Shown: piece after piece, positions 1-64,000 of the stretch
How the letters are laid out: the number at the start of each line of letters is the position of its first letter
Numbering within the stretch: position 1 is the stretch's first letter
Origin: Megasphaera paucivorans
GTDB lineage: Bacteria > Bacillota > Negativicutes > Veillonellales > Megasphaeraceae
Direction: 5' to 3'
DNA: 64,000 nucleotides
Assembly: GCF_900103535.1 (NCBI RefSeq)
Contig: NZ_FNHQ01000006.1
Span: 1 to 64,000, forward strand
Notes under the pieces: generated by a model
The model's input: only the letters and a program-made list of their open reading frames with translations
What the model was told of the DNA's origin: nothing
Databases searched by the model: none
Translations under genes and position numbers: made by a program

Positions 1-209
1 ATTTGAATGAGCAACGCGCCTAATGCCATTCGGGCAGGTTTTGCTACCTGGCCTTTGAATCCTTTGAACAGTTTTTTGTATTTCTTTTCTACCAGATCCC
101 ACGGGATTAATTCTGCTTTCTTGATCCAACGGTTGTTCGGATCCATTTGTAATCCCAAGGGTTGATTAAAATCTTCGAAGGAAAGTTGTTTAGAAGGAGT
201 TTTATACAT
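1..209 (-). CDS. Transposase, N-terminal part (DUF772 type), cut by window edge
   Basis: About 69 residues are visible, reading MYKTPSKQLSFEDF and then MDPNNRWIKKAELIPWD and KPARMALGALLIQ. This is the N-terminal signature of IS5/IS1182-like DDE transposases carrying a DUF772 domain. The start is supported by an AGGTGA ribosome site just upstream. The catalytic domain lies outside the window, so intactness cannot be judged. A TATAAT-like -10 box lies about 70 bases upstream of the start. Bases 210-359 should hold the element end, but I could not delimit its inverted repeat. Confidence 0.8.
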   Translation of the reverse strand, partial: MYKTPSKQLSFEDFNQPLGLQMDPNNRWIKKAELIPWDLVEKKYKKLFKGFKGQVAKPARMALGALLIQ

Positions 210-359
210 TTTACGTCACCTGTGTGCAAGAGTTTTGAGCTGTTTTCCACCATACTCATGCACTTATTATACTACGAAACGCTGATGAATACTGCAGTGA
301 TGCATACTATTGGTTTGTGCAGTTTACATTAAATATTCCTCCTAAAAAATATATTATAA

Positions 360-1568
360 TTAAATAACTTCCGCTTTCCTGTTTTTGATTTTCCCATATG
401 TAATAAGTGAAACACCTCCTAAAATAACCAATATCCCTAAAACGACAAAACCGGCAATATATGTACCAGTAACAGCCTGCATATAACCCACTAAAAAACC
501 TGCAATCGTCCCGCCACCGCCGGCTCCAAGACCATTAACAATACCCGATGCCGGTCCAACAGCATGTGGTTCAACCGTCTTTTGAATAATCGACCAAATA
601 TTAGGAGTAAAACTACTGGCATAATATCCCATAGCTATGGTAATCAAAGCCATTTTAAATACAGGAGCTTCAATCAATGGCAAAGTCACTAATAAAAGTC
701 CCGGAATAATTAAACCTAATGCGGCTATTAAAGAGCGTTTTCCTGTTTTATCACTAATATATGAGATAGGTACTGCCAAAACAACGGCCATCAAATAGGG
801 ACAAGCACTTGCAATTCCTTGTGCCATGCCATCATATCCAAGCGATTTAACTACCATAGGAATCCATAAGGTAATTCCCCAAAACAGCATTCCCTGTGTT
901 ATATAGGTAAAAATAACAAGAAAAAATGATTTTCCGCCAAAAGATGCAAGTGTTAACTTAGCCTTATTTCCATCTTCAATAGGTTCTTCTTTATACGGTG
1001 CATCTTTATTTTTTCCTAACATTTTTATATACAGGGGTACGATAAACAATAGTCCCACACCACCTGTAATATAAAACAAAATTTTCCAACCGAAAGCATC
1101 ATAAATAGGAGTTAATATAATAAAGCCTAATGCCAATGCCATAAATTGACCGTAGTATTGAATAATACTATTGGCTCTTGTCAATTCATTCGGAGAAAAC
1201 CATGAACGAGCAAATCGAGATTGCTGCGGCCAATATACTCCTTCTGTTATTCCTAAGATAAACCGAAATGCCAATAAAATTGCAATAGATTGGATAAAAC
1301 CGGTAAGAAATGTTGCCAATGACCAAATAAGTACCATAAGGATAACTATTGTTTTAGGTTCTCTTCCCCGTGTTAAGATTCCACCAAAAATATTAGCAAA
1401 AAAATACCCAATTAAAAACATAGTAAGAACCAACGATTTAACAGCTCCATCAATTCCCAAATCCGCGGATAGTGATGGCAAAGCAACAGATAAATTTGTT
1501 CGATCAATATATGCTACAAAAAGTCCCAGACATAATGTACCTGCAATTCGCAGCCATTTATTCTGCAT
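360..1568 (-). CDS. MFS transporter, probable organic-anion symporter
   Basis: A 402-residue, twelve-helix major facilitator protein resembling the anion:cation symporter group (hexuronate, glucarate and similar acids). The start chosen is the ATG before QNKWLRIAG, because GGGAG sits eight bases upstream; a longer TTG-started frame has no such site. It begins with a short N-terminus followed by LFVAYIDRTNLSVALPSL, typical of TM1 in this group, and carries a basic loop (GILTRGREPKT) between TM2 and TM3. It follows the metallohydrolase by 14 bases and is the last gene of that two-gene unit. It is inferred to import the substrate of the island, probably an acylated or free hydroxy acid. The substrate is not visible in the sequence. 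No convincing terminator follows. Confidence 0.85.
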   Translation of the reverse strand: MQNKWLRIAGTLCLGLFVAYIDRTNLSVALPSLSADLGIDGAVKSLVLTMFLIGYFFANIFGGILTRGREPKTIVILMVLIWSLATFLTGFIQSIAILLAFRFILGITEGVYWPQQSRFARSWFSPNELTRANSIIQYYGQFMALALGFIILTPIYDAFGWKILFYITGGVGLLFIVPLYIKMLGKNKDAPYKEEPIEDGNKAKLTLASFGGKSFFLVIFTYITQGMLFWGITLWIPMVVKSLGYDGMAQGIASACPYLMAVVLAVPISYISDKTGKRSLIAALGLIIPGLLLVTLPLIEAPVFKMALITIAMGYYASSFTPNIWSIIQKTVEPHAVGPASGIVNGLGAGGGGTIAGFLVGYMQAVTGTYIAGFVVLGILVILGGVSLITYGKIKNRKAEVI

Positions 1569-1582
1569 TGTAACGACTCCCT

Positions 1583-2722
1583 TCAATATAATGTAGATGA
1601 TAGATTTTTGTAAACAATCGTTCCTTCACGGATTGTAAGTTGCGGCACTAGCAATTGTTTACCTTCCACACATGCTTCTTTTGCATCGAAAAAAGAAAAC
1701 TTTCCAGAAGTATTTTTTAAAACAGCGACATCTGCGCAAGCCCCAGGTTGCAATGTTCCTATTTCTCCCTCCATTTCCATACATTTTGCCGGGACGGCCG
1801 TCACCGCCGCAATAACCGCTTGCAAATCCATTCCTAATGCTAAATATTTAGACATAATCCAAGGCAATGCAATCGCCGGATGTTTATATAATGTCATCAT
1901 CGTAATATCTGAACTAATAATATCCGGATAAAAACCATCTATCATCGCCTTTTTCGCTATAGCAAAATCAAAATTATTCTTGCCATTGCAAGCGTCAAAT
2001 ATAACTCCTCTTTTTTTCGCTTTCCATACTTCAGGAAAAACATGGCCCTTTTCATCTAAAATAGTATTTCCCGTCCCATGGTATACATGAGTAAAGATAT
2101 CTCCCGGTCTAAAATATTTCACTAATTCATCCGTCGGACACGGTGGATCAATGACATGAACATTAATTCTGCAACCTATTTGTTCCGCTAACAAAACTGC
2201 CTTTTGTATAGGTTCTAATCCTGTATTATTGATATTATTTTTTGTTTGTTTCAATTTAATTCCCAAAATATTGTCTTTATATTTTTCTGCTAAATATTTT
2301 ATTTTGTTTTCATCGCAATAACGAACATCATAAGTATCCGGTTTATTCATACTGATTTGTCCATCAGAAGATAATGCAATAAAAGACTTCACTCGAACTG
2401 TTGAATGCATAATTGTATCAGTATAAAAAGATTCATAATTAGCAGACCCGGAGCTTCCCCCATCAACGACAGTAGTTACTCCATTAGGAAGCATGGCTAC
2501 ATCAGGAGAGACACCCGCATCAGTTCCTTTTTGAAATACATGGGCATGATAATCAATTAATCCAGGAACAACCAGACAGTTCGTTGCATCAATCACTACG
2601 TCAGGCGTACCGATATCGGTGTTTTCAATGATCTGCCCATTTTTTATGCAAACATCGCAAATTGTATCAATCCCTCTATACGCATCCATCACTCTGCCAT
2701 TTTTAATCAATATATCATCCAT
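1583..2722 (-). CDS. COG3964 amidohydrolase-superfamily metallohydrolase (EF_0837-like deacetylase)
   Basis: A 379-residue amidohydrolase-superfamily enzyme, often misnamed dihydroorotase. Visible features are the first metal motif GLIDYHAHVF near residue 60, a lysine in GIKLKQTK (candidate carbamylated metal bridge), histidine motifs NVHVID and THVYHGTG, and an aspartate in ISSDITMM. Characterised COG3964 members (Atu3266, Oant2987) hydrolyse acetyl-(R)-mandelate and related acyl esters or amides of D-hydroxy or D-amino acids. Start: the ATG before DDILIKN, with AAGGAGGAAT upstream. It is first in its transcript, downstream of a TTGAAA-16-TATAAT promoter, and is followed by the MFS gene. By inference it would strip an acyl group from the imported compound. 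The family call is strong; the substrate is unknown. Confidence 0.85.
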   Translation of the reverse strand: MDDILIKNGRVMDAYRGIDTICDVCIKNGQIIENTDIGTPDVVIDATNCLVVPGLIDYHAHVFQKGTDAGVSPDVAMLPNGVTTVVDGGSSGSANYESFYTDTIMHSTVRVKSFIALSSDGQISMNKPDTYDVRYCDENKIKYLAEKYKDNILGIKLKQTKNNINNTGLEPIQKAVLLAEQIGCRINVHVIDPPCPTDELVKYFRPGDIFTHVYHGTGNTILDEKGHVFPEVWKAKKRGVIFDACNGKNNFDFAIAKKAMIDGFYPDIISSDITMMTLYKHPAIALPWIMSKYLALGMDLQAVIAAVTAVPAKCMEMEGEIGTLQPGACADVAVLKNTSGKFSFFDAKEACVEGKQLLVPQLTIREGTIVYKNLSSTLY

Positions 2723-2900
2723 TTTTATTCCTCCTTGGCAACACATCTTTATTTCTTTTCATCGTACGTATAATAATTCACATTCCAATTTCAAAACATG
2801 CACACTGGTTAATTATTTTTAATTCATTATTTTGTGTTGTATCGTTTTCATTTATTTATTTTTCATTTCATTATTTGAAAATTTTTCTTCTTTATATAAA

Positions 2901-2928
2901 ATTATACTGCAATTTATTATTTTTTCAA
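2901..2928 (-). promoter_or_regulatory. Promoter of the metallohydrolase-MFS unit
   Basis: On the minus strand TTGAAA and TATAAT are separated by 16 bases, giving a near-consensus vegetative promoter about 180 bases upstream of the metallohydrolase start. Two perfect palindromes lie directly upstream of its -35 box. The 570-base gap between the metallohydrolase and the LarA-like gene therefore holds this promoter, the palindromes and the terminator of the upstream unit. I see no gene in it. Confidence 0.7.
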
Positions 2929-2940
2929 TCATTAAATGAT

Positions 2941-2973
2941 ATTGTTTCATTGCATAATATGCAATGAAACAAT
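2941..2973. promoter_or_regulatory. Perfect palindrome 1, candidate operator/activator site
   Basis: A perfect inverted repeat with 15-base arms (ATTGTTTCATTGCAT and its complement) and a 3-base centre. It starts 12 bases upstream of the -35 box, its centre falling near -64 relative to the predicted start of transcription. Because it is upstream of the promoter it is more likely a DNA site than an mRNA hairpin for this unit. The binding protein is unknown; the FadR-type regulator of the island is one candidate. Confidence 0.6.
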
Positions 2974-2981
2974 AATTTATG

Positions 2982-3014
2982 ACAAATAAAATGCAAATAT
3001 TGCATTTTATTTGT
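2982..3014. promoter_or_regulatory. Perfect palindrome 2, candidate operator/activator site
   Basis: A second perfect inverted repeat with 15-base arms (ACAAATAAAATGCAA and its complement) and a 3-base centre. Its centre lies 41 bases from that of palindrome 1, close to four helical turns. Both contain TTGCAT and ATGCAA half-sites, in opposite order. Confidence 0.6.
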
Positions 3015-3164
3015 TTTACATGCTAGAATATTTTGTTCATATTTGGCACAATGTATAATTATATATTTTAAAATCCATATAAAAAAATATAAATTTTTCC
3101 TATTTATTGCAAGCATACTGACGAATGATATTAATTTTACTTCAATTTAACAGTATCTTTGTTT

Positions 3165-3208
3165 TATAAAAAAAAAGCGAAACATCTAAACATTTTAGAT
3201 GTTTCGCT
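3165..3208 (-). terminator. Rho-independent terminator of the flavoprotein-racemase operon
   Basis: A perfect stem with 15-base arms (AGCGAAACATCTAAA and its complement) and a 3-base loop, followed on the minus strand by a run of nine T. It lies about 110 bases past the LarA-like stop codon, separating the operon from the metallohydrolase-MFS unit. Confidence 0.9.
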
Positions 3209-3316
3209 TAAAACAAAAATATAGGATTCATTTATTCCCACTATATTCCACAAATATTCATTTTCTTCAACTATACTTGTTGACTACACTAATCAATAGA
3301 TGCCGCGATGTATCAA

Positions 3317-4630
3317 CTAGCAGTGTTCCAACAAAGGATGCAAATTGCCGTTTATATCAAACCCCATATCTTCGATCTCTCCTTCAACAGTGAGTCCATC
3401 ATACATACCATTCTTTACATCTTCGTAATACGCCTCTGAAAGCATTATATGTTCTATATGAAGGCTGTTGGGAATTCGAATAATATGCAAATGCTCTTTA
3501 TTTACTTCATTCAAAGTACGAATACAGGCTTGAACAGCCTCTTTATCGGTTGCCATAATCAGCGGAATCGTTGCCGATTTTAAAACTGTACTAGTCATGC
3601 AATTAGGATACATTTTCTGAATATCCATTTTATCAAAAATACGTTTTGTAATAACACTGGCTAACCCTACACCTAAGGCATTTCCATGAGAAGAATCTGT
3701 CAAGTCCAAAAAGCACGTACGCTGCACTTTAACTCCACCCATCGCATATTCCGTAGAGAAAGTTCCTGTAATATTAGGATCTACCCCAGTACCGCTATAG
3801 TTCTTGCCTATTTTATCAACAATAAGTACATCGCCTTTTTCTACAATAATTTTAGGCATATTAGAGGCCGCATATTTCAAAAGTTCCGGCTCTCTTTCTA
3901 AAATTTTATCTCGATGAATCGCTTCGATTTTACATGTCTCATCATATGCATTTTCTATGCACGGAATCGCTAAAAGAATCGGAGCGTTTTTTAAAATCAC
4001 CTCCGCATTAGCTGGTATATTATCAGCAATTTTTCCCATACCGTCACTATGTACACTTTCTGCACCTTTTTGCTTCCCTAGTCCAACTACCATCATTTTA
4101 CAGGGACCACTTTCATAGGATCCACGAAATGCATTATGCATTTTCAGCCGGCAAGAAACAATAACACCATCAGCTTCAAATGCAAGCTTATCCATATATA
4201 CCGGCTTCCCATACTTTGAATATCCTAAAAATACCGTATCCATACAAGAACAAATAGGACACCCCATCGTTGCTTCAGTAATATTATAGCTAGCCAGTAT
4301 TTCTAGCTGTCCTTCTGCTGTTGCCCCGCCGTGGCTCCCCATTGCCGGGATAATAAAAGGGATTGCTTGTTTACGTTTTATAAAATCAACAATTGCTTTC
4401 GTAATACTATCTACATTAGCAATACCGCGGCTTCCTGCTGTAACAGCAATACGCATATCCGGCTTAATCAACTCCGCAATACCTTCTTTAGATAGTTCTT
4501 CAAAAACAATGCGTGGGATATCCTTCGTTTGAATAACCGGTCGTGGGAATGATTGTTTTGCCCGAAACATTTTAGGAATGGGTACTTGTGCCAATAGTTG
4601 TGACACAATCCCACCTCTTTTAATTTCCAT
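3317..4630 (-). CDS. LarA-family nickel-dependent racemase/epimerase homologue (DUF2088)
   Basis: A 437-residue protein of the lactate racemase (LarA) superfamily. His100 in the GSHGGAT motif, His165 in KMHNAF and Lys178 in GPCKMM align with the catalytic His108 and His174 and the cofactor-linked Lys184 of L. plantarum LarA. So the residues for covalent attachment of the nickel-pincer nucleotide and for proton transfer appear present. The superfamily includes racemases of lactate, malate, phenyllactate and other 2-hydroxy acids and sugar-acid epimerases; the substrate here cannot be read off. Start: the ATG before EIKRGG, with GAGGAGG upstream. It is last in the operon, 40 bases after the regulator. 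The cofactor genes larB, larC and larE are not in this window. Confidence 0.8.
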   Translation of the reverse strand: MEIKRGGIVSQLLAQVPIPKMFRAKQSFPRPVIQTKDIPRIVFEELSKEGIAELIKPDMRIAVTAGSRGIANVDSITKAIVDFIKRKQAIPFIIPAMGSHGGATAEGQLEILASYNITEATMGCPICSCMDTVFLGYSKYGKPVYMDKLAFEADGVIVSCRLKMHNAFRGSYESGPCKMMVVGLGKQKGAESVHSDGMGKIADNIPANAEVILKNAPILLAIPCIENAYDETCKIEAIHRDKILEREPELLKYAASNMPKIIVEKGDVLIVDKIGKNYSGTGVDPNITGTFSTEYAMGGVKVQRTCFLDLTDSSHGNALGVGLASVITKRIFDKMDIQKMYPNCMTSTVLKSATIPLIMATDKEAVQACIRTLNEVNKEHLHIIRIPNSLHIEHIMLSEAYYEDVKNGMYDGLTVEGEIEDMGFDINGNLHPLLEHC

Positions 4631-4670
4631 TATACTATTCCTCCTCAAATAAGAAGATATTCAAAAATCA

Positions 4671-5366
4671 TTATGTTTTATCGAATATATTTTTTCGTAT
4701 TTTATTTCTATTATATGCTAAATGAAGCATCATAGCATCTTGCGCATCATAACTGCGATGATCACGAATAGCTTCATATATTTCTCTATGATGAGACAGT
4801 GTCATTGCGACTACTTTATGCCCCTCAATACTGGTAAACGCTTTGATAGCCGTATTAATAACCGGAACAAGCCGAGGTACCACCAGGTTATTACTGCATG
4901 TCGCTATTTGTGTATGAAACTCGATGTCCTTATCCGTCGGATCTTGTCCTGCGGCTAATGCATCTTCCATTTCTTGACAAGTTCTGCCAAGACAGTGAAT
5001 CTCTCTTAAAGAAGCATTTTGCGCAGCCAGAGATGCAATAGGCGGTTCTAAGATAAAACGTACTTCAATCAAATCCAGTAACACTTTATCTTTGTTTTCA
5101 ACAAACATAAAGCCCAACGGATCATCAGCTATACCCATTTTTTTTGAAACAAACGTCCCGGCACCTTGTTTAATAACGAGAATATTGCGAGATACAAGTG
5201 ATCGCACAGCTTCACGAATGGTATTACGTCCAACGCCTAAATACCGAGATAATTCATACTCATTTGGCAATTTTTGCCCAGCTGCGTATGCCTTGTCAGC
5301 AATCATCATCGATATTTTATGAGCTGTTTTTTCTACTAGTGATTTTTTTGCAAACTCTCTCATCAT
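4671..5366 (-). CDS. GntR-family (FadR subfamily) transcriptional regulator
   Basis: About 232 residues: an N-terminal winged helix (residues about 10-75, with KLPNEYELSRYLGVGRNTIR as its core) and an all-helical FCD effector domain. The FCD domain shows the metal-binding pattern of the group (FHTQIA, LSHHREI, MMLHL), suggesting a carboxylate ligand held by a metal, as in LldR and similar hydroxy-acid sensors. The start is one of two adjacent ATG codons preceded by GGGTG; a GTG six bases earlier is possible. It sits inside the island between the flavoproteins and the racemase homologue, so it very probably controls it. Confidence 0.85.
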   Translation of the reverse strand: MMREFAKKSLVEKTAHKISMMIADKAYAAGQKLPNEYELSRYLGVGRNTIREAVRSLVSRNILVIKQGAGTFVSKKMGIADDPLGFMFVENKDKVLLDLIEVRFILEPPIASLAAQNASLREIHCLGRTCQEMEDALAAGQDPTDKDIEFHTQIATCSNNLVVPRLVPVINTAIKAFTSIEGHKVVAMTLSHHREIYEAIRDHRSYDAQDAMMLHLAYNRNKIRKNIFDKT

Positions 5367-5407
5367 TTTCACCCGTCTATTCTCTCTTACATCATTTTTT
5401 TACTATA

Positions 5408-5770
5408 TTATACCTTTTCTACCGTTTTTGTAGCAACTACATTGCTTTTTAAGCCTAAAATATTTGCAATAATGATTTGACCAGATATAACAGGCGCTGT
5501 AACTTTTATGTCTCTAATGAATTTCATAACTTCAAAAATTTTTTCTTTGGGAATCGGCGTATCTAATTTAACACTAACTAACGGCACTATTCCCTGTTGT
5601 ACAAAAACTGAAGTTGTAATAGTACGCATAGGATGTACCATTTCATTTTTAGCATATTCTATTCCCTTGGAGCAAGACGCCCCATTAACAGTACCAATTG
5701 CGTTGCCTTCAAACATAACCTCAATGTCACAGCTATTAGGACAGATGATGCAAGTAAAGTTTTTTTTCAT
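5408..5770 (-). CDS. DUF1667 protein, small cysteine-rich subunit of the flavoprotein complex
   Basis: A 120-residue protein opening with CIICPNSC followed by a cysteine in GASCSKGIEYA, the DUF1667 pattern expected to bind a metal or iron-sulfur cluster. In many Firmicutes and Thermotoga (the TM1432-1434 arrangement) a DUF1667 gene follows a GlpA-like and a NAD(P)/FAD oxidoreductase gene, exactly as here, suggesting the three form one complex. GGTGG precedes the start. A 67-base gap separates it from the flavoprotein gene; a 10-base inverted repeat at 5806-5838 ends on that gene's stop codon. Confidence 0.85.
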   Translation of the reverse strand: MKKNFTCIICPNSCDIEVMFEGNAIGTVNGASCSKGIEYAKNEMVHPMRTITTSVFVQQGIVPLVSVKLDTPIPKEKIFEVMKFIRDIKVTAPVISGQIIIANILGLKSNVVATKTVEKV

Positions 5771-5837
5771 AATTCCACCGCTTTCACTTTTATTTCATTA
5801 GTTGAATTCAGATTCGCTGCCGGAAGATGAATCTGAA

Positions 5838-7010
5838 TCATCTTTGCCGGAAGAGCATTTTTAATTTTTTTGTTATTATTACTTTTCCGTCTTGCAAAAC
5901 ATATATTGCACATTTTTTTGCAGGCTTTTTGACGCGAAAAGAACATACTACATCAATTTCCCCACTGATATACTGCGGTAACACATATCCAACAGAGTCA
6001 TCCGGAATTATGGATATGTGACTAGGCGGAAACCCTTCTTGGTATAAATAAGATGCAACACTATCAGCCATATGCTCTGCTTCCATAGAGACAAAATCAA
6101 CTAAATCATGCACTTGCAAAACATTTCCTGCCGCAAAAATTCCAGGAACATTCGTTTGATAATGTTCATCTACAAGCGCCCCTTTAGTATGTTTATCCAG
6201 ATTAACCCCACAAGTCAAAGATAATTCATTTTCAGGAATGAGTCCCACAGATAAGATCATCGTATCACACTTATATTCCTTTTCTGTCCCGGCGATAGCA
6301 TTCATTTGTTCATCCACTTGCGCCACCGTTACGCTTTCAAGTCTTCCTCTCCCTTTAATATTAGTCACCGTATGGCTTACATAAAGAGGGATATTATAAT
6401 CATTCAGACATTGTTCAATATTTCGCGGTAATCCGCTTGGATACGGCATAACTTCAAAAACAGCCTTGACTTTTACCCCTTCTAAAGTCAACCGTCTTGC
6501 CATAATCATTCCAATATCACCTGAACCCAGAATAACTGCTTCTTTTCCAATCATCATATTGTGAAGATTAATAAAAGATTGAGCAACACCAGCAGTATAA
6601 ATCCCTGCCGGACGAGATCCCGGAATGCCAATGGCTCCACGAGTTCTTTCACGGCACCCCATGGTTAAAACAATTGCTTTGGCACGATATTGAAGCAATC
6701 CATTGCGAGAAACTGCCGTAACTATTTTATCCGGAGTAATTTCAATAACTGTAGCTTCGGTTATATATAAAATATTAAATTTTTGAATATCATCAATAAA
6801 ACGCTGTGCATATTCCGGCCCAGTTAATGTTTCTTTAAAACGTTTTAATCCAAAACCATCATGAATACATTGTCGTAAAATACCGCCAAGATATTTTTCT
6901 CTTTCTAATATAACGATATTATGGATTCCTCTTTTTTTTAGTTCTACGGCTGCTGCCAATCCCGCCGGGCCACCACCAATAATAATTACATCTTTATCCA
7001 TTGTATTCAT
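5838..7010 (-). CDS. NAD(P)/FAD-dependent oxidoreductase (GlpB/HcnB-like subunit)
   Basis: A 390-residue two-dinucleotide-binding flavoprotein. An FAD fold begins with GGGPAGLAAAVELKKRG at residues 12-28, a second nucleotide fold with GSGDIGMIMARRL near residue 160, and the C-terminal FAD motif is GIFAAGNVLQVHDLVD near residue 290. It lacks a CxxxxC redox disulfide, so it belongs with the non-disulfide oxidoreductases that partner GlpA-like or opine/HCN-synthase-like dehydrogenases. It starts two bases after the upstream gene's stop, with AAGGTG as ribosome site overlapping that gene, so translation is coupled. Likely role: pass electrons from the hydroxy-acid dehydrogenase subunit to NAD(P) or another acceptor. 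Confidence 0.88.
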   Translation of the reverse strand: MNTMDKDVIIIGGGPAGLAAAVELKKRGIHNIVILEREKYLGGILRQCIHDGFGLKRFKETLTGPEYAQRFIDDIQKFNILYITEATVIEITPDKIVTAVSRNGLLQYRAKAIVLTMGCRERTRGAIGIPGSRPAGIYTAGVAQSFINLHNMMIGKEAVILGSGDIGMIMARRLTLEGVKVKAVFEVMPYPSGLPRNIEQCLNDYNIPLYVSHTVTNIKGRGRLESVTVAQVDEQMNAIAGTEKEYKCDTMILSVGLIPENELSLTCGVNLDKHTKGALVDEHYQTNVPGIFAAGNVLQVHDLVDFVSMEAEHMADSVASYLYQEGFPPSHISIIPDDSVGYVLPQYISGEIDVVCSFRVKKPAKKCAIYVLQDGKVIITKKLKMLFRQR

Positions 7011-7012
7011 CT

Positions 7013-8455
7013 TTATCGCACCTTTCCCGTGAACATATGGCTTTTTTTTCTTCCATACATAATTTCTGTTTCTTTTTTATGCAATTCTTCTTGCATAAGT
7101 TCCGCTATTCTCATTTGACAGTACCCGCCTTGACACCTTCCCATCATCGCTCTTACTCGATTTTTTATAGCAGTCATTGTGTTGACCCCTAATGGATTGT
7201 GTATAGCTTGCAGAATTTCAGCCTTTGTCACTGTTTCACAACGACAAATAATTTCTCCATAATCAGGATTCATTTCAATAAGTTGTTGTTGTACTTCCCT
7301 GCTCTGATTAGCAAAACATATAATTTCTTCTCGACAAGGGTTAAAATTTTTCCGGTCATACAAAGTTTCCACTTCTTTAATACATTTGATTACTCTCCGT
7401 GCGATTGGAAGTGCACATGTAAGTCCCGGGGATTCAATCCCTACTAAATTAACTACATGAGGAACCGTATCACGTCGTTCAATAACAAAATCCAACACGT
7501 CCTTCGTTTCAGGATCAATCAATTTAGGCCGTATTCCTGAAAAATTACGAATACAATATTCACGTTTCATATTTTTAAACATTTTTCTTCCATCAGAAAA
7601 CAGTTTATCCATAGATGATTTGGTATTTTCATAATTATCCAAACAGTCTATCTGTACAGAATCGGGACCAATCAAAACATTTCCATCCACCGTCGGTGTA
7701 GCATGTGTTGCAAATCCGCCTGTTGGTCCAGGTGCTGGATATATAAGCATATTTAGTGTTCTTCCCGCATTTTTATCTAAAACATAATATTCTCCTTTAA
7801 AAAATCCCAATTTATACCCTGGAATTCCTAACATTGTTGAAATTTTACTCGAATGAAGACCTGCACAATTAACAACCCACCTTGTACTAAAATTTCCTTT
7901 TGTGGTTTTTAAAATATAATAGTTATCATTTCGGCTTTGTCCAACTACTTCCGTATCAAAATAAAAAGTAACACCATTTTGCTTTGCATTTTCCGCTAAC
8001 GCTACATTATAAATAAAAGGACTTAAAATTCCTGACGTAGGTGAATACATAGCAAATTCTCCACCTGCATCAGGCGCCATATCCTTAAGTTCTTTTTTAT
8101 CAATGAGTCTTAATCCCGGCACGCCATTTCGACGTCCTATATCTTGGTATTTCAATAAACTTTGCTTATCTTCATCGGTAAATCCAACAACAACCTTTCC
8201 TAATCGTTTAAAAGGAATTTTTAATTCTTCTGCAATTTTATCAAATTCTGCATTCCCTTCTACACAACATTGTGCTTTTAATGATCCTGGTTTATACGTA
8301 AATCCAGTATGTAATACCCCTGTGTTTCGACCTGTTGTTTCTACACAGACATCCAATTCTTTCTCCAACACACCAATTTTTAAATTATAACGCGAAAGTT
8401 CTCTAGCTACTGCACTTCCTATTATTCCAGCTCCAATAATTAATACATCATACAT
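7013..8455 (-). CDS. GlpA/LhgO-like FAD-dependent 2-hydroxyacid or glycerol-3-phosphate dehydrogenase with BFD [2Fe-2S] domain
   Basis: A 480-residue protein. The N-terminal DAO-type FAD domain starts MYDVLIIGAGIIGSAVARE and carries TGRNTGVLHTGFTYKPGSL, a stretch much closer to L-2-hydroxyglutarate oxidase (LhgO) than to classical GlpA. The C-terminus has a BFD-like domain with CRCETVT and GRCQGGYC, four cysteines for a [2Fe-2S] cluster. The start is the ATG before YDVL, with GGAGG nine bases upstream; a frame eight codons longer lacks a site. It heads the operon behind a TTGACA-17-TAATAT promoter. Together with the next two genes it makes a three-subunit dehydrogenase, by inference for a 2-hydroxy acid given the LarA homologue and FadR regulator. 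Glycerol-3-phosphate remains an alternative. Confidence 0.85.
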   Translation of the reverse strand: MYDVLIIGAGIIGSAVARELSRYNLKIGVLEKELDVCVETTGRNTGVLHTGFTYKPGSLKAQCCVEGNAEFDKIAEELKIPFKRLGKVVVGFTDEDKQSLLKYQDIGRRNGVPGLRLIDKKELKDMAPDAGGEFAMYSPTSGILSPFIYNVALAENAKQNGVTFYFDTEVVGQSRNDNYYILKTTKGNFSTRWVVNCAGLHSSKISTMLGIPGYKLGFFKGEYYVLDKNAGRTLNMLIYPAPGPTGGFATHATPTVDGNVLIGPDSVQIDCLDNYENTKSSMDKLFSDGRKMFKNMKREYCIRNFSGIRPKLIDPETKDVLDFVIERRDTVPHVVNLVGIESPGLTCALPIARRVIKCIKEVETLYDRKNFNPCREEIICFANQSREVQQQLIEMNPDYGEIICRCETVTKAEILQAIHNPLGVNTMTAIKNRVRAMMGRCQGGYCQMRIAELMQEELHKKETEIMYGRKKSHMFTGKVR

Positions 8456-8506
8456 TGTATTCACGCCTCCGTAAGTCATCCCATGTATTTTATTTCTATA
8501 TGTGAT

Positions 8507-8535
8507 ATATTAATTCAATTATTAAAATATGTCAA
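8507..8535 (-). promoter_or_regulatory. Promoter of the flavoprotein operon
   Basis: On the minus strand TTGACA, a 17-base spacer and TAATAT, about 50 bases upstream of the GlpA/LhgO-like start. A TTGCATT half-site resembling those in the palindromes of the metallohydrolase promoter lies about 30 bases upstream of the -35 box. Confidence 0.8.
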
Positions 8536-8629
8536 ATATTATATTGCTTTTTCATCATTTTAATGCAAAAAGTACGTGTTATTTAGATGCCATTTATAAA
8601 ATACATAGGATGTATATGCTGCGTAATAC

Positions 8630-8673
8630 AAAAAAGTAGTTTGTCATATGATTATATGACAAACTACTTTTTT
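8630..8673. terminator. Terminator downstream of the MATE gene
   Basis: A perfect stem with 20-base arms, including flanking A and T runs, and a 4-base loop. Minus-strand transcription from the MATE gene meets a T-run after the stem. The structure is symmetric and could also work from the other side, but no plus-strand gene lies upstream. Confidence 0.9.
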
Positions 8674-8691
8674 ACTCTAACACCCTATATA

Positions 8692-10053
8692 TTACGCACT
8701 TTGTTCAGGAATCATCCGTAATTTTTCTCGTTTAACATCTTGCCGCAAACAAATTCCTGTTACTATAGCTGATGCTAAATCCGACAGAGGGCTTGCCAGC
8801 CATATCCCTAAAAGGCCCAAATAATTTGACAATATATAAATCAAAGGAATAAATACAATAAGCTGACGCAACATACTAAAAATAATAGAATAGACAGGTT
8901 TTCCTGTCGCTTGAAAATAATTGGCTGAAACAATTTGGAATCCTACAATAGGCGACATAAATAGAAAAATACGCATTCCCGGGACACCCATAGAAGCAAG
9001 CAGCGCCGAATTATTAAACACACGAATAATGTTTTGAGGAAAAAATTCAGCGAAAAAAAATCCCATGACGCCTACAAGTACCGCTGCCGTGATCGCCATC
9101 TTCAGAGTTTGCAGTACTCGTTTATACTTACGGGCTCCGTAATTGTAGCCGATAATAGGTTGTGCTCCTTGACTAATTCCCACAATAGGCATCAGAAGAA
9201 GCATCTGCACCCGATTGATAACTCCATACGCGGCAACACCGGTAGTACCGCCAAATAGTTGAATACGAACATTTAAAACAATCATAACCGCGCTCGCCAC
9301 AACCTGCATTAAAAAAGGCGCTATGCCAATACGAAAAATATCTTTTACAATTTCCTTGCGAAGAATCAAACAATGCCAGCGAAATCGCAATATGCCGGGT
9401 CCATATGTAAAATAATATACAACCCATACCGCCGCGGTTGCTTGTGCTAAGATAGTTGCCAAAGCCGCACCTTTTACCCCCCAGCAAATAACAAACACAA
9501 ATAAATAATTCAGTATAATATTAACAACAGCCGCAATAAGCTGTGTTTTAAGGGCTGTATGAGGATCCCCTTGTGCTCGGATAATATTATTGAGCCCAAA
9601 TCCAATATGCATGAATACACTACCCAGAAGAATAATAGAAATAAAATCTTTCGCATAGGGTAAAACGTCAGGTGTAACACCTAAAAAATCAACTAAAATA
9701 AAATCCAAAAAATATAAAAACACTCCTGTCGTAAAAACTAATAAAACGGCGATAAGTGTCAGCGCATTTCCCAATATCATTTCCGCTTCATCACGTTTTT
9801 GTTCTCCAAGACGTAAGGACACCATCGTTCCTGCACCCACACCGACAAGCATCCCCACCGCCATGAGAAACGTCATTACCGGAAAAGCAATAGTGACCGC
9901 CGTTAAAGCAATTTCACCAACTCCCTGTCCCACAAAAATACTATCCACTACATTGTATAAGGCCGTTACTACCATACCTGCAATAGCCGGTATCGAAAAT
10001 CTCCATAACAAAGGGGCAATTCTTTCCTCCCCCAAAAAAGCAGCACTTTCCAT
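8692..10053 (-). CDS. MATE-family multidrug/Na+ efflux protein
   Basis: A 453-residue, twelve-helix MATE protein of the MepA/DinF-like branch. Two homologous halves are visible: the first begins APLLWRFSIPAIAGMVVTALYNVVDSIFVG, the second IFRIGIAPFLMQVVASAV, with GAQPIIGYNYGARKY in the second half matching the NYGA motif of the family. It exports cationic compounds in exchange for Na+ or H+. The substrate is not predictable. It appears monocistronic, ending at a strong hairpin. Confidence 0.9.
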   Translation of the reverse strand: MESAAFLGEERIAPLLWRFSIPAIAGMVVTALYNVVDSIFVGQGVGEIALTAVTIAFPVMTFLMAVGMLVGVGAGTMVSLRLGEQKRDEAEMILGNALTLIAVLLVFTTGVFLYFLDFILVDFLGVTPDVLPYAKDFISIILLGSVFMHIGFGLNNIIRAQGDPHTALKTQLIAAVVNIILNYLFVFVICWGVKGAALATILAQATAAVWVVYYFTYGPGILRFRWHCLILRKEIVKDIFRIGIAPFLMQVVASAVMIVLNVRIQLFGGTTGVAAYGVINRVQMLLLMPIVGISQGAQPIIGYNYGARKYKRVLQTLKMAITAAVLVGVMGFFFAEFFPQNIIRVFNNSALLASMGVPGMRIFLFMSPIVGFQIVSANYFQATGKPVYSIIFSMLRQLIVFIPLIYILSNYLGLLGIWLASPLSDLASAIVTGICLRQDVKREKLRMIPEQSA

Positions 10054-10101
10054 ATATATCCCTATATCCTTCTATCTAAAATGATATAAATCACACCGTA
10101 A

Positions 10102-10704
10102 TTATTTTCGTAATTCCCGCAGCGCTGCCTGCACACGAGCAGTATTAATGGCTTTCGCTTCAGGATCGGCTACACTGACTTTTAAAATACGTTCAGCTTC
10201 TCTCTTAATATGTTTATATAAATTTTTGGGGAAATCCGGACATTCTGTAAGAATCCCTCTGGGAAATACCGCTTCTCCTTCCATCATATACTGCGCCGGG
10301 CACAATAAAGATTTACGGGGATGATACATATCCAAATAGAGATAATCAATAAATTTTCCCGTCGCATTAATAATTTCAAACTTATCAATCGTTCCGTTAA
10401 TATGATCGATTTTATGAAAAAAAATTTTTGCTCCTGTTGTTTTCATACGCAATTTAGATAAATATGTCAATTCTCCCATAGGGCCATTGCAAGGAATAGG
10501 ATTTGCTGCACAATGTCCAAAATCACCGCTGGCCCCCGGAAGCATATCGCACTCCGTTCCGGCAAGAACTTTTTCTTTTAAATTTCTTGAAAGGCATTCA
10601 TTTTGCAATTTTTCCGAATTAAATAACATATATGCATCATCATAAATCTGTTCCGCTCTTGTTTTTGTCATATCTGCACCAAAAAATTTTTCCATAAATC
10701 CCAT
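10102..10704 (-). CDS. Conserved-looking protein of unknown function
   Basis: A 200-residue soluble protein I cannot assign. The start is the ATG before GFMEKFFG, with GGGAGG upstream; a frame five codons longer overlaps that site. Cysteines cluster around the motif GHCAANPIPCNGP near residue 70, and a further pair occurs in LLCPAQ and LTECPDF. The C-terminus is basic and helical. No signal peptide or membrane segment. It lies between the MATE gene and a flavodoxin-like gene on the same strand, separated from the latter by a terminator. Confidence 0.6.
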   Translation of the reverse strand: MGFMEKFFGADMTKTRAEQIYDDAYMLFNSEKLQNECLSRNLKEKVLAGTECDMLPGASGDFGHCAANPIPCNGPMGELTYLSKLRMKTTGAKIFFHKIDHINGTIDKFEIINATGKFIDYLYLDMYHPRKSLLCPAQYMMEGEAVFPRGILTECPDFPKNLYKHIKREAERILKVSVADPEAKAINTARVQAALRELRK

Positions 10705-10827
10705 AACAAATCCTCCCATACATACGCCATCATTCTATGACGGTCTATACACTCTATATAATATTATAAGGCTTATAATTTTTTCTGTCGAGATACTCCC
10801 TACAAGGCTCCCTATATTAAAAACATT

Positions 10828-10874
10828 AAAAAGATGCCTGGTCATGATAGTAAAATCTGACCAGGCATCTTTTT
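10828..10874 (-). terminator. Terminator of the flavodoxin-like gene
   Basis: A stem with 17-base arms (AAAAAGATGCCTGGTCA and its complement) around a 13-base loop, with T-runs on both sides. It lies 25 bases after the stop of the flavodoxin-like gene. Confidence 0.9.
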
Positions 10875-10898
10875 GATGTATCCCTATGAGATCAATAC

Positions 10899-11522
10899 TC
10901 AGCGAATAAAATTCGTCGGCTGCCGCTCTTCATAATACGGTTCATCAATTCCTGCATTGCGCCCTGTCTCTATACACTTCAAGAGCCATGCCATGTTTTC
11001 CCCAAGGGTACGCATAGTCTGCAATCCTTCCAAATCTTTTCGAGCTTCTTCTGCTGTGTTTCCATGAATTTGATTCCAATATTGCGAGGGTACAATAGGC
11101 ATATTATTCATACCAAAATATTTATTGAGCTGGTCATATGCGGCACTCGCCCCGCCACGGCGACATGAAACGACAGCTGCCGCCGGTTTTTTAGCAAACC
11201 GGTGAGATGCTGAAAACATAAGCCTATCCATCAAGGCCGTGATTTGTCCGCTGGCCCCGGCGTAATATACGGGGGATCCAACCACAAGACCGTCTATTCC
11301 ATCAGCCTTCTCCGCAATTGTATTAACAGCATCATCAAATACACATTTTCCCAGTGAAAAACATTTTCGGCAAGCAATACAGCCTTGAACGGGCTGTACT
11401 CCAATCCAAAATATTTCCGTCTCAACACCGCGTTTATGTAGCGTTTTTTCTACTTCCCGCAAAGCGGTATACGTACATCCTGCTCGATGCGGACTGCCAT
11501 TGATAAGCAAAACCTTCATCAT
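10899..11522 (-). CDS. Flavodoxin-family NAD(P)H-dependent oxidoreductase
   Basis: About 208 residues with the FMN-binding P-loop LLINGSPHRAGCTY at residues 4-17 and the second FMN loop GSPVYYAGASGQ near residue 80. A cysteine cluster GCIACRKCFSLGKC near residue 50 is typical of the iron-sulfur flavoprotein (Isf-like) or multimeric flavodoxin branch used by anaerobes. Whether a cluster is bound is inference. The start is one of two adjacent ATG codons behind GGGAGGG. Monogenic. The physiological electron partner is not indicated by the neighbours. Confidence 0.85.
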   Translation of the reverse strand: MMKVLLINGSPHRAGCTYTALREVEKTLHKRGVETEIFWIGVQPVQGCIACRKCFSLGKCVFDDAVNTIAEKADGIDGLVVGSPVYYAGASGQITALMDRLMFSASHRFAKKPAAAVVSCRRGGASAAYDQLNKYFGMNNMPIVPSQYWNQIHGNTAEEARKDLEGLQTMRTLGENMAWLLKCIETGRNAGIDEPYYEERQPTNFIR

Positions 11523-11619
11523 AATCCCTCCCAGCAAATACTATATTCGTCGTTATATTTTCATTATACTATTTCACGTCAAGGGTACATGATGCGTTGA
11601 TAAACGTACATTCTTTTTA

Positions 11620-12612
11620 TCACATAATCCCCCAAAAATGCTGCATAATCAAGGACATCACGGCAACACAGAACCAAGTTGTCAATCCTAATACAATAGG
11701 CCGTATTCCATTTTTTACCAAACTCTTTAAATTTGTATTGAGACCGATGGCAACCATCGCTACGATAATAAAAAATTTTCCTGCATTGCCTAATACATGC
11801 GACCATGCCATCGGAAGTATTCCTGTTGTGTTTATAATAGAAGCGGCAACAAACCATAAAATAAACCATGGGAAAATTTTTTTGATTTCAAATTGACCAT
11901 TTTGATTTTTCTTGCGATGTGCCATAAAAACTGCCATAATAACACACACAGGGACAATCATCAAAGCCCGGGTAAGCTTAACAATCGTGGCATAGTTTCC
12001 TGCATCCGCACTATAAGAGTATCCTGCCGCAACAACACTGGAGGTATCGTTGATTGCTGTACCGGCCCACATACCGAATCCCATATCGCTCATTCCCATT
12101 ACATGCCCTAAAAAAGGGAATAAAAATACAGCAATAATATTAAATAAAAAAATAGTGGAAATCGAAAAAATAATATCCTTATCTTTGGCTCCGATAACCG
12201 GTGCCACTGCCGCAATGGCCGAACCGCCGCATATACCCGTCCCTGCCCCAATAAGAATCGTCGTACCAAAATCCAAATGTAATAGCTTTCCCATTCCGTA
12301 AGCAACAGCAAAAGAAGTCAATAACGTAAAAATCATAACAGAAAACGATGTACCGCCAATTGCAATTACATTGAAAAGATTCATTTCAAATCCTAATAGA
12401 ATAATTGAGTACTGAAGAATCTTTTTTCCCGTAAAACGAATCCCCGGTTCAAATGATACGGGGCGTGTAATACCTGCCAATATAATTCCTAATAAAATAC
12501 CGAATACCGGTCCCCCTATAATAGGAAAATATATTCCTAAAAAATAAGCAGGCAACGCTAACACTGCTGATAACAAAATACCTTTCACATTTTCCTTTTG
12601 CAATAAAGCCAC
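11620..12612 (-). CDS. YeiH/UPF0324-family putative sulfite/sulfate exporter
   Basis: A 330-residue, roughly ten-helix membrane protein of the YeiH family, recognisable from GPVFGILLGIILAG, LLGFEMNLFNVIAIGG, GTGICGGSAIAAVAPVI and GMWAGTAINDTSSVVAAGYSY. In enterobacteria yeiH is paired divergently with the LysR regulator gene yeiE and the pair has been tied to sulfite stress. The same divergent arrangement is seen here with the next gene. Export of sulfite or a related anion is the working annotation; transport has not been firmly established for the family. Confidence 0.85.
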   Translation of the reverse strand: MALLQKENVKGILLSAVLALPAYFLGIYFPIIGGPVFGILLGIILAGITRPVSFEPGIRFTGKKILQYSIILLGFEMNLFNVIAIGGTSFSVMIFTLLTSFAVAYGMGKLLHLDFGTTILIGAGTGICGGSAIAAVAPVIGAKDKDIIFSISTIFLFNIIAVFLFPFLGHVMGMSDMGFGMWAGTAINDTSSVVAAGYSYSADAGNYATIVKLTRALMIVPVCVIMAVFMAHRKKNQNGQFEIKKIFPWFILWFVAASIINTTGILPMAWSHVLGNAGKFFIIVAMVAIGLNTNLKSLVKNGIRPIVLGLTTWFCVAVMSLIMQHFWGIM

Positions 12613-12720
12613 CTCATTTAAACATATTTTCAGGTTAATTTCTGCCTGACTATTTTTTCATCAGTTCGTAGTGTACCACTTGTATTTCTATATGTAAAAT
12701 AGTATTATTTAATTAATTTA

Positions 12721-12736
12721 ATAGGTATATACCTAT
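12721..12736. promoter_or_regulatory. Perfect 16-bp palindrome between yeiH-type gene and lysR
   Basis: ATAGGTATATACCTAT is a perfect palindrome just upstream of the lysR ribosome site (AAAGGAGG), inside the divergent intergenic region. Its position suggests an operator for autoregulation and control of the exporter by the LysR protein. Confidence 0.45.
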
Positions 12737-12754
12737 ACAAAAGGAGGCATTCGT

Positions 12755-13648
12755 ATGACGCTGCGTCATTTACATATTTTTATCTGTGTTTGTGAAGAAT
12801 CAAACATGACAAAAGCAGCCACCAGGCTTCACATGTCTCAACCTTCTATCAGTCAGGCTATACGGGAATTAGAAGAACATTACAGTGTGCATTTATTTGA
12901 ACGTCTGGGACACCGCCTTATCATAACTTCTGCTGGAGACTGTCTTCGCTCGTATGCCTCCGCCATGGTTCGTCTTGATATGCAAATCGAATCTGCCATG
13001 AAAGATTTCGGCAAAAAAAGTATGCCTCGTGTGGGAGCTAGTATTACAATCGGGGAATCTTTTCTTGTTGAACTGTTGCAATATACAAAAGAAAGACATC
13101 CTGAATTTTCTATTTTTTCTGAAATCCACAACACAACAGAGCTGGAATCCATGTTATTTGCCGATACAATAGATTTAGCATTGGTAGAGGGCTCTATTCA
13201 GTCAGATTATATTACAGTCATTCCTTTTATGGTGGATGACCTGAGTTTTATCTGTTCGTGCGAAAATCCGCTCGCCAAAACAACCCCTATTTCCGTACAT
13301 GATTTACAACAACAAAAATTTTTTATCCGGGAAGCAGGCAGCGGAACGCGTGATCTTTTTGAACGTGTCATGAACGCAAACCACATTACTTATGAAATTG
13401 CCGGTGTATATAACAATGCCGAAAGTCTAAAAAAAGCAGTCGCTGCCAATTTAGGCATCAGTGTTATTTCCCGACGCGCTGTTTGGGAAGAAGTAAAACA
13501 AAAAAAATTATCGCTGTTTTCCATAGATGGCTTAACTTTTCAGCGAACTTTTCGCATTGCTTACCACAAAGATAAATATGTAACCCCTCAGTTGCAAAAA
13601 ATCATTACTGCCTGTCATGATTTAGGCCAAATTGACGACTTCTATTGA
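12755..13648 (+). CDS. LysR-family transcriptional regulator (YeiE/CysL-like)
   Basis: A 297-residue LysR regulator with an N-terminal winged helix (MTLRHLHIFICVCEESNMTK, then QPSISQAIRELEEHY) and a periplasmic-binding-like effector domain from about residue 90. Motifs SGTRDLFERVM and NLGISVISRRAV in the effector domain fit the CysL/YeiE/CbbR branch that senses small anions or metabolites. It is divergent from the YeiH-type exporter, the classic LysR arrangement, so it probably activates that gene in response to its substrate. AAAGGAGG precedes the start. The co-inducer is unknown. Confidence 0.88.
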   Translation: MTLRHLHIFICVCEESNMTKAATRLHMSQPSISQAIRELEEHYSVHLFERLGHRLIITSAGDCLRSYASAMVRLDMQIESAMKDFGKKSMPRVGASITIGESFLVELLQYTKERHPEFSIFSEIHNTTELESMLFADTIDLALVEGSIQSDYITVIPFMVDDLSFICSCENPLAKTTPISVHDLQQQKFFIREAGSGTRDLFERVMNANHITYEIAGVYNNAESLKKAVAANLGISVISRRAVWEEVKQKKLSLFSIDGLTFQRTFRIAYHKDKYVTPQLQKIITACHDLGQIDDFY

Positions 13649-13669
13649 CAGATACTAACTTGTACTTTA

Positions 13670-13713
13670 TAATTTATCCAGTAAATAATAACTATTATTC
13701 ATTGGATAAATTA
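13670..13713 (+). promoter_or_regulatory. Long imperfect inverted repeat upstream of the zinc-ribbon gene
   Basis: TAATTTATCCA and its exact complement flank an inner AATAAT/ATTATT pair, giving a long AT-rich stem between lysR and the small zinc-ribbon gene. It lacks a T-run, so it is a weak candidate terminator for lysR; it could be a leader hairpin. It ends just before the ribosome site GGAGATG. Confidence 0.35.
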
Positions 13714-13730
13714 ATTACGGAGATGATAGA

Positions 13731-13946
13731 ATGCTCTGTCCCAGATGCCAAAAGCAATTACCCCCCAGCAACGATGAATGTCCTTTTTGCGGTTACAAAA
13801 TCAATGTCGAAAGTTTGTTAAAAAATGCTTTTCCCGATTGTGAAGAGGGGAAAGGATTGAATTCCTTAAACGGAAGAACATCTGCTGTTCTTATTGTTTT
13901 AATCATTGCAATGGTTTCTTTCGCTGCGTATATAGCGCTAAATTAA
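13731..13946 (+). CDS. Small zinc-ribbon membrane protein
   Basis: A 71-residue protein with an N-terminal zinc ribbon (MLCPRCQKQ, then ECPFCGYKI: two CxxC knuckles) and one C-terminal membrane helix (VLIVLIIAMVSFAAYIA). GGAGATG lies upstream at good spacing and a strong terminator follows, supporting a real gene. Such tail-anchored zinc ribbons are common in Firmicutes; the function is unknown. Confidence 0.7.
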   Translation: MLCPRCQKQLPPSNDECPFCGYKINVESLLKNAFPDCEEGKGLNSLNGRTSAVLIVLIIAMVSFAAYIALN

Positions 13947-13960
13947 TATATACAATAAGT

Positions 13961-14005
13961 AAAACACCGGCATTTTTCTTTTATGAAAGAAATGCCGGTG
14001 TTTTT
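13961..14005. terminator. Bidirectional terminator
   Basis: AAAACACCGGCATTT pairs with its complement around a 14-base loop, with T-runs in both directions. It ends the zinc-ribbon gene and can also stop transcription from the CoA-transferase gene on the other strand. Confidence 0.9.
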
Positions 14006-14071
14006 AGTATATTCGTTTTTATATACAACGCATCCTGGTTCTGTAACCACCACTATTTTTTAGTATATAGA

Positions 14072-15409
14072 TTACCAAATCATATATTTTTCCGCTTCTT
14101 GACGAAGCCAATCTCGAAAATCAGGATGTGCAATTTCAATCAAAGCTTCTACTCTTTCTCGTACATTAAGACCGCGCAGCCATGCGACACCATATTCAGT
14201 AACAACATAATCCGTATCATTGCGTGAAGTTGTTACTGCTGCTCCTGGTGCCAAAAACGGCACTATTTTTGAATGAAGCATTTCCTGTCCGTTTGCATCT
14301 TTTGTCATGTATGTCGAATGCATGGCAATAATAGATTTCCCTTCATTTGACATTTGCGCTCCCTGCACCGTTTCCGACTGTCCGCCGGTTCCAGACCATT
14401 GCAGATTTCCGACTGTTTCTGATGCACATTGCCCTGTCAAATCAACTTCCAGAGTAGCATTGATAGAAACAAATTTATTATTTTTACCGATTGTATAGGG
14501 ATCATTGGTAAATGTACAAGATTTAAAAAGAATAGATGGATTATTGTCAATATAATCATATAACTTCTGTGTTCCCATTGTAAAAGAACAAACAGAATAC
14601 CCATTCAGCAATCCTTTTTGTGAATTATCAACAGCACCACACTCGATAAGATCGACCATTGTTTCTGTAAACATTTCAGTATGTATCCCTAAATGTTTTT
14701 TTGTACGCAGTTCATGTGCCACAGCATTAGGTATATTGCCGATTCCCAGCTGAATAGTGGAGCCATCTTCAATTAATGCTGCAATATGCTTGCCAATCAT
14801 TGCATCCACTTCTGTATAGGGTGCAATGTTAGCAATCGGAATAGCACGATCAGATTCAACGACAGCTGCCACTTCTGAAATGTGAACCTGTGTGTCTCCA
14901 AATGTCCGGGGGAAATTCGGATTTACTTCTAAAATGGCTATCGCACCTTGGTTAATAAGATCACGTTCATAAATAGCGCTGATGGAAAGAGATAAATATC
15001 CGTGTTTATCCATAGGAGATACGGTTGCCAAAACAACGGGCCGGCGTTTTTCATACCGAACTCTGCGATCTATCGTTTTGCGAAGAATCGAAGTAGAACT
15101 CTGTGGAATATCACTTGTTAATTTTTCTTTTTGAGATTGTCTGCAAGCTCCAGAAAAAAACCAACCGTTATGTGTCATGACACCTTTCATTTCCTGATCG
15201 TGAAGCCATGGATAATCTTTCAACGGCAAACAGGTATTTAAAATAGTATTTTTAACTCCTGTTTTTTTCAAATATTGCATTTTATCCAATATAGCGGCTG
15301 GTTCTCCGGCTGCCTGCGCACTAAAAATATAATCATTGTCTTGAATCAGTTCTAAGGCCTGTTCTGCTGTCATTAATTTTTGTGCATACATTGCTTCCTG
15401 CATTGTCAT
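14072..15409 (-). CDS. Acetyl-CoA hydrolase/CoA-transferase family protein (4-hydroxybutyrate/butyrate:acetate type)
   Basis: A 445-residue class I CoA-transferase of the Cat2/AbfT/butyryl-CoA:acetate group. Seen are the glycine-rich oxyanion loop LGIGNIPNAV near residue 225 and GIHTEMFTE near 245, where Glu245 matches the catalytic glutamate that forms the CoA thioester. It transfers CoA between an acyl-CoA (often acetyl-CoA) and a carboxylate; acceptor specificity cannot be read from sequence. GGGGAGG precedes the start. It lies 35 bases after an MFS transporter gene in the same direction, so the pair likely imports and activates the same carboxylate. Confidence 0.88.
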   Translation of the reverse strand: MTMQEAMYAQKLMTAEQALELIQDNDYIFSAQAAGEPAAILDKMQYLKKTGVKNTILNTCLPLKDYPWLHDQEMKGVMTHNGWFFSGACRQSQKEKLTSDIPQSSTSILRKTIDRRVRYEKRRPVVLATVSPMDKHGYLSLSISAIYERDLINQGAIAILEVNPNFPRTFGDTQVHISEVAAVVESDRAIPIANIAPYTEVDAMIGKHIAALIEDGSTIQLGIGNIPNAVAHELRTKKHLGIHTEMFTETMVDLIECGAVDNSQKGLLNGYSVCSFTMGTQKLYDYIDNNPSILFKSCTFTNDPYTIGKNNKFVSINATLEVDLTGQCASETVGNLQWSGTGGQSETVQGAQMSNEGKSIIAMHSTYMTKDANGQEMLHSKIVPFLAPGAAVTTSRNDTDYVVTEYGVAWLRGLNVRERVEALIEIAHPDFRDWLRQEAEKYMIW

Positions 15410-15444
15410 AATAATTCCTCCCCAATAAACATTATACAGTAAAT

Positions 15445-16668
15445 TTATTTATTACTTTTTTCTTTTTTTGATTTTCCTGTTTCAGGTAACAGAAATGATC
15501 CAAAAAAAGCGGTTGCACTGACTACAACAGCAACAGTCAGTCCTGTTGCATATCCTGATTTATCAATAACCATGCCAATGATAAAAAATACAATGGTTTC
15601 AATAATATAAGCCAACGCCCAAAAAATGCCCATAATTTTAGTCAGCTTAACAGGCGTCATATTTGGCAGTTCCTGTGGTATCATAAACAAGCTGGTTACA
15701 GGAATAAACATAAGATTCCCTATCGCAAAGGCTGCTGCTAACGCGATAAAACCATTTGTTGTCGTAAACATCAGCACACCAGCTGCAGTAAGAAGAAATC
15801 CACATATGCGTATAACCGGCAGCCGTTTGAAGTATACTTTAGATAATAAAATGGTAATGATCGTACCAACAATACCTCCAAAAGCAACTACGACACTTAA
15901 TGTTTTAGAACTAATAACAGTTGTCCCTGATATAGGAAAAATATTGAGCAGTACAATATAAAATGTCAAAATTCCCGAATAGGTAAATGGCAAAATCCAA
16001 TTGTTTTTTTGTTTTAAAGCGGTCCTGAAAGAATATTCTTCCTTTACTACATTATTTTCTCTTGAATTGCTCGCAGTATTCAATGCAAAATCCTGCCCCA
16101 CCAGAAGCCATAATAAAAATAAAACGCCGCTGATGCCGGCAAAGAATCCCATACTGGCCTGCCAAGTCTGCATAACTGCAATAACAGGACCAACAACCAA
16201 CATCGCCAGCATACCTCCGACATTATATGCGACACTATTAAGAGCATTGACAGTAGGACGTGTTTCTGGTTTAAAATAATTGATTACAACCGGACTAAAA
16301 TAGACTACATAAACAGCTCCCCCAAACCCCATAATAAAGCGGCCTAATACAAATGCCCAATATTGAGGTGACAAAACAGCAACAAGGCTGCCAATCACGA
16401 TCATAAAAGATCCTAACCCAATAGCTTTTCTTGGCAGTAGTTTGATCAATAATCCTGCTGCACAAAAATTACCAATAATTTTCGCTACTGTAATGGAGTT
16501 AGAAATAAAAGTTGCCGACATAAATGAATCCAACTGAAAATATTTCATAATCTGAGGCGTTAATGTACTTCCTGCAATCCAATTGACAGCAAATAATGCA
16601 TAGGTAAGAAACATAACTAATTCAATTATATTTGCTTTTGTTGATGAAACTCGTTGTTCTTCAAACAT
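15445..16668 (-). CDS. MFS transporter, probable carboxylate carrier
   Basis: A 407-residue twelve-helix MFS protein. The start is the ATG before FEEQRVSS, with GAGGAGGAT upstream; a 31-codon longer frame runs through the promoter and is rejected. TM segments begin at ELVMFLTYALFAVNWIAG, and the MFS A-like loop appears as LLIKLLPRKAIGLGS. It is first in a two-gene operon with the CoA-transferase. Its promoter carries 11-bp-spaced repeats adjacent to the STAND/BTAD regulator gene. Cargo is inferred, not seen: likely a short organic acid. Confidence 0.85.
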   Translation of the reverse strand: MFEEQRVSSTKANIIELVMFLTYALFAVNWIAGSTLTPQIMKYFQLDSFMSATFISNSITVAKIIGNFCAAGLLIKLLPRKAIGLGSFMIVIGSLVAVLSPQYWAFVLGRFIMGFGGAVYVVYFSPVVINYFKPETRPTVNALNSVAYNVGGMLAMLVVGPVIAVMQTWQASMGFFAGISGVLFLLWLLVGQDFALNTASNSRENNVVKEEYSFRTALKQKNNWILPFTYSGILTFYIVLLNIFPISGTTVISSKTLSVVVAFGGIVGTIITILLSKVYFKRLPVIRICGFLLTAAGVLMFTTTNGFIALAAAFAIGNLMFIPVTSLFMIPQELPNMTPVKLTKIMGIFWALAYIIETIVFFIIGMVIDKSGYATGLTVAVVVSATAFFGSFLLPETGKSKKEKSNK

Positions 16669-16751
16669 AAATATCCTCCTCTCAAATACACTGCTATAAA
16701 AGACATCCGACACTATCCGCGGAATAATTTCCAGATGCTTTTCGTGTATTA

Positions 16752-16794
16752 AGTATAACAAGGAGGAGTTACGTATAAGTTACACAACCGTTAC
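16752..16794 (-). promoter_or_regulatory. SARP-type promoter of the MFS/CoA-transferase operon with three 11-bp-spaced repeats
   Basis: On the minus strand GTAAC occurs three times at exact 11-base intervals (complement starts at 16768, 16779 and 16790). With one flanking base each side they read TGTAACG, TGTAACT and CGTAACT. The last copy is followed after nine bases by TATACT, a good -10 box, and there is no good -35 box. Streptomyces SARP/BTAD activators bind heptamer direct repeats every 11 bases, with the last about 8 bases from the -10, which is this layout. The BTAD protein gene lies immediately upstream. Confidence 0.7.
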
Positions 16795-16840
16795 AAAAAA
16801 GAACTGTCCTTTAATTTTTTCTAAAGGACAGTTCTTTTTT
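16795..16840 (-). terminator. Terminator of the STAND/BTAD regulator gene
   Basis: A stem with 19-base arms, including A and T runs, around AAAAAGAACTGTCCTTTA. It begins immediately after the regulator stop codon and directly abuts the repeat-bearing promoter of the next operon. Confidence 0.9.
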
Positions 16841-16841
16841 C

Positions 16842-19800
16842 TCAATAGGATTTGTAAGTTTGATATATATGATTGGTTTCTTCGGATGGCTCTATAGCTA
16901 ATTCACTTCTTAACGTGATCACACACTGCCGATATACCCTTTCCAATAGTGACTTATTATGTTGTTCTCCATAACATTGCATTTTTAATTGATACGCTCT
17001 TTCCCAGCAATTATCAATTTTCAATATACGCTCTGCCCATGAAAATGCCTGTTCATATTCTTTTTGCTGTACATACAAACTTGACAATTTTTCCGCGCTT
17101 TTAATCGCCATAAGTTGCAGACGGTCACGCTCCCGCAGTGATACATCATCCAAATATTCACCGGCAAGATATTCGCCTTCATACAAAGCGAGTGCTCGCA
17201 GAAACAGTTGCTTACTTTGTTCTTTATCTCTGCGGAGCCATGTGTCCGCTTCCATAACAGCACGTTCAAACTGTTCTACATCAGTCAAGCACGCTGCATT
17301 GATTACTAATTGCAGGGATGTATCTTTTTTTACAATAAATTTGCTTTCCGTTCTAGGCTTGCGGTCGGGCTCCAAAATTTTTATCAATTGATTTAAAACA
17401 ACCTTAAAATTTCCAAGTGCAACTTTCTTTTCCACATCCGGCCAAAGAAACAGCATTAATTTTTCCTTGTCAACCGGTGCCTCCCGCATAGCAATCAATA
17501 AAAATAACAATTGCTTTGCTGCTTTACGATGCCATTTTTGACTGCTGATTTCCTGCCCTTGACACAAAATCTTAAAACCACCAAACGTCTTTATATATAA
17601 AGTCGGAAAATACTCTTGTTTCAAGCGATGACAAGATTGCAAAGAATCTTGCTGTAAAAATTCATAATATTCTCGAAACGGGACAATGGTAAAACCCGTC
17701 ACATCTCCCAAAAAAGTTTTTTGTTCCAATAAAAAAGAAACATGATATTTTTTACAGTAATAAAGTAATTGTTCATATGAATTGCAGAATTTTTTTTGTT
17801 CTTTCAAATGGTAATATTGATAAGTGAGCTGCCAATAACATGCAGATTGTCCAAAATAGTCTCCACATTTTTCAAACAAAGCTAACGCTTTGCAGGAATA
17901 CGCCTCTCCTTCATTATAATGACGGCATAACGCTGCGCTCATACCTAACGTATGATACATCATAGCCGTAAACCAAGCATCATGGCCTTTTTCAGAAATA
18001 GCAATAGCCTGCAAGCCTATTTGCTCTGCTTCTGTCCAGTTACCGTCAAGTGCCTCCATTAAACATCGGCCTTCATATATTTCTGTTTTCCCGCGTTCTA
18101 TTCCTAATTCATCTGCCATTATCTGTGCCTTTTCATAGGCTTGCCGGCAAATTTCTCTCGTGTGGCGATAATCCAACAGCAATGCATGTCCCGTTCTCAC
18201 ATAACCAATGACTGCAATAAAAGGAGATTGTATTTTATCAGCAAAAATAATACTGGAACGAGCATATTTCAAAGCACGTTCCGAATCTCCCATGTAGGAA
18301 TAACAAAGAGACAAAATCAATGAACTTTCACGAAAGGAGCAGGGTGTGCGATCTATATCTTCAGATTTTAATTTTCGTTCCAGCAAGGTTATTACTTTTT
18401 GTATTTGACCTGTACGCAGCAAGATTCGAGCCTGTAGATTATTTTTATCAACCCTGTTAAAGGGGACCACATGATGACGCAGCCGTAAATATCGTTCTGC
18501 CCTGCGAGACTGTCCATGATTGATCGCATTTTCACTCATAAGGTATAAAAGCTCGCCTTTTTCATCCTCCTGCCTGCTCCCCAGTAGTTTATACGCCTGA
18601 CGCAGGTACTTTTGAGCCTGATTGGGCTGGATGATATCAAGATATACTTCTCCTAAACCATGACAGCTCTGACTCCAACCTAAAAAATCATGTTTGTCCT
18701 TAAATTGTTTTTCTGCTTGTTTATACCAATAGACAGCTTTTCCATAGGAACTGGAAAAACGTGCCCAGTCCCCCAAAGCTAAGTATATACAAGGATTTTG
18801 CTGATATTTATGGGGCAATTTAAATAGATAGTCACCAAAAACTTTTTGTCTGCCGCTGTTCACCCAATACCGGCAAACTTGTGCCAGAATCTCAGACGCT
18901 TTTTGCCACTGTTCTGCTAAAATATAAAAATGAAGTGCCGATTCGCTGGAATTTTGTTTGTAATAAAACTCTCCAATATTTTTATATATGATTTTTATAT
19001 TTTGAAAACGAACAGCCGCTTCAAGTCGTAAAAATTCTTTAAATAGCGAATGGTAGCGATACACCCGATTTCCTATACGTGAGATAAAAAGTCCTGTTTT
19101 AATCACAGATTCCAGCAAATCAATCGCATCAACAGGTGCGTCCCGGCAAACTATTTCCCGGCAATACGCTAAATCAAAATTCTCAACCAGCGATGTCATC
19201 ATAAGAAAATTTTGTATTTCCGGAGCTTGCCGGCTAAAGACATCATGACTCAAATATTCAAAAAAATGTTCCATTCCAATATGACTGCTGGCATCTACCA
19301 TCAAATGCCCTGGATTTTCCTTAAATTGATTCGCCAATAGCTTGACAACAATAATCCAGCCCTCCGTTTGCTCCCATATCATATTTATCTCTTGCTTTTC
19401 AAGAGAAGACGAGGTGACTAAATGAAGAAATTCTTCTATTTCGTCAGAAGTAAAAAGAAAGTCAGTAGGAAAAAAATCAAGAACGCTTCCTTTCATGCGC
19501 AATCGTTCTATCTGCGGTAAATTAACATACTCCCGTGACAAAATAATCACATGAATATGTGCCGGAATGCTGGCCAGAAAACGATCAAAGAATGTACAGA
19601 TATCAGAATCTTTTTGGACACTTTGCCAATCATCAATGACTACATACCCTTCTGCCTCAAGAGTATCAAATTTTTCAATTCCCAGCATGAGACTAAAAAA
19701 AAGGATATTCCAGCTTAAATCATCTTCCTGTTCTACATGGGCACAATACCATGATTTAATCCCAGGAAATAACGAATCCATTGCCGCTGCCAAATAAATA

Positions 19801-20039
19801 GAAAAAAAGTATAAACTGCTGTCCTCCGGCCCTAGATTATACCATCCCAAGGGTAAGCGCTGTTGTTTTTCTGACAAATATTGTACTAAAGTCGTTGTCT
19901 TTCCATATCCTGCTCCAGCAGTCAAAACAGTCACGGGATACTGGAGAATTTTTGATAATTTTGAATAAAGTTTTCTTCTTGGTATCACTTTATCATCTAA
20001 AGTTGGTACTGTTATTTTACTAACTAATATATCCCTCAT
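16842..20039 (-). CDS. Large STAND-ATPase transcriptional activator: MalT-like NTPase, TPR array, C-terminal BTAD/SARP DNA-binding module
   Basis: A 1065-residue signal-transduction ATPase. The N-terminal NTPase resembles MalT (Walker A AGAGYGKTTT at residues 41-50; Walker B in GYVVIDDWQS near 140). The middle is a long helical TPR-like region (residues about 350-780). The last 250 residues begin LYIKTFGGFKILCQGQEIS and contain a winged helix ending LMLFLWPDVEKK, then a BTAD helical domain with LYEGEYLAGEYLDD. This is AfsR-like content with the DNA-binding module at the other end. Start: the ATG before RDILVSK with AAGGAGA upstream; an ORF six codons longer is less supported. Likely activates the adjacent MFS/CoA-transferase operon on ligand and ATP binding. 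Confidence 0.85.
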   Translation of the reverse strand: MRDILVSKITVPTLDDKVIPRRKLYSKLSKILQYPVTVLTAGAGYGKTTTLVQYLSEKQQRLPLGWYNLGPEDSSLYFFSIYLAAAMDSLFPGIKSWYCAHVEQEDDLSWNILFFSLMLGIEKFDTLEAEGYVVIDDWQSVQKDSDICTFFDRFLASIPAHIHVIILSREYVNLPQIERLRMKGSVLDFFPTDFLFTSDEIEEFLHLVTSSSLEKQEINMIWEQTEGWIIVVKLLANQFKENPGHLMVDASSHIGMEHFFEYLSHDVFSRQAPEIQNFLMMTSLVENFDLAYCREIVCRDAPVDAIDLLESVIKTGLFISRIGNRVYRYHSLFKEFLRLEAAVRFQNIKIIYKNIGEFYYKQNSSESALHFYILAEQWQKASEILAQVCRYWVNSGRQKVFGDYLFKLPHKYQQNPCIYLALGDWARFSSSYGKAVYWYKQAEKQFKDKHDFLGWSQSCHGLGEVYLDIIQPNQAQKYLRQAYKLLGSRQEDEKGELLYLMSENAINHGQSRRAERYLRLRHHVVPFNRVDKNNLQARILLRTGQIQKVITLLERKLKSEDIDRTPCSFRESSLILSLCYSYMGDSERALKYARSSIIFADKIQSPFIAVIGYVRTGHALLLDYRHTREICRQAYEKAQIMADELGIERGKTEIYEGRCLMEALDGNWTEAEQIGLQAIAISEKGHDAWFTAMMYHTLGMSAALCRHYNEGEAYSCKALALFEKCGDYFGQSACYWQLTYQYYHLKEQKKFCNSYEQLLYYCKKYHVSFLLEQKTFLGDVTGFTIVPFREYYEFLQQDSLQSCHRLKQEYFPTLYIKTFGGFKILCQGQEISSQKWHRKAAKQLLFLLIAMREAPVDKEKLMLFLWPDVEKKVALGNFKVVLNQLIKILEPDRKPRTESKFIVKKDTSLQLVINAACLTDVEQFERAVMEADTWLRRDKEQSKQLFLRALALYEGEYLAGEYLDDVSLRERDRLQLMAIKSAEKLSSLYVQQKEYEQAFSWAERILKIDNCWERAYQLKMQCYGEQHNKSLLERVYRQCVITLRSELAIEPSEETNHIYQTYKSY

Positions 20040-20320
20040 TCTGTCTCCTTCTCCCACATCGGACTTCTGCCAAAAATATTAGAATATCACCATGTTGTCT
20101 ATAGTACTATCATAATACGAAATTCATCATTCGCAAAATGCTAAAGAAGAATAATTACCTGATATACATTTTTTATAACTATAACATAAATATCACATAT
20201 GCAATATAGATTTTATCATATTTGAATTTTAAAAAAAACAATCGACCATAAGCCTAATCTATGATATGATAATATTCAGGTTATATATACCATTAAAATT
20301 ATTATTTGGGGGCAGAGATA

Positions 20321-21193
20321 ATGAAAGAATACACACCGTTCAAATCAGGCAAAGTGCGCGAAGTCTATGACGCCGGTGACAGCATCATCATGGTTGCCAC
20401 AGACCGCATTTCCGCCTTTGACCACATTCTTAAAAACAAAATCACACAAAAAGGCGCTATTTTGACTCAAATGTCCAAATTCTGGTTTGATCTTACAAAA
20501 GATATCATCCCAAATCATATGATTTCCGTTGATGCTAAAGATATGCCTGAATATTTTCAACAAAAAGAATTCAATGGTAACAGCATGAAATGCAAAAAAC
20601 TGACCATGATTCCCATGGAGTGCATTGTCCGCGGCTACATCACCGGCAGTGGCTGGGAAAGTTACAAAGAAACAGGAGCGGTCTGCGGAATTCAATTACC
20701 GGAAGGACTTGTCGAATCAGACAAACTGCCTGAACCGATTTTCACTCCCAGTACAAAAGCTGAAATTGGCGATCATGATGAAAATGTAACTCTTGAACAG
20801 GGTATGGAATATCTCGAAAAAGCATTTCCTGGAAAAGGCAGGGAATATGCCGAAAAAATACGCGACTATACTCTTGCCCTCTACAAAAAATGTGCAGATT
20901 ACGCACTTTCTCATGGCATTATCATTGCTGATACTAAATTTGAATTTGGTCTCGATGATGCAGGCAATATCGTACTTGGCGATGAAATGCTGACACCTGA
21001 CAGTTCTCGTTTCTGGCCTCTCGCAGGCTATAAACCCGGTCAATCTCAACCTTCTTATGATAAACAGTTTGTCCGTGATTGGCTGAAAGCCAATCCAGAC
21101 AATGATTTCCTTTTGCCTCAAGAAGTCATTGTCAAAACGATTGAGAAATATAAAGAAGCTTATCAGATGCTGACAGGTAAAGAATTTAAATAA
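20321..21193 (+). CDS. purC: Phosphoribosylaminoimidazole-succinocarboxamide synthase (SAICAR synthetase)
   Basis: A 290-residue enzyme of de novo purine synthesis joining CAIR and aspartate with ATP. Signatures: KSGKVREVYDAGDSIIMVATDRISAFD (in two parts, residues 7-33), the PROSITE-like stretch PMECIVRGYITGSGW near 100, and IIIADTKFEFG plus LGDEMLTPDSSRFW near 210-235. The longer Firmicutes/eukaryote-like type (about 290 rather than 240 residues). The start is the ATG before KEYTPFK, five codons inside a TTG-initiated frame. It stands alone, not in a pur operon. No purine riboswitch or PurR box was recognised upstream. Confidence 0.95.
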   Translation: MKEYTPFKSGKVREVYDAGDSIIMVATDRISAFDHILKNKITQKGAILTQMSKFWFDLTKDIIPNHMISVDAKDMPEYFQQKEFNGNSMKCKKLTMIPMECIVRGYITGSGWESYKETGAVCGIQLPEGLVESDKLPEPIFTPSTKAEIGDHDENVTLEQGMEYLEKAFPGKGREYAEKIRDYTLALYKKCADYALSHGIIIADTKFEFGLDDAGNIVLGDEMLTPDSSRFWPLAGYKPGQSQPSYDKQFVRDWLKANPDNDFLLPQEVIVKTIEKYKEAYQMLTGKEFK

Positions 21194-21231
21194 ATACAAA
21201 AAGAATTCACACATACATCTTTCTTCATAAG

Positions 21232-21276
21232 AAACAGACAGCACTGCTGCATTTATTGTAACAGTACTGTCTGTTT
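21232..21276 (+). terminator. Terminator of purC
   Basis: AAACAGACAGCACTG pairs with CAGTACTGTCTGTTT around a short loop (one mismatch), followed by a T-run. Confidence 0.85.
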
Positions 21277-21283
21277 TTTATAT

Positions 21284-21318
21284 AATAAAAACCATCTGCC
21301 GTAAATATGGCAGATGGT
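21284..21318 (-). terminator. Terminator of the TSCPD gene
   Basis: ACCATCTGCC and its complement form a 10-base stem with an 8-base loop; a TTTTT tract follows on the minus strand, 50 bases past the TSCPD stop. Confidence 0.85.
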
Positions 21319-21368
21319 AACAAATACTACGTTCCCCCTTAACAGTATCGTCTATTATTTATACAACA

Positions 21369-21614
21369 TTAAGAACGGACGTACTTTTTTAACGCCTTGG
21401 AGAATTGATCTGGACATGATGTTTCTTTATTTCCACAGTGAATACCAGATAATCTGGCTATAACATCTTCTATCCGCATACCTTCCACAAGTTTTCCTAT
21501 TCCCTGCAGATTGCCTGAACAACCACCCACAAAAGAAACTTGTTTTACAATTCCATCCTTAATATCAAATGAAATTTCGCGTGAACAAACTCCTTGCGGT
21601 TCATATGTATACAT
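21369..21614 (-). CDS. TSCPD domain protein (TIGR03905 family)
   Basis: An 81-residue protein with the family pattern: CSREISFDIKDGIVKQVSFVGGCSGNLQGI, then LVEG, then GIHCGNKETSCPDQFSKAL. TSCPD is named after the C-terminal Thr-Ser-Cys-Pro-Asp motif, here ETSCPDQ. The domain also occurs at the C-terminus of some ribonucleotide reductases and may bind metal; the stand-alone function is unknown. AGGAGG precedes the start. Monocistronic. Confidence 0.88.
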   Translation of the reverse strand: MYTYEPQGVCSREISFDIKDGIVKQVSFVGGCSGNLQGIGKLVEGMRIEDVIARLSGIHCGNKETSCPDQFSKALKKYVRS

Positions 21615-21757
21615 TATATAATAACCTCCTGAAATGGTTCTATAGGGAAAAACTCCCCAATGAATCTATTATCCAATGCAGCCTATCATTTGTCAAGAAT
21701 ATAAATAGACGACACCGCCGTCGTCCATATTATATCTTAATTCACAATAAATACCGT

Positions 21758-22354
21758 TTACTTATTGCCATTTTTCTGTATGCTGCTATATTGCCGGACC
21801 CTGCTTTTGCGCCATGTAATAACAAACTTAACGCAAAAATATGCGCCTATACCCGTTCCAATCCCCAACAAAGCACCTGCTGCAACATCTGTAGGGTAAT
21901 GAACAAAGAGGTAGAGTCGTGAAAAAGCAATGAATACCGATAAGACAAATGCCGAAATTCCCCATTTTTTATAATAGCAAAATAATACAGTTGCGGAAGC
22001 AAAAGATCCATACGAATGGCAAGATGGAAACGAATAATCATTTACTGCCGGAGTATGAATCGCCATTGGCACCCAAGGATAGTCAATGCAAGGGCGCAAT
22101 CGCATAACAGCATGCTTTAATATTCCATCACCAAAAACAGCCACACAAAGAAGTGCTGCCAATAACGTGATTCCCACTTCCCTATACTCTTTGCGAAAAA
22201 ATAAAATCAATCCCAAAATAACCCATATTCCTCCATCCTTTGCAGCAGCGGAAAGACCAATCATAAAGGGCGTGAGAAAACTATGCACTACAACATGTTG
22301 CTGAATCCAAAACATACTATTCGGATCCCATACATTTACTAAAAAATCCATCAT
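21758..22354 (-). CDS. PAP2-family membrane phosphatase
   Basis: A 198-residue membrane protein with the three acid-phosphatase motifs: KHAVMRLRP (KX6RP), PSCHSYGS (a PSGH variant with Cys for Gly) and SRLYLFVHYPTD (SRX5HX3D). This matches undecaprenyl-diphosphate, phosphatidate or related lipid phosphatases with the active site outside the membrane. The start is the first of two adjacent ATG codons, with AAAGGAGATG upstream; a frame 30 codons longer is rejected. Short, five- to six-helix PAP2 proteins of this size often act on undecaprenyl diphosphate, but that is inference. Confidence 0.85.
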   Translation of the reverse strand: MMDFLVNVWDPNSMFWIQQHVVVHSFLTPFMIGLSAAAKDGGIWVILGLILFFRKEYREVGITLLAALLCVAVFGDGILKHAVMRLRPCIDYPWVPMAIHTPAVNDYSFPSCHSYGSFASATVLFCYYKKWGISAFVLSVFIAFSRLYLFVHYPTDVAAGALLGIGTGIGAYFCVKFVITWRKSRVRQYSSIQKNGNK

Positions 22355-22582
22355 TACATCTCCTTTGGCGGTATACCAAATTTCGTAACCACTAGTATAC
22401 CATAAACTTACTATACACAAAAGAGTTAAATAAAAATTAAACAACTTACCAATATACTATATATTATTTTTTATAACTACATAAACTATTATCATATATT
22501 TATTTTTTGTTTAATCTCTATTTAAATTTTTGGCTTATAGTGTAATAACGTAATTATATGTTTGAGATGTAAGGAGATAAAC

Positions 22583-24091
22583 ATGAAAAAAATACGTGAT
22601 TTATCAGTTCGCAATCGGCTTCTTTTTTCGAATTTTACTATGGTCTTTATTCCGGTACTGCTTTTACTGGTCATCGGAGGTATGATAATTATCGGACTGA
22701 GAATGACTGGCAATTCACGTGAAAAAGAAGTTTCTTTATTATGGCCGGAAAGTGGCTCCTCTTTATCCCTGCAAATGTCTCTTAGTCAATTGCGAACTCA
22801 ATTGGATCATCAAAATGATTCTCAATCATATAAATTGCAGGAAATATGTCATAATCTAGAAGAACACGGTCTCAAACTTGCAATTTTCAAGGGAAATATA
22901 CTTATTTATGAAACAAATCGGGGAGATAGCCAAAGTTTAGCAATTCAAGTACACAACCAACATCCCCAACCCGGTCCTATATTTTTATGGGATAGTCATC
23001 AACTTATTTTCCGTTATATTTCGTCAAAAACAATGATGCAGGTCTTGGCCGTCGGAAATATCCCTTTTGTCATAAAAGATAGTATTATTCCTCATGGGTT
23101 TAAAGATGTTCTGGAAACACTGGCATTTATTATTATTAGCATTGCGGCCTGTATTATTATACTTATGGGTATATACCTTTCCCATCAATTATCATTTCAA
23201 ATCATTCAACCTTTGGAAAAATTAAGATATATGACTGGAGAAATCAGTAAAGGAAATCTAAATCACCCCATTACTTCCGACACTCACGATGAATTAGGTG
23301 ATACATGCCGCGAGTTTGAAAAAATGCGTCTTCAATTGAAATCTGCTAGAGAAACCCGTGAAAAATATGAAAAAAATCGCCGTGAACTTATTGCCGGTAT
23401 TTCTCATGATCTTTCAACACCTCTCACCAGTATCAAAGGATATACCAGCGGCCTTATTGACGGCATTGCCGGCACTCCTGAAAAAAAAGAACATTATTTA
23501 GCCATGATTTATCAAACTTCTATTACTATGGAAAAACTTGTCAATACCCTTTTTTTATTTTCAAAGTTAGAATTAGGGCAGGCTCCTTTCCATTGGAAAA
23601 TGGTAAATATTCCAACCTATCTAACCCACTATATCCATGAGAACAGCACCAGCTGGCAGCTGCGGGGATTAGCCATAGAAGTTAATACACATATATTAAC
23701 CGCTGTTGTCAATATAGATCGTATGCAATTTCAGCGAGTGATAGAAAATCTAATTGAAAATAGTTTAAAGTACAAAAAAGGTCCAACTGGTAAACTTACA
23801 ATCAATCTATGGGGTATATCACCGGAACAGATACGTCTTGACTTTACCGATAACGGTATCGGCGTAAAAAAAGAAGATTTACCCAAATTATTTGATAGTT
23901 TTTACCGTGCAGATCCGGCTCGTCCCAACGTCGCTGACGGCAGCGGGCTTGGCTTGGCTATTGCAAAGCAAATCATTACTGCCATGGGAGGACTTATTTG
24001 GGCCCAGCAAACTACGGCGCAAGGGCTAACTATTTGTATAGAATTACCAAAAGTAAAGGTGGGTTCTCATGAAGAAACTTTTAATCATTGA
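22583..24091 (+). CDS. Sensor histidine kinase
   Basis: A 502-residue membrane kinase. TM1 is near residues 18-40, an extracytoplasmic sensor region of about 140 residues follows, then TM2 (LAFIIISIAACIIILMGIYL near residue 190) and HAMP. The HisKA phospho-acceptor box is ISHDLSTPLTSIKGY (His near 270), and the ATP-binding domain has N (ENLIENSLKY), G1 (DNGIGV), F and G2 (GSGLGLAIAKQI) boxes. Start: the ATG before KKIRDL, with AAGGAG upstream. The gene overlaps the response regulator by 23 bases. The order kinase-then-regulator is the reverse of the commonest layout. Signal unknown. Confidence 0.92.
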   Translation: MKKIRDLSVRNRLLFSNFTMVFIPVLLLLVIGGMIIIGLRMTGNSREKEVSLLWPESGSSLSLQMSLSQLRTQLDHQNDSQSYKLQEICHNLEEHGLKLAIFKGNILIYETNRGDSQSLAIQVHNQHPQPGPIFLWDSHQLIFRYISSKTMMQVLAVGNIPFVIKDSIIPHGFKDVLETLAFIIISIAACIIILMGIYLSHQLSFQIIQPLEKLRYMTGEISKGNLNHPITSDTHDELGDTCREFEKMRLQLKSARETREKYEKNRRELIAGISHDLSTPLTSIKGYTSGLIDGIAGTPEKKEHYLAMIYQTSITMEKLVNTLFLFSKLELGQAPFHWKMVNIPTYLTHYIHENSTSWQLRGLAIEVNTHILTAVVNIDRMQFQRVIENLIENSLKYKKGPTGKLTINLWGISPEQIRLDFTDNGIGVKKEDLPKLFDSFYRADPARPNVADGSGLGLAIAKQIITAMGGLIWAQQTTAQGLTICIELPKVKVGSHEETFNH

Positions 24092-24755
24092 AGATGATAA
24101 AGGAATTGCCGAACTGGAACGTGATTATTTAGAAGCTAACGAATTTGAAGTAGACATAGCCAACAACGGTACTATCGGCCTGCAAAGAGCACTACACAAT
24201 ACCTATTCTCTCATTCTGCTTGATATCATGCTGCCAGGGCAAGATGGTTTTACTATTTGCCGTGAAATACGTGAAGAAAAAAATATTCCTATTTTAATGG
24301 TGTCCGCACGCCGTGAAGATATTGATAAAATTCGTGGTTTAGGATTAGGTGCAGATGATTACGTTGTTAAACCTTTCAGTCCTAATGAATTAGTCGCACG
24401 TGTTAAAGCCCATATATCCCGATACCAACAATTAACTCATCCCGAATTCGACAGCAAAATTTTACGAAATGGCGAACTTGAAATTCAAATAGATTCTCAC
24501 CGCACCTTCATGAAAGACAAAGAAATCTTTCTTACAAATCGTGAATTTGAACTACTCTCTTTTTTAGCAGCAAATCCCGGCATTGTTTTCAGCAAGGAAA
24601 CATTACTTGACCGGGTATGGGGAATGGATGCCGTCGGTGATACAGCAACTGTTTCGGTTCATATCAATCGACTGCGTGAAAAAATTGAAATCGATACGGC
24701 TTCCCCGCAATATATTGAAACAGTATGGGGTGCAGGTTATCGTTTTCATCGATAA
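24069..24755 (+). CDS. OmpR-family response regulator
   Basis: A 228-residue regulator: a receiver domain with Asp9/Asp10 acidic pocket, Asp52 as phosphorylation site (LLDIMLPGQDG), Lys in VVKPFSPNEL, and a C-terminal winged helix ending VWGAGYRFHR. Its start lies inside the kinase gene, so expression is translationally coupled. Partner of the upstream kinase; the regulon is unknown, though the PAP2 and methyltransferase genes flank it. Confidence 0.93.
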   Translation: MKKLLIIEDDKGIAELERDYLEANEFEVDIANNGTIGLQRALHNTYSLILLDIMLPGQDGFTICREIREEKNIPILMVSARREDIDKIRGLGLGADDYVVKPFSPNELVARVKAHISRYQQLTHPEFDSKILRNGELEIQIDSHRTFMKDKEIFLTNREFELLSFLAANPGIVFSKETLLDRVWGMDAVGDTATVSVHINRLREKIEIDTASPQYIETVWGAGYRFHR

Positions 24756-24785
24756 AAAAAGCTATGGCACAAAAACGCCACAGCT
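24756..24785 (-). terminator. Terminator of the methyltransferase gene
   Basis: AGCTGTGGC and AGCTATGGC-type arms pair with one mismatch around an 8-base loop, and a run of seven T follows on the minus strand. It directly follows the response-regulator stop on the other strand. Confidence 0.75.
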
Positions 24786-24808
24786 CTATCCCATAAAATT
24801 ATAAAGAT

Positions 24809-25360
24809 TCACTTTCGGCATACATATATAAAAGCCGGCGGAAAATTCCGCACCTCCAAACTAACATGTACTTCACTGAAATATTGTTTCAACATGCTGC
24901 GCATCTGTAACGAATATTGGAATAGCACAAAAATGCCGCCCTGCTTTAAACCCGATTCAACAGCCATAATAATTCGTTCGCGCTCTATTTTTTCCATATT
25001 AGAAAAAGGCAGTCCCGAGATGATGCAGTCAACCCGCTTCAGGTTGTGTTTATAAAGAATATAGACAAGATTTTCTGCTTCCCGTCCCATAAGAATAGAA
25101 GGATAGCGTACTTTTAGCCGATAGTACATCAACTTATCTTGTTCTACAGCAACAACCTGACAGTTACCTTGTTTATGCTCTATAATATACTGCGTAAAAA
25201 CACCGGTTCCTGCACCCAATTCGACAATAGAATTGATATTTTGCCATAGAAGCTGTTTCAACATGGTTCTTGTCAAATAGTTAGAGCTCGGTGTTACACT
25301 TCCGACTTTACGCGGATTTTCCACAAATTCTTTCAAAAACAATACACGTTCACCAGCCAT
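24809..25360 (-). CDS. SAM-dependent methyltransferase (phospholipid N-methyltransferase-like, COG3963)
   Basis: A 183-residue class I methyltransferase. The N-terminal stretch FLKEFVENPRKVGSVTPSS is characteristic of COG3963 (PmtA/KsgA-related) proteins. Motif I is VELGAGTGVFTQYI near residue 45, the acidic residue after strand 2 is in VAVEQDKL, and motif IV-like CIISGLPFSNM is near 115. Candidate substrates are phosphatidylethanolamine or an RNA; the phospholipid-type N-terminus makes lipid more likely but this is not certain. GGGGGAGG precedes the start. Monocistronic. Confidence 0.8.
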   Translation of the reverse strand: MAGERVLFLKEFVENPRKVGSVTPSSNYLTRTMLKQLLWQNINSIVELGAGTGVFTQYIIEHKQGNCQVVAVEQDKLMYYRLKVRYPSILMGREAENLVYILYKHNLKRVDCIISGLPFSNMEKIERERIIMAVESGLKQGGIFVLFQYSLQMRSMLKQYFSEVHVSLEVRNFPPAFIYVCRK

Positions 25361-25454
25361 ATTAATTCCTCCCCCATAAAAAATTTACGTTCATATTTTT
25401 TAGTTTGAATGAACTGTACAGTTTCAGTATAAAAAATATATTTAAACATTTCGT

Positions 25455-25478
25455 AAAGGAGGCGAGACAACTATGTAA
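25455..25478 (+). other. Strong ribosome site followed by an ATG-stop pair
   Basis: AAAGGAGG is followed after ten bases by ATG directly joined to TAA, a minimal start-stop frame on the plus strand in the 210-base gap between the methyltransferase and the next gene. It may be a gene relic or chance. The rest of this gap holds only weak hairpins near 25545-25592 that may end the minus-strand gene beyond. Confidence 0.3.
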
Positions 25479-25569
25479 ATAATTCAAAAAGAACTCGTTT
25501 TGATAACCTCACAACTCGATCTATCTTCTGCTTATTATATGGATAAAAATAAGCAGCTTATCCATGTAA

Positions 25570-25863
25570 TCATGAATAAATGCTGCTTCGCGGCTGTCCC
25601 ATCAAATCTTCTACATCTTCTAATTCTTCCAGTACCGAATCATCATCTACGGCAACACTAAAAGAAAGAACCGTATGATTAAGTCCTAACACCATCCGAA
25701 TCGTACCTTCAACAATGGCATGTTGTTCTTTAAAAATAAATAAAGCTAAAATTTTGTGTCTTCCTTCTGGCTCACATGTATCCGCTTCAATTTCTACATC
25801 AGAAAGCAAACGCATACGAATATCTTCCGGTAAATCGCCCCAACGTTGTCCTGCTAAATTCAT
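25570..25863 (-). CDS. Hypothetical protein
   Basis: A 97-residue acidic soluble protein (MNLAGQRWGDLPEDIRMRLLSD at the N-terminus in two readable parts, ending in an acidic EELEDVEDLMGQ tail). AGGAG lies nine bases before the start. I do not recognise the family. A stem made by AAGCAGC and GCTGCTT overlaps the end of the gene, and a T-rich stretch on the minus strand follows, which could terminate transcription. It lies upstream of nothing on its strand; mntH, on the same strand, ends 105 bases before its start. Confidence 0.6.
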   Translation of the reverse strand: MNLAGQRWGDLPEDIRMRLLSDVEIEADTCEPEGRHKILALFIFKEQHAIVEGTIRMVLGLNHTVLSFSVAVDDDSVLEELEDVEDLMGQPRSSIYS

Positions 25864-25967
25864 CGTTTGTATACTCCTATTTTTCTAAGACTTGTATATC
25901 GTAGAATACCATAAAATCGGGAAACAAGCAAGAACTTTTCTATTTCGCACAATTAGCTGTCGGTATC

Positions 25968-27215
25968 CTAAAACATTTCTGCTAAAAGCATTATATTAAA
26001 TAGCGTGACTAACAATGCAATACATCCCAAAATCCCCTTTTGCAGTTTTGTATTGGCATATTTCCCCATAACCTGAGTCGATGATGTCAGGTAAATCTGA
26101 GTAAAAATCGTAATGGGAAGTTGGATGCTTAACGCTATTTGAGAATATACAAGACCTTGAAACGGATCTGTAATGCAAAAAATAATACCTAAAGCAGCCG
26201 CATATATCAGCGCAACTCCATGCCAAGAATGATAATCCTTAATATTATATCCTTCTCCAAAAATTCCTGCATAAATACTGCCGCCAGCCATCCCCGCCGT
26301 TGTCGTGGAAGCTATTCCGGCAAAAAAAAGTGCAATTGCAAAAATCAGCGCAGCGCCTTTTCCCAGCATAGGTTCTAACATAATTTGTGCTTGTTGTATT
26401 TCTTCTACAGGAATATTTTGTGAAAAAAATACAGCCGCAGCAACAATAATCATGGCACTGTTAATAGCCCAGCCAATACTCATAGAAAAAATCGTATCGA
26501 GAAACTCATATTGCAATTGTTTTTTTATAACATCCGCATTTTCTAAATTCCATTGTCTGCTTTGAATCACTTCAGAGTGAAGAAATAAGTTATGGGGCAT
26601 AACCACCGCCCCCAAAACGCTCATAACAATAGGAACCGCACCTGTCGGCAGAGATGGCACAACAGCTCCTGCCGCTGCACTTCCCCAGTCAACATTAACC
26701 ATACTTAATTCCAATAAAAACGATATGCCGATAAGAGAAACAAAGCCAATAATAATTTTCTCTAATTTTTTATAAGAATTTGTCCATAAAAGAATAAAGC
26801 AAAAAACAGCCGTTAAAACAGCAGAAATACCAATAGGCAACCCCGTCAAAATAGTAACAGCTATGCCGCCTCCAAGGATTTCCGCCATAGCCGTAGCTGC
26901 TGCCGCTAATACAGCCGTACATAATATTACCCGTGAACAGGGTTTTGGTAAATATGCCGTTGTTGCTTCTGATAAGCATAATCCGGTAACAATCCCTAAA
27001 TGAGCCACATTATGCTGGAGAAAAATCAACATAACAGTTGATAACGTTACCATCCATAACAGTGAATACCCATATTCTGCACCTGCAGCCATATTAGCAG
27101 CCCAATTTCCCGGATCGATAAACCCAACTGTAATTAATATACCGGGGCCAATATATTTCAATATCTGTGCGGCATTTTCATGAAAAGGATGCCTGGTATT
27201 ATAATTTTTCAGCAT
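25968..27215 (-). CDS. mntH: Nramp-family divalent metal transporter (Mn2+/Fe2+)
   Basis: A 415-residue, eleven-helix Nramp protein. The metal-binding residues are in place: Asp34 and Asn37 in TM1 (FIDPGNW) and Met206 plus His208 in TM6 (VVMPHNLFLHS). The methionine favours transition metals over magnesium, so this is a Mn/Fe importer rather than an NrmT-type Mg transporter. A GGAGACGG ribosome site precedes the start. I found no convincing Fur or MntR box in the 90 bases upstream. Monocistronic, downstream of the decayed biotin genes. Confidence 0.92.
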   Translation of the reverse strand: MLKNYNTRHPFHENAAQILKYIGPGILITVGFIDPGNWAANMAAGAEYGYSLLWMVTLSTVMLIFLQHNVAHLGIVTGLCLSEATTAYLPKPCSRVILCTAVLAAAATAMAEILGGGIAVTILTGLPIGISAVLTAVFCFILLWTNSYKKLEKIIIGFVSLIGISFLLELSMVNVDWGSAAAGAVVPSLPTGAVPIVMSVLGAVVMPHNLFLHSEVIQSRQWNLENADVIKKQLQYEFLDTIFSMSIGWAINSAMIIVAAAVFFSQNIPVEEIQQAQIMLEPMLGKGAALIFAIALFFAGIASTTTAGMAGGSIYAGIFGEGYNIKDYHSWHGVALIYAAALGIIFCITDPFQGLVYSQIALSIQLPITIFTQIYLTSSTQVMGKYANTKLQKGILGCIALLVTLFNIMLLAEMF

Positions 27216-27307
27216 ATTCCGTCTCCACTTCTGCTATATTATGATAATTACTGCCAATATTATATAACAAACAGCAAAATATATATAGATGAAACCGCAA
27301 TTTATAT

Positions 27308-27977
27308 CTATGATAAAAGCACTTCTTTTATAAATTCTTGTGTTCGTCTCATCGCTAAACTTAATTCTCGTTTTTTTATATTAAGCGGTGGATTAAAATA
27401 AATCACATTTCCCTGCGGTCGTAGAATAAGCCCCTGTTCAAGTGCTTTTTTATAAATTTTATATCCCACCCGATTATCCTGAAGATTTTCCACTAATTCT
27501 AAAGCATAAATGAATCCTATATGTCGGATTTCGCCTACATGAGGATTTTCTCCAAGCACTTCTTGAAATCTAGTCGTTAACCACTGTGATTTTTCTTGTA
27601 CTTGCCGCAGCACCGACTGTGTTTGAAAAATACGCAATACCCCTAAAGCAACTGCACATCCTAACGGATTTCCACTATACGTATGACTATGCAAAAATGC
27701 TTTTTCCTCCTTATATTCCGCATAAAAAACATCCTATATTTTTGCGTTGTAATCACAATAGACATGGGCATATACCCACCTGTAAGACCTTTTGAAATAC
27801 ACATAATATAAGGAGTAATAGCATATTCACAAGCAACCATCTTTCCCGTACGTCCAAAACCGCTTTATAATACGATGCGGAATTACCACTATCTTTTATT
27901 TTTTTTTACAATTAAACCAGAAACGTACGTCTTCCCTATATCTGTACCCGTACCTGTGACACAAACACATTTTCCAT
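27308..27977 (-). pseudogene. bioD-bioA deletion fusion, multiply frameshifted
   Basis: Reading across frames, the first 40 codons encode the start of dethiobiotin synthetase: the P-loop TGTGTDIGKTYVSGLIVKK, then [13 protein letters not shown]. The frame then joins directly to the middle of BioA (adenosylmethionine-8-amino-7-oxononanoate aminotransferase), [14 protein letters not shown], with the PLP lysine in [11 protein letters not shown], and runs to the BioA C-terminus ([19 protein letters not shown]). At least three single-base shifts occur: near codon 7, in a run of nine A where eight would keep frame, and near TTQK. The rest of bioD and the first half of bioA are gone. GGTGGGG precedes the original ATG. 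Non-functional. Confidence 0.88.
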
Positions 27978-28025
27978 ATCAATCCCCACCTTTATTTTAA
28001 TTACATCTGCCGCCAAATTCCCGCC

Positions 28026-28555
28026 TTATAACATTTTTCCGCTAAAAATGCCCCAACCGCACATATAAAAAACATCTCCCGGTGCTTGTAAAATTGCTCC
28101 ATACAGCAGTAAATTCCATGAGGTTACGGGTATATCAATAACATAGTTAGATATCATATAAAAATACGCCAATCCCAATACATATACTACGGCCATTCCC
28201 AGTAAATTAATAAAAAATAAATACATTCTTGCAATTGCAGATATATGTCGTGACATATATCCCACAATAGCAGCCTGCAGAGTAAAACCTATCAGATATC
28301 CAAAAGTAGGCTGCAGCGCATATGCCGAACCGCCGCCGTTAGCAAAAACAGGAATTCCTGCTATCCCAGCACCACATATGTACCAACAGCAGCCGCCCCT
28401 AACCGGCCTCCTAAAAGCAAATCTGCCAGCAGCGTAAATAAAAATTGCAAGGTAAATACATCATTCCCTGTAGGTATTTTAATAAAAGCTCCTATAACCG
28501 TTAAAGCTGCAAATAAACCACAAAAAATAATCGCTTCTGTCCTTTTCTGTTCCAT
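28026..28555 (-). pseudogene. bioY: bioY biotin transporter S-component, single frameshift
   Basis: BioY is the substrate-binding subunit of the ECF biotin importer. The N-terminal frame reads AALTVIGAFIKIPTGNDVFTLQF and runs to GTYVVLG. After a one-base loss near 28363-28366 the protein continues in another frame as GIPVFANGGGSAYALQPTFGYLIGF and then IVGYMSRHISAIAR to LQAPGDVFYMCGWG. Restoring one base gives about 176 residues, the normal BioY length. AAGGAGG precedes the start. It lies 50 bases upstream of the bioD-bioA wreck in the same direction, so the former operon was bioY-bioD-bioA. A sequencing error cannot be excluded for this gene alone. Confidence 0.85.
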
Positions 28556-28828
28556 GCCGGCACCTCCTTAAATTATTTATTAAGAATATACTTTTGTTGT
28601 TGATATGCCAACTTTTAATTATTTTAATTGAGTTTACAATATATCTAGAAAACTCTTCCAGAGTAAAAAATATATATACTGAATGTAGAATATCTTTTAC
28701 ATAATTTACTGCAGTTACCGATTATGTTATTATTTTTTTATTACAGTCTATATTTATTTAGAATTCTTAGAGAATTTTTTTCTAATATGTGTTATGATAC
28801 TTTGTACGGAATAGAAAAGGAGAAACTC

Positions 28829-29503
28829 ATGAAATCAAAACATCAAACTTGTATAAAACTAGGTGCCATAGCACTTCTCATTTTACTTTTTTTCTCTATT
28901 GAGCTTTTTGTTCCTGGTTTTTACCGGACTGTATTCATGATGATTCAAGATCGAAATATAAACGGTATTGCTGCTTATATCGCTTCTTTTGGCTATATGG
29001 CAATGATTATGACTATTCTTATTATTGTCATAACCAATATGACAGGATTACCTTCTATTGAAGTATTAACTGTCAGCGGCCGTATTTTCGGATTGATGCC
29101 TGGCATCCTTCTCTGTTGGATCGGAGAAGTTATCGGCAATATCATGGCTTTCTGCATTATTCGTTTCTTCTTCCGAAACAAGGCCCATGAATGCATTGAA
29201 AAAAACAAGATTTTAGAAAAAATGGATTCTTACAGCAATTTCAAAGAAATGTTTATCGCTCGTCTGATTCCTTTTTCTCCCAATGTTCTTATCACTACAC
29301 TGGGGGCCCTCAGTCATTTATCTTTTCGTGACCATACATTAGCTACTATTATTGGAAAACTTCCGTCAGTTGCACTGGAGGTTTGGCTTGGCTATGGCTT
29401 AATTCAAGAAATCAATGGCGGAAATGCTATGTGGATAACTATTATCTGTATTATCATTGCTACTATCGCCTTTTATGTCTATAAACATAAAATAACAATT
29501 TAA
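28829..29503 (+). CDS. TVP38/TMEM64 (VTT/DedA-like) membrane protein
   Basis: A 224-residue protein with about six membrane helices. The VTT-domain signature is seen: GRIFGLMPGILLCWIGEVIG near residue 90, then RFFFRNKAHE and MFIARLIPFSPNVLITTLGALS. The family is implicated in lipid scrambling and membrane homeostasis; bacterial roles are poorly defined. The start is the ATG before KSKHQTC with AAGGAG upstream; a frame 35 codons longer has no such site. Divergent from the decayed bioY. Confidence 0.85.
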   Translation: MKSKHQTCIKLGAIALLILLFFSIELFVPGFYRTVFMMIQDRNINGIAAYIASFGYMAMIMTILIIVITNMTGLPSIEVLTVSGRIFGLMPGILLCWIGEVIGNIMAFCIIRFFFRNKAHECIEKNKILEKMDSYSNFKEMFIARLIPFSPNVLITTLGALSHLSFRDHTLATIIGKLPSVALEVWLGYGLIQEINGGNAMWITIICIIIATIAFYVYKHKITI

Positions 29504-29520
29504 CTTATATAGGTATTACA

Positions 29521-29570
29521 AAAAAACACGCATTGTATAAATAAAATCATTTATACAATGCGTGTTTTTT
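29521..29570. terminator. Strong bidirectional terminator
   Basis: A perfect stem with 22-base arms starting AAAAAACACGCATTG around a 6-base loop. It ends the VTT gene on the plus strand and the M20 peptidase gene on the minus strand. Confidence 0.92.
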
Positions 29571-29603
29571 ACTCTATATTATTTCCATCCATCATGATGG
29601 ATC

Positions 29604-30770
29604 TCATAAGCAGGTATCCCGATTGATAATACAGGCAGCCAATATTTTAGCTCTTTCAAACAACGTATCCACAACAGCAAACTCCTGTGGACTATGATTT
29701 TTCCCCCCTTTGACTCCCATAGCACAAACCGCAGGAACTCCGGCAATAACCGCATATGCTGAATCCGATCCACCACCAACTATTTTTGCATACGGTGCTG
29801 CCAGTTGCAATTCAGCATATGTTTTTTTGACTACCTCAAATAAAGCATCATTTTCTGCAGTATGCTTCATGGGAGAAAATCCGGCTAACTGAGTAAGCGT
29901 CGTGGTTGTATCGGAGACATACTTTTTATTCGCTATATTTTCTATTTGTTCGCAAATATGGTCCAAATAATCGGGTTCTACATATCGAACATCAATTTGG
30001 ATAGAGGCTTGTCCCGGAACCGCATTAACAACAGTGCCCCCACTGATAACACCTACATTGAAGGTTGTTCCCTTTTTCCAATCCGTGAGATTTTGAATAG
30101 CAATGACCTTATGTGCTATTTCTAAAATAGCACTTCTTCCTTTTTCCGGCTCATTGCCTGCATGGACGGCAATCCCAGTCACATCCATTTTAAAAACAGC
30201 CGATCCTTTACGCTGTACTACAATTCCATTATCTAAAAACCCCGTTTCACAATTAAAAGCAGCAACTGCACCGCTAGCTTCTTCTATTATGCGTTTAGCC
30301 GCATCAGAATTGCGGTGCCCAATCTCTTCATCTCCCGCCAAGATAAGTTTAACAGGGCGAACAGCATATCCTGCATAATGAAGTGCCTTCATTACATACA
30401 GTGCAATAACAATACCGCCTTTCATATCCAATATTCCGGGGCCGTAAGCCTTTCCCTCTTTTACTATAAAAGGTTGATTTTTTAAGGTCCCATCGGCAAA
30501 CACTGTATCCATATGTCCTAAAATCAATACGGGAGCTGCTTTTACCTTTCCGGAAAGAGAAGTAAGCATATTTCCCGCTTTATCCATAGAAATTATGGTC
30601 GTACTAGCTCCTATACCATCTAATTGATTCTTTATTTCTTCAGCTACAGCATCAATCCCGCGTTTATTTAAAGAGCCACTTTCTATACTTACCAATTTTT
30701 CCCACAAGGACATCATCTCTTCATGATGATTGTCAATAAAGTCAAATGCTTTTTGTTTTACATTATCCAT
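29604..30770 (-). CDS. M20-family metallopeptidase (carboxypeptidase G2-like)
   Basis: A 388-residue zinc peptidase. Metal and catalytic motifs: LGHMDTVF near residue 85, GPGILDMKGG with its aspartate near 118, GDEEIGH (catalytic Glu) near 150, a Glu/Thr/Gly step in NCETGF, and a final histidine in GKNHSPQEF. A dimerisation domain lies between. The CPG2-like branch removes C-terminal glutamate or acts on N-acyl or dipeptide substrates. The start is the ATG before DNVKQKA, with GGGGATG upstream; the 35-codon extension runs through the preceding terminator. It follows the DUF6506 gene. Confidence 0.87.
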   Translation of the reverse strand: MDNVKQKAFDFIDNHHEEMMSLWEKLVSIESGSLNKRGIDAVAEEIKNQLDGIGASTTIISMDKAGNMLTSLSGKVKAAPVLILGHMDTVFADGTLKNQPFIVKEGKAYGPGILDMKGGIVIALYVMKALHYAGYAVRPVKLILAGDEEIGHRNSDAAKRIIEEASGAVAAFNCETGFLDNGIVVQRKGSAVFKMDVTGIAVHAGNEPEKGRSAILEIAHKVIAIQNLTDWKKGTTFNVGVISGGTVVNAVPGQASIQIDVRYVEPDYLDHICEQIENIANKKYVSDTTTTLTQLAGFSPMKHTAENDALFEVVKKTYAELQLAAPYAKIVGGGSDSAYAVIAGVPAVCAMGVKGGKNHSPQEFAVVDTLFERAKILAACIINRDTCL

Positions 30771-30810
30771 AATTACATCCCCTATATATGATATTATTTT
30801 TATATAAACA

Positions 30811-30852
30811 AAGGCGCCGTTTAAGCAAATCAGCTTAATACGACGCCCTTGA
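30811..30852 (-). terminator. Probable weak terminator of the DUF6506 gene
   Basis: GGCGCCG-type and CGACGCC arms with an inner AAGC/GCTT pair fold into one imperfect hairpin, followed on the minus strand by CCTTTGTTTATA. It lies just past the DUF6506 stop and may allow read-through into the M20 peptidase gene. Confidence 0.55.
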
Positions 30853-30861
30853 CATATTAAA

Positions 30862-31164
30862 TCAAAAAATTTCATCCCCGCTTTTATTTTTCAGTCCCGG
30901 ATGTCCATCGAAACGGACTACGCCGATAACAGCCTTACCTGCTACAGCTTTTTTAACTAGTGCTGTTCCTTCAATTCCAAATCCGCCGCAAAGTTCAATG
31001 GCTCCAACCCCTTGCTCAGCCAACTTACTTGCTACGTTTGCAGCAGCTTCATAACTGTCTACCCCGATAACATGCAAATCCATATGCGGACAATTGATTG
31101 TTGCTTTTTGTTTTTCCGGATCATTGCCGTTCCCTAAAAAAATAAATGCCGCTTGTAATCCCAT
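30862..31164 (-). CDS. DUF6506-family protein
   Basis: A 100-residue protein with the family pattern LQAAFIFLGNGNDPEKQKA, a central hydrophobic strand MDLHVIGVDSY, and AIELCGGFGIEG near residue 60, ending GVVRFDGHPG. Predicted small alpha/beta fold; function unknown. GAGGTGAG precedes the ATG at GLQAAF; three codons are trimmed from the longest frame. It is just upstream of the M20 peptidase in the same direction. Confidence 0.8.
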   Translation of the reverse strand: MGLQAAFIFLGNGNDPEKQKATINCPHMDLHVIGVDSYEAAANVASKLAEQGVGAIELCGGFGIEGTALVKKAVAGKAVIGVVRFDGHPGLKNKSGDEIF

Positions 31165-31275
31165 ATTTCTCACCTCACTTCACTTTTTTAATTAATATAA
31201 ATTAGTAACTATATCTTACCAGTACCATCTACGGCAGAATATTCGCCGTAATTAGTACCATTTAACGTCTGTTAC

Positions 31276-31518
31276 TCATTGTCCTGTATGCATCGGCGGC
31301 GCTGTTGTGATTTTGGAAGCTAAATAGGCTTTTTCCAATGCCGTAATACGTTTATGAATTTCTGCCGCTTTTTCCGGTTTGATTGTACTAAGTGCGTCTA
31401 ATAACCGATGCGATGTTTCATATTCATCAATACTTATTTTTTCATTTTTATCTACTTTTTCCATCGTTGCCATGAGTATGGACGCCTGCGTTTTATAATC
31501 CGGCTCTTTATTCAACAT
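31276..31518 (-). CDS. Small helical protein, paralogue of the gene at 33171-33470
   Basis: An 80-residue protein, probably all helical, with no known domain. Its core (ASILMATMEKVDKNEKISID, then EYETSHRLLDAL and IKPEKAAEIHKRI) aligns gap-free with the second small protein 1.7 kb away. GGAGAGGAG precedes the start. Unlike its paralogue it lacks an N-terminal cysteine cluster. No function can be assigned. Confidence 0.65.
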   Translation of the reverse strand: MLNKEPDYKTQASILMATMEKVDKNEKISIDEYETSHRLLDALSTIKPEKAAEIHKRITALEKAYLASKITTAPPMHTGQ

Positions 31519-31727
31519 AACAAGTCTCCTCTCCTTATTTATTTTCCATACGGTGCGTTCCCTTTCCTTATATTTATTATAATACGCAAATGTCGGCCTG
31601 TCGAATAAAAAATAACCCAGCAGTCAAACGACACTCATCTCCCCATGGATATATCAATACCATCCGATGTCATGCACCATATTGAATGTAGTAACTGTCA
31701 TTATTCTCACTTGCCGCGCTATTCTTA

Positions 31728-31756
31728 TTGTAAAAAGAAAAAGAAAATGCTATATT
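31728..31756 (+). promoter_or_regulatory. Promoter of the secreted protein gene
   Basis: TTGTAA, a 17-base spacer and TATATT, about 65 bases before the start codon. This is the only feature I can support in the 300-base gap upstream of the gene. Confidence 0.6.
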
Positions 31757-31821
31757 GAGCATACATCTATAATAAATTTATAGTAAGGCTGCATTCATGT
31801 ATATTGAAAAGAGGCATTATT

Positions 31822-32535
31822 ATGAAAAAAATATCAACATGGATAGGATTTATACTCTTTCTCTTGTTTAGCAGTTATACTTTAAATGCATTGAATCTGC
31901 CTTTCAATTTTACTGCATCTTCTGTATCAGCTGCCGCATCTGTCACTTCTCCAAATGAAAATCATGACATAGCACGGATAAACAGTAACGGACAGCATTT
32001 ATTATCTATACTTGACCATTTAGATGTAGAGCATCATTGGCTGCCTAAACAGCCAATACACTGGGCTACAGGAGAAACGGATGATACGGAAAAACCATTG
32101 ACCAGCCATTGCAGTGCCTTTGTTGCTGCTGCTGCCGCGGCCAATCATATTTATATACTGCGGCCTCCAGAACACCCTCAAATGTTTCTCGCAAATGCAC
32201 AATATGATTGGCTGCAAACAAAGGGCCGCAGCTATGGCTGGAACTTGTTAAATAACCCATGGCAAGCACAATCTTTAGCTAACCGCGGTTATTTAGTAAT
32301 TGCTGCATTTAAAAATCAACAGGCAAATAAGCCCGGACATATTGTAATTATTCGTCCATCAAATACAGCATATATGCATATAACAGATGAAGGTCCCCAT
32401 ATTATTCAGGCAGGAATGCAGAATTATAACTGCACAACTTTACAAACAGGTTTCAAACATCATCCCGGTGCCTGGGTCAGCAGCCAGAATTATACGGTTT
32501 TATTTTATTCACATAAAATAGACAATATAAAGTAA
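31822..32535 (+). CDS. Secreted protein with a possible NlpC/CHAP-like Cys-His peptidase fold
   Basis: A 237-residue protein with a signal peptide (KKIS, a hydrophobic stretch to about residue 22; cleavage likely after SVSAAA near 39). Cys97 in SHCSAFVAAAA followed by a helix, and His173 in KPGHIVIIRPS, are placed like the catalytic Cys and His of papain-fold NlpC/P60 and CHAP cell-wall hydrolases. The spacing and flanking glycines fit, but overall similarity is too low to be sure. Start: the ATG before KKISTW, with AGAGGC upstream. Monocistronic, followed by a four-hairpin array. Alternative: an unrelated exported protein. Confidence 0.65.
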   Translation: MKKISTWIGFILFLLFSSYTLNALNLPFNFTASSVSAAASVTSPNENHDIARINSNGQHLLSILDHLDVEHHWLPKQPIHWATGETDDTEKPLTSHCSAFVAAAAAANHIYILRPPEHPQMFLANAQYDWLQTKGRSYGWNLLNNPWQAQSLANRGYLVIAAFKNQQANKPGHIVIIRPSNTAYMHITDEGPHIIQAGMQNYNCTTLQTGFKHHPGAWVSSQNYTVLFYSHKIDNIK

Positions 32536-32669
32536 GAAAGCACTCACGCCATTGTGGGTGCTTTCGCTGATATGGTGGAAAGGTTTAACCAACTAACCTT
32601 TCCTGAAGGAATTCTGCAATCCGGTTATATAACCGGAAAGTTTCGATAATTAGTCTGACTCTAATTATC
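32536..32669. other. Array of four consecutive hairpins, candidate structured RNA
   Basis: Immediately after the secreted-protein stop lie four separate stem-loops: 32536-32565 (GAAAGCAC with GTGCTTTC), 32577-32603 (GGAAAGGTT with AACCTTTCC), 32620-32637 (perfect palindrome TCCGGTTATATAACCGGA) and 32645-32669 (GATAATTAG with CTAATTATC). No T-run follows the last three on the plus strand. Read on the minus strand, the block begins after AAGGAG and ends with the GC-richest hairpin and a T-rich stretch. It could be an untranslated RNA, the end of an IS200/IS605-like element, or a REP-like unit. Confidence 0.5.
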
Positions 32670-32891
32670 TACTCCTTGATATTTTTATTATATCACTTTA
32701 CTTTTAAATTTTCCAAAAATATTTCCATTTTTTACTTTTATCAAAAACGCCATATATTCAGGCATTATCCTATATTAATTTTCTATCGTATTTGATATAA
32801 AGTGATACTAATCGTACACATTCAAGGTTTTACGCTCTATCCTGAAAAGAAACTACTTTTCGCTTTCTTCTCTTCACAAAAGGAGTATCTT

Positions 32892-33143
32892 ATGACACAT
32901 CAGAATATACTGTTTTTTCTAATTATGCTATCTGTAATTATTTTGTTGTTTTGCTTTCTAAAGATAACGAATATTTCAAAAAAACACCACTTTAAATGTA
33001 AAAATTGTATGGCTTCGTTTAAAGTTTCTCCTTATGTATTGTTAATTACCCCTCATTTTTTTTCTTGGCACTATCTCAAATGCCCTGTTTGCAAAAAACG
33101 AAGTTGGATGTATCCCAAAAAAGACTGTCATCATAAGTCATAA
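32892..33143 (+). CDS. Small membrane protein with zinc-ribbon-like tail
   Basis: An 83-residue protein: one N-terminal membrane helix (LFFLIMLSVIILLFCFL) followed by a cytoplasmic domain with two CxxC knuckles (CKNCMASF and CPVCKKRS) and a basic, His-rich end. The start is the ATG before THQNIL with AAGGAG upstream; a frame 30 codons longer is less likely. Function unknown. Confidence 0.65.
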   Translation: MTHQNILFFLIMLSVIILLFCFLKITNISKKHHFKCKNCMASFKVSPYVLLITPHFFSWHYLKCPVCKKRSWMYPKKDCHHKS

Positions 33144-33170
33144 AACTATTTTATCATGGATACCTATCTG

Positions 33171-33470
33171 TCACATGAATTTTAAAATAACTTGTTTCAT
33201 ATATGCATCTTTCAGTGCCTTCAGATAGGATTCAATTTCCGCCGATCGTTCAGGACTTAATTGAATTACAGATTCCAGAAATTCTTTAGATACTTCATAT
33301 TCTTTGATACCTATTGGTTCATCATTAGCCGCTTTTTTTAAGGTTTTCATAAGGGTACTCATTTTTTCTTGAAAATTATCGGAAACGGTCTGCGGTGATG
33401 TTTTTTTGCAGTTTGTACTACAAGTATCATCCGCACTGCAGGCATTACAGTTATTTTTTTCTTTGTCCAT
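33171..33470 (-). CDS. Small cysteine-rich helical protein, paralogue of the gene at 31276-31518
   Basis: A 99-residue protein. The N-terminus has a cysteine cluster (CNACSADDTCSTNC) that could bind metal. The rest (STLMKTLKKAANDEPIGI, EYEVSKEFLESV, LSPERSAEIESYL) aligns with the small protein at 31276-31518 over about 60 residues. AAGGGGAC precedes the start. Convergent with the small membrane zinc-ribbon gene. No known function. Confidence 0.65.
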   Translation of the reverse strand: MDKEKNNCNACSADDTCSTNCKKTSPQTVSDNFQEKMSTLMKTLKKAANDEPIGIKEYEVSKEFLESVIQLSPERSAEIESYLKALKDAYMKQVILKFM

Positions 33471-33721
33471 CGTTATACTGTCCCCTTTCTATTATTGAAG
33501 TATCGTATCCTTTCGATTTAAAAAGTATTATTATATATCATTATAGTTAACGATACCACTTTCGTCCAGCTAATAATAGTAAAATTTAACCTCGATTTTT
33601 ATATGCCCAATCATACCCTATTGAAACAAACGGCAGCAACTACGGTCTATCTTAAACTTAATAGGTTGGTTTATCTCATATATACGCTGTCTATATTGCA
33701 TACTACCTGCACCCTCCTAAC

Positions 33722-33752
33722 AAAAAAACGCCGGCATTACGCTGACGTTTTT
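33722..33752 (-). terminator. Terminator of the C_GCAxxG_C_C gene
   Basis: AAAAACGCCGGC and GCTGACGTTTTT pair with two mismatches; a run of seven T follows on the minus strand, ten bases past the stop codon. Confidence 0.75.
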
Positions 33753-33762
33753 CTATTACTTG

Positions 33763-34140
33763 CTATTTTGATAAAATGTCATCGATTGCTTGACACATTT
33801 CAAAAATAAGGTTATCACAATGATCTTTCCTTGCGACACCTTTTTTTACTGCTTCTGATAGTAACACGGCACAATCAGTAGTAGCATGATTCATCCGAAA
33901 TGTTTTGATAATATCCAATGCTTCTTTTTGGTTCACACCCTGTTTCCCTAAAATCATAAGTGTCCCGCTTAGAGCACCACACACAGAACCGTGAAGCATA
34001 CCACCCCCAAAAAAGCTTCCCATTTTCTTTGCTTCTTCCGCTTCCATCCCCATTTCTGCAGCAAACGCAACCAATAACGATTGCGTACAATTACAATTTG
34101 TTGTATTACGTATTTCTCTAACCGTATCCAAATGATTCAT
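33763..34140 (-). CDS. C_GCAxxG_C_C family redox-type protein
   Basis: A 125-residue protein of PF09719. The cysteine pattern is NCNCTQSLLVAF, then GGGMLHGSVCGALSGTLMILG (the C-G-A-x-x-G box), then a DC near residue 90 and HCDNLIFEMC near the end. The family is widespread in anaerobes, often next to redox or metal-reduction genes, and is thought to bind a metal or cluster. The start is the ATG before NHLDTV with GGAG ten bases upstream. Confidence 0.85.
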   Translation of the reverse strand: MNHLDTVREIRNTTNCNCTQSLLVAFAAEMGMEAEEAKKMGSFFGGGMLHGSVCGALSGTLMILGKQGVNQKEALDIIKTFRMNHATTDCAVLLSEAVKKGVARKDHCDNLIFEMCQAIDDILSK

Positions 34141-34212
34141 CCTCTTTATTCTCCTTTTTCTGTTCAATAGTATTAGTATACTCTAACTATGAAAAATTTC
34201 CATAGTTTCAAA

Positions 34213-34250
34213 CACAAAACCGGCAACGGATTATCCGCAGCCGGTTTTGT
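34213..34250 (-). terminator. Probable terminator of the aminotransferase gene
   Basis: ACAAAACCGGC and its complement form an 11-base stem with a 15-base loop. It lies 118 bases past the aminotransferase stop; the T-tract is short (TTTTGTGTTTG). Confidence 0.6.
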
Positions 34251-34367
34251 ATTTAAAGATGCTGGCATCATGCAAAAAATGACTTTGTTCTTATGAACCA
34301 AGAAAAATGGCATGCATCTTACTTTTGACACGTGTCAATATACATACTATTTTTTACAATATCTTTA

Positions 34368-35540
34368 TTATTGCAGTGCTTGCCCCAGTCGTTTAATCCC
34401 CTCGGGAATTGCATCAACAGGTGTATTCGAATAGCTCAGACGAATATAATTATTTTTATTTTTTTCCGGGAAAAAACCACTGCCAGGAACAAATGACACA
34501 TTCCAAAAAGCGGTTGTCTTATTCAGCAATTCCTTGTCATCCATAAGTATTGGCAGTTTCAGCCAAACAAAGAAACCACCTTCAGGTACAACATACGAAA
34601 TGGTATCCGGCAAATATTTTTTAATCGCTTCTATCATAGTATTTCTTCTTTTAAGATACACCTGACGTACAGAAGCCACTCGGGCCTTCCAATCACTATT
34701 CGTCAAATAATAATATGCTAAAAATTGATCTATTGTGCTGCTTTGCGAATCACTGGTTCCTTTCAAAAGAACATATTTCTGCAATATGGAAGTATCTGCA
34801 CAGATCCAGCCAATACGCAGTCCAGGACATAGTGTTTTTGAAAAAGTACTTAAATAAATAACCATCCCGCTTGTATCAAAACTTTTTATAGGCGGTAATT
34901 TTTCTTCAGTAAAACGAATCTCACTGTATGGTGCATCCTCAATCACAGGAATACCATATACAGCTGCCAACTCCGCTATTTGTTTACGTTTTTTTAAGCT
35001 CATATAGCTCCCTGTCGGATTTTGAAAGTCAGGAATGGTATATATAAATTTGGCATCTCTATGTTTTTCTAGCGTTTGCTGCAAAGCTTCTATATTCATT
35101 CCGTCACTTTCCACCGGAATACCTATGCATTGTGCACCAGCTACTGAAAAGGTATTCAATGCCCCCAAATATGTTGGCGTTTCACAAATAACGGTATCAC
35201 CCGGATTAACAAAAAGCTGAGCAGAAAAATTAATTCCCTGCTGGGACCCTGTTGTAATCATAATATTTCCAGTGTCTGTCACAACACCTGCTTCCTTCAT
35301 GACGACAGCAGCCAATTTTTCCCGCAATGGCCCCAGCCCCTCTGTCGTTCCATATTGCAAAGCTTGTACTAATTCTCCTTTTGAAAAAAGCACATGGAAA
35401 GCCGTACTTATATCAGACAACGGAAATACGGCTGCATCCGGCCGCCCGGCTGAAAAAGATATCATATCCGGCTTATCATATAACGGATTTCGAATGTCTG
35501 ACTGAATAAATCTTTCTACACATGTTGCATACGCTGACAT
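34368..35540 (-). CDS. PLP-dependent aminotransferase (class I/II, 2-aminoadipate/branched-chain type)
   Basis: A 390-residue fold-type I aminotransferase. The PLP lysine is in STFSKTLCPGLRIGW near residue 235; the substrate-carboxylate arginine is in NYIRLSYSN near the C-terminus; the NPTGS of QNPTGSYMSL and the early SFSAGRPD motif match the LysN/KAT-II-like group, which acts on aminoadipate, aromatic or branched-chain amino acids. It lacks the GntR domain of MocR proteins. The start is the ATG before SAYATC, with AAGGAGGG upstream. A strong terminator hairpin sits only about 25 bases before the start codon. Confidence 0.87.
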   Translation of the reverse strand: MSAYATCVERFIQSDIRNPLYDKPDMISFSAGRPDAAVFPLSDISTAFHVLFSKGELVQALQYGTTEGLGPLREKLAAVVMKEAGVVTDTGNIMITTGSQQGINFSAQLFVNPGDTVICETPTYLGALNTFSVAGAQCIGIPVESDGMNIEALQQTLEKHRDAKFIYTIPDFQNPTGSYMSLKKRKQIAELAAVYGIPVIEDAPYSEIRFTEEKLPPIKSFDTSGMVIYLSTFSKTLCPGLRIGWICADTSILQKYVLLKGTSDSQSSTIDQFLAYYYLTNSDWKARVASVRQVYLKRRNTMIEAIKKYLPDTISYVVPEGGFFVWLKLPILMDDKELLNKTTAFWNVSFVPGSGFFPEKNKNNYIRLSYSNTPVDAIPEGIKRLGQALQ

Positions 35541-35564
35541 ACATTCCCTCCTTATATAAAAAAC

Positions 35565-35604
35565 ACAATGAGGTATTAACAAAACAGTGTTAATACCTCA
35601 TTGT
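35565..35604 (-). terminator. Terminator of the CGGC gene, abutting the aminotransferase ribosome site
   Basis: Perfect 16-base arms (ACAATGAGGTATTAAC and its complement) with an 8-base loop, followed on the minus strand by GTTTTTTATATAAGGAGG. The T-run therefore ends only a few bases before the aminotransferase ribosome site, so it may act as an attenuator for that gene as well. Confidence 0.88.
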
Positions 35605-35622
35605 ATACATTGCATGAAATTT

Positions 35623-36024
35623 TTAAAATTCCTTGTATATTCCTTCCTCGCGCTTCTTCGAAGCACCTTTGGAAATATAGGTTCCCAAAACCATAGGATA
35701 CCCTTTCCGTTCAATTATTTTTTTTATATATTCCAAGTGAGGACAAGGTGGACGATGATAATTATCTGAACAAATACAGGAAGCCAAATGAATGATTATA
35801 TCTTCTTTGTTCTCTTTATACCTGTTTATTTTTCGCAGCAAGTCTTCTAATTTGCCAGCCAGCCCAGCACCACAGCATCCACCGCAGGTAAACATCATAT
35901 AGCGGGCATCTGCCGGATAGTTTTCAAATTTTCCGGTCCGGTCATAAAACGTTTTCATACAGGCATATCCGACACATCGCGGGCTGACAATTTGGCACTG
36001 AACAATAACAACAAGTTTACTCAT
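35623..36024 (-). CDS. CGGC domain protein
   Basis: A 133-residue protein of the CGGC family (PF08821). Features are VQCQIVSPRCVGYACMK at the N-terminus, the name-giving MFTCGGCCGAG near residue 48, and LASCICSDNYHRPPCPH near 82. The conserved Cys/His set suggests a metal-binding domain; role unknown. GGGGGAG precedes the start. Confidence 0.88.
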   Translation of the reverse strand: MSKLVVIVQCQIVSPRCVGYACMKTFYDRTGKFENYPADARYMMFTCGGCCGAGLAGKLEDLLRKINRYKENKEDIIIHLASCICSDNYHRPPCPHLEYIKKIIERKGYPMVLGTYISKGASKKREEGIYKEF

Positions 36025-36107
36025 ATGGACTCCCCCTGTATTTATATCATATTTTAATAGTGCTATTATACAGACTGCAACAAATTATGTCCATATGGTC
36101 ATCCTAT

Positions 36108-37304
36108 TTATTCTTCCTGCTTAATGTTTTTCACAAGCTGTTGGAATTTCATGGCACTATTCAACATGATATTGATACCTATAGAAAATGCATTTTCATC
36201 AATACGGAACTTGGTGCTATGAGTAGGATAGGTATACCCTAGTTTATCATTTCCCATTCCGACAAAGTAGAAACATCCCGGAGCTTTTGTAAGATACTGA
36301 GAAAAATCTTCTCCTCCCATTCCCGGATCCATTTCAATTACCGTATCCGGACCATACAATTCGTTGGCCGCAGCAACAAGTTCCCGCGTATATTCAGGTG
36401 TGTTGTAAAGGAAATTATAACCTGTCTGATACTCACAAACGGCAGTCATCCCAAACGCCTCCGCATATGCTTGTGCAATATGTTGAATATGATCAGCAAT
36501 AAGCTGTCGATTTTTCTCAGAATATGTTCGGACTGTGCCGCGGATTATTGCCGTATCAGGAATTACATTATCAGCTGTTCCTGCATGAAACTGAGTTACT
36601 GTCAAAACAGCGGTCTCTTTAGCCGGAATCTGACGTGACACAATTTGCTGCAGTGCCGTCACAATTTGTGCTGCAACCGGTATCGGATCAAGACAATTTT
36701 CCGGAGCCGAACCATGTCCGCCGCTCCCTTGAATTGTAATTCCAAAACAATCGGAATTTGCTGTCATATACCCTTCTCTGACTCCTATATGTCCTACGTT
36801 ATATTGAGGAGCCGCATGCTGTCCAATAATAGCATCTACTCCATCCATGACTCCCTTTTGCACAAGTTCCTTAGCACCACCGGGAAAGTATTCTTCCGCA
36901 GCTTGAAAAATGAAGACAAAAGATCCCGATACATTTTTTTTATTTTCAGCCAATACATGTACTGCCCCAAGCAACATTGCCGTATGCGTATCATGACCGC
37001 AGGCGTGCATAATTCCCGGTCGTTTAGAAGAAAAAGATACCCCGCTTTCTTCTGGCATTCGAAGTGCGTCAATATCCGCCCGCAGCGCAATTGTCGGGCC
37101 CGGTTTATCCCCTGATAACCGGGCCACGACACCGGTTGCCGCTACCCGTTCATATGTTACTCCCGGCAAATCTTTAATTTGTTCAATAATATACTCTGTC
37201 GTCTCAAATTCTTCAAAAGACGCTTCCGGATACTCATGCAAATGTCGGCGCCATTCCTTCACCTTTGGTATAATCGAATCAACAGATTCTGCAAATACAT
37301 TCAT
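36108..37304 (-). CDS. M20D amidohydrolase (N-acyl-amino-acid / IAA-amino-acid hydrolase type)
   Basis: A 398-residue zinc amidohydrolase. Motifs: RRHLHEYPEASFEE, LRADIDALRMPEE, the metal-binding HACGHDTHTAML near residue 105, QAAEEYFPGGAKE with the catalytic Glu, and a C-terminal GGEDFSQYL. It releases amino acids from N-acyl or dipeptide-like conjugates. The start follows GAGGGGATAG. It begins 11 bases after the oppF stop, as last gene of the oligopeptide ABC operon, so the imported substrate is likely hydrolysed by it. Confidence 0.9.
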   Translation of the reverse strand: MNVFAESVDSIIPKVKEWRRHLHEYPEASFEEFETTEYIIEQIKDLPGVTYERVAATGVVARLSGDKPGPTIALRADIDALRMPEESGVSFSSKRPGIMHACGHDTHTAMLLGAVHVLAENKKNVSGSFVFIFQAAEEYFPGGAKELVQKGVMDGVDAIIGQHAAPQYNVGHIGVREGYMTANSDCFGITIQGSGGHGSAPENCLDPIPVAAQIVTALQQIVSRQIPAKETAVLTVTQFHAGTADNVIPDTAIIRGTVRTYSEKNRQLIADHIQHIAQAYAEAFGMTAVCEYQTGYNFLYNTPEYTRELVAAANELYGPDTVIEMDPGMGGEDFSQYLTKAPGCFYFVGMGNDKLGYTYPTHSTKFRIDENAFSIGINIMLNSAMKFQQLVKNIKQEE

Positions 37305-37315
37305 TTCTATCCCCT

Positions 37316-38311
37316 CTATGAATTAATTTCTTTCTTTTTCCCCAATTGTTCTGCATATTTTTGTTTATACATCGGCAACTCTTCTTCCGAGCAATATATA
37401 AAATGTTCCGGACCAATTTCGTACATATCCGCCTTAATTTCCTTCGGATATCGATGGATCGATGGATCATAGTCAATACGCCTACGCTTCCGTTCTTGCT
37501 GTAAATCTGTTAGCGGCGATGCAGAAAGCAAGGAAATAGTGTATGGATGAAGCGGACAATTATACAATTCATCTGCTTCAGCCAATTCCAAAATTTTACC
37601 ATCCTTCATTACGCCGATACGGTCACTAATATATTTCACCATCGCTAAATCATGTGCAATAAAAAGATATGTCATTTCTCTTTCCTGCCGTAATTGAATG
37701 AGAAGATTGACAATCTGTGCCTGGATTGATACATCCAAAGCCGATAAACATTCGTCGGCAATAATAAAATCAGGTTTTACACACAAGGCTCTGGCAATAC
37801 CGATACGCTGACACTGTCCTCCTGAAAATTCTGTAGGATACCGATTAGCATACGAACGATTTATACCGACAATGTCCATCATTTCATACACTTGCCTGTT
37901 TACTTCTTCATCCGTAGAACAAATGCCATGAACGCGCAATGCATCTCCGATAATTTTTTTCACAGGTATTCTCGGATTCAGCGAAGCAAACGGATCTTGA
38001 AAAATCATCTGCATGGATTTACGGAATTTCAGCATTTCATTTCGTCCATGAATATCCGTAATATCTTCTCCTTTGTAGATGACCCGTCCGTCGGTAATAT
38101 CCTCTAATTTTATCAGCGTTCGTCCCGTAGTAGATTTACCGCTCCCCGATTCACCCACCAGTCCGAATGTTTCTCCTTTGTATATAGTGAAGGATACATC
38201 ATCTACAGCCCGTACCTCACTTTTTTTTCGCGAATTAAAAATTTTATGTAAATTACGTACCGTAAGAATTGCTTCCTTTTTACCGGCCGCTTGCGGCATG
38301 GCTTCCGACAT
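37316..38311 (-). CDS. oppF: Oligopeptide/dipeptide ABC transporter ATP-binding protein
   Basis: A 331-residue ATPase: Walker [13 protein letters not shown] signature [15 protein letters not shown], Walker [14 protein letters not shown]-loop in FIAHDLAM, and the C-terminal oligopeptide/dipeptide extension ([15 protein letters not shown]). The start is the ATG before SEAMPQA, with GGGGGTG upstream. It overlaps the end of oppD by about 30 bases. Functions as one half of the OppD/F ATPase heterodimer on the inner face of the membrane. Confidence 0.93.
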
Positions 38312-39374
38312 AAGCTTCACCCCCTTTATCCTTTTTCATAAAAGAATTAAAAATATGCTGCCGCCGTATAATTTCCGGCGGTGGAGTAACTTTTGGCGCA
38401 TCAGGATGCAAGAGCCAAGTGGCCGCTGCATGAGAAGCACTCACCGTAAAGAAAGGCGGTTCTTCCTCAAAATCAATAGCCAATGCATATGCATTTCGAG
38501 GTGCAAAAGCATCTCCTTTAGGCATATGCAGCAAATTAGGCGGTGCTCCCGGAATGCTATACAAGGACGCATCTTTCGTATCCAAAGATGGCATAGAACA
38601 AATAAGTCCCCATGTATATGGGTGCTGCGGATTATAGAAAATTTCTTCAGCTGTTCCTATTTCTATAATGCGTCCTGCATACATAACAGCTACCCGGTCT
38701 GCCACATGCGCCACAACACCCAAGTCATGGGTAATAAATATGACCGACATATTGAGTTTTGCTTTAAGATCATCAATAAGATCCAAAATTTGTGACTGTA
38801 TCGTCACATCCAATGCAGTCGTAGGTTCATCGGCAATAAGGATATCCGGCTTACAAGCCAGCGACAAGGCTATCATGACACGTTGACGCATACCGCCTGA
38901 AAATTGATGCGGATAATTCTTACAACTTTCCTCAGGATTGCGGATTCCCACAAGTCTCATAAGTTCAATTGCTTCCATCATGGCCTTATCCTTAGGCATT
39001 TTTTCATGAATCAGTATAGATTCTGCAATCTGCTTTCCTACGGTCATCGTTGGATTCAAAGAAGTCATCGGGTCTTGGAAGATCATTGCGATCTTCCTCC
39101 CCCTTATTTTTTCCATTTCCCGCTCTGATAACTCAAGCAGATTTTTACCTTGATACAATATTTCCCCTTGATCATACACTGTATTTTTTTGAGGCAGCAC
39201 TCTGTTAATGGCTTTCATGGAAACTGATTTACCCGAGCCTGATTCTCCCACAATTGCCAATGTTTCCCCTTTTTTTAAATCAAAATTCACACCGCGAACG
39301 GCTGATACTTTGCCGTCTAACGTTTGGAATGATATAGTCAAATCTTTAACGCTTAAAATTATTTCGCTCATCAT
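38280..39374 (-). CDS. oppD: Oligopeptide/dipeptide ABC transporter ATP-binding protein
   Basis: About 365 residues: Walker [10 protein letters not shown], signature [15 protein letters not shown], Walker [13 protein letters not shown], and the oligopeptide extension ([17 protein letters not shown]). The start is one of two adjacent ATG codons behind GAGAGGAG; the longest frame would reach 13 codons further to the oppA stop. Its tail (about 80 residues after the extension) is longer than usual and overlaps oppF. Confidence 0.92.
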
Positions 39375-39412
39375 GCCGCTCCTCTCTGCTTGAGTAATCG
39401 CTGGAGATTCCA

Positions 39413-41038
39413 TTATTCAAAATGCCATTCATTAATGTCATCCAATGAACCTTCCCAGAAATCTTTGATACCGCCTTTAAGGTTTTTACTTTGAGCCATG
39501 ATATAATCTGTTTCATATAAAGATGTAACAAATTGATTATCCCGCATATATTTTTGAATTTCAACATATGCCGTTTTGCGCTGATCTGCCGAAGTCATTG
39601 CAGCCGCCTTTAACATCATGTCCGTAAGTTTTGGATCATCCGTGTGTGCGAAGTTGCTGCTGCCGCCGGGAATAAAATATGAACTGTAATCCGGATCTGC
39701 CGTAAGTCCGTATCCCAAAAGCAACAGTTCATAATCGCCTTTTTTAGCATTTCCAAGAACAGTAGGGAAATCTAATTTTTGTTGCTTTACATTCAATCCA
39801 ATAGCCTTAAGATCTTGTTGAATCAGATCTGCGGACTGTTCACGCAATACATTTCCCAAAGGCACCTGCAATGTTAATTCTTTCGATGTATCAAATCCGG
39901 AAGCAGCTAATTCTTCCTTAGCTTTAGCAGGATCATATGGCAGTGGTTCCACGCTCTTATCATAAACCGGGCTAGCCATAGTATATACGGTCGGAACTAC
40001 CTGTGCTGTTCCCTTATAAAGCTGATCAACAAGTTGTTTTCTATTGATGGCCATTGTAACTGCACGACGGAACTTAACATTAAACATAGGATTGTTGTTA
40101 TTTACTTCCAAATACTGTCCTGCAAAAGAAGGTGCTGTTTTAACAATCAATTTACTGTCTTTTTTCAAAACATCTAAGTCCTTGACAGGAATGACACCTA
40201 TACCGCCACCCGCTGCTAACTGTACATTGCCGGACTTAAGTTCCGTTACAAGGTTAGTCCCATTCATCACTCGAATAAATATTTTTTTCAATTTTGGGGC
40301 ACCCTTGTAATAGTCTTCATTGGCTGCATATTCAACATGATCATTAGTAACGTAAGCCACAAACTTATATGCACCACTAGTTACTGTCGGTTTTGTTGCT
40401 ACCTCTGAATTAGCAATAGCTGCCGGATCAATCTTTTCAAATACATGTTTCGGTACAATATATACTTCAAACCCTAACATACTTTTTAAATAATTGGGAT
40501 CTACAGGCGCTTTTGTCTTAAAAACAACCGTTTTTTCATCCTTGGCTGCAAGTCCCGGAATCGCATCGCCGCTGACTAATTTTCCTTTATCATCTACACC
40601 TTCCAACATATTAATATACGTTCCTTTAGAGGTTTCTACCTTAGGATTCGCTATTAAATTAAGTGTATACACTACGTCAGCTGCGGTAACAGGTGTACCA
40701 TCTGTCCATTTTGCTTTAGGATTAATTTTAATAGTAAAATTTTGATTATCCTGAGATTCAAAACTTTCTGCTAATTGTGGTGTAAATTTATTAGGTTCCG
40801 GCATTCCCAGCAATGTGTCATACATAAAACGAATTGCAAACTGTCCGGCAATCCCAGGATTAAACAACGGATTAAATGAATCCGGCGCATTTGTCATTCC
40901 AATATACAAGGTATCCCCCGTTTTTCCGCCAGCTCCACCTTTGTTTCCGCCGCATCCGCTAAGCATAGCTACACCTACCAACATAGAAACACCCAAAATA
41001 AGACTTCTCCGTTTACGCATCCAATTCAACAAGCCCAT
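39413..41038 (-). CDS. oppA: Peptide ABC transporter substrate-binding lipoprotein
   Basis: A 541-residue family 5 solute-binding protein. The signal peptide ends in the lipobox MLSGC (Cys near 29), so it is a membrane-anchored lipoprotein. GDTLYIGMTNAPDSFNPLF opens the mature domain; TDGTPVTAADVVYTLNLI is the family 5 signature. The start is the ATG before GLLNWM, placed seven bases after GGGG; an ATG two codons earlier is too close. The ligand is not readable; peptide or amino-acid conjugate is inferred from the M20 gene in the operon. Confidence 0.92.
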   Translation of the reverse strand: MGLLNWMRKRRSLILGVSMLVGVAMLSGCGGNKGGAGGKTGDTLYIGMTNAPDSFNPLFNPGIAGQFAIRFMYDTLLGMPEPNKFTPQLAESFESQDNQNFTIKINPKAKWTDGTPVTAADVVYTLNLIANPKVETSKGTYINMLEGVDDKGKLVSGDAIPGLAAKDEKTVVFKTKAPVDPNYLKSMLGFEVYIVPKHVFEKIDPAAIANSEVATKPTVTSGAYKFVAYVTNDHVEYAANEDYYKGAPKLKKIFIRVMNGTNLVTELKSGNVQLAAGGGIGVIPVKDLDVLKKDSKLIVKTAPSFAGQYLEVNNNNPMFNVKFRRAVTMAINRKQLVDQLYKGTAQVVPTVYTMASPVYDKSVEPLPYDPAKAKEELAASGFDTSKELTLQVPLGNVLREQSADLIQQDLKAIGLNVKQQKLDFPTVLGNAKKGDYELLLLGYGLTADPDYSSYFIPGGSSNFAHTDDPKLTDMMLKAAAMTSADQRKTAYVEIQKYMRDNQFVTSLYETDYIMAQSKNLKGGIKDFWEGSLDDINEWHFE

Positions 41039-41085
41039 GATCATACCCCTTTCTTATTTTCATACAAAATATACAATGCTGTTTT

Positions 41086-42036
41086 CTATTTTGAATCTCC
41101 ATCTATCGCTTCATTAAGTCCGTCACCCAAAAAGTTTATTGTAAGTACAGCAATAAGGATAGCAATTCCCGGTGGAATCCAACGCCAAGGTTCTTCTGAT
41201 AAAATAGTAATAGACTGAGCACTCGTCAACATATTGCCCCAACTAGCTGCCGGCGGCTGTACCCCCATTCCCAGAAAACTCAAAGAAGCTTCAATGAGAA
41301 TAGCCGATGCAATACCAAACGTACAATTAACGAGAATCGGTGATAATACATTTGGCAAAATATGTTTGAATACAATAGTTCCCGGGGAATAGCCGGTAAC
41401 AATGGCAGCCGACACATAGTCCATTGATTTAACACGAAGTACTTCGCCCCTGACCAATCGACAAATAGGCGGCCATCCCATAAGTCCCATTACCAACATA
41501 ACGGTTATCATATTCGGCCCTATTAAACTAACGATAACAAGAATAATCATAAATTGCGGATACGCCATAAACACTTCCGTAATCCGCATAATAATACCAT
41601 CAATCACCCCGCCAAAATATCCCGATAAAAGGCCCAAGGTAATGCCAATCGCTGCATAAATAACTACTGATCCGATGCCGACAATCAGAGATACCTGAGA
41701 ACCATAAATCAAGCGGCTCAATACGTCACGCCCTACATCATCAGTCCCCAGCAAATGTGCAATTGATGGAGCTTCGTCAAAAGCACCTACTGTCTGTACC
41801 GGATCATATGGAGAAATAACCGGAGCGAGTACTGCCAAGAGTATAATCGCAAAAAACAAGAACATACTCCAATACGCTACTCGATTCTTACAGAAACGCC
41901 GCCATGTAATTTTTCCCCAAGATTCGACTTTTTCCGCAGTCTTCTTCTGTGCCTCTTTTTCTTCTTGAATAAATTCCGGATTAAACTGGCCTAACATGCC
42001 GTTTTGATGAACTAAAACTAATTTTTCCGCATCCAT
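41086..42036 (-). CDS. oppC: Peptide ABC transporter permease
   Basis: A 316-residue permease with a long cytoplasmic N-terminus (about 45 residues), TM1 at AYWSMFLFFAIILLAVLAP, and the EAA coupling loop SAAIVTGYSPGTIVFKHILPN near residue 215. It has the DppC/OppC pattern of six helices. AAGGGGG-type site upstream. It pairs with oppB 14 bases upstream to form the membrane channel. Confidence 0.92.
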   Translation of the reverse strand: MDAEKLVLVHQNGMLGQFNPEFIQEEKEAQKKTAEKVESWGKITWRRFCKNRVAYWSMFLFFAIILLAVLAPVISPYDPVQTVGAFDEAPSIAHLLGTDDVGRDVLSRLIYGSQVSLIVGIGSVVIYAAIGITLGLLSGYFGGVIDGIIMRITEVFMAYPQFMIILVIVSLIGPNMITVMLVMGLMGWPPICRLVRGEVLRVKSMDYVSAAIVTGYSPGTIVFKHILPNVLSPILVNCTFGIASAILIEASLSFLGMGVQPPAASWGNMLTSAQSITILSEEPWRWIPPGIAILIAVLTINFLGDGLNEAIDGDSK

Positions 42037-42050
42037 ATACGCTTCCCCCT

Positions 42051-43010
42051 TTATTTACTGTATTTGATTCGCGGATCAATGACGGCATACATGATATCCA
42101 CCAATAGATTAGCTGCCAGTACAGCAACCGCCGATAAAATAACAATAGCCATCAGTATCGGGTAGTCACGCGAATTAATAGCAGCAACAGTCAATGAGCC
42201 AATTCCCGGCCATTGGAAAATCTGTTCCGTTATAACGGCACCACCAATAACCTTAGGAAGATCCGTCCCAATAACTGTAACAATGGGAATCAGAGAATTA
42301 CGAAAAACATGAGCAGATAAAATTTGTTTCTGGTCCAATCCTTTTGCCAAAGCTGTACGAATATAGTTTTGACTTAATACATCCAATACACTCGCCCGGA
42401 CATACCGAATCATATTAGCAGAAAACTGTGATGCCATAACAATTACTGGTAAAACAAGGTGCATCATTCTATCACCCATATCATTTTCTGCTCCGAGAAC
42501 TGTCATGCCGCCGGTCGGGAAAATATCAATTTGAACAGCAAAGAGATAAATCAGGGCCAATCCTAAAAAAAACGGTGGAAAAGATACATTGAAAAATGTC
42601 CAGCCAATAATAGCTCGGTCGACCCAGGAATTTTTACGTAACGCTGCTATTATTCCTAAGGGAATTGCCGATACATAGGCTACAATCAAACTAATACTCA
42701 TAAGTATTAACGTTGGGCTAAGACGCTGCCCGATAATTTCCAGTACAGGCTGCCGATTACCAAAGGAAAATCCCATATTACCACTTAAAAAATTTCCAAT
42801 CCAATCTACATACTGTACGACTAACGGTTTATCCAATCCTAATGCTGCTCTTGTAATTTCGACCTGAGCCTGTGTCATATCCGGTGTAATATACATATCT
42901 GCCGGGTCACCCGGTGTCAGGTGTACCAGGACGAATGCACCTACGGATATAAGAAAGAGGACAGGAATCGAAATAGCCAGTCTTTTTAAAATATACATAC
43001 CCACTTGCAT
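42051..43010 (-). CDS. oppB: Peptide ABC transporter permease
   Basis: A 319-residue permease; TM1 RLAISIPVLFLISVGAFVLVHLTPGDPADMY is diagnostic of DppB/OppB, and the EAA loop IRTALAKGLDQKQILSAHVF (near residue 215) couples to the ATPases. First gene of the operon. GGGGGG lies close to the ATG; an ATG four codons later is possible. A short leader frame overlaps its start. The promoter and a terminator-like hairpin lie about 110-165 bases upstream. Confidence 0.92.
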   Translation of the reverse strand: MQVGMYILKRLAISIPVLFLISVGAFVLVHLTPGDPADMYITPDMTQAQVEITRAALGLDKPLVVQYVDWIGNFLSGNMGFSFGNRQPVLEIIGQRLSPTLILMSISLIVAYVSAIPLGIIAALRKNSWVDRAIIGWTFFNVSFPPFFLGLALIYLFAVQIDIFPTGGMTVLGAENDMGDRMMHLVLPVIVMASQFSANMIRYVRASVLDVLSQNYIRTALAKGLDQKQILSAHVFRNSLIPIVTVIGTDLPKVIGGAVITEQIFQWPGIGSLTVAAINSRDYPILMAIVILSAVAVLAANLLVDIMYAVIDPRIKYSK

Positions 43011-43042
43011 TTCCCCCCTTTAAATAATTGCGTTATCATCAT
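42986..43042 (-). CDS. Possible 18-codon leader peptide overlapping the oppB start
   Basis: GGAGG is followed five bases later by ATGATG and an 18-codon frame, MMITQLFKGGKCKWVCIF, whose stop lies about 25 bases inside oppB in another frame. Ribosomes translating it would pass over the oppB ribosome site and start. It may couple or tune oppB translation; it could equally be chance. Confidence 0.4.
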   Translation of the reverse strand: MMITQLFKGGKCKWVCIF

Positions 43043-43108
43043 ATGGTCCTCCATGAATTAGTCATGTAGATATTAATTTTAACCACCCCATCTCTTAAAT
43101 AAATAAAC

Positions 43109-43143
43109 AAAAAGCAATGGCGTCCCTATAGCGTCATTGCTTT
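43109..43143 (-). promoter_or_regulatory. Terminator-like hairpin at the 5' end of the opp transcript
   Basis: AAAGCAATGACG and CGCCATTGCTTT pair (one mismatch) around a 9-base loop, and TTTTTGTTTATTT follows on the minus strand. No minus-strand gene lies upstream for it to terminate. The predicted opp promoter places the start of transcription at the very base of this stem, so it would form a 5'-terminal stem-loop or an attenuator. Confidence 0.55.
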
Positions 43144-43148
43144 GATTT

Positions 43149-43177
43149 ATTATTACACTAATTAATTTAATAGTCAA
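43149..43177 (-). promoter_or_regulatory. Predicted promoter of the opp operon
   Basis: TTGACT, a 17-base spacer ending TGT, and AATAAT on the minus strand, an extended -10 promoter. The 320-base region between oppB and ssrA holds this promoter, the hairpin, the leader frame and the ssrA promoter. Confidence 0.6.
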
Positions 43178-43281
43178 GTATATTATTTATAATATTTAAT
43201 TTATTACAAATCTGTATGATGATATTTTTTATACTCATGCTTCCTTTTTTGCTCTTTTATATGATTCACCAATCTGCCCAC

Positions 43282-43311
43282 TTGGATTTCTCCCCATACT
43301 TGTGCTATACT
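43282..43311 (+). promoter_or_regulatory. Promoter of ssrA
   Basis: TTGGAT, an 18-base spacer and TATACT, placing the start of transcription some 13-15 bases before the mature 5' end of tmRNA. Confidence 0.7.
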
Positions 43312-43331
43312 ACATATGTACCGCACAGCAT

Positions 43332-43682
43332 GGGGACGTAAAGGTTTCGACGGTGGCGGTTGTATCATAAATAGCGAGCCGGGGTTTCATCTGCCCGTAA
43401 ATCGGTGAAAACGTTAAATTAAACGCTAAAGAAGAAAATTTTGCCTTAGCTGCTTAATGCAGCTAACGTCTCTTTCTGCTAATCCTGCGTGCAGATTGCA
43501 GACGTCATCTAGCGGGATACCTATCAACTTTGCCTGAAAGCTGACAAGGGAATCTTACAGGCTGGAGCAGTTTAGTTTGTCCTTGTACGAACGCTGCTTA
43601 AGATAATCAACAAGGTCTGCGCTCGGAGAAGTTTATGGGGCAGCGTTATCGGACAGGAGTTCGACTCTCCTCGTCTCCACCA
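43332..43682 (+). ncRNA. ssrA: Transfer-messenger RNA (tmRNA)
   Basis: tmRNA rescues stalled ribosomes and tags incomplete proteins. The 5' end GGGGACGTAAAGGTTTCGACG and the 3' T-arm and acceptor end GGAGTTCGACTCTCC then CGTCTCCACCA are diagnostic; 5' GGGGACG pairs with 3' CGTCTCC. CCA is encoded. The tag frame, beginning at a GGT resume codon after an in-frame TAA, reads GENVKLNAKEENFALAA before TAA, so the tag is (A)GENVKLNAKEENFALAA with the usual ALAA end. Length 351 bases, one piece, standard. Pseudoknot regions follow the tag. Confidence 0.97.
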
Positions 43683-43729
43683 TTTATATGTACAAAAAAT
43701 GAAGAATGCTTTTTGCAGTTCTTTTCCCC

Positions 43730-43776
43730 AATAGAAATCCGAATGATTTTCAAAAAATCATTCGGATTTCTATTTT
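43730..43776 (+). terminator. Terminator of ssrA
   Basis: Perfect 21-base arms (AATAGAAATCCGAATGATTTT and its complement trimmed) with a 3-base loop, then TTTTTAATTT. It lies about 50 bases after the tmRNA 3' end. Confidence 0.9.
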
Positions 43777-43999
43777 TAATTTAGTTATGTAGTTTTGAAA
43801 ACAAACGATTCCCCTGAATGTAGCTATTACTATAATACTTCAGATATGTATGCCGCAAAAAAAGCCCTATAGTATATATACTAATTCATCTATACCATAG
43901 GACCATGCAGTATTGCTAAATCATCGATTCACCTATAGACGATTGTCTCAGCCTTTCCATATTACGGCATACCGAGTATATTACTGCTTACTGATTATT

Positions 44000-44842
44000 T
44001 TATACTTTCCCCTCCATACCAAACAGCAGCATATATTTTTTTATGTTTTTATATGCTCCTTCAACAGCTGCCGCACTAAAGTCAAAATACCCCGCGTCAG
44101 GTTTTACTGCCGCCGTATTTCGTATATAAGCAGCAACACTATCATATGATGCCGTCGCAATATTGATTTTGCGGATTCCATGATGGATACAATCCCAAAA
44201 ATTTTCCCGTGTAAGTCCCGTACCGCCATGCAATACCAATGGACACTCCACGACTGAAGCAATTTCCTTCAGCCGTCCAATATGCAGCTTTGGCCTTTGT
44301 TTATAATGACCATGAGCCGTTCCAATTCCAATTGCTAAGGCATCCACGCCTGTTTCTTCAATAAACTGTTCCGCGCCCTCAACGGTAGTAAGCAGTTCAT
44401 CCTCACTGTACGTTTCTTTCGCTCCGCCAATACAGCCAACTTCTCCCTCTATTTCTGCTCCGTAAGAATTACATAATTCCTTGATTCTCCGCGTCATTGC
44501 TATATTTTGTTTCAACGGATATTTAGATCCATCAAACATAACTGATGTAAATCCTAATTTCAATGCCAGCTCTATTGTCCCCTGCGTTGTTCCATGATCA
44601 AGATGGACAGCGACAGGAACTGATGCTTGCCGTGCCGCAGCCAGCATCAACGGGCCTAATACAGATAATGGCGAATATGCCAGTCTGCTTTCAGCAATCT
44701 GCAGCAATAAAGGTGCCTGAAGTTCTTCTGCCGCTTTAACTGCTCCCAAGGTCATTTCCATATTAGAAACATTAAAGGCTCCTATCGCATATGAATTATC
44801 TCGTATAGGAGAAAGGAGTTTACTCATTTTCACAAGTGTCAT
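44000..44842 (-). CDS. Class II fructose-bisphosphate / ketose-bisphosphate aldolase
   Basis: A 280-residue zinc aldolase. Catalytic Asp and zinc His in VHLDHGTT near residue 82, EIEGEVGCIGG near 135, zinc His in GTAHGHYKQRPKL near 180, and LHGGTGL near 208. It cleaves fructose-1,6-bisphosphate or a tagatose/ketose bisphosphate; the shorter GatY/FbaA-like form does not allow choice. The start is the ATG before TLVKMSK, with GAGGAT upstream. Gap 43777-43999 shows only AT-rich weak repeats. Confidence 0.9.
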   Translation of the reverse strand: MTLVKMSKLLSPIRDNSYAIGAFNVSNMEMTLGAVKAAEELQAPLLLQIAESRLAYSPLSVLGPLMLAAARQASVPVAVHLDHGTTQGTIELALKLGFTSVMFDGSKYPLKQNIAMTRRIKELCNSYGAEIEGEVGCIGGAKETYSEDELLTTVEGAEQFIEETGVDALAIGIGTAHGHYKQRPKLHIGRLKEIASVVECPLVLHGGTGLTRENFWDCIHHGIRKINIATASYDSVAAYIRNTAAVKPDAGYFDFSAAAVEGAYKNIKKYMLLFGMEGKV

Positions 44843-45144
44843 ATTCAACTATCCTCTTCTCTAATAATATTATTCATTATACTATTCTTTTCTCTTTGTA
44901 ATGTCAAGAAAGAATATGATATATAACAATACAGCAACCAGAGTTACACTACGATTCCCTCCAAAACAATCTTTCCTGTATCGACACGCAAATTTCCAGA
45001 CTGCTTTTGCATAATCAACAATACATGCTAAGCACCACAAAATAAAGACAATTTTTAAGCACATATAAATGTTATATATAAACGACAATCATCCGTATTT
45101 TTTATAACATATAATTTTAATGTTAAAATGTAAATATATAAAAG

Positions 45145-45183
45145 AAAAGCACCTGTCCGATACATATCGATACAGGTGCTTTT
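45145..45183. terminator. Hairpin terminator without an obvious gene
   Basis: AAAAGCACCTGT and its complement with a 15-base loop, T-runs on both sides (better on the minus strand). No convincing gene lies upstream on either strand; the minus-strand side would serve a transcript from the 45190-45500 region. Confidence 0.7.
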
Positions 45184-45419
45184 CCAAAGGTGGATGTATT
45201 ATCTATCTATATGAAGGATGGAGGTTTCAGGGTTTACCTCTTTTTACTCTTGCTAACTTTGACAGACGCTAAAAATGTAGTATACTGTAAAAATTACTTG
45301 AGTATATATGATGATAAATTTTTATTATCATTTTTAACATATCATCATGCTTAATAGGATTATAAAGTACTATTTCTTCTTCTGCAATATATACACCTAT
45401 ATTTTCTTTAAAAAAAGGT

Positions 45420-45505
45420 AGTACCACCCGAGAGTCAAATTCAAAAAACATCTATTTTATCAAATGTATCACCATTTTTTCAGGTGGCACTATAATAAGT
45501 ACCAC
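45420..45505. promoter_or_regulatory. Repeated AGTACCAC motifs upstream of rarD
   Basis: AGTACCAC occurs at 45420-45427 and 45498-45505, and an inverted GTGGCACT at 45484-45491; the last two form a hairpin followed by TTTTGTTTT on the plus strand. The remainder of the 370-base gap (45186-45559) contains no gene I can support. The motifs may be operator sites or a leader terminator for rarD. Confidence 0.35.
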
Positions 45506-45559
45506 TTTTGTTTTAGGCTCTTTGCATAACTTATTTCTATATGAATAGAGGAAAATAAA

Positions 45560-46459
45560 ATGAATATATATATTTTTTACACCTTATTAAGTCAATTCAT
45601 TTGGGGATTATTACCCTTGTTTTGGCTGCTGCTCCATCAAATTTCCCCTTTATATACATTAGCAACACGAATTATTTGGTCTGCAGCCTTATGCTTTGTT
45701 TTAATTTTACAAAAAAATCTGCTGCCGGAACTAAAACATACGTTAGTAGATAAAGCGCAATGGCCTTACATTATGGGAGCTTGTATTTCTATCACGTTAA
45801 ATTGGGGAACGTTTATTTATGCCATTACGCAAGGCTTCATTTTACAAACCAGTTTGGCTTATTTTATGAATCCTATCGTAGTCATTCTCTTCGGCGCATT
45901 TTTATTCCATGAAAAACTGGAATGGCTGCAACGTATTTCCATTATTTTGGCTGCTGCAGGTGTACTTGCTGCATTTTTTTTATATGGTCAATTTCCATAT
46001 CTAGCTCTTACTATTTGTTTTTCTTGGTCTTTTTACAGCATGATGAAAAAGAAAATACGTTTAGAAAGTCAAGTATCTGTATTTATTGAATCCGTATCCA
46101 TGGTGCCTTTTTCCATTTTATTTATCATTTACAGTGAATATACGACCATTGGAGCATACGGAATACTGCATGGTTGGGAATGGCTTCTTCTGCCTATGAC
46201 CGGAATTGTTACAGCGGTTCCCATGATGCTTTTCACAGCAGGTGTCAAAGGCACTCCTTTTACAGTTTCAGGTATATGTATGTATTTTTCTCCCAGCATG
46301 GCACTAATTATCGGACTTTGTACCGGAGAAACATTAACAACGCCGCTGCTTATAACTTTTATCTGCACATGGATTGCCATCGCCCTTTATCTACTTGGTT
46401 TATTTCATACAATGCACCGTATGCGAAATAATGCAATAAAAAGAGTCACGAAAATGTAG
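45560..46459 (+). CDS. rarD: EamA-family permease RarD
   Basis: A 299-residue, ten-helix drug/metabolite-superfamily permease. The RarD signature is clear: FIWGLLPLFWLLLHQISPL at residues 13-31, then ATRIIWS, and LNWGTFIYAITQG near 80 with SLAYFMNPIVVILFGAFLFHEKL near 105. The substrate is unknown (chloramphenicol sensitivity gives the name). AGAGGAAAAT precedes the ATG. The last codon and the stop lie inside the terminal repeat of the adjoining IS3 relic, so the C-terminal end may have been changed by insertion. Confidence 0.9.
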   Translation: MNIYIFYTLLSQFIWGLLPLFWLLLHQISPLYTLATRIIWSAALCFVLILQKNLLPELKHTLVDKAQWPYIMGACISITLNWGTFIYAITQGFILQTSLAYFMNPIVVILFGAFLFHEKLEWLQRISIILAAAGVLAAFFLYGQFPYLALTICFSWSFYSMMKKKIRLESQVSVFIESVSMVPFSILFIIYSEYTTIGAYGILHGWEWLLLPMTGIVTAVPMMLFTAGVKGTPFTVSGICMYFSPSMALIIGLCTGETLTTPLLITFICTWIAIALYLLGLFHTMHRMRNNAIKRVTKM

Positions 46460-46990
46460 TGCCCCTATAACGTTAGACCAAAGCGTAGCAACATTATTGT
46501 TGTTGCGTTTTTTTTGCGCAGTGGTATGTCTGAGTCGATAATCAATCGGATTCACTCATCAAAGGATAGGTCCGACCATAGTATATCTCTTGTTTCAACA
46601 GGCCAAAAAAATTTTCCATACCCCTGTTATCAAAACACGTTTCCTTATGAGACATGCTCCGGAAAATTCTTTTTCTCCTTTAATTGATTGACAAATGGTT
46701 TCATTTGATAGACCCAGCCCTGACCAGAATAACATGCACAACGCTACGGACAATCAGCAGTTACTTTACTGACTTCCTCTAACGCTGCTGTCATTCCTTG
46801 AATCGAAGGGATGCTCCGTAATGCGATAACTAAGGATCTCGCGGTTATATACATTGAGAATTGAATCGAACGACAGAATTTCCAGTCTCAGTTTTTAAAC
46901 GATTCGCGACACACACTTCTGATTCACTAACAAGCCTTGTTCACGTAATTTCTTATAGATACGGTAATGTCCAAAATCTTTATTTGTGAA
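46455..46990 (-). mobile_element. IS3-family (IS150 group) element relic
   Basis: The left boundary TGTAGTGCCCCTATAACGTT is an IS150-type terminal repeat. The minus strand encodes broken pieces of OrfB: an HTH-like HYRIYKKLREQGLLVNQK, a DDE-domain stretch ILNVYNREILSYRITEHPS, GQGWVYQMKPFVNQLKEKK, and the catalytic-Glu region CFDNRGMENFFGLLKQEIYYG (in parts). Internal deletions and stops remove function. A GCAACA/TGTTGC hairpin with eight T at 46486-46515 lies inside this end and would terminate rarD transcription. It is joined directly to an IS110 relic on its right. Confidence 0.85.
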
Positions 46991-47698
46991 TCGAATGACT
47001 TTGATTATCTTTCCAGTGCGGTGTTCCGTGCCGGACAGGTGAACCGCCTTTGCCAATACATGTAGGTTACCTTCATGGCACGAACAACATCGTATTCTAG
47101 CAAAGTAGTGATAAGCTCCTGCATTTGTATTAATAAAATAACTTCCAGCGTCTTGTTCACTTCTTTCAAGACGCTTACAGCTTCCTGTGTTAACATTTTG
47201 GTCGATGCGGCACAGTAGGTCAAAGTGGGGATACCATTGCAAGCCAGTGCGTAGATTGCTTTCGCCTTGGATTCACTTACGTGGTATCCTTTTTTTCGCT
47301 CAATAGCAATACCTGCGGATGAACTGAGCCTCGCTTTTTCTAGTGATGTTGTCAACATACCAGTATTCTACAGTTAGCGATACGGACAGAATCCAACTTA
47401 TCCGTTTTACCTTTGCATATTGCCGTAGAAACATATTTTTTCATCACCAACAGATTGATTACACTCACAAATAATCCGGCCTCTTTTAAACTGGAAAGCA
47501 GTGGTAAATGGTATGCTCCCGCAGCTTCCATTCCGATGCTAACTTCTCCTTCCAGGGATTGGCTACGAGCTACCAATGCACGAATATCTAGTTCGATATG
47601 CTGTATTTCCTATGGTGAAGCAACAACCTCGCCATAGGGTCTGAGAATGCAGACTGTGCTTTTTCCCTTGGACACATCACTTCCTACACTTGTCATTT
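46991..47698 (-). pseudogene. IS110-family transposase pseudogene
   Basis: Starting MTSVGSDVSKGKSTVCILRP, the frame meets a TAG after VVASP, continues with VSIGMEAAGAYHLPLLSSL and KGKTDKLDSVRIA, so the DEDD residues of the RuvC-like domain (D in GSD, E in GME, D and D in KTDKLD) are still encoded. About 100 residues are then missing before the Transposase_20 part (KKGYHVSESKAKAIYALACN, LTQEAVSVLKEVNKTLE, EYDVVRAM), which itself breaks off before the catalytic serine. The break point passes into the IS3 relic. Non-functional. Confidence 0.85.
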
Positions 47699-47902
47699 TG
47701 AACCTTTCTGAATAAAGTATGTAATTGGAATCCCATCTGCACTTATTGCGATTCAATTTGATTCGTTATACGAAATCCCATGTGGGTTTCAACCTGGTTA
47801 ATCGAATGTTTACAATACGGGATGGCTGGCAGTTTTCATGTCGGAGGTTTCGCTCCCAAAAAGCCCACGCCAGACCAATTACTTCCCTTATTGTAAAAGA
47901 AT
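47699..47902 (-). other. Non-coding left end of the IS110 relic, candidate bridge-RNA region
   Basis: About 200 bases separate the transposase start from the terminator of the neighbouring chromosomal gene. IS110-group elements carry a non-coding end of this size upstream of the transposase that encodes the bridge RNA. Minus-strand structure is visible: CTGGC and GCCAG enclose GGGAG/CTCC around a GAAA-type loop near 47830-47880. No ORF is seen. The boundary of the element and the RNA are not confirmed. Confidence 0.4.
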
Positions 47903-47949
47903 AAGCGCAAATGTGAAACACCCGTCGGTGTCTTACATTTACGCTTTTT
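47903..47949 (-). terminator. Terminator of the yjiHG operon
   Basis: AAGCGCAAATGT and ACATTTACGCTT arms with an inner CACC/GGTG pair form a long hairpin with T-rich flanks, about 110 bases past the yjiG stop. Confidence 0.75.
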
Positions 47950-48058
47950 ATAGTACCAAATTAACCCTCATACGCTAGATTTTTCAAATCTAACTTATGG
48001 CGGCAGTTCAAGAACAACGTAACTCTTTTTTATTTATGCACCTATATGAGACTACAAT

Positions 48059-48538
48059 TTAAACAATAAACCAGTGCATAAACAACATGGCAACACAAGC
48101 ATTGATACCACTGCTAACCATAAGCAGCGGCCAATATTTCACCGGAACGTCGGCGACTCCAAGAAGACGCCCCATATACTGCAATTGCGCTCCGATAAGA
48201 AAATAAGCAGGAGCCATAATCGTAATGTGCACAGGGTCCAACATTCCATTCGCTGCCATACTGACAGTCAATCCTACCGCAGCAGAACTGGATAGCCACG
48301 TCGTAAGCAATACAGTTATCGCTTCTCCTGGAAGTCCGAAAACAGCCATGACCGGTCCGAATAAGGTACCCAATACTTTCATTACTCCGAGAATATTTAA
48401 TATTTCAGCAATTGTATACGCCATCAAAATATTAGGCATCAAATTGTTAACAGCAATTTTCCATCCCTTGCGGGCTCCTATAATAAAAATATCAATAGGA
48501 TTATTTGTTTCATTTGTTTGTTGTGTTGCATCTGCCAT
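48059..48538 (-). CDS. yjiG: YjiG-family nucleoside-recognition (Gate) membrane protein
   Basis: A 159-residue, four- to five-helix membrane protein matching YjiG/SpmB-like Gate proteins: NPIDIFIIGARKGWKIAVNNLMPN, then FGLPGEAITVLLTTWLSSSAAVGL and MAPAYFLIGAQLQYMGR. GGGGGAAG precedes the start. It lies 14 bases after yjiH; the two together correspond to the halves of a Gate-domain transporter. E. coli yjiHG sits in one operon with iadA (isoaspartyl dipeptidase), hinting at a role in dipeptide or acidic amino-acid handling. Confidence 0.85.
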   Translation of the reverse strand: MADATQQTNETNNPIDIFIIGARKGWKIAVNNLMPNILMAYTIAEILNILGVMKVLGTLFGPVMAVFGLPGEAITVLLTTWLSSSAAVGLTVSMAANGMLDPVHITIMAPAYFLIGAQLQYMGRLLGVADVPVKYWPLLMVSSGINACVAMLFMHWFIV

Positions 48539-48552
48539 AATTATGCTTCCCC

Positions 48553-49308
48553 CTATCCTGCGTCTTGTACTTTTTCATTTTGAAAATCTTTTTTATATAC
48601 TGTATTTAACATAATCTGTACAAATTTTGCACCGGTAAATTTCAATACGAACATAACCACTAACGGCAGCCATATGGGACATACTAAAAAAGCAAAATAA
48701 GCGGATCCAATAGTAAAATAATTACTGATAAGCCCTGCCCCGGAGTACTGCCAAGCACTAATAATAATCAACTCTTTTTTTGTTATTAATTGGTCATCGT
48801 AAAGCCCCTTCGTTAAGGCTGCTCCCGCATCTGTACTTTGTAAATCAGTAATGAGGGCCAGCCCGGTCAACCCCGGAATACCCAAGAACGGACGAAGCAG
48901 CGGAGTTAGTAAGCGATGAGCCGCCTTAATCGCACCATAATGAGAAAATACCTCTAAAAAGCCTAATGCCAGCATTACCCCCGGAGCGAGCGATATCGCA
49001 AATAAAAATCCTGCTCGAGCACCCGTGCCTCCAGCACCCAGAAAATTATTTACTTCCGGCTTTTTCATGGTACCAAAAGCTCCTGACAACGTTGTAAAAT
49101 CCATTGCACTCAACCATTTCAGGCCTTCCAGCTTCATGAAAACTCCGGAAAAAAATAATACAGCAACAAGTAACGCTATATACCCTTTGACACCAATATG
49201 TCCGAATTTCACACCTTCAGTTCTAAGTTTTGCAGCTCTTGCTGCTTTTTCTTCTGCAGCACCTGCTTGTGGTTGTTGACTTTCATTTGTTGAATCTTGA
49301 GTATCCAC
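48553..49308 (-). CDS. yjiH: YjiH-family nucleoside-recognition (Gate) membrane protein
   Basis: A 251-residue protein with an acidic, Gln-rich cytoplasmic N-terminus (about 45 residues) and several helices; Gate motif GLTGLALITDLQSTDAGAALT near residue 150 and AWQYSGAGLISNYFTIG near 185. It starts with GTG: GGAGG lies nine bases upstream and no ATG fits. Partner of yjiG. Divergent from two M20 hydrolase genes, separated by a 190-base AT-rich region likely holding both promoters. Probable transporter; substrate inferred to be a peptide or amino-acid derivative. Confidence 0.85.
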   Translation of the reverse strand: MDTQDSTNESQQPQAGAAEEKAARAAKLRTEGVKFGHIGVKGYIALLVAVLFFSGVFMKLEGLKWLSAMDFTTLSGAFGTMKKPEVNNFLGAGGTGARAGFLFAISLAPGVMLALGFLEVFSHYGAIKAAHRLLTPLLRPFLGIPGLTGLALITDLQSTDAGAALTKGLYDDQLITKKELIIISAWQYSGAGLISNYFTIGSAYFAFLVCPIWLPLVVMFVLKFTGAKFVQIMLNTVYKKDFQNEKVQDAG

Positions 49309-49495
49309 GTGTACTCCTCCTTTAGTTAAAAAGTATAATTATATATTTGACATGAATTAAAGTGTATATAATTATATGAATATAGTCAATAGTAACATCC
49401 TTATTTAAAGCTGTTTTTCATTATATAAGTTAAGTATTTAACATTTTAATATTTGCATGATATAATTATAAATATTAAATTTTAGGGGGAATTGC

Positions 49496-50599
49496 ATGTC
49501 CAGAGTATTAGATGTATATAATTATTTACATACCATTCCTGAATTAGGAATGCAAGAAAGAAAAACATCTGCTTTTCTAGCTGATCAGCTGGAAAATGCC
49601 GGTTATATCGTTACACGCAATATAAACAACGCAACCGGTGTTGTGGGAATATACGATACGGGAATAACCGGACCTACATTAGCATTGCGGGCCGACATGG
49701 ATGCTTTAGGCCATATGATAAACGGAAACTTATGTGCCCGCCACTCTTGTGGTCATGATGCCCATTGCTCCATGGTTTTAACTGCTTCCGAAAATCTAAT
49801 TCAGTCCCACACCTTAAAAAAAGGAAAATTGAAAATCATTTTTCAACCTGCTGAAGAATTAGGAACCGGTGCAATTTCTTTATTAGAAGGCGGTGTTCTT
49901 GATGATGTCGATATGATATTAGGCCTTCACTTGCGTCCTAAATCAGAAGTCCCGCTCGGTCAAGCCACTCCGGCAATGTATCATGCTGCCAGCCAACGTT
50001 TAAAAGCAGTTGTGCATGGAACCCGTGCGCACGGTGCCCGCCCTCATCTTGGCGTCAATGCAATTGAGGCCGCTTCGTTGGCGATCATGTCAGTTGCCAC
50101 TATCCGCATGGATCCCAACATCTCCTACAGTATTAAACCTACACAATTTGATTGCAATTCGGGTGTAACAAACGCAATTCCTGACGAAGCAACTATTATC
50201 TGGGATGTTCGAGCTGAACAAAATGATATAATGGCAACTCTTTTGACTAAGGCAAAACAGGCTATTGAAAATGCCAGCCTTTCTATGGGTGCTGCAGCTG
50301 ATGTCTCTTGGTATAACCTGGTACCTGCTGCCGTATATACCGATGATGCAATTGCTTTATATACAGAAGCAATTGAAGCTGTACTAGGTAAAAAAGGAAT
50401 ATGTGATCCCGGAAAGACAGCGGGTGGTGAAGATTTTCATAATTTTATTTTACAGAAACCGCATCTTCATGCTGGTTATTTTGGACTTGGCTGTGATCTC
50501 GAACCGGGACTTCATCATCCGGATATGCATTTCAATACAGCTGCACTTGCCACAGGTACAGCTATTCTTGAATATGCTGCAAAAAAATATTTAGGGTAA
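49496..50599 (+). CDS. M20D amidohydrolase, first of a tandem pair
   Basis: A 367-residue zinc amidohydrolase: YLHTIPELGMQERKTSAF, LRADMDALGHMI, SCGHDAHCSMVL near residue 85, FQPAEELGTGA with catalytic Glu near 120, GTRAHGARPHLGVNAIEAA, and GGEDFHNF near 310. GGGGG lies before the ATG. It and the next gene are about half identical across their length by eye, so they arose by duplication. Likely hydrolyses N-acyl amino acids or dipeptides. Confidence 0.9.
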   Translation: MSRVLDVYNYLHTIPELGMQERKTSAFLADQLENAGYIVTRNINNATGVVGIYDTGITGPTLALRADMDALGHMINGNLCARHSCGHDAHCSMVLTASENLIQSHTLKKGKLKIIFQPAEELGTGAISLLEGGVLDDVDMILGLHLRPKSEVPLGQATPAMYHAASQRLKAVVHGTRAHGARPHLGVNAIEAASLAIMSVATIRMDPNISYSIKPTQFDCNSGVTNAIPDEATIIWDVRAEQNDIMATLLTKAKQAIENASLSMGAAADVSWYNLVPAAVYTDDAIALYTEAIEAVLGKKGICDPGKTAGGEDFHNFILQKPHLHAGYFGLGCDLEPGLHHPDMHFNTAALATGTAILEYAAKKYLG

Positions 50600-50612
50600 A
50601 GGAGTTTTTACT

Positions 50613-51734
50613 ATGTCCAATGTATTGACACATTACAACTATTTGCATGCTATTCCCGAACCTGGATTGCAGGAATTTAAAACTGCCGCATATTTAGCAG
50701 CTAAGCTAGAAGCCGCTGGCTATGCAGTTACCTGCCATATCGGTGGTGCAACAGGAATCGTTGGCACATATGACAGCGGTCTCCCCGGTCCTGTACTCGG
50801 CATACGCGCAGATATGGATGCGCTGACACATATTATAGACGGAAAAACCATACAGCGTCATACCTGTGGCCACGATGCTCATTGCGCAATGCTGCTTACC
50901 GCCGCAGAAGAAATTATAGCAGAAAACTCTATAAAAAAAGGGAAACTAAAAATTATTTTCCAGCCTGCTGAAGAAACCGGCGCTGGTGCTAAAATCATGC
51001 TGGAAGCAGGTGTCATCGATGACATTGATATTTTATTAGGAATGCATATACGTCCTATCCAAGAATGCCGCAGTGGTCAAATCATTGAGGCTATGTATTA
51101 TTCCTCTTCCTGTACTATAAAAGCCATCATCAAGGGAATTCCCGCTCACGGTGCCCGCCCTCATCTCGGAGTCAATGCAATTGATGGCGCTATTGCTGCT
51201 ATCACAGCAGTAAATGCAATACACATGAACCCCGTCGTCGCTTGCAGCGCCAAATGTACCCGCTTTCTCTGTGATTCCGGTGTAACTAATGCTATTCCCG
51301 AACGTGCCGCTATTACGTTTGACATTCGGGCCCAATATAATGATACAATGAAAGAACTCAAGGAAAAAGTAATTCGAGCTATTCACGCAGGCGCCGCCAC
51401 GGTCGGAGCCACGGTCGAAAGTCTGGAAATTCCCACAGAATTGCCGGCCGCCGAACTTGATCCTGAAATTACTAAAATACTAGGAGATATCATAGTTGAA
51501 TCCTTTGGCAAAGAAGCACTGTGTCCACCCTTTACTACTCCAGGCGGGGAGGACTTCTTCTGGTATACCTCAAAACTTCCCCATCTAAAAGCTGGATTTA
51601 CGGGGCTGGGAGTAGATGCAGAACCCGGACTTCATCATCCTGATATGCACTTCGATCTATCGGCTCTGGAAAATGGCGTTATTATTCACAAAAAATCGAT
51701 TACAAAATTCCTCAATGAGCCCTGTACTGATTAG
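50613..51734 (+). CDS. M20D amidohydrolase, second of a tandem pair
   Basis: A 373-residue paralogue of the previous gene, starting 13 bases after it with AAAGGAG. Same motifs: YLHAIPEPGLQEFKTAAY, TCGHDAHCAML, FQPAEETGAGAKIM, GIPAHGARPHLGVNAIDGA, GGEDFFWY. The metal set is complete, so both copies look active and have probably diverged in substrate. No clear terminator follows before the thiolase region; the 195-base gap to the thiolase holds an AT-rich promoter region. Confidence 0.9.
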   Translation: MSNVLTHYNYLHAIPEPGLQEFKTAAYLAAKLEAAGYAVTCHIGGATGIVGTYDSGLPGPVLGIRADMDALTHIIDGKTIQRHTCGHDAHCAMLLTAAEEIIAENSIKKGKLKIIFQPAEETGAGAKIMLEAGVIDDIDILLGMHIRPIQECRSGQIIEAMYYSSSCTIKAIIKGIPAHGARPHLGVNAIDGAIAAITAVNAIHMNPVVACSAKCTRFLCDSGVTNAIPERAAITFDIRAQYNDTMKELKEKVIRAIHAGAATVGATVESLEIPTELPAAELDPEITKILGDIIVESFGKEALCPPFTTPGGEDFFWYTSKLPHLKAGFTGLGVDAEPGLHHPDMHFDLSALENGVIIHKKSITKFLNEPCTD

Positions 51735-51930
51735 AAAAATTTAGAATACCGTTATTGTTAAAAATGCATAATAGAAGTTTTTTTTGTTCTTTAATTTATA
51801 TATTGATATTATATATTTCGACTAAATTATGATATACTATCTATATTAATCTTAAACTAAGCCATATATCCTAATTGGCGCATATAGTTTGTATTCTATA
51901 ATTATATGCTTAAAGAAAGGTGGTTTTTAA

Positions 51931-53112
51931 ATGAAAGAAGTTGTAATCGTAAGTGCCTGCCGTACTGCAGTTGGTAAATACGGCGGAGCCTTCAAAAATG
52001 TTCCCGCTGTTGATTTAGGCGCTGTTGTAATTGAAGAAGCCGTCAAACGTGCAGGAATTTCAAAGGATATTATTGATGAAGTACTTATGGGTAATGTACT
52101 GCAAGCCGGTTTAGGGCAAAATCCAGCCCGCCAGGCCATGATCAAAGCCGGTCTGCCTGTAAAAGTTCCTGCATTAACAGTAAATAAAGTTTGCGGATCA
52201 GGTTTGCGTACCGTATCTATGGCTGCACAGTTCATAAAAGCAGGTGATGCTGATTGTATCGTAGCCGGTGGTATGGAAAATATGTCGGCTGCTCCCTATA
52301 CTATTCCTAATGCTCGCTGGGGATACCGCATGGGAAATGGCCAGCTTGTTGATGTTATGATCAAAGATGGCTTATGGGATGCTTTTAATGATTATCATAT
52401 GGGTGTTACCGCTGAAAATGTTGCTAAGCAATTCGATGTCAGCCGTGAAGCACAGGACGAATTAGGATTGCGTTCTCAGGTTAAATCTTGTGAAGCCATA
52501 AAAAATGGTGATTTCAAGAGTCAAATTGTTCCGGTTGTCGTGCATGGCAAAAAAGGGGATACTATCATTGACACTGATGAATTTCCGCGTGAAGGCTCTA
52601 CCAAAGAAAATCTCGCCAAATTGAAACCTGCCTTTATTAAAGACGGCACGGTTACAGCTGGCAATGCTTCCGGAATTAATGATGGTGCTGCCGCATTTGT
52701 TATTATGTCTGCTGATAAAGCTGCTGAACTCGGTCTTAAACCGTTAGCCAAAATTGTAAGCTATGCTTCGGCTGGTGTTGACCCAGCTATTATGGGTACC
52801 GGTCCGGTTCCTTCTTCACGTAAGGCACTTGAAAAAGCGGGTTTGGACGTTAAGGACATAGACCTCTTTGAATTGAATGAAGCCTTTGCTGCGCAAGCAG
52901 TATATTGCTGCCGTGAATTAGGCGTTGATATGAACAAAGTCAACATTCATGGCGGTGCTATTGCCATCGGTCACCCAATTGGTGCTTCTGGCGCTCGTAT
53001 TCTTACCACTCTGCTCTATGGATTACAGGAGGTCGATGGAAAATATGGTCTTGCCTCTCTTTGTATCGGTGGAGGGCAAGGTACTGCCTGCATCGTAGAA
53101 CGTATCAAATAG
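51931..53112 (+). CDS. Acetyl-CoA C-acetyltransferase (thiolase), copy 1
   Basis: A 393-residue biosynthetic thiolase joining two acetyl-CoA into acetoacetyl-CoA, the first step to butyrate and longer acids. The acyl-accepting Cys88 is in [11 protein letters not shown]; the catalytic His in [13 protein letters not shown] near 350 and Cys in [10 protein letters not shown] near 380 are present; NEAFAAQ near 318. GAAAGGTGG precedes the ATG. Monocistronic between an AT-rich promoter region and its own terminator. Highly similar to copy 2. Confidence 0.95.
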
Positions 53113-53130
53113 TCGTTGATTTTAATCTGC

Positions 53131-53167
53131 AAAAAGCATGGATTATAAAAATCCATGCTTTTTTTTG
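53131..53167 (+). terminator. Terminator of thiolase copy 1
   Basis: AAAAAGCATGGAT and its complement with a 7-base loop, then eight T. Confidence 0.92.
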
Positions 53168-53483
53168 TAGATTTATAATTTTTCATGATATAATTTACTT
53201 ATGGAAATAAGCATTAGTATTCTAATAATTTATTAAAATACTTTCTCATGTGAAAGATAAATTAAAATAAAATTAAAATGTTCTTTTTCTATTGCATTAT
53301 TTTGTGAAAAAATGTACTATATTATTGTTAGATTGTGAAAAACAGAACGATAAAAATATATTTCATTATTCCTGTAATTTTACCTTTTTTTGTATAAATA
53401 TATACAATGGTTTTAAGCAGCAGATATACTCTACTAGCTAAAATATATCTCATTATTTCACATTCAGAAAGGGTGGTTTTCAA
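53168..53483. other. AT-rich intergenic region upstream of thiolase copy 2
   Basis: 316 bases without a supported gene. It presumably contains the promoter of the second thiolase; several TATAAT-like boxes occur, and I cannot single one out. A GGGTGG ribosome site closes the region. Confidence 0.5.
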
Positions 53484-54668
53484 ATGAAAGATGCTGTTAT
53501 CGTAAGTGCTGCACGTACTGCTATTGGTAGCTTCAACGGTGCCTTCGCTGATGTTCCCGTAGTAAATCTTGGTGTTACTGCAATTAAGGGTGCTTTAGAT
53601 CGTGCTCAGAATGTACCTCTCGACCAAATTGACGAAGTATTGTTCGGTAATGTAATTCAGGCCGGTCAAGGACAAAATACAGCTCGTCAGGCTATGCTTC
53701 ATGCTGGCATACCCCAGGAAGTTCCCGCTCTCACCGTAAACAAACTGTGTGGTTCCGGACTTCGTTGTATCTCCTTAGCTGCACAGCAAATTCAGTTAGG
53801 TGATGCAAATATCATCGTAGCCGGTGGTATGGAAAACATGAGCAACGCTCCTTATGCTATTGCTAAAGGCCGCCGCGGATATCGCATGGGCAACGGCGTA
53901 TTCGAAGACTTACTGCTTCGTGATGGCTTAACTTGTACGGAAAACAATTATCACATGGGTGTAACTGCCGAAAATATCGCCAAACGTTTCGGTATTTCAC
54001 GTGAAGATCAAGATGCATTATCACTTCGTTCTCAACAGCATGCTTATGCCGCTCAACAAGATGGTACTTTTGCTCGTGAAATCGTTCCTCATATAGTTCA
54101 CAAGAGAAAGGGCGATGTCGTTGTTGATAAGGATGAATTTATCCGTCCAAACTGCACCGCTGCAGATCTTGCTAAATTACGTCCTGCTTTCATCAAAGAC
54201 GGTACGGTTACAGCTGGTAATGCTTCCGGTATCAACGATGGCGCTGCAGCTCTCGTTATTATGTCCGCTGATAAAGCAAAGGAATTAGGGCTCAAACCAT
54301 TAGCCAAAATTCTTAGCTGGGCTTCTGCCGGCGTTGAACCCGCTATCATGGGTACAGGTCCGGTTCCAGCTTCTCGCAAAGCACTCGCCAAAATTGGTAT
54401 GAGTATTGACGATATGGATGTTATTGAATTAAATGAAGCTTTTGCAGCACAAGCTGTATATTGCTGCCGCGAATTAAAAGTAGATATGGATAAAACAAAT
54501 ATCTATGGCGGCGCTATTGCGCTGGGCCATCCAATTGGATGTTCTGGTGCACGTATTATGGTTACCCTTCTTAACGGATTGCAGGCTCGTGATGGTGAAT
54601 TTGGCTTAGCTGCTCTCTGTATCGGTGGTGGTCAGGGTACTGCTTGCGTTATCCAACGTTTAAAATAA
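53484..54668 (+). CDS. Acetyl-CoA C-acetyltransferase (thiolase), copy 2
   Basis: A 394-residue thiolase with all catalytic residues: Cys89 in [11 protein letters not shown], His in [13 protein letters not shown], Cys in [10 protein letters not shown]. It parallels copy 1 along its whole length, with differences concentrated in the cap region (residues about 120-250). The codon choice here (many GGT, GCT, CGT) and the very strong terminator suggest high expression. Two separately transcribed thiolases may serve different chain lengths (C4 and C6) or different growth conditions. Confidence 0.95.
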
Positions 54669-54674
54669 TTTAAT

Positions 54675-54736
54675 TTTCAGATAAATATAAAAAGCATGAA
54701 TTCTTCGGAATTCATGCTTTTTATATTTATCTGAAA
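54675..54736 (+). terminator. Exceptionally long perfect terminator of thiolase copy 2
   Basis: 29-base perfect arms closed by a C(TTCG)G tetraloop. The upper stem contains GCATGAATTC; the lower half is AT-rich, and the T-run is itself part of the stem. It begins six bases after the stop codon. Confidence 0.9.
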
Positions 54737-54985
54737 TACTACATCACTTGTTTTAAGAAATTTTATAATAAATATACGATTCCAACTTTTATGATACCGC
54801 CGCTTTGTAACATTTTCATTTTTTAGACAACGGCTATATAAATTATATATAGCCATAAATTCATTTTTTTTACTTTTTATAAATTTAACTATTTAATTTT
54901 ATATATAAAAATGATAAAATAAATTGATTTTAAAATTTCAAAGTATATAATTATTTTATTTATCTTAAAGAAAGAAGGACTGATA

Positions 54986-56320
54986 ATGAAAACTGCATGT
55001 CGTAAAATGTCTGTTGTCCAGCTCACCTTCGTGACAGCTGCCAATATGCTTGGTGCCGGCATCATTATGCTGCCAACCAAACTCGCCCAAGTAGGAACTA
55101 TTTCTATTATATCATGGGTTATTACTTCTTTAGGCTCCTTAGCCTTGGCTATGACTTTCGCCAGATGTGGAATGTTTTCTACAAAACCCGGTGGAATGGG
55201 CGGTTATTCTGAATATGCGTTTGGACGAATAGGACATTTTATGGCAAATTATTCCTATGCTGTTTCTATCGTTATTGCGAATGTAGCTATTGCCATATCT
55301 GCCGTAGGATATGGTGCCGAGTTTTTCGGTATTATACTAACTCCTCTGCAAACGTGCATATATACAATATCTTTACTTTGGCTCGGTGCTATTTTAAACT
55401 TCAGTGGCACACGCCAATCAGGCACACGCAGTACTATAACCATTTGGGGTGCTATACTTCCCGTTTTAGGGATCAGCATTATTGGCTGGTATTGGTTTGA
55501 TCCTTCTTTATGGATATCTGCCTGGAATCCCAATGACGTACCTTTAGGCGATGCTATCGGTAACTCTATTGCGCTGACATTATGGTCTTTCCTTGGATTA
55601 GAATCGGCCGCTGTTAATATGGATGCTGTAGAAAACCCGCAAAAAAACGTTCCTATCGCAACGTTTGTCAGTACTGTCGCCGTAGCAATTATTTACGTTG
55701 CTTCTACTAATGCCATATTTGGAATCGTTCCCAATGATATTATTTTAGCTTCTAACGCACCTTTTGGTATCGCATTTTCCTATATGCTGGGTTCTACAGC
55801 CGGAAAAATCGTCATGGGCCTTATGGTCATTTCCTGCGCAGGCTCATTGCTTTCCTGGCAATTTACATTAGCCAGAGTATTTAAGACTAGTGCAGAACGC
55901 GGATTATTTCCAAAGATATTTGCTAAAGTAACAAATGCCGATGCCCCGATTCAAGGAATGATTATCATACTGTTTATGCAGATGTGCTTATCTCTTATGA
56001 CTATTAGTCCTACCTTAGCAGCTCAATTTGAACTTTTAGCAAATTTAGCTGTTGTGACAAATATCATTCCTTATATTCTTTGTGCCGCAGCACTTAAGTC
56101 CATATTAACAAAAAACCACATAAACAATAAAATCTGCAATAGAAATCTTGCCTACTTTTTGGCAAGTATATCCATCATATATTGCGTATACGCACTGACC
56201 ACAACAGAGGAAGCGGCCTTTATCGGCGGCGTCATTGCCGCCGGAATAGGGCTTGTCGGTTATGCCGTTAAATTTAATCTGCACAAGCAGCCATTTCCTA
56301 TAGAAGATCATATAAAATAA
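54986..56320 (+). CDS. APC-family amino acid antiporter (PotE/CadB-like)
   Basis: A 444-residue, twelve-helix transporter resembling PotE (putrescine/ornithine) and CadB (cadaverine/lysine). TM1 carries TAANMLGAGIIMLPTKLAQVG, TM2-3 GGMGGYSEYAFGRIGHF, and TM6 LTLWSFLGLESAAVNMDAVENP. Such antiporters usually neighbour a decarboxylase; none is present here, so the pair of substrates is unknown. GAAGGA precedes the ATG. 250 AT-rich bases lie upstream. Confidence 0.88.
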   Translation: MKTACRKMSVVQLTFVTAANMLGAGIIMLPTKLAQVGTISIISWVITSLGSLALAMTFARCGMFSTKPGGMGGYSEYAFGRIGHFMANYSYAVSIVIANVAIAISAVGYGAEFFGIILTPLQTCIYTISLLWLGAILNFSGTRQSGTRSTITIWGAILPVLGISIIGWYWFDPSLWISAWNPNDVPLGDAIGNSIALTLWSFLGLESAAVNMDAVENPQKNVPIATFVSTVAVAIIYVASTNAIFGIVPNDIILASNAPFGIAFSYMLGSTAGKIVMGLMVISCAGSLLSWQFTLARVFKTSAERGLFPKIFAKVTNADAPIQGMIIILFMQMCLSLMTISPTLAAQFELLANLAVVTNIIPYILCAAALKSILTKNHINNKICNRNLAYFLASISIIYCVYALTTTEEAAFIGGVIAAGIGLVGYAVKFNLHKQPFPIEDHIK

Positions 56321-56358
56321 AAACATGGAGTGTATACATATACCTCAATGAATCCATA

Positions 56359-56395
56359 AAAAAAGAGCTGCGAATTATATTCTCAGCTCTTTTTT
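56359..56395. terminator. Bidirectional terminator
   Basis: AAAAAAGAGCTG and its complement with a 13-base loop and T-runs both ways; it ends the APC antiporter gene and the convergent membrane gene. Confidence 0.9.
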
Positions 56396-56417
56396 ATCTA
56401 ATAAATAAGGCGGGTAA

Positions 56418-57287
56418 CTATCCCTCCATACTGTCTCTAAATGCCAGTATTACTATATTGCTTACGGCAACAGCGATGGTAATTACAATTGCTTCATACA
56501 CAAAGGGAGAAAAAAATACCAGAAAATTATTTTGCAATACGGGCATCAGCGTAAATACAATGGTTCCCATGATAGCAGTCTTTGTATTAAAGACCATAAC
56601 ATTGATAAATATCCAGACAACTCCCATCACGAAAATTCGAACAAAGGAAAGGATATGCATTCGCAGTGTCATAGACGAATTCTTTTTTGGATAAAAATAA
56701 AATGCAAAAGTTGCCAGAACAAAAACAGCAAAAAGGTATACCATACTGCTCATAATAATCGCTACGCCCATCAGAATTTGTCCAGATAAATCGGTAGTAG
56801 AGACAGCTGGAAATAAAAACATCCCCAGTAGCGAACAAGGCAGCGGCAAACTATATAAAACAGGATCCAGAAATTCAGAATACCAAAAACTTCGTCTTCG
56901 TTCATGCCAATATGAAAACAAATTGGCAAAACCATATTGCAAAAAAACCAAAAAAATCATCCAAATCGTATACAATACCAGTCTTCCCGCATATATCTTC
57001 CAGATAGGAAAGGCCATAACTCCATTCAAAATCCCTAATCCGATAAACATTCCCACAAAACCGCCATATAAAATAAAGGGAATACGCACATATGGCGATT
57101 CCCCCTTTTTTTTCACTTGGCGATAACGAAATACAGCGGGTACAAAAATAGATAGCAATAAAAATAATAATAAAGAAATAGTAACAAGTCCCATGCGGTC
57201 TGTAGAAAATGCACCAAAAGGAATAGGTATTATCCACAAAAGCAGCCAAATGACATGCTCTATCCTGCCTGCCAGCTTATTTCTCAT
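56418..57287 (-). CDS. Membrane protein of unknown function, module gene 2
   Basis: A 289-residue protein with about eight hydrophobic helices. The N-terminus reads LLLWIIPIPFGAFSTDRMG, a motif (IIPIPxGA) shared with the upstream gene. A basic, aromatic loop YWHERRRSFWYSEFLDP occurs mid-protein. No known family is recognised. It overlaps the upstream gene by 11 bases, so the two are co-translated. Ends at a bidirectional terminator. Confidence 0.65.
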   Translation of the reverse strand: MRNKLAGRIEHVIWLLLWIIPIPFGAFSTDRMGLVTISLLLFLLLSIFVPAVFRYRQVKKKGESPYVRIPFILYGGFVGMFIGLGILNGVMAFPIWKIYAGRLVLYTIWMIFLVFLQYGFANLFSYWHERRRSFWYSEFLDPVLYSLPLPCSLLGMFLFPAVSTTDLSGQILMGVAIIMSSMVYLFAVFVLATFAFYFYPKKNSSMTLRMHILSFVRIFVMGVVWIFINVMVFNTKTAIMGTIVFTLMPVLQNNFLVFFSPFVYEAIVITIAVAVSNIVILAFRDSMEG

Positions 57288-57717
57288 GAACGCCTCCTGT
57301 TACAGCCGTATCCATATATCGCAATTGCGTAAGGATAAACGCTCCCAACATAGTCATACTAACTTCCACATACATAAAAATAATAAAAACAATATCACGT
57401 GCTAATGTCGGCCATTCCCAAAAAGAAGAATTTTTCCATATGTCTTCTATTTCTAAACTAAATACTAATAATGTTACAGCAGCTACAATCCACATAATAA
57501 CATAAGAACGCCGGCAGATAAAACGCTGCTGTCTTCCAAAACGCGCTTCATCAAACCCCAGATACAGCAAAGGAATGCAAAAATACAGTACATTATAGGA
57601 AATAAGTGCTACTACCGCACTGGATCCATTATGTATCGTATATGCGCCAATTGGTATCGGTATAATAAAAAAACACATAAAAACACATTGACGCAAGATA
57701 TCACGCCACCAACTCAT
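57277..57717 (-). CDS. Membrane protein of unknown function, module gene 1
   Basis: A 146-residue protein with four helices. FFIIPIPIGAYTIHNGSS near the N-terminus matches the start of the downstream gene, so the two may be paralogues, one shortened. The soluble loop FDEARFGRQQRFICRRS is basic. No family recognised. A weak GGTAGAAC ribosome site precedes the ATG. Confidence 0.65.
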   Translation of the reverse strand: MSWWRDILRQCVFMCFFIIPIPIGAYTIHNGSSAVVALISYNVLYFCIPLLYLGFDEARFGRQQRFICRRSYVIMWIVAAVTLLVFSLEIEDIWKNSSFWEWPTLARDIVFIIFMYVEVSMTMLGAFILTQLRYMDTAVTGGVHEK

Positions 57718-57843
57718 TGTTCTACCTCCAACTGCTTTATTTCATACCTATTAGTATACCAGATTTTTAGTAAAAAAGCACAGGATATTTGCACACTTCC
57801 TATGATTCCTGTTATAATAAATAAATAGATTAAAGGAAGGTAC

Positions 57844-59115
57844 ATGATACTTATGGCAAAAACATTTCAGGCTCTCGGGATTACTCCCGCTCTTATAGAC
57901 ATATTAAAAAAACAAGGCATACATTCGCCTACAATGATTCAGGAACAATCCATTCCTTCTATCTTTAAAGGGCGGAATATATTAGCACAGGCACAAACAG
58001 GTACCGGAAAAACGTATGCATTTTTACTGCCGGCATTACAACAAATTCAAGTCAATATTCATATGGAGCAGGTTTTAATTATTTCCCCCACCCGCGAACT
58101 AGCGAAGCAAACCGCTGATGTTGCACAAATATTTGCAGCATCACTAGGAATTGATGTACTTAGTTTAATCGGCGGAAAAACAATTGAAAACCAATTACAG
58201 AAGCTTCATCGCCACCCTCAAATCATTATCGGCACTCCCGGACGGCTGCTTGATCATTGTGGGCGTAATTCCCTTGATTTAAGCGGTGTCGGTCGAGTCA
58301 TAGTTGATGAAGCAGATCAAATGCTGGCTGCCGGTTTTCTCGAAGACATAGATACACTTATCAGCATGACACCTAAACGCCGTCAACTTCTTTTTTTCTC
58401 TGCGACGATTCCTGATAAAATCAGGGCACTGGCAAAAAAACACATGTCAAATCCGTTAGTTCTCAACATTTTAGAAGGTTCAACCATTGCCTTAGAAAAC
58501 ATTGAACAACGTATTTATATGATTTCCGAAGAACATAAATTAGACCGCCTCTGTCAAATGATAACAGAAATGAATCCGTACTTAGCTGTTATTTTCTGCA
58601 ACACAAAGGAACGTGCTTCCATACTATCCAGCCAATTACTTGCTAGAAATTTTAATCTGGGTGAACTTCACGGAGATATGTCTCAAGGCAGACGGACTCA
58701 AGTATTGCGGGACTTTGCACGAGCACGCACACAAATACTGGTAGCCACGGATATTGCAGCCCGAGGCATTGACATTGAAGGAATTACACATGTATTTAAC
58801 TATGATGTTCCTCACGATGTAGATTACTATATCCATCGTATCGGCCGAACTGGTCGTGCCGGAAATCAAGGTCTGGCCATCACTTTTGCCACTGCAGCAG
58901 ACGAAAATTGGGTACGTCGCATAGAACACAATATAAAAGCAACTATTACAAAATATACGGCTTCGGGACAAATCAAAATAAAATCAAGCAATCAAGCACC
59001 TAAAAAGAAACAAGTTATTAGTGATAAATTACCCTCCAGTTCATATCAGGCAACAAAGAAAAAAACACACAAAACATTACATCGCGGCAGCGATAATCGC
59101 CGCCGCCGCAAATGA
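57844..59115 (+). CDS. DEAD-box ATP-dependent RNA helicase
   Basis: A 423-residue helicase with the full set: F and Q motif (FQALGI, MIQEQSIP), I AQTGTGKT, Ia PTRELAK, Ib TPGR, II VDEADQML, III SAT, IV VIFCNTK, V ATDIAARGID and VI HRIGRTGR. A basic, low-complexity tail of about 60 residues probably binds RNA; there is no DbpA-type RNA-binding domain. AAAGGAAGG precedes the ATG. Likely role in ribosome assembly or RNA decay. Confidence 0.92.
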   Translation: MILMAKTFQALGITPALIDILKKQGIHSPTMIQEQSIPSIFKGRNILAQAQTGTGKTYAFLLPALQQIQVNIHMEQVLIISPTRELAKQTADVAQIFAASLGIDVLSLIGGKTIENQLQKLHRHPQIIIGTPGRLLDHCGRNSLDLSGVGRVIVDEADQMLAAGFLEDIDTLISMTPKRRQLLFFSATIPDKIRALAKKHMSNPLVLNILEGSTIALENIEQRIYMISEEHKLDRLCQMITEMNPYLAVIFCNTKERASILSSQLLARNFNLGELHGDMSQGRRTQVLRDFARARTQILVATDIAARGIDIEGITHVFNYDVPHDVDYYIHRIGRTGRAGNQGLAITFATAADENWVRRIEHNIKATITKYTASGQIKIKSSNQAPKKKQVISDKLPSSSYQATKKKTHKTLHRGSDNRRRRK

Positions 59116-59130
59116 AACAAAATAATATAA

Positions 59131-59183
59131 AAAAACACGCGTATATATTGTCATGTAACAGGGGACAATGTATACGCGTGTTT
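59131..59183. terminator. Bidirectional terminator
   Basis: AAACACGCGTATA with its complement in a long stem (arms about 20 bases, one bulge) around a short loop. T-run strongest on the minus strand, ending dapA; also ends the helicase gene. Confidence 0.88.
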
Positions 59184-59197
59184 ATATTGCTGTTCTT

Positions 59198-60082
59198 TTA
59201 CATAATTCCTGCATCTTTCATCATCTTAATAAGGAATGTCTTTGTATCTTCATCGGCATCCACCATAGGCAGCCGGAATGTACCACCATGTAATCCCAAT
59301 AAATTGACACATGCCTTAATAGGAGTAGGGCTTACCGTACAGAAGATTCCCGTCATAACGGGTAAATACTTTTGGTGCAATTCCATTGCTTTCTTTGTAT
59401 CTCCATCTTTATAAGCCTGTATCATAGCATTCATCTGTGGCCCTATAATATGGGATGCTACACTGATAATTCCACATCCGCCCACAGAAAGAATCGGCAG
59501 CGTCAATGAATCATCCCCACTATAAATGTAAAATCCTTCTGGAGCATCGCTGGCAATTTTTGTAGCTGCTATCAAATCACCGCTTGCTTCTTTGATGCCA
59601 ATAATATTAGGAAAATCCTTCGCAAGACGAACCACCGTTTCCGGTAAAATTTTCCCACCTGTACGACCAGGTACATTATAAATAATAATAGGAAGGTCAG
59701 TTGATTCGGCTATTGCTTTAAAATGAGCATAACAACCAGCCTGATTTGGTTTATTGTAATATGGCACAATGCATAACAGACAATCAATCCCTGTTTGTTC
59801 GGCTTCCTTTGTAAATGCTATTGTCGCAGCTGTATCATTAGATCCGGTATTTCCCATTACCAAAACCTTATCGCCTACAGCCTTGACAATGTCTTTAAAT
59901 AATTTTATTTTTTCCGGAACTGACATCGTTGCACCTTCTCCAGTCGTCCCTGCAACAAGAATCCCATCAGAACCATTATTTACATAATATTTTGCTAATT
60001 CCACGGCAGCTTCATAATTAACAGACCCATCATCATTAAATGGTGTAATCATAGCTGTAATAACATTACCAAATTTCAACAT
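59198..60082 (-). CDS. dapA: 4-hydroxy-tetrahydrodipicolinate synthase
   Basis: A 294-residue TIM-barrel lyase condensing pyruvate with aspartate semialdehyde, the committed step to lysine and diaminopimelate. Schiff-base Lys164 in GIKEASGD, Tyr135 in IIYNVPGRTG, and Thr46/Thr47 in AGTTGE. GAGGAG precedes the ATG. Last gene of dapB-asd-dapA, 26 bases after asd. Confidence 0.97.
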   Translation of the reverse strand: MLKFGNVITAMITPFNDDGSVNYEAAVELAKYYVNNGSDGILVAGTTGEGATMSVPEKIKLFKDIVKAVGDKVLVMGNTGSNDTAATIAFTKEAEQTGIDCLLCIVPYYNKPNQAGCYAHFKAIAESTDLPIIIYNVPGRTGGKILPETVVRLAKDFPNIIGIKEASGDLIAATKIASDAPEGFYIYSGDDSLTLPILSVGGCGIISVASHIIGPQMNAMIQAYKDGDTKKAMELHQKYLPVMTGIFCTVSPTPIKACVNLLGLHGGTFRLPMVDADEDTKTFLIKMMKDAGIM

Positions 60083-60108
60083 AAAGACTCACTCCTCTTC
60101 CCAAATTT

Positions 60109-61143
60109 TTATTTAAACATCTCATGATCTAGCATGTATTCTGCAATTTGCAGTGCATTCAGTGCTGCGCCCTTGCGGATCTGATCACCCGTAACCCAAA
60201 GATTGACAGCTTTCGCATTATATAAGTCTTTGCGAATACGTCCAATATAGACATCGTTTTTATCGGATGTGTACAACGGCATGGGGTATTCCATTTCTTG
60301 CAAATTATCTTGAATCTGGGCTCCCGGAAACGCATCAATTGCCTTGCGGATGGCTTCTATAGATAGTTCATCTTCTGTTTCTACAAGAACCGATTCAGAA
60401 TGACTGCGATATACAGGAACTCTTGCCGTCGTCGGAGAAATTTCAATGGCGTCATCATGGAAAATTTTATGCGTTTCATTGACCATTTTCATTTCTTCCT
60501 TAGAATACCCATTTTCCTGAAACGTATCAATGTGCGGAATAATATTAAAAGCAATCGGATAATGTTTCGGCAAACTCTTGCTTGGCAATATATGCGGAAT
60601 CATTTCTTCCCCGTTTAAATAGGCTTTAACTTCATCTGTTAATTCATCGATACCTTCTTTTCCTGCACCGGATACTGCCTGATAGGTACTGACAACGATT
60701 TTTTTAATTTTAGACAAATTCTGAATGGGTTTTAATGCCATCAGCATAATAATAGTCGAACAATTCGGATTGGCAATAATCCCTTTATGCCAGGAAATAT
60801 CCTCTGGATTGACCTCCGGAACAACAAGCGGTACTTCAGGATCCATCCGGAACGTACTGGAGTTATCAATGACAACACAGCCTCGTCTTGCCGCTTCAGG
60901 TCCTAATTCTTTGCTAATAGAACCTCCGGCAAATAGTCCTATATCTACTCCATTGAAAGATTCCGGTTTAGCTTCTTCTATTGTATATTCTCTGCCGTTG
61001 ACAGTTGCCTTTTTACCCGCTGAGCGACTGGATGCTAATAATTTCAATTCACTGTACGGAAAATTTCTTTCTTCAATCAAACGGATAAATTCCTGTCCTA
61101 CGGCACCTGTGGCACCCAAAATCGCAACGACCGGTTTCTTCAA
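60109..61143 (-). CDS. asd: Aspartate-semialdehyde dehydrogenase
   Basis: A 344-residue NADP-dependent enzyme reducing aspartyl phosphate to aspartate semialdehyde. Nucleotide motif GATGAVGQEFI at residues 10-20; catalytic Cys128 in ANPNCSTI; substrate motif ARVPVYRSHSE near 245. GGAGGGG precedes the ATG. Middle gene of the operon. Confidence 0.97.
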   Translation of the reverse strand: MKKPVVAILGATGAVGQEFIRLIEERNFPYSELKLLASSRSAGKKATVNGREYTIEEAKPESFNGVDIGLFAGGSISKELGPEAARRGCVVIDNSSTFRMDPEVPLVVPEVNPEDISWHKGIIANPNCSTIIMLMALKPIQNLSKIKKIVVSTYQAVSGAGKEGIDELTDEVKAYLNGEEMIPHILPSKSLPKHYPIAFNIIPHIDTFQENGYSKEEMKMVNETHKIFHDDAIEISPTTARVPVYRSHSESVLVETEDELSIEAIRKAIDAFPGAQIQDNLQEMEYPMPLYTSDKNDVYIGRIRKDLYNAKAVNLWVTGDQIRKGAALNALQIAEYMLDHEMFK

Positions 61144-61173
61144 AATAAACCCCTCCTAAATTTCTGCTTTATT

Positions 61174-61971
61174 TTATAAAAAATTTTCCAACCCAAAAGT
61201 TAACCCCGGATGAGAACCCACCTTTTTAACAGCCAAAATAACACCTGGCATAAAAGATTTACGATCCAAAGAATCATGACGGATAGTAAGTAGTTCACCA
61301 TACCCTCCAAACAGGACTTGCTGATGCGCTACATAACCTTGAAGACGTACACTATGCACAGGTATGTCATCAACTTTGGCTCCGCGGGCTCCTTCAAGGC
61401 TTTCATGTGTTTTATCAGGAGCGGCTTCTGCATGTGCCGCCTTACGGGCATCATTAATTTTTTCAGCTGTAAGGATAGCGGTTCCTGATGGTGCATCAAG
61501 TTTATTATTATGGTGCAATTCAATAATCTCAGCATCAGGCATATAGGGTGCAATGATTTCTGAAACCTTCATCATGAGGACCGCACCAATGGAAAAATTG
61601 GGAGCAATGAAAATATTGGTTTTATGCTCGTCTGCTATTTTTCCAAGTTCAGTTCTCTGAGAAGCTGTAAGTCCTGTTGTCCCTACCACCATATGAATGC
61701 CGTGTTCCATAACGATTTTGGCATTATCGAAAATAACTTTTGGAATCGTAAAGTCAACAACTACATCCGGTTTAATATCTTCCAGAGACTTAGCCAATCC
61801 TTCACGGACAGGTATACCTAATGTACCTATACCAGCTAATTCTCCGCAGTCTTCTCCTATAGACGTAACACTTACACCACCAACAAATTCTAGCTCTTTA
61901 TCTTCATATACAGCTTTGACGACTTGGCTTCCCATTCTGCCGTCAGCACCATTTACAAGTACTCGCAACAT
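61174..61971 (-). CDS. dapB: 4-hydroxy-tetrahydrodipicolinate reductase
   Basis: A 265-residue reductase: NAD(P) motif VNGADGRMGSQVV at the N-terminus, catalytic ELHHNNKLDAPSGTA near residue 150. First gene of the operon. GGGGAGG precedes the ATG. No lysine riboswitch fits in the 100 bases to recN. Confidence 0.97.
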   Translation of the reverse strand: MLRVLVNGADGRMGSQVVKAVYEDKELEFVGGVSVTSIGEDCGELAGIGTLGIPVREGLAKSLEDIKPDVVVDFTIPKVIFDNAKIVMEHGIHMVVGTTGLTASQRTELGKIADEHKTNIFIAPNFSIGAVLMMKVSEIIAPYMPDAEIIELHHNNKLDAPSGTAILTAEKINDARKAAHAEAAPDKTHESLEGARGAKVDDIPVHSVRLQGYVAHQQVLFGGYGELLTIRHDSLDRKSFMPGVILAVKKVGSHPGLTFGLENFL

Positions 61972-62016
61972 AGGTATTCCTCCCCTATACTAATAATTAA
62001 TGATTGAATTGTTTAT

Positions 62017-62045
62017 AATATATACCTATTAAAACTTTACGTCAA
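62017..62045 (-). promoter_or_regulatory. Promoter of dapB-asd-dapA
   Basis: TTGACG, a 17-base spacer and TATATT on the minus strand, about 45 bases before the dapB start. Confidence 0.75.
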
Positions 62046-62073
62046 TAAAATTTCGTGTATACATATCAGTCCG

Positions 62074-63747
62074 TCAATGAACTTGTTCTATAAGCTGTTT
62101 CGCAGCTTCAATAGACACCTTGGTCGTATCATTCCCAGAAAACATACGAGCAATTTCCAAAACATGCTCTCCAGGAGAGAGTTGTTTGATTTGAGTTACT
62201 GTGCGGTTCTGTATTTCTTTTTTATATAAAAAGTAGTGATGATCGGCAATCGCTGCTGTTTGAGGCAAATGCGTAATGCAAAGCACTTGGGCAGCACAGC
62301 TTAACTTGCGAATGTGGGCAGCAACTTCAAGCCCTACTTGTCCACTGATTCCTACATCAATTTCATCAAAAATAAGCGTTCTCTCTTTAACTATATCTGC
62401 ACTGATGGTTTTAAGTGCCAAAGCAATACGCGATACCTCTCCACCGGAAGCAATTTTAGATAAAGGCTGCAAGGGTTCTCCCTTATTAGCTGAAAAATAC
62501 AATTCAACCAAGGCCGCACCTTGCGCACTAATCTGGTCCATAGGTTCTACATGAAAAGAAATTCGTGCATTTTCCAGTCCTAACTGCGCCAATGTTTTCT
62601 GCATAGCAGTACGAAACGTACTGTTGGCAGCTTCCCGCATCCGCTGCAATTGCCCGGCTGTTTCTCGCAAACTCTGTTCTAAAACGACATTTTTTTTCTG
62701 CAGTACATTCAATGTGTATTCGGATTGATCCAATCTTTCATACTCATCTTTAGCTCGTTTCAAAAAAGACATGATTTCATCAATTGTACTACCGTATTTG
62801 CGCTTTAACTTTTCAATCAGTGCTAATCGAGATTGCATAACATCAAGTTCCTGTTCATCAAAAGTAAATGCTTCTGCATATTGCAAGAGTTCATCATGGA
62901 TATCTTCCATTTCATAGGTTATCGTCTCTGTTTTATCTCCCATATTTTTAAAGATTGTATCATACGCTGCAGCATGGCTAAAAAGATGCTTCATTTCACC
63001 CATCTGCTGCATAATTCCGGGACGGCGTTCACTTCCATCAAAAAGGATTAAAATATCACGCAGACTATTTTTAATTTTTTCAGCATGAGATAATCGGTTT
63101 ATTTTATCTTCCAGTTCATTATCTTCCCCTGATTTTAGTTTTGCCTCTTCAATTTCCTTAATTTGAAAATCAAGGATACTAAGCATATGTTTTTTTTCGG
63201 CTTCATCCTGTCGCATCTGCTGTATTTGCTGCCGCAGCAATTTCCAATTGCGATACGCAGTATCATACTTTTCTCGGACAGTCCGAAGCTGCGGTGTGAG
63301 TCCATCCAGCAAACTTATATGATATGATGGGTCAAAAATAAGGCGATTGTCAAACTGTCCGTGAATATCTAAAAGCTGTTCTCCTATGTGCCGCATAACA
63401 GCTGTAGATACTAACGTACCGTTTATCAGTATGGAACCCCGCCCGTTCAGATTAAATTGACGAGATATGACGACTTGGTTTTCATCATATGCAATATGGT
63501 TTGCCTCAAGGATTTTCTCCAGTGCCGGATTCCCGGTAAAAAAGAACGCGCCCTCAACTAAAAATGAATCTGTGCCTTGCCGCACAAATTCCGCCGATGC
63601 GCGTTTTCCTGCCAGCATGCCGATGGCGTCAAGAAGAATAGATTTTCCTGCGCCGGTTTCACCGGTAAATATAGTGACGCCTTCAGCAAAAACAATATGC
63701 AAATCTTCTATCAATGCAAAATTCTGAATATGCAGCGATTGCAGCAT
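62074..63747 (-). CDS. recN: DNA repair protein RecN
   Basis: A 557-residue SMC-like ATPase of double-strand-break repair. Walker A GETGAGKS at 29-36, a central coiled-coil region, the signature ASGGEVSRIALALK near 445, Walker B LIFDEIDVGISG, and CITHLPQTAA. It starts 8 bases after the argR stop with its ribosome site in argR, the usual Firmicutes argR-recN arrangement. Confidence 0.96.
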   Translation of the reverse strand: MLQSLHIQNFALIEDLHIVFAEGVTIFTGETGAGKSILLDAIGMLAGKRASAEFVRQGTDSFLVEGAFFFTGNPALEKILEANHIAYDENQVVISRQFNLNGRGSILINGTLVSTAVMRHIGEQLLDIHGQFDNRLIFDPSYHISLLDGLTPQLRTVREKYDTAYRNWKLLRQQIQQMRQDEAEKKHMLSILDFQIKEIEEAKLKSGEDNELEDKINRLSHAEKIKNSLRDILILFDGSERRPGIMQQMGEMKHLFSHAAAYDTIFKNMGDKTETITYEMEDIHDELLQYAEAFTFDEQELDVMQSRLALIEKLKRKYGSTIDEIMSFLKRAKDEYERLDQSEYTLNVLQKKNVVLEQSLRETAGQLQRMREAANSTFRTAMQKTLAQLGLENARISFHVEPMDQISAQGAALVELYFSANKGEPLQPLSKIASGGEVSRIALALKTISADIVKERTLIFDEIDVGISGQVGLEVAAHIRKLSCAAQVLCITHLPQTAAIADHHYFLYKKEIQNRTVTQIKQLSPGEHVLEIARMFSGNDTTKVSIEAAKQLIEQVH

Positions 63748-63754
63748 AAAAGCC

Positions 63755-64000
63755 TCATTCCTTCATTAGCGAAACAATAAGTTTTACAAGTTGTGACACG
63801 GTATCTTGATTATTTGTAATAATTAATATGGTATCATCTCCGGCAATTGTCCCTATGACACTTTCCCATTTTGCATGATCAATAGCCGATGCCACCATAT
63901 TAGCAGAACCCGGAAGAGTATGTAACACAATTTGATTTAAACAAAAATCAACACGTACGATAGAATCTTGAAATAATCGAGCCATACGGTTTTTAGACAT
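63755..64000 (-). CDS. argR: Arginine repressor, C-terminal part, cut by window edge
   Basis: 81 residues are visible: the oligomerisation and arginine-binding domain, with IVLHTLPGSANMVASAID and GTIAGDDTILIITNN (the Asp pair binding arginine). The N-terminal winged helix lies beyond the window; the methionine at the window edge is internal. Upstream of recN in the same direction. Confidence 0.93.
   Translation of the reverse strand: MSKNRMARLFQDSIVRVDFCLNQIVLHTLPGSANMVASAIDHAKWESVIGTIAGDDTILIITNNQDTVSQLVKLIVSLMKE

Follow-up and report, generated by a model that had tools for sequence, protein, structure and literature searches.

Closest described systems

To our knowledge, SARPs have been studied almost exclusively as actinomycete antibiotic switches. 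In their promoters, direct repeats are spaced by 11 or 22 bp, and 8 bp separate the 3' repeat from the -10 element (PMC10936776). AfsR, the large SARP of Streptomyces coelicolor (PDB 8hvr, 8k60, 8jke), binds as protomers lying side by side, one per repeat and each contacting 8 bp, and positions sigma region 4 where a -35 contact would otherwise be made (PMC10936776). Two further systems are related in part: EmbR of Mycobacterium tuberculosis, which has a winged-helix (wHTH) and BTA fold followed by a C-terminal FHA domain, and MalT, the STAND activator of E. coli, which ends in a LuxR-type HTH.

Here, a window of 64,000 nucleotides from Megasphaera paucivorans was analyzed together with 380 genomes of the class. 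The reading of one of its genes as a STAND activator gated by a ligand, with its SARP module in reversed position, is supported by domains and fold, by two promoters that match, by conservation and by linkage in genomes, with a probability of roughly 0.8. Such an activator would control the hydrolysis of esters, the uptake of carboxylates and CoA activation.

Domain architecture of the regulator

The regulator gene (16842-20039, minus strand) encodes 1,065 aa from an ATG at 20039, with an alternative GTG possible at 20057. Residues 6-450 (18690-20024, minus strand) constitute a STAND NTPase of the MalT type with Walker A (GAGYGKTT) and Walker B (VIDDW) motifs. This region matched the NCBIfam MalT model at E 5.7e-59, its score of 200 bits lying under the equivalog cut-off of 537, and a profile built from four regulator orthologues matched MalT (8bob) at E 6.7e-42 over profile positions 5-385. 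A TPR_12 match (residues 655-724; 17868-18077, minus strand) was found inside the presumed sensor region. An OmpR-type winged helix at about residues 814-919 (17283-17600, minus strand), with its recognition helix at about residues 871-889 (17373-17429, minus strand), was placed by the AF2 model, the AfsR alignment and Foldseek; it had no Pfam match and was visible in the AfsR profile alignment and the model. The BTA(D) domain (residues 919-1060; 16860-17285, minus strand; BTAD PF03704, E 1.6e-15) is contiguous with it, as in SARPs, and the module occupies about residues 814-1060 of 1,065, at the C terminus and not at the N terminus where SARPs carry it. No receiver domain was matched in the Pfam and NCBIfam domain searches, and no LuxR-type HTH in the Pfam, NCBIfam and profile searches, the SARP module standing at the C terminus instead.

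In a profile search with the last 260 residues of eight orthologues, AfsR was matched over the full module at E 8.8e-9, against only 0.03 for PhoB. The AF2 model of the C-terminal module (mean pLDDT 93.6) gave AfsR in its transcription complex, then EmbR, as best Foldseek matches (TM 0.79-0.82; EmbR, 0.82). Because of the AfsR profile match and the match of the model to AfsR and EmbR, the C terminus is considered, in structural terms, a SARP module which, judging by sequence and model, is located behind a MalT-type NTPase and TPRs. An earlier note on this DNA, made from the sequence, had read a MalT-like NTPase, a TPR region and a C-terminal winged-helix/BTAD module; domain matches, profiles and the AF2 model bore this out.

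The regulator thus shares with AfsR an OmpR-type wHTH and BTA module together with an NTPase and TPRs, but the order of domains is the opposite and the NTPase is of the MalT type. It resembles MalT in the NTPase and in having a C-terminal DNA-binding module, the latter being a SARP module in place of the LuxR-type HTH; MalT-like gating by inducer and ATP is presumed. EmbR, in contrast, has no NTPase or TPR. A genome-wide homologue search found no second homologue of the regulator in its own genome, and the literature on BTAD regulators in Firmicutes or Megasphaera, where matches were mostly noise, yielded no described homologue.

Promoter adjacent to the regulator

Downstream of the regulator gene, the minus strand reads TTTTTT GTAACGGTTGT GTAACTTATAC GTAACTCCTCCTTGT TATACT. 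GTAAC occurs at 16790-16794, 16779-16783 and 16768-16772 (minus strand), the third copy being followed by T and lying ten bases before the -10 hexamer TATACT (16752-16757, minus strand), which is kept in the aligned promoters. No -35 paired with TATACT was found in a consensus promoter scan, and none of 3,000 dinucleotide shuffles of this intergenic region attained the GTAAC triplet. The three copies, their exact 11-bp spacing and the missing -35 were thus as the earlier note had them, but its distance of nine bases to the -10 was not: ten were counted, and nine is obtained only when GTAACT is taken as the unit. The distance from GTAAC was 10 in every aligned promoter except that of G005, where it was 9; it becomes 8, the SARP value, when the unit is the heptamer GTAACYN, with which the 11-bp arrays would fit AfsR geometry. 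In common with AfsR promoters, 11-bp direct repeats replace the -35 at a short fixed distance from the -10; unlike them, the word is GTAACY, often in three copies.

In the profile alignment with AfsR, W74, E68 and K95 are kept in the regulator and R87 is replaced by lysine; among the regulators aligned, the position of E68 is invariant and that of E76 mostly acidic, as read from sequence. The AfsR DNA-contact residues T88 and R94 are not kept, a change that fits a different word as expected, though it is not proof.

An inverted repeat ending in a T-run (16795-16840, minus strand), detected as a self inverted match and presumed to be the terminator of the regulator gene, abuts the array. It was missed by a simple mechanical terminator scan, which counts its T-run as part of the stem. 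In both promoters of M. paucivorans, both of G001 and that of G363, the array is directly preceded by such a T-run from a terminator-like hairpin, which might act as an UP-like element or insulator.

Binding of the regulator could also repress its operons, as repeats over the -35 position could block polymerase. Array placement, however, agrees with SARP activation, a BTA domain is present and, because no usable -35 exists, there would be little to repress; repression is accordingly regarded as highly improbable and activation as the preferred reading.

Predicted target operons and a second site

The predicted first target gene encodes an MFS transporter (15445-16668, minus strand), identified by its domains, with orthologues of 97-79% identity beside the regulator in G001, G005 and G002. 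The second encodes a CoA-transferase of the acetyl-CoA hydrolase / butyryl-CoA:acetate type (14072-15409, minus strand), identified by domain matches, with orthologues near the regulator in G001, G002, G005 and G349.

A whole-genome pattern count found two copies of exact GTAAC-N6-GTAAC-N6-GTAAC in the 2.9-Mb genome. The second, on contig 20 (L004 8404-8430), is unlinked to the regulator and likewise lies ten bases before TATACT. The operon that follows encodes alpha/beta hydrolases, a tannase/3HB-oligomer-hydrolase-like esterase and an S-layer-homology porin, the porin domain being scored on the G358 homologue. Two of the hydrolases had a short-chain PHA depolymerase model as best match, under its cut-off, and the esterase matched tannase and 3HBOH; these matches make hydroxyalkanoate esters, or esters like them, a plausible though unproven substrate, any catabolic substrate assigned from gene families being a guess. 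The second hydrolase gene is split between two frames (L004 6731-7463) and may be a pseudogene or reflect a sequence error.

Conservation and linkage in relatives

Full-length orthologues of the regulator were found within the family in the congener Megasphaera sp. UW_MP_MEG2_1 (G001; 94% identity), G002 (53%) and G005 (47%), and elsewhere in the class in G363 (about 48%), G367 (43%), G358 (37%) and G349 (29%). MFS and CoA-transferase genes accompany the regulator in G001, G002 and G005, in differing gene orders. In G363 and G367, the gene directly after the regulator is an orthologue of the first hydrolase of the second M. paucivorans operon (54 and 52%, respectively). In G358, two hydrolase genes come after the regulator, first a homologue of the second hydrolase and next the first-hydrolase orthologue (47%), and homologues of the esterase and porin also flank the regulator; in G349, a ketoacyl-synthase-III-like gene and a CoA-transferase (48%) follow. 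By gene order in relatives, therefore, both of the operons with a common predicted operator in M. paucivorans are linked to the regulator in other genomes.

The triplet occurs at the same two promoters in G001 and in no other of 17 family genomes. Outside the family, G363 carries GTAACTACATG GTAACTTACCG GTAAC-10-TATACT, and G367 carries GTAAC/GTGAC/GTAAC-10-TAGAAT, three repeats with one base changed. Two repeats plus 10 bases to the -10 were found at each of two promoters in G358 and at one in G349, while G005 has a weaker version (GTAAC-N6-GTTAC with a 9-base spacer). In 7/7 readable loci, GTAAC repeats were thus located either in the gap between the regulator and the gene that follows or ahead of the operon, the promoter of G002 being cut off at a contig edge. 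The conservation check proposed with the earlier note accordingly gave identical architecture in G001 and G363 and variants in G367, G358, G349 and G005; its view of a SARP-style promoter outside actinobacteria is backed by this conservation and by the AfsR/EmbR fold match. The MFS gene of G002 is truncated at the contig edge by a stretch of which an inverted copy lies at the opposite contig end (L016 1-300, 5740-5973), probably an insertion element; the missing 5' part was not found in a search of that genome.

In shuffle tests, the score of each locus was attained 0-1 times per 3,000 dinucleotide shuffles, except for G005, which was not significant under the fixed pattern (545/3,000 shuffles for two repeats, 115 for three). 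Among the 380 class genomes, the triplet followed by N10 and TANNNT had exactly five sites (two in M. paucivorans, two in G001 and one in G363), all of them promoters of the MFS gene or a hydrolase operon in genomes carrying the regulator. When one mismatch was allowed, the G367 site was recovered along with 21 sites spread over 16 further genomes, versus two for the reversed control. A chance origin of the repeats was ruled out by the shuffles and genome counts.

The two M. paucivorans sites also share a terminator tail (81% over 63 bases), as would be expected if the repeats were remnants of a terminator/promoter cassette copied between them and the promoter were constitutive or otherwise controlled. 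The flanks are, however, unrelated in G363, G367, G358 and G349, where repeats and spacing are nevertheless retained, and the promoter has no -35 in the consensus scan; such an origin therefore has very little probability beside the preferred reading of an operator bound by the regulator.

An exact GTAACT pair with a -10 (L070 1501-1532) precedes a LivK-type binding-protein gene in G349, about 9 kb from the regulator; this gene is a possible third type of target.

Look-alike GTAACA sites

Repeats that mostly read GTAACA, spaced alike and equally far from a -10, occur in relatives without the STAND regulator (L066, L067, L062, L061, L063, L065, L068, L069, L095, L099, L109). They comprise part of the one-mismatch sites as well as two-repeat sites in regulator-less Megasphaera-type genomes, and they precede envelope-type genes encoding, according to their translations, outer-membrane, TolC-like, RND and small secreted proteins and an OmpR-family regulator. 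Because of these sites, 11-bp GTAAC repeats are not unique to SARPs, and the proposition that they always mark a STAND regulator was dropped. A CpxR-like response regulator probably reads the GTAACA sites, which would make them an envelope regulon of the CpxR kind in Negativicutes.

These look-alikes with their probable CpxR-like reader pose the serious rival, namely that all such repeats are boxes of OmpR-family response regulators (CpxR- or PhoB-like) and that the STAND regulator reads something else. OmpR-type proteins are known in general to bind 11-bp direct repeats, the look-alikes share the geometry, and an OmpR/HisK two-component pair (L004 8515-10497) adjoins the hydrolase operon upstream and could supply the reader. 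Response regulators of the CpxR/PhoB type have a winged helix related to that of the STAND regulator, and their look-alike boxes occur in its own clade, but they are receiver-controlled instead of STAND-controlled, have no BTA domain, and differ in flanking base and gene set. Against a response regulator, GTAAC sites adjoin the STAND regulator in 6-7 loci with varied neighbors and two-component genes mostly absent nearby, and exact triplets are restricted to three regulator-bearing genomes. Moreover, a pyrimidine follows the 3' repeat in 10/11 regulator-linked versus 0/16 envelope-type sites (Fisher 1.3e-6), or in 7/8 versus 0/16 after removal of near-duplicates, with classes assigned by gene neighborhood and the distinction noticed prior to counting. 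Flanking base, linkage and genome-wide count together favor the STAND regulator as the predicted reader of GTAACY arrays, and we consider a response regulator in that role unlikely.

The predicted second target operon, its linkage to the regulator elsewhere and the GTAACA class, which probably belongs to a different regulator, extend beyond the earlier note.

Proposed mechanism

Binding, activation, gating and substrate of the regulator are what we infer from the above. An inducer, probably a carboxylate, a hydroxyacid or a compound derived from an ester, would bind in the TPR region and ATP in the MalT-type NTPase, and together they would expose or multimerize the SARP modules; this gating is proposed by analogy with MalT and AfsR. 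Adjacent modules would then each bind one GTAACY repeat, with one module to every turn of the helix, at the position of the missing -35. By holding sigma region 4, they would allow RNA polymerase to open the TATACT -10. The adjacent MFS and CoA-transferase operon and the unlinked operon for hydrolases, secreted esterase and porin would thereby be turned on. Their combined products may form a route from outside ester to cytoplasmic CoA thioester, the regulon suggesting ester hydrolysis outside or in the periplasm, followed by uptake and CoA transfer.

Other SARPs of the class and implications

SARPs with the AfsR domain order were also found in the class (L111-L122, L130), as was a sister clade of reversed SARPs (L123-L129). 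A first motif-free test of these other loci, with a fixed distance of 14-16 bases, gave no signal. In the widened test, 7-mers recurring at 11-bp spacing ahead of a -10 were present in 5/7 sister-clade loci versus 0-2 at other spacings, a result that is partly post hoc. Since the test was widened after looking, the words in the flanks of L124, L126, L127, L128 and L129 (TGTTGAG, TTGTTCA and TTGKTAA, i.e., TTGTTAA/TTGGTAA) are a lead only. Three AfsR-order loci (L112, L114, L119) had TTTGACR/TTGACG-like pairs at 11 bp beside the SARP genes, while AfsR-order loci as a group had no excess at spacing 11.

The odds are about even that Negativicutes harbor a SARP lineage with two domain orders, each with its own 11-bp word beside the gene (GTAACY; TGTTGAG, TTGTTCA, TTGKTAA, TTTGACR), and hence that AfsR-like sigma adaptation under effector control is used by bacteria in general to regulate catabolic genes, with a word predictable from the neighborhood.

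Unlike AfsR and the actinobacterial control of secondary metabolism ascribed to SARPs, the regulator belongs to a Megasphaera-type genome of the Negativicutes and has predicted catabolic targets (MFS, CoA-transferase and esterase genes). The case provides a non-actinobacterial SARP with a predicted regulon and conserved predicted operators of testable word, and its reversed architecture uncouples domain order from SARP function. It opens the question of the ligand bound by the STAND sensor, and raises that of whether SARP sigma adaptation may operate when the sigma factor is an ordinary one and the actinobacterial helpers RbpA and CarD are absent.
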